Below are positions 1 through 21,576 of a stretch of 21,576 nt of DNA, one piece after another. The notes under the pieces are model-generated. The model saw only the letters and a list, made by a program, of their open reading frames with translations. It was not told the DNA's origin and searched no databases. Made by a program: the position numbers and the translations under genes. Source of the stretch: a virus; the IMG/VR virus record IMGVR_UViG_3300033143_003819, positions 1 to 21,576 of that record, one strand, 5' to 3'. How positions within the stretch are numbered: position 1 is the first letter of the stretch; each line of letters starts with the position of its first letter.

Positions 1-2
1 TA

Positions 3-314
3 GATAACTGCAAAGAATCAATTCTCGTAGTTGAGGGAGCTACAGACACATGGGCAATTGGTGACAACTGTGGCGCCACTATGGGGATAAAATGGACTGC
101 AATTCAATTATCCATTTTATCCCAATTTAAAAGAGTATTTATCCTGTATGATGCTGAAGAGGAGGCACAACAGAGTGCGGAGCGATTGTGTTATGATTTA
201 TCTTCAGAGGTAGATCATGTAGAACAATTGCAATTAGACGAAGGAGACCCCGGCTCAATGAGCAGGGAAGATGTTAAACATTTACGGAGAGAGATATTTG
301 GTAAAATCTATTAA
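3..314 (+). CDS. TOPRIM-domain DNA primase, C-terminal part (5' truncated)
   Basis: The open frame enters from the left edge and ends at TAA 312-314, so the N-terminus is outside the window. The visible 103 residues contain the two TOPRIM signatures: ILVVEGATD, with the catalytic Glu and following Asp, then the strand VFILYDAEEEA, equivalent to the DxD metal-binding motif but with DAE instead of DxD. This is the layout of DnaG-type and phage primases that make RNA primers on the lagging strand. The C-terminal stretch with DEGDPGS also resembles phage TOPRIM primases, where a DPG follows the last strand. A topoisomerase or OLD nuclease also carries TOPRIM, but the replication neighbours favour primase. 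No zinc-finger or RNA-polymerase domain can be checked here. A period-5 GAC array begins directly after the stop. Confidence 0.8.
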   Translation, partial: DNCKESILVVEGATDTWAIGDNCGATMGIKWTAIQLSILSQFKRVFILYDAEEEAQQSAERLCYDLSSEVDHVEQLQLDEGDPGSMSREDVKHLRREIFGKIY

Positions 315-321
315 ATCTTGC

Positions 322-386
322 AAGACACGTCAAGACCTACCTCGACAAGACAGAGCATGATGCGATAGAACAAAACGAGACGAGAC
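322..386. repeat. Period-5 NNGAC array 1
   Basis: GAC occurs at 324, 334, 344, 349, 379 and 384, with near matches (GAT or AAC) at 359, 364, 369 and 374. All of these positions leave remainder 4 when divided by 5. The two bases between GACs vary freely. The tract fills the gap between the primase stop and the next ribosome site and contains no ORF. Confidence 0.75.
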
Positions 387-421
387 TAACCAACACAATC
401 TAACAAAGGAGATTAGAAATT

Positions 422-979
422 ATGAAAACAGCTACCACAAATTTAAAAAGCAGTTCATCTTACAGTCAATCAAAGTATTATGACACACCAAAAGAAGAAA
501 AAGAATCGAACGCTGATTATGAAAAAAGGACATGGAGGGACAGACTCCATACAACAAAAGATAACAACGTGTTTATCCCCCCAATGGCATTCAAAAATTG
601 CATTGCTGAAGCCGCAAAGTATCTCGCAATAAAAATTCCTGGTAAGGGAAAGCAGAACTATACAAAGCATTTTGAAGCAGGAATACTTGTAACTGAACCA
701 CTTATTCTTCCAGACAAAAAAGACAAAGTTGAAGGGGAATGGTTCTTTGTACCATCAGATGGAAGGCGTGGTGGAAACACAAGAGTTCACAAATGCTTTC
801 CAGTTATCCACAAATGGGAGGGGAAAGTAGATTTCATCATTTTTGATGATACAGTTACTAAAGAAATATTTGAGTATGTGCTGGAAGAAGCTGGCAAGTT
901 TATTGGTTTAGGAAGATTTCGTCCAAGAAACAATGGCTTTTACGGAAGATTTTCTGTTGAAAATATAAAATGGTCTTAG
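422..979 (+). CDS. Unknown phage protein, possible RAMP (Cas7-like) fold
   Basis: A 185-residue protein with ribosome site AAAGGAG at 405-411 ahead of ATG 422. The first 25 residues are Ser/Thr/Lys rich and probably disordered. The core reads: 'FIPPMAFKNCIAEAAKYL' helix (about 57-74), a strand with acidic loop 'LILPDKKDK', a 'VPSDGRRGGNTRVHKCFPVIHKW' segment, a strand 'VDFIIFDD', a helix 'FEYVLEEAGKFIGLG', and the terminal Gly/aromatic loop 'FRPRNNGFYGRF'. I recognise this arrangement from many phage and prophage proteins of unknown role. A helix followed by GLGxFRP and then a GRF strand resembles the glycine-rich loop of RAMP-fold proteins; that is inference only. It is flanked on both sides by NNGAC arrays, which makes it look like a cassette. 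Function is not known. Confidence 0.7.
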   Translation: MKTATTNLKSSSSYSQSKYYDTPKEEKESNADYEKRTWRDRLHTTKDNNVFIPPMAFKNCIAEAAKYLAIKIPGKGKQNYTKHFEAGILVTEPLILPDKKDKVEGEWFFVPSDGRRGGNTRVHKCFPVIHKWEGKVDFIIFDDTVTKEIFEYVLEEAGKFIGLGRFRPRNNGFYGRFSVENIKWS

Positions 980-1003
980 CTTAAAAAACGAGGTAGGATT
1001 TAA

Positions 1004-1228
1004 CTAGACGCAGCACGTCCCGATGGGACCCGACAGGACACGACTTGATTTGACTCGACCTGACCTGACAAGGAAACAACCAATTTACGAGACTTGGCAA
1101 GACGAGATTAGACGTGACAAGACAAAACCTGACTATACAAGACAAGGTTTTTAAACAGTTTGCCCGACATGACCTGACCAGATGAGACTACACTCGACAG
1201 GATGGGACTGGACTATACAAGACAAGAT
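1004..1228. repeat. Period-5 NNGAC array 2 (longest)
   Basis: About 225 bp in which GAC, or a one-base variant such as GAT, GGC, TAC or AAC, falls at positions of the form 5n+1. Exact GAC occurs at 1006, 1026, 1031, 1036, 1041, 1051, 1056, 1061, 1066, 1091, 1101, 1111, 1116, 1121, 1131, 1141, 1166, 1171, 1176, 1186, 1196, 1206, 1211 and 1221. The register survives an interruption at 1146-1165. A 16-bp block GACTATACAAGACAAG is repeated exactly at 1131 and 1211 (80 bp apart). It ends about 20 bp before the next gene's ribosome site. Confidence 0.85.
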
Positions 1229-1252
1229 AATTCAACTAAAAGGAGAAGAAAA

Positions 1253-1741
1253 ATGTCAAATTTTATTTTATCAATTGAAACAAAACAATTACTTGAAAGA
1301 CTAATGAAAGTAAAAGTTGGGGAACTTATTTCCTATCAAGAAATGACAGATATTGTTGGCAGAGATATAAGAAAAGATGGTAGTGGTATTATGTACTCTG
1401 CAAGAAGAAAAGCTCTGAATGATTGCCAGATTGTTTTTATAACAATAACAAATGAAGGAATAAAAAGAGCTTCGGATGAAGAAATTGCTAACAGTGGTGC
1501 TTCCGTCATACATAAAATCAGGAAAGCTTCTAAGAAAGGAAAAAAAGTGCTTCATGCTGTCAATGATTTTGGTGCTCTTACAAATAATAGCAAAATAAGG
1601 CACAATGCCTCTGCTTCTTTCTTAGGAGCAATTGATTTGATGACTCGACCAAAAAAGATAGTTGCTTTAGAAGAAAAAGTAAAAGAAGAATCTGAATGTA
1701 TTAACGTCACAAAAACTCTGGAATTATTCAAGGCAAATTAA
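1253..1741 (+). CDS. Unknown basic phage protein
   Basis: I place the start at ATG 1253, preceded by AAAAGGAGAAG at 1239-1249. An upstream in-frame ATG at 1202 lies inside the GAC array, and its extra 17 residues look like translated repeat. The 162-residue product is rich in Lys and predicted helical. The N-terminal part has 'ISYQEMTDIVGRD' (about 24-36), which could be a small helix-turn-helix-like unit, followed by an RRK basic patch and 'IVFITITNEGIKR' strands. The C-terminal third is charged (EEKVKEES). I recognise no catalytic motif. A DNA-binding or accessory role is possible from the basic character only. NNGAC arrays lie on both sides, like the gene before it. Confidence 0.65.
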   Translation: MSNFILSIETKQLLERLMKVKVGELISYQEMTDIVGRDIRKDGSGIMYSARRKALNDCQIVFITITNEGIKRASDEEIANSGASVIHKIRKASKKGKKVLHAVNDFGALTNNSKIRHNASASFLGAIDLMTRPKKIVALEEKVKEESECINVTKTLELFKAN

Positions 1742-1750
1742 ACAGTTTAC

Positions 1751-1835
1751 AAGACAAAGCACGGCTTGGCACGACCAGACAAGACCGAGTCCGGCTTGGC
1801 TCGACCAGACAAGACGAGACTTAACGAGACAAGGT
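1751..1835. repeat. Period-5 NNGAC array 3 with internal 30-bp duplication
   Basis: GAC at 1753, 1773, 1778, 1783, 1803, 1808, 1813, 1818 and 1828, all of the form 5n+3, with GGC, AAC or TAC at several of the missing steps. Positions 1762-1785 and 1792-1815 are a 24-bp direct repeat with a single mismatch, 30 bp (six units) apart. The array begins at the stop codon of the preceding gene and stops just before a sigma70-like promoter. Confidence 0.8.
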
Positions 1836-1848
1836 AAAAATTTTCCGC

Positions 1849-1876
1849 TTGACAAATCAAATGAAACAATATAAAT
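1849..1876 (+). promoter_or_regulatory. Sigma70-like promoter
   Basis: TTGACA at 1849-1854, then a 15-16 bp spacer and TATAAAT (1870-1876; -10 as TATAAA or ATAAAT), in a very AT-rich context. It sits right after the third GAC array and reads toward the small membrane protein gene. The -35 is a perfect consensus; the -10 is approximate. Confidence 0.55.
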
Positions 1877-1897
1877 ACAAGATTTTTAAAAAAGGGC

Positions 1898-1926
1898 TTG
1901 ACACATGAGGAGAGACATGTTAAACA
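1898..1926 (+). promoter_or_regulatory. Possible second promoter
   Basis: A second perfect TTGACA at 1898-1903 with TAAACA at 1921-1926 after 17 bp. The -10 is weak. It could be a tandem promoter with the one at 1849 or simply a chance -35. Confidence 0.3.
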
Positions 1927-1985
1927 GAAAACAAATAATCTTGACAGGTGGCAAAAATAATTCTCTCCATGCCTTCCTGCCTCCC

Positions 1986-2023
1986 AGAACCCCCAATGAG
2001 TTTGCCCGCTCGTTGGGGGTTCT
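1986..2023 (+). promoter_or_regulatory. Strong 15-bp RNA hairpin in the 5' leader
   Basis: AGAACCCCCAATGAG (1986-2000) pairs with CTCGTTGGGGGTTCT (2009-2023), 15 bp with one G-U pair, around the 8-nt loop TTTGCCCG. It lies downstream of the promoters and 21 nt before the ATG at 2044. The sequence after it (CTCGTTT) is not a good U tract, so it is at best a weak terminator. A leader stabiliser, processing site or translation control element fits better. Confidence 0.6.
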
Positions 2024-2043
2024 CTCGTTTAGGAGTATATAAA

Positions 2044-2202
2044 ATGAACTCAAAACAAATAGAAGCCTATAGCGTATTCATAAATCATGGAAAGAAAAAA
2101 AGAATTGCCGTTACTGATCTAATAGAAGTAATTGGCATGTCTATCTTTGTTGGTTGGTTACTCGGAATACTCACAGTAATAACACTGTTTGAGAAAGCAT
2201 AA
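2044..2202 (+). CDS. Small single-span membrane protein
   Basis: I choose ATG 2044 (52 residues) because TTAGGAG at 2029-2035 stands at the right distance. A longer frame from 1948 would have to be translated through the strong hairpin at 1986-2023 and looks non-coding there. The N-terminal half is polar and basic (GKKKR). The C-terminal half has one hydrophobic helix, about residues 28-49, IGMSIFVGWLLGILTVITLF. It probably sits in the inner membrane. Small one-helix proteins next to phage replication genes are commonly of unknown role; holin, antiholin and superinfection-exclusion factors have this size, but nothing here decides between them. It is followed by a mini-ORF and a terminator, so this may be a self-contained transcription unit. 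Confidence 0.6.
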   Translation: MNSKQIEAYSVFINHGKKKRIAVTDLIEVIGMSIFVGWLLGILTVITLFEKA

Positions 2203-2214
2203 GGAGGTGATTCT

Positions 2215-2244
2215 ATGTTTGTGAGGCGTCAAAACGTCCGTTAA
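2215..2244 (+). CDS. Nine-residue mini-ORF with a near-perfect ribosome site
   Basis: ATG 2215 is preceded by AAGGAGGTGATTCT (2201-2214), as good a ribosome site as any in the window, yet the frame closes after 9 codons (MFVRRQNVR). It lies between the stop of the small membrane protein and the terminator at 2269-2308. It may be a leader peptide, a ribosome-standby site, or the remnant of a lost gene. There is no proof it is translated. Confidence 0.35.
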   Translation: MFVRRQNVR

Positions 2245-2268
2245 AATTAATATAGACCATATTGGGTT

Positions 2269-2308
2269 AACAGTATCTTGTCCTTTATTGGGCAGGATAC
2301 TGTTTTTT
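2269..2308 (+). terminator. Rho-independent terminator
   Basis: AACAGTATCTTGTCC (2269-2283) pairs with GGGCAGGATACTGTT (2290-2304), 15 bp with two G-U pairs, loop TTTATT, followed by a run of T ending at 2308. It separates the 1.85-2.25 kb unit from the origin/initiator operon. Confidence 0.85.
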
Positions 2309-2327
2309 CAATTGGTTATACAATGTT

Positions 2328-2345
2328 GGTCTCATTTTTGAGACT
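2328..2345. promoter_or_regulatory. Palindromic iteron copy, possible operator
   Basis: GGTCTCATTTTTGAGACT, which is the reverse complement of the 18-bp palindrome found inside the initiator gene, with one mismatch at the outer base. The match with the copy at 3264 extends to 23 bp if the flanking GAAAAT is included. It lies between the terminator and the gene at 2402, just after an AT-rich TATACAAT that might be a -10. A site here would let the initiator repress its own operon. Confidence 0.65.
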
Positions 2346-2401
2346 GAAAATGGTCAAACCATAGAAATAACAACCAAAACAATCTATTTGGAGAGGTAGA
2401 A

Positions 2402-3031
2402 ATGAAGAAAAAATCTTGGAAAGACAAAACATATGATAAAAGTGTAAACAAAGGAAAGATATGGGTAGATCAAGCTGTTCCACTAATAGATAAGTTTTTA
2501 GGAATAAAATGCAGCCCATATGCTTCGTGGGCAAGTGTAAAAAAATATGGAACTTGCAGAGAAAGAATAGAAATAAAACTGGACAAACCATGTGATATTA
2601 GAGATGATGGGCGTGGGGTTATGTCTATTGAGGTGAAGAAAAGAACAAACCCAATGGAAGATGATGAAAAGAGTCTAAAATGGATTCCCGCAGGAATAAC
2701 AAGAGTTAATAGAACAATTCTATATGCTCAAGGAAGACCCGCAGAGAAAGGAAGACCCGGAATACTTGCTATTTTTGAGAAAAAAATACTTTTGGAGTTA
2801 TGGGAAGACTGTGTTTACAAAGAAATGCTTTTTCCCCATCCAAATGCAGGAGAAGGACTGCCCAGAATCAGAACATATCATATTCCATTACCAGATGTTC
2901 CAGAACTTGCCATATATTTTAAGAGATGGAGAAAAGAAAAAAAATCCAGAATTTTGACAAGAAAGAATGCCATACTTATTCCAAAGAAACAAAAACTAAT
3001 CAGAAAAGAAACTCAGGGCTATATATTATAA
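2402..3031 (+). CDS. Unknown protein, weak resemblance to PD-(D/E)XK nucleases
   Basis: A 209-residue basic protein; ATG 2402 has GGAGAGG at 2391-2397. The middle contains 'DIRDDGRGVMSIEVKKRTN' (about 66-84): an Asp, a short strand and then ExK, the pattern of PD-(D/E)XK nuclease cores, followed by the strand 'GILAIFEKKILLELW'. This is suggestive, not diagnostic. The C-terminus is very basic (KRWRKEKKSR, then KNAILIPKKQKLIRKE). It ends one base before the ATG of the O-like initiator, so the two genes are probably translationally coupled and controlled together from the palindrome at 2328. A partner for initiation (loader-like) cannot be excluded. Confidence 0.65.
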   Translation: MKKKSWKDKTYDKSVNKGKIWVDQAVPLIDKFLGIKCSPYASWASVKKYGTCRERIEIKLDKPCDIRDDGRGVMSIEVKKRTNPMEDDEKSLKWIPAGITRVNRTILYAQGRPAEKGRPGILAIFEKKILLELWEDCVYKEMLFPHPNAGEGLPRIRTYHIPLPDVPELAIYFKRWRKEKKSRILTRKNAILIPKKQKLIRKETQGYIL

Positions 3032-3032
3032 A

Positions 3033-4331
3033 ATGGTCGACAACGAAACAATAATACTTCCTTTCGATATTTGGGATGCTCTCACATATATTGGACTGCC
3101 AAAAAGCGAAATGTCCTGCTTAATGCTCATCATAAAAAAGACAGTTGGATGGGATAAAAAGCGGGATGAAATTGCCATTTCTCAGTTCATAAAAGCAACA
3201 AGACTTCCCAAATCCTCAATATTTAGGGCATTGAACTCACTCAAGAAAAAGAGGATTATTTTCAGTCTCAAAAATGAGACTCGAATCAATATAACTTATG
3301 GATTTAACAGCCGGATACAGGACTGGAAATCAGTCTCAAAAATGAGACTCGACATCAAAAATGAGACTGACCATCAATCAACTAATGAAAATAACAAGAA
3401 AAACAAGATAAAGCTCGTTTTGAAGAAACCCCGGGATGGAGTCTCAAAAATGAGACTACACAGTAATACTAGTATAACATCCAGTAATAAAGATACTGGC
3501 GTATCTTTATTGAGTACTCCTATCGGAGCACAAAAGAGAATGAGTGACTCACTCAGGAATAACAAAACTGATTTGATTCCAAAAAAGAAAAGTCTCACAT
3601 TGACTAAAAAGAATAAACGAATATTTGATTATTACTACCAAGAATATTATAAGAAACAGCCATCATTGAATACTCAAGCTGCAAAGAAAGCCAAACATTG
3701 CTTAAACAAACTTGCAAGGGGAATTTTGTTTAACAGAGATACTTCCCTAAAAAAATATCACAATAGAAAATTCTCAGAAAAGGAAATCAGATTTGCTATT
3801 GACAGACATATTACAAAAGCGGTAGATGATTCATATAAACCAGCAAACAAAGGATTCATGTTTGTTTATCTTGCCGATTTCTTCTATAATAAATTTTCAA
3901 GGATTAAAAGCTTATTCCTTGACTCACTCGAAAACGAACCAGTCCCAGTAGTTCCTGTTCTTGTTGATCGCAATCCCGAATTGTCCAAAGCTCTATTTGA
4001 TGTATACAACGAAGAAGCTCGAAATGGTTTATCCATGACACCATTTGACAAGCTGACACATAAAGATAAGAATTGTTTTACTGCCGGAGCATTCAAACTG
4101 AATAAGTTTCTCAAGATGAACGATAATAGGATTATCAAGCCAATGTTGAACACACACCAAAAGAAAGCAATGTTGTTATGGAAAACCATAATGATGTGTG
4201 CAAATAACGATTTAAAGAAAGTTCATGCATTCTGGTTTAAAGCTGATTTTGTATTCGAGAGATTGCCAAATTATATGACTGATAGAGGATTTTTGACATC
4301 GAACGCAAAGCGGAGTGCGTTTGTAGTGTGA
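3033..4331 (+). CDS. Lambda O-like replication initiation protein
   Basis: The N-terminal 90 residues match the phage replication protein O domain. 'IILPFDIWDALTYIGLPKSEMSCLMLIIKKTVGWDKK' is the usual opening, followed by the winged-helix segment 'ISQFIKATRLPKSSIFRALNSLKKKRII' that binds iterons. Residues about 95-200 are Lys/Ser/Asn-rich linker; its DNA carries four copies of an 18-bp palindrome. The C-terminal 230 residues are mixed helical with 'AMLLWKTIMM' and 'FWFKADFVFERLPNYM'; in lambda O the C-terminal part contacts the helicase loader, and by analogy this part may contact the DnaB-like helicase encoded next. At 432 residues it is longer than lambda O (about 300). The start at 3033 lacks a good ribosome site and follows the previous stop by one base, so coupling is likely. 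The linker contains KIKLVLKKP and KKKSLTLTKK, the basic motif seen in other replisome proteins here. Confidence 0.8.
   Translation: MVDNETIILPFDIWDALTYIGLPKSEMSCLMLIIKKTVGWDKKRDEIAISQFIKATRLPKSSIFRALNSLKKKRIIFSLKNETRINITYGFNSRIQDWKSVSKMRLDIKNETDHQSTNENNKKNKIKLVLKKPRDGVSKMRLHSNTSITSSNKDTGVSLLSTPIGAQKRMSDSLRNNKTDLIPKKKSLTLTKKNKRIFDYYYQEYYKKQPSLNTQAAKKAKHCLNKLARGILFNRDTSLKKYHNRKFSEKEIRFAIDRHITKAVDDSYKPANKGFMFVYLADFFYNKFSRIKSLFLDSLENEPVPVVPVLVDRNPELSKALFDVYNEEARNGLSMTPFDKLTHKDKNCFTAGAFKLNKFLKMNDNRIIKPMLNTHQKKAMLLWKTIMMCANNDLKKVHAFWFKADFVFERLPNYMTDRGFLTSNAKRSAFVV
3264..3281. repeat. Iteron 1, 18-bp palindrome
   Basis: AGTCTCAAAAATGAGACT, perfect copy; 7-bp arms AGTCTCA/TGAGACT around AAAA. Read in the gene frame as SLKNET. 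Confidence 0.85.
3332..3349. repeat. Iteron 2, 18-bp palindrome
   Basis: Identical 18-mer, 68 bp after iteron 1, but in a different reading frame of the same gene (encodes VSKMRL with flanks). Identity across two frames shows the DNA is conserved, not the peptide. Confidence 0.85.
3351..3368. repeat. Iteron 3, partial copy
   Basis: The last 14 of 18 bases match (TCAAAAATGAGACT); the left arm is degenerate (GACA instead of AGTC). It begins two bases after iteron 2 ends, so the two centres are 19 bp apart, roughly two helical turns, on the same face. Confidence 0.7.
3440..3457. repeat. Iteron 4, 18-bp palindrome
   Basis: Identical 18-mer, in the same frame as iteron 2 (VSKMRL). A further half-site AGTCTCA lies at 3591-3597. 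Confidence 0.85.
3486..3511. repeat. AT-rich inverted repeat next to the iterons
   Basis: AATAAAGATA (3486-3495) and TATCTTTATT (3502-3511), a perfect 10-bp inverted repeat around CTGGCG. It follows an AT-rich stretch (3462-3490) on the downstream side of the iteron cluster, where lambda has its melting region. Confidence 0.6.
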
Positions 4332-4446
4332 ATTGCTGTGAAGAACAAAGCACAGTAGTCGGTTTTCGAGACTTCTTGATAAATATGTATCCGAATTAGG
4401 AAATATTAACTGCCATACAAAATTCAATCACTGAAGAGGAGGGAAA

Positions 4447-4713
4447 ATGCCAGCACACAGAAAAGAAATATTAATACACGAAGGCAATGATACATCAAGG
4501 TTTGTTTACTGTCCTGAATGTTCTTGTAGAATGAGAATATTTCTTGGTCCCAAAGCAAGAACATGGTTTAGATGTAAAGACCCAAAATGTGAGTTTGAAT
4601 GTACTACGGAGTTTGCACTTGGATATTGGAAAGGGGTAAAAGACGAAAGAACAGCAATTGTAGTGAAAGGGTGGGACATAGATGCCAAGACTGATAAAAA
4701 GAAAAAAGACTGA
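4447..4713 (+). CDS. Small zinc-ribbon protein
   Basis: 88 residues; ribosome site AAGAGGAGGG at 4434-4443 before ATG 4447. The protein has 'YCPECSCRMRIFLG' (Cys at about 22, 25 and 27) and 'FRCKDPKCEFEC' (Cys at about 43, 48 and 52), a two-knuckle zinc ribbon. The remainder is a short strand/helix tail ending in KKKKD. Ribbons of this kind bind nucleic acid or bridge proteins; no enzyme motif is present. It overlaps the helicase gene by 32 nt, so the two are likely co-translated. Other Cys-rich modules occur in this window in the helicase and SSB. About 115 bp upstream (4332-4446) hold no gene and no clear signal. Confidence 0.7.
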   Translation: MPAHRKEILIHEGNDTSRFVYCPECSCRMRIFLGPKARTWFRCKDPKCEFECTTEFALGYWKGVKDERTAIVVKGWDIDAKTDKKKKD

Positions 4714-6172
4714 TGTTAATGTTGAAAAGCGGATAATCACCGGAATGATTGTATCAAAAGAGTTTATGCAAAGCATATATCCCTTGATTGATTTTGCTTA
4801 TTTCAAAAGTTCATTCACAAGGAGAGTAGCTTATTGGGTTTATGACTTCTACGAGGCATACGAAGAAGTGCCGTTTGATGACATCCAAAGCATATTCAAC
4901 GCAGAAGAGCCAAAGCTAAAGGAAGAAGAAGCAAAACTCATATCAAAACTGTTGACTCGAATATCAAAGCGATATGCACAGGACAAAGGAATAAATTTAC
5001 CATATCTATTAGACCAGACAGAACTTTATTTCAAGACAAGAGAGCTTGAAATAACATCTGGTAATTTAAAAGTCCTGTTGGAAAAAGGGGATATCAAAGG
5101 AGCAGAAGACCAGCTATCTTCCTTTAGGAAGATTCAAAAGCTTACCTCCGAATGGATAGACCCTTTTGATAATAATGAAATAGACGAAACATTTAACCAA
5201 ATGGATGAAGAGTTTCTTGTTCTTCCGGGGAAGCTCGGAGAGTTCATAGGAAATTTGGAACGAGATTGGTTGATAGGCATATCAGGAGCATTCAAAAAAG
5301 GAAAGACATGGTTTCTGCAAGAGTTTGAACTTATGGGAATTTTGTGTAATTTAAAAGTCGCTCACTTCTCCCTTGAAATGAATAAACAACAAACAAAAGA
5401 GCGATTGTATAGAAGAATGACTGGTGGATATGAAGAAGGGGAAAGGCTCGTCTTTCCTTGTTTTGACTGTGTAAAAAATCAAGATGATTCCTGCGAGTTA
5501 GACCAAAGAGTGTGCGATGAACCAAGTCCAGAAAAGTTTAATGAAGAAGACACTTATTTGCCATGTACTGCTTGTAGAAATGATGGAACAGACAACTACG
5601 AAACAGCGTCATGGGCAGAGATGTTGGATGCACCGTCGTTTGATGTTAGCTCAGTTGGAAGAACACTCGAAGCGTGGCAGAAAAGCTATAATGACTTGCT
5701 GCGAATTAAAATCTATCCGAGATTTTCTGCCAATATTTCAGACGTAAAAAGAGATTTAGATTTACTGGAACAACTGGAAGATTTTGTCCCAGATATAATC
5801 CTAATTGACTATGCAGATATTCTAAAACCAGAAGAGGACAATTCTGTTGGTATCGACAAGGAAGACAGAACATGGATTGCTCTTTCTCAATTGGCAGCGG
5901 AACGTCATGCCCTTGTCATTGCTCCGACACAAGTAACAAAAAGTGGTCAGGATGTTTCCCGACTAAAAGTAGAACATACTGCAAAATGGGTAGGAAAGCT
6001 TGCACATGTGGACGGAATGATGACTTTAAATCAAACAGATGAACAAAAGGAATCTGGCATTATGGGAGTGGGGTGGATGTTACACAGACACAAAAAATTT
6101 GATGCAAATGCGACTGTAACGGTATTACAAAAATTAATGGTAGGACAAGCAAACTTAGACAGCGAAATATGA
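4682..6172 (+). CDS. DnaB-like replicative helicase with Cys-rich insertion
   Basis: 496 residues. Residues about 1-150 are a helical DnaB-type N-terminal domain. The RecA-like motor follows: Walker A GAFKKGKT (202-209), 'AHFSLEMN', the hallmark FSLEM of DnaB-family helicases, Walker B 'IILIDYAD' (372-379), 'IALSQLAAERHALVIAPTQVTKSG' (motif H3) and a C-terminal 'LHRHKKF' that could carry the arginine finger. Between FSLEMN and Walker B, about residues 255-310, is an insertion with six cysteines (260, 263, 271, 278, 295, 298) including two CxxC pairs, probably zinc binding; usual DnaB proteins lack it. It unwinds the fork and would be loaded by the O-like initiator. ATG 4682 has a weak site (AAAGGGTGG) and overlaps the preceding gene; ATG 4745 is an alternative start. 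Confidence 0.88.
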   Translation: MPRLIKRKKTDVNVEKRIITGMIVSKEFMQSIYPLIDFAYFKSSFTRRVAYWVYDFYEAYEEVPFDDIQSIFNAEEPKLKEEEAKLISKLLTRISKRYAQDKGINLPYLLDQTELYFKTRELEITSGNLKVLLEKGDIKGAEDQLSSFRKIQKLTSEWIDPFDNNEIDETFNQMDEEFLVLPGKLGEFIGNLERDWLIGISGAFKKGKTWFLQEFELMGILCNLKVAHFSLEMNKQQTKERLYRRMTGGYEEGERLVFPCFDCVKNQDDSCELDQRVCDEPSPEKFNEEDTYLPCTACRNDGTDNYETASWAEMLDAPSFDVSSVGRTLEAWQKSYNDLLRIKIYPRFSANISDVKRDLDLLEQLEDFVPDIILIDYADILKPEEDNSVGIDKEDRTWIALSQLAAERHALVIAPTQVTKSGQDVSRLKVEHTAKWVGKLAHVDGMMTLNQTDEQKESGIMGVGWMLHRHKKFDANATVTVLQKLMVGQANLDSEI

Positions 6173-6183
6173 AAGGAGGTGAA

Positions 6184-6540
6184 GTGAAATACTTAATAAT
6201 TTTTATTGGGCTGATGTGTGTTGGCTGTGCAACTGACCCTTGGACAAAAAATCAAAAAGTATTATATGGAGTGTCCTTGGGTTTGAAGGCTATGGATTAT
6301 GGACAAACATTGGATATAGCTTCTAAACCAGAAAAGTACTCTGAAATAAATCCTATGGTGGGGGAACATCCCAGTCGGGGAAGAGTAACATCCTATTTTA
6401 TAGGGTCTACTTTAGTCTATACTTTTATATCCCATGTATTGCCTTCAGACTACAGAACAGTTTGGCTAATAAGCTCTGTGGCTGTATCAGCGTATTTTGT
6501 TAATCATAATTACAGTATAGGATTACGAGTTAATTTTTGA
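6184..6540 (+). CDS. Small lipoprotein-like membrane protein
   Basis: I prefer GTG 6184 because AAAGGAGGTGAA (6172-6183) reads as its ribosome site; an ATG at 6169 would put that site inside the coding sequence. Product about 118 residues: short hydrophobic N-terminus 'YLIIFIGLMCVGC' ending in a VGC that could be a lipobox (position -3 is Cys, so imperfect), then 'MDYGQTLDIASKPEKYSEINPMVG', 'HPSRGRVTSYFIGSTLVYTFISHVLP' and a second hydrophobic stretch 'TVWLISSVAVSAYF'. The QT...E.NP.(V/L)G..PS core is one I recognise from small proteins in many phages and bacteria, function unknown. Probably membrane attached. It overlaps the helicase stop only if the 6169 start is used. Confidence 0.65.
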   Translation: MKYLIIFIGLMCVGCATDPWTKNQKVLYGVSLGLKAMDYGQTLDIASKPEKYSEINPMVGEHPSRGRVTSYFIGSTLVYTFISHVLPSDYRTVWLISSVAVSAYFVNHNYSIGLRVNF

Positions 6541-6573
6541 TGAGTACAAAAATATGAAAGGAGGTGAAATCGA

Positions 6574-6894
6574 ATGAAGGAATATTATTATTACATTAGA
6601 GATAAAGAAAATAAACCAACAATTACTATTTGTATTTTGGAAAGGGAAGTTGGTGGGGTTGCAAAAGGGGTTGCTCTTTGTAGCAAAAAAGATATTGTTT
6701 GTAAAAAGGTGGGTAGGAAAATTGCAAAGGAAAGAGCAAAACATGCTATGTTACATGGTAAAGACAGTTGCCCAATTGGAATTAACTATTCCCGTATGCC
6801 ATACGGAAGTTATTCATATTTTGAGGAAACTGGTCCCTTCAAGTCCTCATTTCTGCCCATATTAACAGACTATGAACAAAGTCTGTTTGAATAA
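6574..6894 (+). CDS. Conserved small phage protein of unknown function
   Basis: 106 residues; excellent ribosome site AAAGGAGGTGAA (6555-6566) before ATG 6574. The opening 'YYYIRDKENKPTITICILE' followed by 'VAKGVALCSKKDIVCKKVGRKIAKERAKHAM' forms a two- or three-stranded sheet plus a basic helix; the pattern (YIRD, then KG.A.CS..D...KK.GR.IA..RA) is one I recall from uncharacterised phage proteins. The C-terminus is 'LTDYEQSLF'. No catalytic residue set is evident. The basic helix GRKIAKERAK suggests nucleic-acid contact, by inference. Downstream is a 234-bp AT-rich gap (6895-7128) holding a promoter. Confidence 0.65.
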   Translation: MKEYYYYIRDKENKPTITICILEREVGGVAKGVALCSKKDIVCKKVGRKIAKERAKHAMLHGKDSCPIGINYSRMPYGSYSYFEETGPFKSSFLPILTDYEQSLFE

Positions 6895-7033
6895 AAGTGG
6901 TACTTAAAAACTGCCAAAACACGAAAAAAAATTAATTCGTATATTTGGTAGGGATTGCAAATTTATTTTCGGGAGCAAAAGTCTGATATTGTTAGAAATA
7001 CACACAAAAACACAATTTTTTCAAAAAAAGTGC

Positions 7034-7061
7034 TTGACAATGCGCTGAAACGTGATATTTT
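7034..7061 (+). promoter_or_regulatory. Sigma70-like extended -10 promoter
   Basis: TTGACA (7034-7039), 16-bp spacer, TATTTT (7056-7061), with TGA immediately before the -10 (extended -10 element). About 67 bp upstream of the H1-like gene's ATG. The surrounding 6895-7128 stretch is AT-rich and otherwise empty. Confidence 0.65.
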
Positions 7062-7128
7062 GTGTATAACTCGTAAAGAGAAGTTAAAAAATGCAATTAA
7101 TATCAACACAATTAAAGGAGGTAGAATT

Positions 7129-7692
7129 ATGCCAGACATGAAAGCGGTTAAAGAAGCAATCAAAGCAATTAACGATTCAGGGGAAATTGAGCCTAAAATT
7201 AAAGTAGTTGGAACTTCCAACGAAGATTTGGTATCTCAATTTACTGAAGCAGTTGAAGCCCTTTCGGAAGCAAAGCGGGACATTCCTGATGTTGCCATCC
7301 TTGCTTACAACGCCATTGACGAAGCGACAGAACCGGAAGAAACAGAGCCAGAAAAAAAGACTGTTGTTAAGCCGAAAGCGAAAGCAAAAGCGAAAGCAAA
7401 AGCGAAAGTCACTCCAAAGAAACCCGCATTGAAAGCAAAAACAACTGCAAAAACAACAAAGCCTGCCGCTGCAAAATCCACAGTCAAGAAAGATGACTAC
7501 GGATACGCAGTTGGTTCCAAAGCAAACCTGTTTGCCAAGTCCATCAGCAATAAAACAGGAAAGACAATGAAAGAGGTAAAAGAACTTGCATGGAATGATA
7601 AGAATGCCACTTTCTACGATGTCTTTAATCGTCTTGTCGAAAAGGGTCTCGCTGAGAAAGATGAGAAAACTAACAAGATGACGATCAAGTAA
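7129..7692 (+). CDS. Histone H1-like Lys/Ala-rich DNA-binding protein
   Basis: ATG 7129 follows AAAGGAGGTAG (7114-7124); an upstream in-frame start at 6955 would run through the promoter and is rejected. The 187-residue protein has three parts: an N-terminal helical domain with 'VVGTSNEDLVSQFTEAVEAL' (1-70), a linker 'EPEETEPEKK' followed by a Lys/Ala/Pro tail (about 80-118) with runs of KAKAKAKAKAK, and a C-terminal domain (about 122-187) with 'SKTGKTMKEVKELAWNDKNATFYDVFNRLVEKGLAEKD' that looks like a small winged-helix unit. The tail resembles eukaryotic H1 and bacterial H1-like proteins and would neutralise DNA phosphates. It has its own promoter, suggesting high expression. Likely role: compaction or architecture of phage or host DNA. 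Confidence 0.72.
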   Translation: MPDMKAVKEAIKAINDSGEIEPKIKVVGTSNEDLVSQFTEAVEALSEAKRDIPDVAILAYNAIDEATEPEETEPEKKTVVKPKAKAKAKAKAKVTPKKPALKAKTTAKTTKPAAAKSTVKKDDYGYAVGSKANLFAKSISNKTGKTMKEVKELAWNDKNATFYDVFNRLVEKGLAEKDEKTNKMTIK

Positions 7693-7865
7693 TGGAACGG
7701 CGCAAAACATCATCAGATAGAAGAGAAATATTCGGGCACTATATTGCTCACGACCGACGGTCAGGAATAGTTGATCGTCGGTCGCTTTCTGAAAAGCGTC
7801 TGGAAAGGGCAATCTGTAATTTAATAAAATTCTCAAGGGTATATTTTATAGATGAAAAAAACTAA
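7692..7865 (+). CDS. 57-residue basic protein with duplicated DRRS motif
   Basis: The ATG lies in the TAATG overlap with the H1-like gene's stop, so it can be translated by reinitiation. The frame stays open 57 codons and runs 14 nt into the methyltransferase gene. The protein begins MERRKTSSDRRE, then 'HDRRSGIVDRRSLSEKR', then a helical 'LERAICNLIKFSRVYFI'. Short proteins with repeated (D/E)RRSG are seen in many bacteria and phages, function unclear. The two DRRS segments are encoded by the two arms of a 13-bp hairpin at 7751-7784. Coding is supported by tight packing rather than by homology. Confidence 0.5.
   Translation: MERRKTSSDRREIFGHYIAHDRRSGIVDRRSLSEKRLERAICNLIKFSRVYFIDEKN
7751..7784 (+). 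promoter_or_regulatory. 13-bp hairpin within a small gene
   Basis: CGACCGACGGTCA (7751-7763) pairs with TGATCGTCGGTCG (7772-7784), one G-U pair, 8-nt loop GGAATAGT, followed by CTTTCTG. Loop size and the single wobble resemble the 1986-2023 hairpin. It may be a partial terminator after the strongly expressed H1-like gene, or simply a by-product of the DRRS duplication. Confidence 0.5.
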
Positions 7866-8835
7866 GCTTGTCTTAAAAAAGAAACCAAAGCTTGTCTTGA
7901 AGAAAAAAACAAAAGGATTCAGTGCTGAAGCCTTAGCCAAATCAAGACAAATCAAATCCGAGTTCTTAATTGAGCTTGGCACAAAGAAAGTTCCAACATC
8001 CATCCTTATACATAATCGCACCGAAGTAATATCCAAAACAACGGATACTTCAAGGAAGAAAAGAGGTGGTGGTTATGCTTTTCACTACAAAAAGAATGCA
8101 AGAACAATGCACAGCAATAAAAACTACACTCCGGGTCTTGAGAAGTCAGGACTCAAACTACAAGGAAGAACAAACACTCTCTCGGCATTTCCTCAGAATA
8201 TAGGGAGAATCATCACAAAAATATACTGTCCTGAAGGCGGAACAGTTTATGACCCATTCGCAGGACACAACAGCCGGATGGAGTTGTGTTATAAAGCAGG
8301 AATGAATTATATTGGTGTTGATTTGTGTCACGAATTTATGTTGAACAACATGGAAATGGCAGAAATCCTAAACAAAAGGAACAAAGAATCATTATTGCCA
8401 AGAAAGAACTTTATCAAATTATATGAAGGCAGTTCGGCACATGTTCCTGCTTTCTCAAGTGAAAGTGCCGACTTCACGATCACTTCTCCACCTTATTGGG
8501 ACATTGAATACTATGGTCCCGAAGAGGAGCAGTTAGGAAAATCTCAAACATATGATGATTTCATTGATAATCTAATGCCACACGTTAAAGAAAACTATAG
8601 AATCCTCAAGCAAGGCGCTTACTGTTGCTGGTTTATTAATGACTTCAGGAAAGATAAAGTATTCTACCCATACCACGTGGATTTGTACAGATTATTCATT
8701 GAAGCAGGATTCACACCATTTAATATATACATAGTTGACTTAGGAAATCCGGTGAATGCCGCATTCGTACAGGATATAATTAACAATAAAATATTACCAA
8801 AGAAACATGAATATATATTGGTGTTTAAAAAATGA
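7852..8835 (+). CDS. DNA methyltransferase (N6-adenine or N4-cytosine)
   Basis: 327 residues. Motif I is 'YDPFAGHNSR' (D134-P-F-A-G138), followed by 'YIGVDL' (motif II) and the catalytic motif IV 'TSPPYW' (211-216), typical of amino-methyltransferases acting on exocyclic amines (m4C or m6A). Later strands 'GAYCCWFIND' and the closing 'KKHEYILVFKK' complete the Rossmann fold. The order I then IV fits enzymes in which the SAM site precedes the catalytic motif. The N-terminus carries two copies of a lysine motif, KLVLKKKP and KLVLKKKT, which are outside the methyltransferase fold and similar to tails in other replisome proteins here. No restriction partner is visible in the window, so it is probably an orphan used for protection or regulation. 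The ATG lies within the preceding small gene. Confidence 0.85.
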   Translation: MKKTKLVLKKKPKLVLKKKTKGFSAEALAKSRQIKSEFLIELGTKKVPTSILIHNRTEVISKTTDTSRKKRGGGYAFHYKKNARTMHSNKNYTPGLEKSGLKLQGRTNTLSAFPQNIGRIITKIYCPEGGTVYDPFAGHNSRMELCYKAGMNYIGVDLCHEFMLNNMEMAEILNKRNKESLLPRKNFIKLYEGSSAHVPAFSSESADFTITSPPYWDIEYYGPEEEQLGKSQTYDDFIDNLMPHVKENYRILKQGAYCCWFINDFRKDKVFYPYHVDLYRLFIEAGFTPFNIYIVDLGNPVNAAFVQDIINNKILPKKHEYILVFKK

Positions 8836-9020
8836 AACCAAATTTGACTGATATTATACAACACTTTAAAAAACAAGATGAAATGATTGAAAAGCAACAT
8901 ATGTTAATAAGGTTGCAAGATGCCATAATAAACAGACAAAAGGACGAAATGTCTCAAATGGAAAATTTACTTATAAAGGCACAAAAAGGAATAAAACAAT
9001 GGAGCAAGGAGGCAAAATGA
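8832..9020 (+). CDS. Small coiled-coil protein
   Basis: 62 residues; ATGA overlap with the methyltransferase stop. The sequence is almost all charged/hydrophobic helix ('DIIQHFKKQDEMIEKQHMLIRLQDAIINRQKDEMSQMENLL') with heptad-like spacing of I, L and M. No family recognised. It ends in an ATGA overlap with the next gene. It may act as a dimerising adaptor; this is inference from composition only. Confidence 0.55.
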   Translation: MKPNLTDIIQHFKKQDEMIEKQHMLIRLQDAIINRQKDEMSQMENLLIKAQKGIKQWSKEAK

Positions 9021-9346
9021 ACAAAGCAAAAGCGTATTGTGATTTATTGGAACTGTTTGCAAAGATGACAGACCCACAGTTGCAAACAAAATCAAACAAG
9101 AATGAACAGGCTAAGAAAAATTTAGGACAGGAAATGGTAATAATTGGAACAAACATAGCTCTGTTTGGTTCTGATAAAGTAATCTTCAAGTACATTGATT
9201 GGAGAGTAACTGCAATGGGTGGCGACACAGTAAAGACGATGGATACCTTTTCTGTTTTGATGTTGGAAATGAGAAAAGATTTACTGGGCAAAAAAACGGA
9301 ATTGGTAGCAGAACAAATGCTCGATACAATCTTGGCGGGGAATTAA
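9017..9346 (+). CDS. Unknown small phage protein
   Basis: ATG 9017 has AAGGAGG at 9006-9012; an earlier in-frame ATG at 8999 would use codons containing that site. 109 residues, helical: 'AYCDLLELFAKMTDPQLQ' then 'LGQEMVIIGTNIALFGSDKVIFKYIDWR' and 'FSVLMLEMRKDLLGKKTELVAEQMLDTIL'. The ALFGSD.VI..Y..WR stretch followed by an Asp/Leu-rich helix is one I recall from uncharacterised proteins of bacteria and phages. No catalytic set. It immediately precedes the sliding-clamp gene (one base gap) and is probably co-translated with it. Confidence 0.6.
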   Translation: MNKAKAYCDLLELFAKMTDPQLQTKSNKNEQAKKNLGQEMVIIGTNIALFGSDKVIFKYIDWRVTAMGGDTVKTMDTFSVLMLEMRKDLLGKKTELVAEQMLDTILAGN

Positions 9347-9347
9347 A

Positions 9348-10406
9348 ATGAAAATAAAAAAATCCGAACTGCGGAACATCCTAAACAAACTGAAGCCGGT
9401 CTCGCTAAGGGATGATGTGTTAATTGAAAACTTCTTGGGGCAATTAATCTTCTCGGAACAGGAAATTGCCATCTTCAATGACCAAACATACATGTCATTT
9501 CCAATTAAGACTGACTTAAATTGTGTCGTTAGCTTTACGAAGCTATTAAATTTTATCACGAAGACCACTGGCAAATTTGTGAAGATTGCTGAGGATGAGG
9601 AGAAGGTAAAAATAATCTGTGGAAAGGCAAAGCTATCCTTGAACTCTTTAATGCTGAACGAAATTGACCTTGCAACAATCGAAGAGATAAAAGAATCGTT
9701 GGGGGACGACTCGTTGTATGAATTGCCAGAAGGATTCAGAGAAGGAATAAATGCCTGTGCATTCTCCGCAAGCAAAGACCCTTCCGATGGAGCGTTTGCT
9801 TGTATCTGTATAAATGGCAGCACAATAATGAGTTCAGACAAAACAAGAGCGAGTGTGTGGCAACTGGAACACCCACTATTAAAGACAAAGGAAAACATTC
9901 TACTCAACGCTGACTTGGCTCCAACACTAACAAAACTGGAAGCAACCCACTTTAGAGTATCAAAAGCATGGGTAATATTTATGGATGAAGATTCCTGTAT
10001 GCTTGCAATGAGAAGAATATCTGGGAAGTACCAATTCAAAACAATAATGGATTTAATAAACAACTTTCAGACAGAACAAACGATTGAATTGCCGAAAGAG
10101 TTCAACAGAATCCTTGACTTGGTAATTACAATGACAAGTGAAACAACATATCTTGATAGATTTGTACATATCAAGCTCGAAGACAACGAATTGATATTGT
10201 CCTCAAGCTCCGAGAGTGCTAATATTGAAGAGAAAATCAAAATTGAATACTCTGACACTCCTATATTTATTTCAATCAATCCTACAGCATTACAGGACGC
10301 TTTGAAATTGGTTGGGGGTGCAGTATTAAACAAGGACAATGAAGACAGAAAGGTTTTGTTTGAGACTAAAAACTATAAGCACTTAATCATGTTGAAAAGG
10401 GCATAA
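9348..10406 (+). CDS. DnaN-like sliding clamp
   Basis: 352 residues, close to the 365 or so of bacterial beta clamps, compatible with three clamp domains. The middle contains 'LPEGFREGINACAFSASKDPSDGAFACICINGSTIMSSDKTRASVWQL' (about 123-170), which is the DnaN domain-2 hallmark (a strand, then SKD, then a DGARLA-like strand and S.D..R). The C-terminal domain ends with a strand 'YKHLIML'. It tethers the polymerase to DNA. Start ATG 9348 has GGCGGGG at 9335-9341. The clamp loader lies 3.3 kb downstream and the polymerase directly follows. Similarity to host DnaN is low, so this is a phage-type clamp. Confidence 0.85.
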   Translation: MKIKKSELRNILNKLKPVSLRDDVLIENFLGQLIFSEQEIAIFNDQTYMSFPIKTDLNCVVSFTKLLNFITKTTGKFVKIAEDEEKVKIICGKAKLSLNSLMLNEIDLATIEEIKESLGDDSLYELPEGFREGINACAFSASKDPSDGAFACICINGSTIMSSDKTRASVWQLEHPLLKTKENILLNADLAPTLTKLEATHFRVSKAWVIFMDEDSCMLAMRRISGKYQFKTIMDLINNFQTEQTIELPKEFNRILDLVITMTSETTYLDRFVHIKLEDNELILSSSSESANIEEKIKIEYSDTPIFISINPTALQDALKLVGGAVLNKDNEDRKVLFETKNYKHLIMLKRA

Positions 10407-10606
10407 TGGAAGAATACACCGTTGTATATATATCAGAATTAACAAAGAAAGTTAACAAAAATAGAGAAGATGTATATAAAGCTATGAAATGGGGAAAAGC
10501 ACCAAAACTTAGTGATGGAGATGTTAGAATGGTTGTTGAAACAATGGATGGGTACCACTCTATGGATGGATACCACTCTATGAAGGAAATAAATGACAAA
10601 AAATGA
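10406..10606 (+). CDS. Small protein with a duplicated DGYHSM motif
   Basis: 66 residues; start in the TAATG overlap of the clamp stop. Residues about 8-50 look like a small helix-turn-helix ('VYISELTKKVNKNREDVYKAMKWGKAPKLSDGDVRMVVETM'), which could be a DNA-binding or toxin/antitoxin-like module, uncertain. It then has a direct duplication MDGYHS-MDGYHS coming from an 18-bp tandem repeat. It overlaps the polymerase gene by 14 nt. No family assignment. Confidence 0.55.
   Translation: MEEYTVVYISELTKKVNKNREDVYKAMKWGKAPKLSDGDVRMVVETMDGYHSMDGYHSMKEINDKK
10544..10579 (+). repeat. 18-bp tandem duplication
   Basis: ATGGATGGGTACCACTCT (10544-10561) and ATGGATGGATACCACTCT (10562-10579), one mismatch, in frame. 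Recent slippage-type duplication in the small gene at 10406. Confidence 0.9.
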
Positions 10607-11984
10607 CCAATATGATTTCTTTGAAGAGGATGGGATAGACGAAGCAGACTTTGAAATCACTGAGTCGGCGGATGCTGAGTGTTATAAGTGTGGTCTCTAT
10701 CGTAAGGTAAACTCTCTTATCGTAGCAGAGGCAGCAGGAAGTAATGAAGACAAAGCAGGAAAACAACTTGTAGGCAAAGCAGGACAAAAGAAAAGAGCAG
10801 AGCTTAAAAAGAATGGGCTGGATTTAGATATAGATTTTTGGAAAACGAACGCTTTGGCTTGTCGTCCGTTTGAAAAGACTGAACATGGAACAAAGAACAG
10901 ACCACCAACCAAAGCAGAGTTATCATACTGCCGTCCTCTTGTAACTAAAGCAATTAAAAAATATAATCCTAAGTTTATTTGGTTGCTTGGTGGAAAAGCG
11001 ATTCAATCCTTTTTCATGGGGAAGTTCAAGATTGTGACAGCAAACAGATGGAGAGGGCTTTGCATCCCTGACAGAGAAACGGGCGCATACATTTTACCAA
11101 TGTATCATCCGTCTTATATTATTCGGAGCAGCAAGGATAAAAATCTTGTGTCCTGTTGGATGCGTGATGTAAAGAACGCTGCGGAGGCATTGACATTAGA
11201 GCCGTTTACATTTCAGGATGAGAATAAACAAGTTACCTGCTTGTACGATTTTGATTCTGTTTGTGATGTACTGGATGACATTCTTGAAAAAGAACCAGAA
11301 CATTTAGCATTCGACTATGAAGCAACTGGGCTCAAACCATACGCTCCCGGACACAAAATATCCACAATCTCTGTTTGCTGTGGGGACGAAGCCTTCTCTT
11401 TTCCTTTCGACTACAAAGACCATTGGTCTCCTCTGATGCTCAAACAGATACGAAAGAGATGGCGAAAGATACTACAAAATCCTGACATCGGCAAGATAGC
11501 TCATAACATCAAGTTTGAGGATGTATGGTCATCAACATTATTGAACGTTAAAATCAAAGGATGGTCTTGGGATACGATGCTTGCTGCACACATTCTTGAT
11601 AATCGTTCGGCGTATACTTCCCTGAACTTCCAAACTTACATTAATTTTGGTGTCTTTCCTTATGATGCAAAAGTAAAAAGATTTCTAAAGTCCCAAAACT
11701 CAAATGCTTTTAATAAAATTGAACAAGCACCACTTGAAGACATACTTCATTACAATGGTTTAGATTCCTTGTTTTGTTACAAGTTGTTTAAAGAAAAACA
11801 GTTACCACAATTTGAAGAAGACTATATGATTGGTCCCACAGATAAAAAGAAGTTGATTGATGCATATTATTTACTACATGATGGGACGTTAGCTCTATCT
11901 AAAGTTGAGCAAAATGGCATATGTGTCAATGAAGAGTATTACGTATCTGAACGAAGGAAAAGAAGCCAAACTCTTCCGAGATAA
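10593..11984 (+). CDS. Uracil-DNA glycosylase (family 4)-3'-5' exonuclease part of a PolA-type polymerase (frame broken)
   Basis: 463 residues before TAA 11982-11984. Residues about 28-205 are a family-4 UDG: Cys 30 and 33 (CYKC), 'VAEAAGSNEDKAGKQLVGKAG' (43-63), Cys 90 in 'NALACRP', Cys 113, and 'HPSYIIR' (172-178). All four iron-sulphur cysteines and the HPS motif are present. Residues about 230-405 are a DnaQ-like proofreading exonuclease with D241-Y-E243, 'AHNIKFED' and 'YNGLD' (387-391). It then enters the polymerase domain at 'GICVNEEYYVSE' but ends 11 codons later, while the rest continues in the +1 frame. A fused UDG-exo-pol arrangement is known from SPO1-type phage polymerases. UDG activity could remove uracil from templates. 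The start overlaps the previous gene; there is no strong ribosome site. Confidence 0.85.
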   Translation: MTKNDQYDFFEEDGIDEADFEITESADAECYKCGLYRKVNSLIVAEAAGSNEDKAGKQLVGKAGQKKRAELKKNGLDLDIDFWKTNALACRPFEKTEHGTKNRPPTKAELSYCRPLVTKAIKKYNPKFIWLLGGKAIQSFFMGKFKIVTANRWRGLCIPDRETGAYILPMYHPSYIIRSSKDKNLVSCWMRDVKNAAEALTLEPFTFQDENKQVTCLYDFDSVCDVLDDILEKEPEHLAFDYEATGLKPYAPGHKISTISVCCGDEAFSFPFDYKDHWSPLMLKQIRKRWRKILQNPDIGKIAHNIKFEDVWSSTLLNVKIKGWSWDTMLAAHILDNRSAYTSLNFQTYINFGVFPYDAKVKRFLKSQNSNAFNKIEQAPLEDILHYNGLDSLFCYKLFKEKQLPQFEEDYMIGPTDKKKLIDAYYLLHDGTLALSKVEQNGICVNEEYYVSERRKRSQTLPR

Positions 11985-13140
11985 GACTGGGAGAACGTTG
12001 AGCAACACTTCGGGAAAGGATTTAGGACAATTGTTCTACGATATCCTAAAACTACCAAAGATATTAACAAGCAAAGGAAGTTACTCGACAGATAAAGATG
12101 CAATCGCCAAGATAAATTCACCATTCGCAGAGAAATTATTGCTCTTCAGAAAATTAGAAAAAGTTAGAGGTACATATGTAGCTCAGTTTAAGCGAGAGAC
12201 ATACGATGGCAAAATGCACCCCATGTCAAACTTAAATATTCCTGTGACATATAGACCAAGCACAGACAGACCAAACTTTGCAAACATTCCGAAGAGAGAT
12301 GAAGAAGCAAAAAAATATACTCGTTCAGGCATTATCCCATCAAAAGGATGGAAGATACTTGAGAGTGACTTTAGTGGCATAGAAGTTGCCACAAGTACTT
12401 GTTACAATAGGGACAGGAATCTAATAAAATATGTAACTGATATAAAATCAGACATGCACAGGGATTCTGCTGCTGACTTGTGGAAGCTGAAACAAAAGGA
12501 AGTCACAAAAAAGATTCGGTTCTACGCTAAAAATCAATGGGTCTTTCCTGAGTTCTACGGAGATTGGTATGGCTCATGTGCAAGGAACTTATGGGACAAC
12601 TGCATCAAACTAAAATTAGATTCGGATATAACATTAGGGCAGCACTTGAGAATGAAGGGTATCAATAATTACAATGCATTTGTAGAGCATTGCAAGGAAG
12701 TAGAAAGAGTATTTTGGGACGAGAGATTCCCCAACTATAAAAAATGGAAAGAAAAAATAAACAAACTGTATCGAAAGCAAGGATTCATAGAGACTTATCT
12801 TGGCTTTGTCTTTAGAGGATACTTGGCAAAGAATGATTGTACTAACTATCAAGCACAAGGAACTGCCTTTCATATATTACTATGGACATTAATAGAACTG
12901 CTAAAAGAAATGGAAAAGCGAAAACTCAAGACAAAAATAATTGGTCAAATATATGACTCGATTGTGAACGACTTGTATCCACCTGAAGAGGAAGAGATAA
13001 TTTATCTTATCAATGATATTGGCACTGTTCGGACACGAAAAGAATTTGATTGGATTATTGTGCCACTCAATATTGACCATGAAATAACAGAAATAGATGG
13101 AACATGGTATGACAAAACAGATTGGAAAAAAGTCGCCTAA
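11929..13140 (+). CDS. DNA polymerase A-family polymerase domain (continuation after frameshift)
   Basis: The polymerase domain continues in the +1 frame, so either the gene is frameshifted or the product is made separately from ATG 11929 or 11914; no ribosome site supports that. 'GKDLGQLFYDIL' (thumb start), 'NIPVTYRPSTDRPNFANIPKRD', motif A 'ESDFSGIEVATS' (DFS at 12367), motif B region 'RFYAKNQWVFPEFYGDWYG', and motif C 'IGQIYDSIVND' (12945-12977) are all present. Motif C has YDS where bacterial Pol I has HDE; the metal-binding Asp is kept. The C-terminus reaches a normal end. Thus both halves look intact except at the junction. Together with the upstream ORF this is one phage replicative polymerase of about 850 residues. 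Catalysis: template-directed DNA synthesis with the clamp. Confidence 0.85.
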   Translation: MKSITYLNEGKEAKLFRDKTGRTLSNTSGKDLGQLFYDILKLPKILTSKGSYSTDKDAIAKINSPFAEKLLLFRKLEKVRGTYVAQFKRETYDGKMHPMSNLNIPVTYRPSTDRPNFANIPKRDEEAKKYTRSGIIPSKGWKILESDFSGIEVATSTCYNRDRNLIKYVTDIKSDMHRDSAADLWKLKQKEVTKKIRFYAKNQWVFPEFYGDWYGSCARNLWDNCIKLKLDSDITLGQHLRMKGINNYNAFVEHCKEVERVFWDERFPNYKKWKEKINKLYRKQGFIETYLGFVFRGYLAKNDCTNYQAQGTAFHILLWTLIELLKEMEKRKLKTKIIGQIYDSIVNDLYPPEEEEIIYLINDIGTVRTRKEFDWIIVPLNIDHEITEIDGTWYDKTDWKKVA

Positions 13141-13330
13141 GTTCAAAGTGAAAATGACAGAAGCATCGGCAATAAAAATCTTTGGAAAATATGCCAAATA
13201 TATAGAGCTAAATCCCTCAGAAGGTTACTATGAAATTGGTGGCATAAAAGGATTGGACACAAGAGAAGTATTTGTTGATTGGGCAAAGCAAAGATTTAAC
13301 TTGGACTGTAAAGGAGGTAGAAAAAAATGA
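13109..13330 (+). CDS. Small unknown protein
   Basis: A frame open from at least 13097 to 13330. Starts at ATG 13097, 13109 or 13154 are possible; none has a clear ribosome site, and 13154 gives a 58-residue product with no overlap, while 13109 overlaps the polymerase end by 32 nt. The conserved-looking part is 'EASAIKIFGKYAKYIELNPSEGYYEIGGIKGLDTREVFVDWAKQRFNLD', a strand/helix mix with no motif I know. It ends in an ATGA overlap with the next gene, whose ribosome site (AAAGGAGGTAG) lies within its tail. Probably a member of the polymerase operon. Confidence 0.5.
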   Translation: MTKQIGKKSPKFKVKMTEASAIKIFGKYAKYIELNPSEGYYEIGGIKGLDTREVFVDWAKQRFNLDCKGGRKK

Positions 13331-13551
13331 ATGCAGGAAGAGCAAAGAAAATCAGACAGGAAATTGGTTACGATGTTGGAGCAGACAACATCATGGGAAG
13401 ACAGTACGCTTGGAACGATCAGGAAAAAAGCAGAAAGGTAGGTAATAAAACAATTCCTTTCAGAGCAAGAACAAATATAGTTTGTACTGGAATAAGGAAA
13501 AGTTATCGAGGTATTAAAAAACGAATCAATAAAGGAGGTGTGATTAGATGA
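13327..13551 (+). CDS. Small basic unknown protein
   Basis: 74 residues; AAAGGAGGTAG (13310-13320) precedes ATG 13327. Strongly basic with 'RAKKIRQEIGYDVGADN', 'RTNIVCTGIRKSYRGIKKRINKGG'. Only one Cys and no catalytic set. Basic charge suggests nucleic-acid binding. It ends in an ATGA overlap with the small gene that follows. No homologue recognised. Confidence 0.55.
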   Translation: MNAGRAKKIRQEIGYDVGADNIMGRQYAWNDQEKSRKVGNKTIPFRARTNIVCTGIRKSYRGIKKRINKGGVIR

Positions 13552-13691
13552 CAGTAACTTTCAATTTGGGAAGTAAAAAGAATGTAAGAGGCGAAGTGGT
13601 CAAGGAAAATGACGAGACTGTATTAGTCAAACTATCTAATGGCAAAGTTATAAAACGCCACAAAGAAAAGCATGATGTAGAGGAGGCATAG
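13548..13691 (+). CDS. 47-residue small beta-barrel-like protein
   Basis: Too short to be seen by most gene finders. ATG 13548 has a full AAAGGAGGTG at 13531-13540 and its frame ends at TAG 13691, which shares its G with the GTG start of the clamp loader. The product reads MTVTFNLGSKKNVRGEVVKE... then 'NDETVLVKLSNGKVIKRHKEKHDVEEA'. Alternating hydrophobic strands with a Gly-Glu-Val-Val opening and KLSNGKVI resemble a KOW/SH3-like five-strand barrel; such tiny proteins are common in phages. Role unknown. Confidence 0.6.
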   Translation: MTVTFNLGSKKNVRGEVVKENDETVLVKLSNGKVIKRHKEKHDVEEA

Positions 13692-14656
13692 TGACACTAC
13701 AAATTAAGTACAGACCAAAAACACTGGAAGATTTTGTCGGAAATGAAACAGCAATTGAGAGTCTTGGCTCTGTCCTTGAGAGAGTTGATGTTCCCTCAAG
13801 CTTTTTCTTTACTGGACTGCCCGGAGGTGGAAAGACAACCCTTGCAAGAATTATAAAAGAATATCTTGAAGTATCAGAGTCAGACTTCTACGAGTATAAC
13901 ACAGCAAACACTCGTGGCATTGATACGATACGAAAGATAGCTGAGAACGTCAGCTATGCTCCAATGGCAGGGGACAAAAAATTATATCTGTTGGATGAGT
14001 GTCACATGATAACTGGTCCCGCACTGGAAGCTCTTTTAAAACTACTTGAAGAGCCACCAGAACATGCACACTTTGTTTTATGTACTTCTGAGCCATCAAC
14101 TATCAAACCAAACACACTTAAAGCAATCCGAAGACGTTGCCATGAAATTGAACTGAAGCCATTAATACGAAGTCAAGTTATTCGATTGCTCAAGACGGTT
14201 GCAGGAAAAGAGGAAAAGGAATATAAAATAGGTGTGATAAGAAAGATTGCCAAGTCATGTTGGGGAAGTGCAGGACAAGCTCTATCTTTATTTGATGGTG
14301 TGATTGATATGGGAGATGAAGAGAAAGCAATAGATGCCATTGAGAATCTTATTGTATCTGAGGCTTCCATAAAAGAAATATGCCAAGCATTGATTGACCC
14401 AAAATTATCCGTTATAAATAAATGGACAAAGATAAGAAAGCTCTTAAAAAATCTGAAAGGGGAGCCAGAATCAATACGATATGCAATACTTGGCTATCTC
14501 AATGCAGTGATGTTAAATAAAAGTGGTGTTCCTACTGGACTCGCAAGTATTATTGCTTGTTTTACCGACAGTTTTATGTACACTGGCAGAGCAGGAGTGA
14601 CATTAGGATGCTTCTTTGCGTGTCAGGAACAGAGCGAAGACGACATACCATTCTAA
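13691..14656 (+). CDS. Clamp loader AAA+ ATPase subunit
   Basis: 321 residues from GTG 13691; ribosome site AGAGGAGG at 13679-13686. 'YRPKTLEDFVGNE' is the classic DnaX/RFC box II opening. Walker A is GLPGGGKT (42-49), Walker B 'LYLLDECH' (98-105), then 'LLKLLEEPPEHAHFVLCTSEPSTI' (sensor 1 region) and 'AIRRRCHEIEL' as the SRC-like arginine finger motif. The C-terminal half is a helical collar. It opens the sliding clamp and places it on primer-template DNA. Only one loader subunit is present in this window; phage T4 uses two (gp44 and gp62) and bacteria several, so a homopentamer or an unrecognised partner (one of the small genes nearby) is possible. Confidence 0.88.
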   Translation: MTLQIKYRPKTLEDFVGNETAIESLGSVLERVDVPSSFFFTGLPGGGKTTLARIIKEYLEVSESDFYEYNTANTRGIDTIRKIAENVSYAPMAGDKKLYLLDECHMITGPALEALLKLLEEPPEHAHFVLCTSEPSTIKPNTLKAIRRRCHEIELKPLIRSQVIRLLKTVAGKEEKEYKIGVIRKIAKSCWGSAGQALSLFDGVIDMGDEEKAIDAIENLIVSEASIKEICQALIDPKLSVINKWTKIRKLLKNLKGEPESIRYAILGYLNAVMLNKSGVPTGLASIIACFTDSFMYTGRAGVTLGCFFACQEQSEDDIPF

Positions 14657-14668
14657 AAGGAGTAAGAT

Positions 14669-14878
14669 ATGAAATTATTTATTGTTGGGAAAGTAAATGA
14701 ACGTGACCATAAAAAATGGGAGTTTCAAGGAGTGTTCGATAATGAAAAAACGGCAATAGATAGGTGTGAAGATAGACTTTGGTTTGTTGCTCCTATTAAT
14801 TTAAACGAATATGTTCCAACAAAGCCAACGAAGGACTGGCCGGGAGCATATTTTCCTCTTGAAGAGGAGGGAATATGA
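14669..14878 (+). CDS. Conserved small phage protein
   Basis: 69 residues; ribosome site AAAAGGAG at 14656-14663. 'MKLFIVGKVNE...KWEFQGVFDNEKTAIDRCEDRLWFVAPINLNE' followed by 'WPGAYFPLEEE' is a pattern I recall from many phage genomes (a short alpha/beta domain that starts with F(I/V)VGK and a W(E/Q)FQG motif). Function unknown. It ends in an ATGA overlap with the next gene. Confidence 0.6.
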   Translation: MKLFIVGKVNERDHKKWEFQGVFDNEKTAIDRCEDRLWFVAPINLNEYVPTKPTKDWPGAYFPLEEEGI

Positions 14879-15129
14879 ATCAAAAATGTATAGTAACAAA
14901 CAAAGCTCAGTTGTTAGCTGCTGTTGGATGTGCTATTGGTTTTTATGAAACAACAAAAATTATATTAAATCGTGAACATGGTAAAACAGAATTTATATTG
15001 AAGCCATTATATTCTCTAACTGAGTTCAAAGAAGATTTTTTGTCAGGGTACTATTGTGATGAATATGACAAAGGACTCATAAGGTTGAGAGCAAATATAA
15101 AAAGAACACCAGCAGAGTGTTTTAGATAA
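14875..15129 (+). CDS. Unknown small protein
   Basis: 84 residues, ATGA overlap with the preceding gene. 'QLLAAVGCAIGFYETTKIILNRE' is a helix with small residues, followed by short strands. Four scattered Cys (5, 19, 62, 82) do not form a CxxC set. No family recognised. The ribosome site GAAGAGGAGGG at 14860-14870 lies in the end of the upstream gene. Confidence 0.5.
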   Translation: MNQKCIVTNKAQLLAAVGCAIGFYETTKIILNREHGKTEFILKPLYSLTEFKEDFLSGYYCDEYDKGLIRLRANIKRTPAECFR

Positions 15130-15141
15130 GGAGGTGATTTG

Positions 15142-15678
15142 ATGAGCATATTTGATTATAAAGAAGATTTGGCAATTGATCTAAGCAGTCTGGAAAAGAA
15201 CTTGAAAGAACAGGCTGAGCATGTGATGAAGTATGGCAAACTATGGGCTGAGAAAACAAAGGAGCGAGACAGACAAAAAGAAAATCTTGCTCTTATTGAC
15301 TCAGACATAGACAAGGATGCAAGGAAAAACTGGGAAAACAACTTTCCAAAAATCAAGTTAACTGAGACTGCGGTACGTGGGTATGTTGTCGATACAGATA
15401 AGCATAAGGAGGCTAACAACACCTTACTTGACTTAAATGAGGAAGTGAATATACTATCTATCGCTAAGTTAGCTTTTGAGCACAGAAAGAAAGCTCTTGA
15501 AGGGCTTGTATCACTTTACATCTCAGGATACTGGGCAGACCCAAAAGTGTCAAAGCAAAATTTTGATGAAATAAAATCCGATGAGATGCACAAAGTGGTA
15601 GAAGATGAACTCGACAAAAATCCACGACTAAAGAAGAAAGTAAAACTTAACATAAAGAGAAAAGGAGGTAAAAAGTAA
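15142..15678 (+). CDS. Coiled-coil protein, possible recombination mediator (UvsY-like by position)
   Basis: ATG 15142 has AAGGAGGTGA at 15129-15138; the in-frame TTG at 15139 is not needed. 178 residues, mostly long helices ('LSSLEKNLKEQAEHVMKYGKLWAEKTKERDRQKENL', 'LNEEVNILSIAKLAFEHRKKALEGLVSLYISGYW'), ending in a basic tail LKKKVKLNIKRKGGKK. The D..LAIDL....L..QAE...KY..L.A... opening and the EH.KKALE.LV.L... end look like a phage protein usually placed before the ssDNA-binding gene. A recombination mediator role is suggested by its position directly before SSB and the RecA-like gene; sequence alone does not prove it. Confidence 0.6.
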   Translation: MSIFDYKEDLAIDLSSLEKNLKEQAEHVMKYGKLWAEKTKERDRQKENLALIDSDIDKDARKNWENNFPKIKLTETAVRGYVVDTDKHKEANNTLLDLNEEVNILSIAKLAFEHRKKALEGLVSLYISGYWADPKVSKQNFDEIKSDEMHKVVEDELDKNPRLKKKVKLNIKRKGGKK

Positions 15679-16745
15679 TGTCATTCAGAAAACAAGTAAA
15701 AAAACTCAAGAAGGATTTAGAAAAAAGGCATGAGGAAGCAATTGAAACAAAGGATGATACTGGCAGTGGAGATTATGGAACAATTTTTCTCAAGGACGCA
15801 ACTCCTGAAGGGATGGAGTTCTGGCGTCCTGAGTATGGGGAACATCTTATCGACATCATTCCTTTTGTTGCTGGTGCAAATCATCCGAAAGTAGCGGAAG
15901 GCAGACTGTCATATGTCATTGACTTATGGGTTCATCAAAACATCGGAGTGGGGAATGACCCTTTCGTATGTCAAGTAAAGAACTTCAAACTCGCAGACGC
16001 CATTTGTGATTACATCAGAAAGAACAGACTCACAAAATCACAGTGGAAGCCAATTGCTCCAAAGAGAAGAACTGTCTATCTTGTATGGGTACACGATACT
16101 CCCGAAGAAGAAGAAAAAGGACTGCAAATTTTTGAAGTTGCCCACTTCTTCTTTGAAAAAAATGTTGATGCGATTGCAAAAAATCCAAAAGGAGGCGCTC
16201 CTGTTATCTTCTCCGACCCAGACAATGGAAAAACAATTGCGTTTGAAATTCAAAAGTCTGGCACATATAAAGATGATAGTGGAACAGACAGGGACAGTCA
16301 AGCATGGATAGGTCACAGATTCATTGACAGAGAAGAACCAATTCCCGATGAAATCCTTGACACATCCTTTTCTTTGGATGATATCATTGATATGCATCCC
16401 GATGAGAACAAAGTATTTGCTGCATTCAATGGGGAAGATTCTCCTGCTGAAGAAGAGACAGAACCAGAAGAGACAGAACCGGAACAGGAAGAACCAGAAG
16501 AGACAGAACCGGAACAGGAAGAACCAGAACAGGAAGAACCAGAAAAGTCAACTGCTGGTGAATGTCCATACGGAGCAAAGTTTGGCATTGAATGTGATAT
16601 GTACGAGCAATGCGAAGAGTGCGACTCATACGATGACTGCTCAGACGAACAGCAACGGTTAGAAGAAGCTAAGAAAAAGAAAGGAAAGAAAAAACCAGTG
16701 GCTGTAAAAAGTAAGAAGAAGCCTCTCGTCTTGAGAAAGAAATAA
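15678..16745 (+). CDS. Gp32-like single-stranded DNA-binding protein
   Basis: 355 residues, starting in a TAATG overlap; ribosome site AAAGGAGG at 15661-15668. The core (about 40-215) reads 'FLKDATPEGMEFWRPEYGEHLIDIIPFVAG', 'VCQVKNFKLADAICDYIRK', 'RRTVYLVWVHDTPEEEEKGLQIFEVAHFFFEKN', the OB-like fold of phage SSBs. After it comes an acidic run (about 255-290) made of repeats of EPEETEPEQ. Then a Cys-rich 'CPYGAKFGIECDMYEQCEECDSYDDC' (6 Cys), which is a zinc-binding-like module known from such phage SSBs, and last a very basic tail ending KKKPLVLRKK. Unlike T4 gp32, the acidic segment is internal and the extreme C-terminus is basic. It protects ssDNA and organises the replisome and recombinase. 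Confidence 0.85.
   Translation: MSFRKQVKKLKKDLEKRHEEAIETKDDTGSGDYGTIFLKDATPEGMEFWRPEYGEHLIDIIPFVAGANHPKVAEGRLSYVIDLWVHQNIGVGNDPFVCQVKNFKLADAICDYIRKNRLTKSQWKPIAPKRRTVYLVWVHDTPEEEEKGLQIFEVAHFFFEKNVDAIAKNPKGGAPVIFSDPDNGKTIAFEIQKSGTYKDDSGTDRDSQAWIGHRFIDREEPIPDEILDTSFSLDDIIDMHPDENKVFAAFNGEDSPAEEETEPEETEPEQEEPEETEPEQEEPEQEEPEKSTAGECPYGAKFGIECDMYEQCEECDSYDDCSDEQQRLEEAKKKKGKKKPVAVKSKKKPLVLRKK
16467..16541 (+). repeat. 30-bp tandem repeat coding an acidic linker
   Basis: 16467-16496 and 16497-16526 are identical 30-bp units (EETEPEQEEP), followed by a 15-bp half unit at 16527-16541. The flanking 16449-16466 is a diverged copy. In-frame, so length changes keep the protein open. Confidence 0.9.
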
Positions 16746-16753
16746 ACATTAGA

Positions 16754-16852
16754 TGATTGGTTGGGATAGCTAATGTACATAGTGAATCTTTCTTACAACA
16801 GGCAGTATCCGATTGAGGCAATGCTACTGAGTAGAAAGTTCCCAACCAATCA
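16754..16852 (+). promoter_or_regulatory. Structured RNA leader upstream of the recombinase gene
   Basis: Nested stems: P1 TGATTGGTTGGGA (16754-16766) with TCCCAACCAATCA (16840-16852), 13 perfect bp; P2 CTTTCTTAC (16788-16796) with GTAGAAAG (16831-16838), 8 bp with one bulged base; P3 CAGTA (16803-16807) with TACTG (16825-16829); P4 ATTG/CAAT (16812-16822) closing an AGG loop. The right P1 arm ends 2 nt before the ribosome site ATGGGGGC. No confident ORF occupies 16746-16863. Confidence 0.65.
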
Positions 16853-16863
16853 ATGGGGGCAAA

Positions 16864-18030
16864 ATGGCAAAGCTAATACTAAAGAAAAAACAAACACTGA
16901 AAAAGAAATCAGTAACGGCTCAGATAAGGAACGCAACAAAAGAAAAAATACAGATTCGAGTAAAAGAAAAAATCAGTACAGACAATATCATTCCAACTGG
17001 TTCTACTTTGCTGAACTGTGCTTGTACAGACAACCCTATGGGTGGCTATGGACTCGGAAAGCTTGTCAATCTAATTGGGGATAGCTCTTCAGGAAAAACA
17101 ATGCTGGCACTATCCTGCTTTGCAGAAATGGCAATGTATAAACGGTTCGATGAATATGATTTCTATTATGATGATGTTGAAGCCGCCCTTGAGTTCAATA
17201 TGGAATATTTATTTGGTCATCAGACAAGCGACAGAATAGATATGGAAGTGGTATCCGATACAATTCAAGACTTCTATGGCAACATAGTAGCAGCAATACA
17301 AAATAGAAGACCATTTATTTATATCCTTGACAGCTTGGATGCTCTTACCTCAATCGAAGAGAGAAAAAGAGCTTTGCAGATGGCGAAAGAAACTGGAAAA
17401 ATAGAAGTTGAAGAAGAGGATGGCAAAGCTAAGAAAACAAAAGGAAGTTACAAACTGGAAAAGCCAAAGCTAATTGGTGAAATACTGAGAGTCATTTGTA
17501 GAGACATCAAAGATATGGAAGCCCTTGTAATAATTATCTCACAGACGAGGGACAATATAGGATTCGGATTCACAGACAAAACAAGGAGTGGTGGAAAAGC
17601 TTTGAAGTTCTACAGCACACATGAAATATGGTTGTCCTTACTCAAACAAATTCCAAAACTGAAAAGAATTATTGGTGTTAACACAAGTGCAAAACTAACT
17701 AAGAACAAACTGACTGGCAAAAAACGCACAGTTGTTTTCCCAATATTTGATGATTATGGAGTAGATGACCTATCATCAAATATAGACTTCCTATTGGAAA
17801 ATGGCATATGGAAAATGGGGACAGTAAGAAGAACTAATCCAAAGACGAAGAAGAAGGCAACGGGGCGTATAATTAAAGCAACACATTTCAACTTGGAAGG
17901 CACTAAGAACAAGATAATAAGTCAGATAGAATTGGATGGCTTAGAAAATGATTTGCGGTTACTTGTTGGTGAAACATGGAATGATATAGAAGAAAAAATT
18001 CGACTAAATAGGAAACCAAAATACGCATGA
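16864..18030 (+). CDS. RecA/UvsX-like recombinase
   Basis: 388 residues. The N-terminus is basic (KLILKKKQTLKKK). The ATPase core has Walker A GDSSSGKT (72-79), 'FYYDDVEAALEFNMEYLFG', and Walker B 'FIYILDSLDAL' (151-161), with a motif like RecA's L1/L2 region at 'SQTRDNIGFGFTDKTRSGGKALKFYSTHEIWL'. The R-x-GG-A-L-K-F motif and the TGSTLLNCA opening fit RecA-family proteins. A RecA- or UvsX-type strand exchange enzyme is most likely, working with the upstream SSB and coiled-coil protein; a DnaB-like or other RecA-fold ATPase is less likely given the GGKAL(K/R) motif. The C-terminal part has 'TGRIIKATHFNLEGTKNK' and a terminal helix. Start ATG 16864 has GGGGGC upstream, at the foot of the structured leader. 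Confidence 0.85.
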   Translation: MAKLILKKKQTLKKKSVTAQIRNATKEKIQIRVKEKISTDNIIPTGSTLLNCACTDNPMGGYGLGKLVNLIGDSSSGKTMLALSCFAEMAMYKRFDEYDFYYDDVEAALEFNMEYLFGHQTSDRIDMEVVSDTIQDFYGNIVAAIQNRRPFIYILDSLDALTSIEERKRALQMAKETGKIEVEEEDGKAKKTKGSYKLEKPKLIGEILRVICRDIKDMEALVIIISQTRDNIGFGFTDKTRSGGKALKFYSTHEIWLSLLKQIPKLKRIIGVNTSAKLTKNKLTGKKRTVVFPIFDDYGVDDLSSNIDFLLENGIWKMGTVRRTNPKTKKKATGRIIKATHFNLEGTKNKIISQIELDGLENDLRLLVGETWNDIEEKIRLNRKPKYA

Positions 18031-18905
18031 AACAAAACTTGATAATAATAGATAGTCCTGCACTTTGTCATAGAGCTAAACATGCCATGAAGAATGTAGA
18101 ACTGTCATTCGATGAGATGAAAACAGAGATCATATTTAATTTCCTTAATGATGTACTCGGATTTGCAAAAAGGTTCGATTCTGACGCATTTGCCTTCGCT
18201 TGGGACAGCAAATTAAGCTATCGTGCAAAGCTCTATCCTCAATATAAATGGAAAAGGAGAGAAGAGAAGACAAAAGAGGAGAAAGTTTTTGATGGCATTG
18301 CTTATACACAATTCCATAGACTGAGAAGGGATGTTCTTCCTGCTCTTGGTTTCAAGAATAACGAGAACAACTTTATTCAGACAGGACTTGAGGCGGATGA
18401 TATTATAGCCTCTCTGGTTAAGTGGACGAATTGCCCAATGAAAATTGTAGTAAGTAGAGACAATGATTTATGGCAATTCATAGGATTGCACTCTTCTCAG
18501 TGGGATTTTCAATCTAAAAAAATGATGACAAGAGCCACATTTCAAAAGAAATATGGGATTAATAGTTACGAATGGCGAAACGTAAAAGCAATAGCAGGAT
18601 GCACAACTGATAACGTGTCTGGTATTGAAGGAGTGGGACCTAAGACTGCTGTAAAATATTTACTCAAAACATTACCGGAACACCACAAAACATTCAAAAA
18701 CATTGAGTCTGAGGAGGGGCAAGAGATAATAAAAAGAAACAAACCATTAGTATCCTTGCCATTTGAAGGAACAAAGGATTTTGTGTACAAAGAAAACATC
18801 TTGCATTCAAAAGATTTCTATGATACATTCGAGAAATTAAATTTTCAATCGTTTACGAACGCTGAAAGTTTTAGAGAATGGGAAGACGCATTTAACTTGC
18901 AATAA
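18027..18905 (+). CDS. 5'-3' exonuclease / FEN-like RNase H
   Basis: 292 residues; ATGA overlap with the recombinase gene. 'NLIIIDSPALCHRAKHAM' (metal Asp), 'FAWDSKLSYRAKLYPQYKWKR' (helical arch), 'TGLEADDIIASLV' (EADD), 'IVVSRDNDLWQFI' (RDNDL), and 'VKAIAGCTTDNVSGIEGVGPKTAVKYL' (GxxxDNV.GI.GVGPKTA, helix-hairpin-helix) are the classic PIN/FEN motifs. It removes RNA primers and 5' flaps or resects DNA, taking the role of the missing 5' nuclease domain of Pol I, which is not part of the polymerase in this window. T4 RNase H and T7 gp6 are functional counterparts. Confidence 0.9.
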   Translation: MKQNLIIIDSPALCHRAKHAMKNVELSFDEMKTEIIFNFLNDVLGFAKRFDSDAFAFAWDSKLSYRAKLYPQYKWKRREEKTKEEKVFDGIAYTQFHRLRRDVLPALGFKNNENNFIQTGLEADDIIASLVKWTNCPMKIVVSRDNDLWQFIGLHSSQWDFQSKKMMTRATFQKKYGINSYEWRNVKAIAGCTTDNVSGIEGVGPKTAVKYLLKTLPEHHKTFKNIESEEGQEIIKRNKPLVSLPFEGTKDFVYKENILHSKDFYDTFEKLNFQSFTNAESFREWEDAFNLQ

Positions 18906-18922
18906 TAAAGGAGGTGGACAAA

Positions 18923-19825
18923 ATGAAGAAAACGGGAACGAAATTAAACATTGATGATTTGGCAAAAAAGAAAGCATTCCGAAACTCATTTTTTGGGTTG
19001 TTCGTTTGTTTGGCTATTGCGGTAATGTTGATGACTTGGCAAATACACAGTTATGGCAATATGGAAGAAAAGAATAACGAAATGATTCATAAGCTTTTGG
19101 ATGCAAACAATTCCCTTGCGGAAAAGGTAGTTGAACTTGAAGAGAAAGAAAGAAAATTTGTTGACGACATTAGGGATTATATACTGCGGATTAATAAAAC
19201 AATACCAAGGCTTATTGCAACAGAGATTGCCAAAAATATTGTAATTGCAAGCGATAAGCATAATCTACCAATCATCCCAATTATTGCAGTAATGGAACGG
19301 GAGAGCCATTTCAATCCAACTCTACGCAGCAAAGCAGGAGCAAGAGGATTGATGCAAGTAATGCCTGTGTGGGTGAAAGAACTCAAATTAAATAGCAGAT
19401 TTGATTTCCACGATATAGAAATAGGCATTGACTCTGGTGCTTTTGTACTCAAGCAATACTTGGGGGAAAACAATAACAACATGGAAAAAGCCCTTTTGCA
19501 ATATGTAAACTACGATAAACAGTATGTAAAAAATGTTTATAACTCAATGGGCAAGTTTGTTGTTTGGGAAGGACTATCAGATAATGGACACAATGCACAA
19601 ATAAAGGAGGTGATTTTACAGTTAGATGAAGAACAGGAAAAACCAAAGACTCGAACACATATAGTTATTGAAGGGGACACTCTCTCCTTGATAGCTCAGA
19701 AATATACAGGCAATGTAATGAACTGGAAGAAACTACAAGAGCTTAATCCAAAGGTAGACCATTTGCGTATGCAGATAGGCTCAACAATTATTCTTTCAAT
19801 TGAAACAAAAACCACAAACTTATAA
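18923..19825 (+). CDS. Membrane-anchored lytic transglycosylase with LysM
   Basis: ATG 18923 follows AAAGGAGGTGG (18908-18918); the upstream GTG 18914 lies inside that site. 300 residues: cytoplasmic basic start, one membrane helix (about 23-42, 'FFGLFVCLAIAVMLMTW'), coiled coil (about 46-80), then the SLT/Slt70-like lysozyme fold with 'IIPIIAVMERESHFNPTLRSKAGARGLMQVMP' (catalytic Glu about 127, in ERES), a spacer, and a C-terminal LysM ('IVIEGDTLSLIAQKYTGNVMNWKKLQELNPKVD', about 247-295). It cuts the peptidoglycan glycan strand while held in the membrane. A lysin or a local wall remodeller are both possible. A strong Shine-Dalgarno-like sequence (AAAGGAGGTGA, 19603-19613) sits inside the gene just before the LysM region, without a usable start. 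Confidence 0.85.
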   Translation: MKKTGTKLNIDDLAKKKAFRNSFFGLFVCLAIAVMLMTWQIHSYGNMEEKNNEMIHKLLDANNSLAEKVVELEEKERKFVDDIRDYILRINKTIPRLIATEIAKNIVIASDKHNLPIIPIIAVMERESHFNPTLRSKAGARGLMQVMPVWVKELKLNSRFDFHDIEIGIDSGAFVLKQYLGENNNNMEKALLQYVNYDKQYVKNVYNSMGKFVVWEGLSDNGHNAQIKEVILQLDEEQEKPKTRTHIVIEGDTLSLIAQKYTGNVMNWKKLQELNPKVDHLRMQIGSTIILSIETKTTNL

Positions 19826-19840
19826 AAGGAGAAACAAACC

Positions 19841-20722
19841 ATGAAAAAATTATTCTTAGCAATCTTATTAGTGCTTTTTATTTCAACTCCGTCAATGGCT
19901 TTCTTGGGAGATGTTACCTATATAGATGATAGTATTATGATGGGAGACAAGAACCATCACAATACTATTGTTAATGGTGATTTAAACTCGGGGACAAATG
20001 CTGGTGGAATTATCAGCAATAAAAACACCAACATAAATACTAATATCAATACTAACAAAAACACCAACATAAATACTAATATCAACAAAAACACCAACAT
20101 TCAAGGGCAAGCACAAGGGCAAGCACAAGGACAGATACAAGGACAGACTGCACACAATGAAGGAGTTAACCAAACAGTTGTTTTTGAGCAAGCTGAAACA
20201 AAACGAGATCATCTTATCGTCCCAGATATTGTATTTGCACCTTTAGGAACATACAAAGAAAGTGCGAATCATGGTTCTGAGTTCACTAAATTTGATTTAC
20301 TTACCAAATTTAAGAAAAACTATTCCTATGACCATGCGTTAAAGCATTATGATAAAGCATGGGGAAAAGGAAAGTGTATCACATCTGGTGGGTCATACAA
20401 TGGAAGACACGAAGAAGAGCCAACAGGGTCGATAGAAGTAGTAAAATCAGTTGACTTGAACAAAGTGGAAGCCATTGGAATATTGACGATCAAAGCAAAT
20501 CCAAAGTATACAAAGAAAATGGTTTCTTCCTTTGTCGTATTACAAAAGGCTGTCCTGAGTGCCTGTATAATGCAAGGCACAAAGATTATGTTTATAGATG
20601 AAGGCGCAACTACTAAATCTGGTAGAAGTGCTTCGTCTTCAGCAGGAACCGGATACTCTAAAGGAAGTGCTTGGTTAAGAACTCTGCCATGGTTGACAGT
20701 GTACGTCTTCAAGGACAAATAA
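19841..20722 (+). CDS. Exported Asn/Gln-repeat protein
   Basis: 293 residues; ribosome site AAAAGGAG at 19825-19832. Signal peptide 'MKKLFLAILLVLFISTPSMA', cleavage after about residue 20. Then an Asn/Thr/Ile-repeat region (about 60-87; NKNTNINTNIN units), a Gly/Gln-repeat (about 88-103; QGQA units), and a C-terminal domain (about 115-293) with 'HLIVPDIVFAPLGTYKESANHG', a helical 'YDHALKHYDKAW', and 'SIEVVKSVDLNKVEAIGILTIKANPKYTKKM'. A Ser/Gly-rich GRSASSSAGTGYSKGSAW precedes the last strand. The repeats may form a beta-solenoid or amyloid-like linker. I do not recognise a family. It is exported, so it may act in the envelope or on the cell surface, e.g. with the transglycosylase before it. 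Confidence 0.75.
   Translation: MKKLFLAILLVLFISTPSMAFLGDVTYIDDSIMMGDKNHHNTIVNGDLNSGTNAGGIISNKNTNINTNINTNKNTNINTNINKNTNIQGQAQGQAQGQIQGQTAHNEGVNQTVVFEQAETKRDHLIVPDIVFAPLGTYKESANHGSEFTKFDLLTKFKKNYSYDHALKHYDKAWGKGKCITSGGSYNGRHEEEPTGSIEVVKSVDLNKVEAIGILTIKANPKYTKKMVSSFVVLQKAVLSACIMQGTKIMFIDEGATTKSGRSASSSAGTGYSKGSAWLRTLPWLTVYVFKDK
20021..20149 (+). repeat. In-frame tandem repeats in the exported protein gene
   Basis: A 36-bp unit (20021-20056), a 30-bp shortened copy (20057-20086) and a 14-bp partial copy (20087-20100), encoding NKNTNINTNINT-like units; then four 12-bp units at 20102-20149 (CAAGGGCAAGCA twice, then CAAGGACAGATA and CAAGGACAGACT) encoding QGQ repeats. All copies keep the frame. Confidence 0.9.
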
Positions 20723-21294
20723 TGCACTCGGATGAACTGTTTGGGATTGCCAAAGAGTATCTTGACAATCTTGATTTAGTCAAGAAGTTCCCAAGCTGTG
20801 GATTTGCTAAATTCAAAAATGACTCTGAGAAACTACTCAGAAGGACAGTAAAGGAATGGGAAATGAAGAAACGAATATCTGTACAGTCTGCAAAAGCTAA
20901 AGGAAGACGGCTACAACAATGGATGATGAGAAAGATATCCGAGTTGACTGGCATTCCATGTGGAAAAGATGAACTCATCGCCTCAAGAGAAATGGGGCAG
21001 TCTGGTACAGATGTTCGTTTAATCGGAAAAGCTCAAAAGATGTTTCCTTGGGCTGTTGAATGTAAGTATCAAGAAACTTGGTCAATTCCTAAGTGGATAG
21101 TCCAAGCTAAAGAGAATCAAAAGAAAGGAACAAATTGGATGCTGGTAGTAAAAAGAAATCAGCATGAACCAATTATTATCTTAGATGCGGATATATTTTT
21201 TAGTCTGCTACAAACACCACAGTTGACAAGGAAGGAACCGAATCTTATCTTAAAAAAGAAAAAGTTAACACTGAAAAGGAAGGAGGTAAAATGA
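20722..21294 (+). CDS. PD-(D/E)XK nuclease, Holliday-junction resolvase-like
   Basis: I use ATG 20722 in the TAATG overlap with the preceding stop; the longer frame from 20671 would overlap the exported protein's end. 190 residues. 'SAKAKGRRLQQWMMRKISE' (helix 1), then 'SGTDVRLIGKAQKMFPWAVECKYQETWSIPKWIVQAKENQ' carries the PD-(D/E)XK signature: GTDV (Asp), then VECK (Glu, Lys), then the QA helix. 'GTNWMLVVKRNQHEPIIIL' forms the last strands. This is the arrangement of phage resolvase/RecU or VRR-NUC-like enzymes. It would cut branched DNA from recombination. The C-terminus has the basic tail NLILKKKKLTLKRKE. A role as a packaging or repair nuclease is also possible. Confidence 0.75.
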   Translation: MHSDELFGIAKEYLDNLDLVKKFPSCGFAKFKNDSEKLLRRTVKEWEMKKRISVQSAKAKGRRLQQWMMRKISELTGIPCGKDELIASREMGQSGTDVRLIGKAQKMFPWAVECKYQETWSIPKWIVQAKENQKKGTNWMLVVKRNQHEPIIILDADIFFSLLQTPQLTRKEPNLILKKKKLTLKRKEVK

Positions 21295-21473
21295 AAATAA
21301 CACCACAAATCAATAGAATGTCTCAAGTAGTAGACGGATTTCAGATGGATGCTGAAAAAGCAGATAAAGGACAAAAGGTTGCTTGCACTCGTCTAAGAAA
21401 AAAACTGATGTCATTAATAAAAACCTGTAAGTCTATAAGGGAAGACCTTATGGACATAAAAAGAGCAGGATAA
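21291..21473 (+). CDS. Small Hc1/histone-like protein
   Basis: 60 residues; ribosome site AAGGAAGGAGGTA at 21276-21288, ATGA overlap with the nuclease. 'FQMDAEKADKGQKVACTRLRKKLMSLIKTCKSIREDLMDIKRA' fits the pattern of bacterial histone H1-like (Hc1-type) proteins (KG.K.A.TR.RK.L..LK.....IR..). It lacks the long basic tail of chlamydial Hc1, so only the N-terminal domain is present. A second chromatin-like protein besides the one at 7129. It probably binds DNA or another architectural partner. Confidence 0.6.
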   Translation: MKITPQINRMSQVVDGFQMDAEKADKGQKVACTRLRKKLMSLIKTCKSIREDLMDIKRAG

Positions 21474-21479
21474 TTCAAC

Positions 21480-21561
21480 GTGCCAGTATCCGGTGGCAAC
21501 AATGGACGAAAATGCCAGGGTTTGCTTATCTTTCCCCGTCTGCCGGTCGTCCTACTGGCAC
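21480..21561 (+). promoter_or_regulatory. Structured element at the right edge
   Basis: P1 GTGCCAGTA (21480-21488) pairs with TACTGGCAC (21553-21561), 9 perfect bp; P2 GGACGA (21504-21509) pairs with TCGTCC (21547-21552), stacked directly on P1's right arm. A CCGG (21490-21493 with 21543-21546) alternative also exists. A Shine-Dalgarno-like AAAGGA follows at 21571-21576, so a gene probably starts just outside. No ORF covers it. Confidence 0.55.
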
Positions 21562-21576
21562 CGCTTCTTGAAAGGA

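Follow-up and report, generated by a model that had tools for sequence, protein, structure and literature searches.

What kind of element keeps three bases out of every five? In three intergenic gaps of a 21,576-nt stretch of phage DNA (the whole of which is called the window here), the triplet GAC recurs every 5 bp, with two variable bases (NN) in between. The original prediction, which described this pattern, knew of no named element of such a kind and treated NN as idle bases. However, the vrRNAs of the VIPR (Viral Interference Programmable Repeat) system, first posted in April 2026, are such an element (PMC13142463), and by that precedent NN would be an information-bearing guide. We consider it very probable that the window arrays are vrRNA (guide-RNA) genes of a phage-carried VIPR in a GAC dialect, with NN read as a gapped guide for a DNA target.

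VIPR is a phage-borne, RNA-guided relative of CRISPR, composed of a small RAMP protein (Vipr), an accessory component (Vap) and vrRNAs (PMC13142463; bioRxiv, April and June 2026). A vrRNA is a run of 9-16 pentamers, each made up of GGY and a hypervariable NN; successive NN pair with double-stranded DNA, skipping one target base from one NN to the next, and the complex represses transcription, its natural targets being satellites and prophages (PMC13142463). According to its authors, all seven types carry GGY/NN "or a related consensus", and six unlike vap genes were named (PMC13142463). The literature searched yielded no further description of VIPR beyond this source.

GAC triplets form a period-5 lattice in three gaps

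Within the arrays we counted 39 GAC pairs spaced 5 or 10 bp apart, compared with a mean of 2.2 and a maximum of 10 when the same segments were resampled 5000 times under a first-order Markov model. The pairs divide into 18 at lag 5 and 21 that are 10 bp apart, while lags 3, 4, 6-9 and 11-14 gave none; across the remainder of the window, no lag-5 excess of GAC was observed. The anticipated lag-5 signal was thereby confirmed against resampled sequence. The proposal of a single register per gap (remainders 4, 1 and 3 mod 5) held for gap 1 (315-421; remainder 4 in 6/6 GACs) and gap 3 (1742-1850; remainder 3 in 9/9), but not for gap 2 (980-1252). There, nine of the 24 GACs (1007-1069) have remainder 2 and 15 (1091-1223) have remainder 1, with a one-base register step between 1067 and 1091. 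The interruption at 1144-1165 keeps the register, as had been predicted, the distance from 1141 to 1166 being 25.

At some positions GAC is replaced in register by GAT, GGC, GGT, AAC or a few other triplets, and the per-position GAC consensus of the window lattice is 0.82/0.82/0.86. All 16 NN dinucleotides are represented while the triplets stay fixed, and a conserved repeat longer than the triplet was not found in the window arrays. Parsed as triplet plus NN, the three gaps contain about five units (1; 2a, 2b and 2c; 3), and units 2a, 2b, 2c and 3 have a common 3′ end, ACAAG(G/A). The features of the locus, all on the plus strand, are as follows.

319-403, plus strand: vrRNA-like unit 1, 5′ of vipr; about 15 triplet-plus-NN units, GAC replaced in places by GAT, AAC or AGC; lattice window at -88 relative to vipr.
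422-979, plus strand: vipr, between arrays 1 and 2; 185-aa predicted RAMP (Cas7-like) protein, homologue of SUSP1 Vipr; G-loop GKFIGLGRFRPRNNGFYGRF.
1002-1074, plus strand: vrRNA-like unit 2a, register 2 mod 5; NN series GC AC CC GG CC AG AC TT TT TC CT CT; end GACAAGG.
1086-1149, plus strand: vrRNA-like unit 2b, register 1 mod 5; NN series GA TT AA GA TA GT AA AA CT TA; end TACAAGACAAGG.
1161-1228, plus strand: vrRNA-like unit 2c, register 1 mod 5; NN series CC AT CT CA GA TA TC AG GG TG TA; end TACAAGACAAGA.
1253-1741, plus strand: vap-like accessory gene, 162 aa; predicted winged-helix N-terminal domain and helical C-terminal part.
1748-1835, plus strand: vrRNA-like unit 3, 3′ of vap; internal 30-bp imperfect duplication; end GAGACAAGG.

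A search of the window against Rfam gave no match. Single folds of the lattice RNA revealed no stable structure (z between -1.8 and 0.7), which fits the expectation for a guide.

The gene between arrays 1 and 2 encodes a Vipr homologue

The product of 422-979 matched PDB chain 36pp_D ("SUSP1 Vipr protein") by phmmer with an E value of 1e-5, and a profile of 42 relatives matched the same chain with an E value of 3.5e-9. In hhalign against the SUSP1 gene product the probability was 97 and the profile E value 4e-11, the two proteins being only remotely related. An AlphaFold2 model built from the protein's own relatives (pLDDT 95) matched type VII Cas7 in Foldseek (E value of 1.4e-8) and Csm3 in VIA-align (Z of 12.0 over 155 residues, rmsd of 3.2), and because of these matches the window Vipr is predicted to have the RAMP fold of Cas7/Csm3. 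The G-loop glycines are invariant across the 42 relatives. The locus thus contains what identifies a Vipr, namely, a small, by prediction RAMP-type protein with a G-loop that is homologous to known Viprs. The plasmid collection contained no relative of it.

The window locus shares with the type II VIPR of Escherichia phage SUSP1 (PDB 36pp) a phage-encoded small RAMP protein, a single accessory gene and intergenic lattices of a triplet plus two hypervariable bases, both upstream and downstream. Besides the distance between the two Viprs, it differs in its triplet (GAC instead of GGY) and in the 3′ tail, which is structured in SUSP1, while single folds revealed no such tail in the window units. 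The predicted fold is also that of the Cas7/Csm3 backbone of class 1 CRISPR-Cas (types III-A and VII), which by analogy likewise forms a filament on a guide RNA whose pairing is periodically interrupted. However, the window Vipr has no adjoining CRISPR repeat/spacer array, the period is 5 rather than 6, and the guide, contiguous in those systems, would be interleaved with the scaffold. CRISPR-Cas itself was rejected, as the arrays lack direct repeats with unique contiguous spacers, and none of the genes searched beside the arrays belonged to a cas family. Another early idea, primase recognition sites (T7-like, with GTC on the minus strand), was likewise dropped once Vipr had been identified.

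A conserved accessory gene lies beside vipr

Homologues of the 162-aa gene at 1253-1741 lie directly 3′ of vipr in 43 of the 57 viral vipr loci. The AF2 model of its product (pLDDT 95) gave only middling structural matches, to a winged-helix-like domain at the N terminus, and none that was strong; the identities suggested by individual matches (MAGE, PurR, response regulator) were set aside for this reason, and the model was taken as a winged helix only. Its profile match to SUSP1 vap1 was marginal (hhalign probability of 33). We therefore regard the product as a predicted winged-helix, vap-like accessory protein, so that a conserved gene does occupy the place of a vap beside vipr, with marginal homology to SUSP1 vap1.

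Lattices accompany vipr, and NN turn over while triplets are kept

We collected relatives of the window Vipr from 57 viral contigs and 12 genome contigs and searched their surroundings with a motif-free detector of period-5 triplet/NN lattices. Such a lattice was found beside vipr in 69 of 70 loci. Among 58 blocks of the same length located over 5 kb away, one contained a lattice, and none was detected in 70 shuffled flanks. At the SUSP1 locus (KT454805, 27500-29510), used as a positive control, the detector picked out four GGY lattices and no others, one 5′ and three 3′ of vipr, which are the four vrRNAs known from sRNA-seq (PMC13142463). A conserved triplet with hypervariable NN in the intergenic regions beside vipr, as in published VIPR, is thus a property of the window locus and its relatives. 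The sole related locus with no detectable lattice is that of a Euryarchaeota MAG (L184), in which vipr lies at the very end of the contig. An initial scan for the GACNN pattern was excluded as evidence, as many of the contigs were plain microsatellites or single chance runs.

Two phages, L138 and L060, allowed the lattice to be followed over a short distance. Their vipr genes are 99.1% identical and 95-100% of the lattice triplets are kept, whereas NN identity, computed without the last three repeats, falls to 26% on the upstream side and 39% on the downstream side, compared with a chance expectation of 25%. The expectation that GAC is kept while NN changes was thus borne out, and because NN are near chance identity between phages whose vipr genes are 99% identical, NN are probably the guide. 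In roughly half of 177 arrays, spread over most dialects, the last NN is AA, and this AA at the 3′ end is likely a shared handle. The arrays upstream of vipr in L138 (-193 to -26) and L154 (-184 to -22) run uninterrupted for 34 and 32 repeats, respectively, twice the reported vrRNA length of 9-16; they could be fused guides or a longer RNA.

This turnover also bears on what else the arrays might be. TRAP (trp RNA-binding attenuation protein) sites consist of triplets with two free bases in between, one triplet being bound per subunit. By this example, the transcribed lattice could be a leader or decoy for a ring- or filament-forming protein that controls the adjoining genes in cis, like the (G/U)AGNN repeats of TRAP, with NN having no target. 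The triplet repeats are alike, and arrays 1 and 2 lie 5′ of the vipr and vap-like start codons, where AAGGAG-like sequences follow closely after the lattice. Nevertheless, we judge this improbable: arrays are also found 3′ of the last gene of the locus, TRAP has another protein fold and spacers that carry no information, while the near-total NN turnover between near-identical vipr loci looks like diversification of content, and the homologous system is target directed (PMC13142463).

Slightly less probable still is that the arrays act as double-stranded DNA, with a phage or host protein binding once per half turn of the helix, for instance at a partition, packaging or origin site. A period of 5 is indeed about half a turn and the window arrays adjoin replication genes, but arrays are tied to vipr specifically across very different phages and MAGs, the register slips between units, a plain DNA lattice would not be expected to show fast NN turnover at fixed triplets, and the like lattice of SUSP1 is transcribed and copurifies with Vipr (PMC13142463). 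The original suggestion of a protein-binding lattice or single-strand site was thus near the mark, except that it placed the lattice on DNA at half-turn spacing, while it is most likely RNA. Degenerate pentanucleotide microsatellites, expanded by slippage and then mutated, can practically be dismissed: viral contigs do contain simple (GACNN)n tracts in which NN never varies, and array 3 contains its 30-bp duplication, but mutation would strike all five positions alike, whereas all 16 NN occur at fixed triplets, triplet identity is 95-100% against 25-40% or so for NN, the opposite of equal decay, and the lattices are tightly linked to vipr. The earlier view that the arrays are neither coding sequence, nor CRISPR, nor microsatellite was upheld on all three counts.

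Proposed mechanism and target searches

By analogy with published VIPR, we propose how a system of vrRNA genes in the window would be transcribed, bind RNA, recognize a target and serve the phage. The three lattices would be vrRNA genes encoding about five guides, and each transcript would be bound by several copies of Vipr, presumably one per pentamer. Vipr may grip the conserved GAC through its Cas7-like groove and G-loop, leaving the two variable bases free to pair. Taken in series, the NN would recognize double-stranded DNA and skip one target base from each NN to the next, a one-nucleotide rule that for GAC guides is taken from SUSP1 only. The winged-helix product of 1253-1741 would be the Vap and would likely aid DNA binding. 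The target probably lies in competing phages, satellites or prophages, whose transcription would be blocked.

We searched for such targets with exact seeds of 8-10 NN and a skip of 1 in IMG/VR; for window guides 1, 2a, 2c and 3 and one L060 guide, seed extensions were at chance level only. Similarly, when 252 arrays were decoded at skips of 0-2 and compared with 1.8 Mb of fetched loci, matches were no more frequent than for shuffled or reversed guides. The guides of L181 found nothing in 76 related genomes of the host family, and those of L179 found one match with three mismatches in 200, the flanks of which did not extend. These null results are weak evidence either way.

Genomic surroundings

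The VIPR locus sits in a phage replication region that encodes a DnaB-like helicase, clamp, clamp loader, family A polymerase and UvsX-like recombinase. Two very stable hairpins lie 3′ of the last lattice, at 1986-2023 (16 pairs, z of -5.2) and 2269-2304 (15 pairs, z of -9.2), and the latter, followed by a T run, looks like a terminator. A palindromic repeat, GTCTCAAAAATGAGAC, occurs at 2329-2344, 3265-3280, 3333-3348, 3352-3367 and 3441-3456 (four exact copies and one with three mismatches), mostly inside a phage O-like replication initiator gene (3033-4331). Allowing up to three mismatches, the whole window contains seven matches, compared with 0.36 expected, and the repeats are probable origin iterons, lambda-like in placement. 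DNA polymerase A is encoded in two overlapping ORFs in different frames (10593-13140), one with uracil-DNA glycosylase and 3′-5′ exonuclease domains (10593-11984) and the other with the polymerase domain (11905-13140), reflecting a sequencing error, a programmed frameshift or a split gene. The region also contains an N6/N4 DNA methyltransferase gene (7852-8835; Pfam N6_N4_Mtase), possibly for self-modification.

Triplet dialects among related loci

The window triplet does not match strict GGY. However, as "a related consensus" is admitted in the original description (PMC13142463), GAC marks a variant and does not exclude the locus from VIPR. The relatives reveal further dialects: counted with near-duplicate loci included, the lattice beside vipr is built on GGC in 29 loci, GAC in 15, CGC in 13, CAC in 7, CTC in 4 and GTT in 1. 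GTT was found in a Porticoccaceae MAG (L180), whose 3′ end is still CAAGACAAG despite its lattice, and CTC is found in cyanobacteria (L162, L183 and L188).

On a tree of 61 distinct Viprs, many forks of which are poorly supported, the dialect labels need at least 21 changes, compared with 29.6 for shuffled labels, so triplets appear to be inherited yet to switch often. Columns separating GGC from GAC Viprs lie mainly in the G-loop (163, 165 and 174) together with 108, and those separating G-first from C-first triplets are 126, 110 and 41; as the column z-scores ignore relatedness, these residues are leads, not proof. It is quite possible, although we hold this tentatively, that the dialects (GGC, GAC, CGC, CAC, CTC and GTT) are mutually exclusive among Viprs 37-70% identical to that of the window, and that the switches, of which the tree needs at least 21, went along with changes at G-loop residues (163, 165, 171 and 174), around 106-110 and at 126. 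Each Vipr would then read its own dialect only, and coexisting systems would be orthogonal.

VIPR is a very recent discovery, described in a single preprint and using a new guide code, and the window provides an independent example of it, recognized from raw DNA. VIPR-like loci are common in uncultivated phages, and their scaffold triplet is not fixed to GGY, several dialects being found among fairly close relatives. The dialects make the recognition of a guide scaffold by a RAMP protein directly testable through swaps of a few residues and the triplet, and they could supply orthogonal RNA-guided DNA binders of roughly 20 kDa.

Follow-up and report, generated by a model that had tools for sequence, protein, structure and literature searches.

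Where does replication of this phage genome begin? The question is raised by the virus of IMG/VR record IMGVR_UViG_3300033143_003819, of which positions 1 to 21,576 (hereafter the window, 21,576 nucleotides) were analysed, and by one gene within it that contains the same 18-mer in two reading frames. A preliminary description had proposed a lambda-type intragenic origin with a palindromic iteron. We find this supported as anatomy, by the Phage_rep_O domain of the encoded protein, by the iterons, which lie where those of lambda lie and like them are read in different phases, and by the recurrence of in-gene palindromes among homologues. What was computed directly is the set of repeats with their phases, the domain and the recurrence across the family; from this anatomy we infer, with a probability of about 0.85, that positions 3264–3457 are the replication origin of the phage, lying lambda-like inside its initiator gene. 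The arrangement is known from lambda; its own site sequence and an unusual upstream copy of the site set this phage apart. The analysis gives a testable origin to an uncultivated phage with genes for much of its own replisome.

Initiator protein and neighbouring genes

3033..4331, plus strand: initiator gene, 432 amino acids, with a Phage_rep_O winged helix (residues 11–91), a disordered linker (about 104–190) and a helical C-terminal region
3063..3305, plus strand: winged-helix DNA-binding domain, residues 11–91, with the recognition helix at residues 60–72 (KSSIFRALNSLKK)
4682..6172, plus strand: DnaB-like replicative helicase (PHROG 19, 7.6e-35), with relatives in loci L041–L043

The O-like N-terminal domain that had been assigned to the protein was borne out by Pfam PF04492, Phage_rep_O (residues 3–89, 1.2e-12, 48.6 bits against a cut-off of 28.7), and by an O-like PHROG (3.9e-12). 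In the AlphaFold model, built on 32 aligned sequences, residues 11–91 form a winged helix predicted with confidence (pLDDT about 86–97, elements in the order H-H-E-H-H-E-E). Confidence is low at linker residues 104–190, which are probably disordered, and in the C-terminal part. Matches of the fold in the PDB were to generic winged-helix proteins only, none of them informative. The initiator gene is followed on its 3' side by a small Cys-rich ORF and then by the DnaB-like helicase, the likely partner of the initiator; no P-type helicase loader was identified after the initiator gene.

Searches by single protein and by alignment, run for the initiator and for its nearest palindrome-bearing homologue, returned no close relatives, and a nucleotide search of phage records gave short, insignificant matches only. 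The C-terminal part of the initiator is retained in two metagenomic relatives found via the helicase (28% identity, 1e-17), while the N-terminal domain of L044 is an unrelated one, HTH_36. The repeated GTCTC palindrome described below was not found in the loci of the helicase-found relatives (search of L041–L043). These relatives support swapping of the N-terminal domain, not the GTCTC site, and they fit a modular protein whose N-terminal domain would set origin specificity and whose C-terminal part would presumably deal with the helicase.

A Cys-rich insert in the helicase of the window (CFDCVKNQ...CTACR) is also conserved in L041–L043. In L042, a tandem 23-bp repeat (GACAAGTCATCCCACGTATCGAT, L042:2524-2569) lies after the N-terminal domain of the initiator gene, and these are perhaps the iterons of L042 itself. 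In the window, a DNA polymerase (PHROG 17) is distributed over two ORFs, 10593–11984 and 11905–13140, which overlap and differ in frame; the gene may truly be split or be read with a frameshift, or an indel may have arisen in sequencing.

Repeats within the initiator gene

3264..3281, plus strand: iteron 1, exact 18-mer, phase 0, peptide SLKNET (residues 78–83, in the wing of the winged helix)
3332..3349, plus strand: iteron 2, exact 18-mer, phase 2, peptide VSKMRL, at the start of the linker
3351..3368, plus strand: partial iteron, spacer and right half-site intact, left arm altered, phase 0, peptide IKNET
3440..3457, plus strand: iteron 3, exact 18-mer, phase 2, peptide VSKMRL, in the linker

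A repeat search of the window recovered AGTCTCAAAAATGAGACT exactly at 3264, 3332 and 3440 and as a partial copy at 3351, just as the preliminary description had reported, and its reading of this DNA as SLKNET or IKNET on the one hand and VSKMRL on the other was also correct; counted from 3033, where the ORF starts, the phases at 3264, 3332, 3351 and 3440 are 0, 2, 0 and 2. The exact copies share the palindrome GTCTC-N6-GAGAC. Four matches to the 18-mer with at most three mismatches compare with 0.04 expected from dinucleotide shuffles of the window, and the 16-bp core, for which 4e-5 occurrences are expected by chance, is present in the window four times. Centre spacings of the copies (68, 19 and 89 bp) are irregular and without helical phasing. 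Folded as RNA, every copy gives a stable hairpin of between -8.8 and -9.9 kcal/mol (z from -3.5 to -3.9).

The argument that identical DNA in different frames is DNA under selection was followed up by synonymous recoding. At least three GTCTC-N6-GAGAC sites were obtained in 0 of 20,000 synonymous recodings of residues 71–150 with phage codon usage, which points to selection on the DNA itself, and the codon-shuffle p for the in-gene palindromes of the window was 0.01. The use of several frames, however, is the norm of the family and nothing special. Apart from iteron 1, the in-gene copies are coded at or within the linker, and since sites that lie mostly in a disordered linker are in a part of the protein that tolerates almost any sequence, the DNA can be kept constant in whichever frame it falls. 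If in-gene iterons whose half-site changes with the recognition helix are indeed common in the family, housing DNA sites in disordered linkers would be a design of general use.

3486-3496/3501-3511, no strand assigned: perfect 11-bp inverted repeat, AATAAAGATAC-TGGC-GTATCTTTATT, hairpin z -3.9

The adjacent AT-rich 10-bp inverted repeat of the preliminary description proved to be a perfect pair, in fact of 11 bp, but its flank is weakly AT-rich, at 69–72% against a background of 63–65%. Within the initiator gene, AT content is highest in 40-mers around 3612 and 3877, which are at least some 150 bp from the sites. It is possible that the repeat at 3486–3511 is a melting or structural element that takes part in the origin. 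GC skew, which had been put forward as a check, makes no clear switch at 3.3–3.5 kb, and a second origin may lie elsewhere, the contig being a fragment.

Comparison with lambda and other known systems

The iterons of lambda are inverted repeats of 18–19 bp that are bound by O and lie beside a 39-bp AT-rich region (PMC6022878, PMC7466680). Four of them are annotated in gene O of the lambda record, in phases 0, 2, 2 and 1 and with the peptides IPQNEG, KSPKTRD, TSLKLGD and YPSKQGD; as all three phases are used, the same DNA in two frames is something that already holds for lambda. The locus studied here shares with lambda a Phage_rep_O initiator and palindromic, A-centred iterons that lie in the gene after the winged helix and are read in several phases. 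The iterons themselves differ (ATCCCTCAAAACGAGGGAA in lambda, AGTCTCAAAAATGAGACT here), with half-sites of the TCCCTC type in lambda and GTCTC here. Spacing in lambda is regular, at about 20–24 bp, whereas here it is irregular and wide; a strong AT-rich block stands beside the lambda iterons, in contrast to the weakly AT-rich flank noted above; a P-type loader serves lambda where a DnaB-like helicase is encoded here; and the extra exact upstream site has no counterpart in lambda. Uneven or wide spacing was also seen in several homologues, and regular spacing was regarded as a property of lambda itself and not taken as family-defining.

Lambda, P22 and phage L have initiators that apparently bind iterons of different sequence, each set inside the initiator's own coding region (PMC8022706). 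In P22 and phage L the iterons lie within the gene of gp18, and gp12 is a DnaB-type helicase (PMC8022706), so that the initiator-then-helicase layout is the one seen here; the iteron sequences differ, and the likeness drawn here is one of layout. The O proteins of Shiga phages likewise have an intragenic origin, in which dimeric O binds six iterons that are inverted repeats (PMC7466680), but they are close relatives of lambda with lambda-type half-sites and six sites.

Survey of Phage_rep_O homologues

Homologues were collected by BLAST or HMM, nearly all without regard to repeats, and 52 non-redundant sequences of at least 33 bits were retained. In each, the part that begins where the winged helix ends was examined for a repeated palindromic half-site, with codon-order shuffles as the control (p <= 0.02). 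In 33 of the 52 the winged helix was followed by a palindromic half-site in two or more copies, the other 19 gave no such in-gene palindrome at that threshold, and more than one reading phase was used by 23 of all 34 positives; three members of the count did not come from the blind collection, namely the window, lambda and L037, whose gene is that of L023. By this comparison of sequences, palindromic iterons inside the gene would seem to be a common feature of Phage_rep_O initiators. Half-sites are specific to subfamilies (GTAAA-N5, GTCGG-N5, GTTCA-N5, GTGCA-N5, TTACC-N7, CGGGA-N7, ATCCC-N8/9, GTCTC-N6/7 and others) and vary together with the recognition helix across them, and the loop of the palindrome varies both within and between genes.

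One contig (L014:6945-7036 and L036:1322-2104) has an O-type gene without in-gene palindromes and, elsewhere, three intergenic GTCTCTANNTAGAGAC-like sites, possibly a non-intragenic origin.

A fourth copy upstream of the gene pair

2269..2304, plus strand: terminator-like hairpin with a T tail, just upstream of the fourth copy
2329..2344, minus strand: fourth exact 16-bp core (GTCTCAAAAATGAGAC), non-coding, some 58 nt before the ATG at 2402; may serve as an operator or as a distal iteron
2402..3031, plus strand: ORF of 209 amino acids, without a family match in Pfam or PHROG, directly 5' of the initiator gene

The fourth exact core, which the preliminary description did not contain, was found on the minus strand at 2329–2344, and it has 23 bp (ATTTTCAGTCTCAAAAATGAGAC) in common with the copy at 3264. 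The ORF at 2402–3031 and the initiator gene are probably one operon. A sigma-70 promoter scan at the upstream copy gave nothing convincing, with no consensus promoter over the core. When the locus DNA of the 33 other positive homologues was examined, none repeated its own site exactly outside the gene, which makes the upstream copy at 2329 unusual. Its identity with the iterons suggests a candidate operator for autoregulation, or else a distal origin site. Initiators of iteron plasmids also repress their own operon through an iteron-type site, as is proposed here, whereas that of lambda does not. In autoregulated iteron plasmid initiators of the mini-F RepE kind, the operator at the initiator operon has sequence in common with the iterons; here an exact core lies upstream of the operon at 2329–2344, with no consensus promoter detected over it, and homology to plasmid Rep initiators was not found, the Pfam search having reached Phage_rep_O only.

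Alternative explanations

The sites could be mainly regulatory, with the protein controlling its own operon through the in-gene sites and the one at 2329 while replication starts elsewhere. The fourth exact copy, non-coding and set between a terminator-like hairpin and the operon, speaks for this, as do the nearest PDB matches of the fold, which are generic winged-helix regulators. We nevertheless consider it unlikely in view of the Phage_rep_O domain, the DnaB-like helicase downstream and the match with the mapped origin of lambda; moreover, since no other positive homologue locus has an exact outside copy, an upstream site is not the normal purpose of the in-gene sites. Another reading has the palindromes act as hairpins in mRNA rather than in DNA. 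Every copy is able to fold, but this is true of any such palindrome, and the half-site of each subfamily tracks a DNA-recognition helix, the loop varies and one copy lies outside the gene, so that we rejected this reading as very improbable.

Exact copies in different frames, one of them outside the gene, might also be left by a small mobile or selfish repeat that had inserted several times, yet behind the winged helix homologues have other palindromes at the same place, and the window holds no more than four copies of the 16-mer; this too was rejected, as scarcely credible. That VSKMRL appears twice in the same frame could mean that a peptide repeat is what is selected and that the DNA repeat is its consequence. 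The two phases, however, give unrelated peptides, three sites were never reached in the synonymous recodings, and lambda and L023 use all three phases; we rejected this explanation with almost no hesitation.

Proposed mechanism

For the preferred reading, an origin inside the initiator gene, we envisage that initiator dimers would bind the GTCTC-N6-GAGAC palindromes via the N-terminal winged helix, with the recognition helix (residues 60–72) reading the GTCTC half-sites. Nearby DNA would then be remodelled or melted by the initiator, and its C-terminal region would recruit the DnaB-like helicase of the phage (4682–6172) to the nearby melted segment. Only tentatively, and at less than even odds, do we extend this to an initiator that fires the in-gene origin and also represses its own operon via the identical 2329 site, with an O-type half-site that is perhaps predictable from the recognition helix. 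The more interesting residue of the analysis is the upstream copy together with the apparent pairing of half-site and recognition helix across the family.

Half-sites, recognition helices and GTCTC-type initiators

Candidate pairings are [ST]-x-[FY]-R with GTCTC, SRPTVVKCL with GTAAA and GYGKDAVISGA with GTCGG. In most GTCTC-type initiators the recognition helix has an aromatic residue followed by Arg, as in SSIFRAL of the window. L207 and L210 (both ATLFR), from a sample chosen by PHROG profile, have GTCTC-N5 sites and fit out of sample, although they are close relatives and the repeat of L210 is not significant alone (p 0.25). L165 has GTCTC-N7 sites with Lys. L235 has TVYR yet TCGGA sites. 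On these comparisons the link of [ST]-x-[FY]-R to GTCTC is no more than suggestive. If the pairing is true, the origins of uncultivated phages would be readable from sequence, and if in-gene palindromes are as common as the survey suggests, origins could be located in many unannotated phage genomes by a repeated palindrome behind a winged helix.

Viral contigs were also scanned in reverse, for two GTCTC-N6-GAGAC palindromes within 30 nt, proteins being ignored. This gave 29 loci, against 6 for a control with the half-site reversed, and 4 of those 6 were hexapeptide-repeat genes in one constant phase; with a gap of 31–60 nt there were 25 loci, some common to the first scan. About a dozen distinct loci fell in ORFs that open with a helix-turn-helix and have the sites behind it, in many cases read in mixed phases, and replication PHROGs were matched by 7 of 10 initiator-like ORFs (six replication-initiation families and one DnaD-like loader). 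The repeat by itself recovered unrelated initiators; the sites of L023 use all three phases, and the exact 16-mer of the window is present in L032, L052 and, as its complement, L005. These GTCTC-type initiators (L005, L023, L032, L052, L057, L207 and others) resemble that of the window in having a helix-turn-helix and then GTCTC palindromes, often in mixed phases, but most of them have no Pfam Phage_rep_O match and a different C-terminal part.

L032:6434-7534 combines an N-terminal helix-turn-helix and in-gene GTCTC sites, the exact 16-mer of the window among them, with a C-terminal DnaA_N domain (Pfam 2.5e-7), and has perhaps borrowed the helicase-recruiting domain of DnaA. Clusters of GTCTCACTGGTGAGAC-like palindromes were seen in intergenic positions beside small genes (L015:8702-8812, L017:1623-1734, L030:4932-5042, L031:2649-2782, L055:2433-2512 and L058:410-481); they are perhaps a different use of the same palindrome, as operators or partition sites. 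GTCTC palindromes (GTCTCTCATGAGAGAC, GTCTCACGCGTGAGAC and similar) also occur in the high-GC records L016, L018, L019, L021, L029 and L061, where some of the frames beside them resemble shadows of ParA-like genes.
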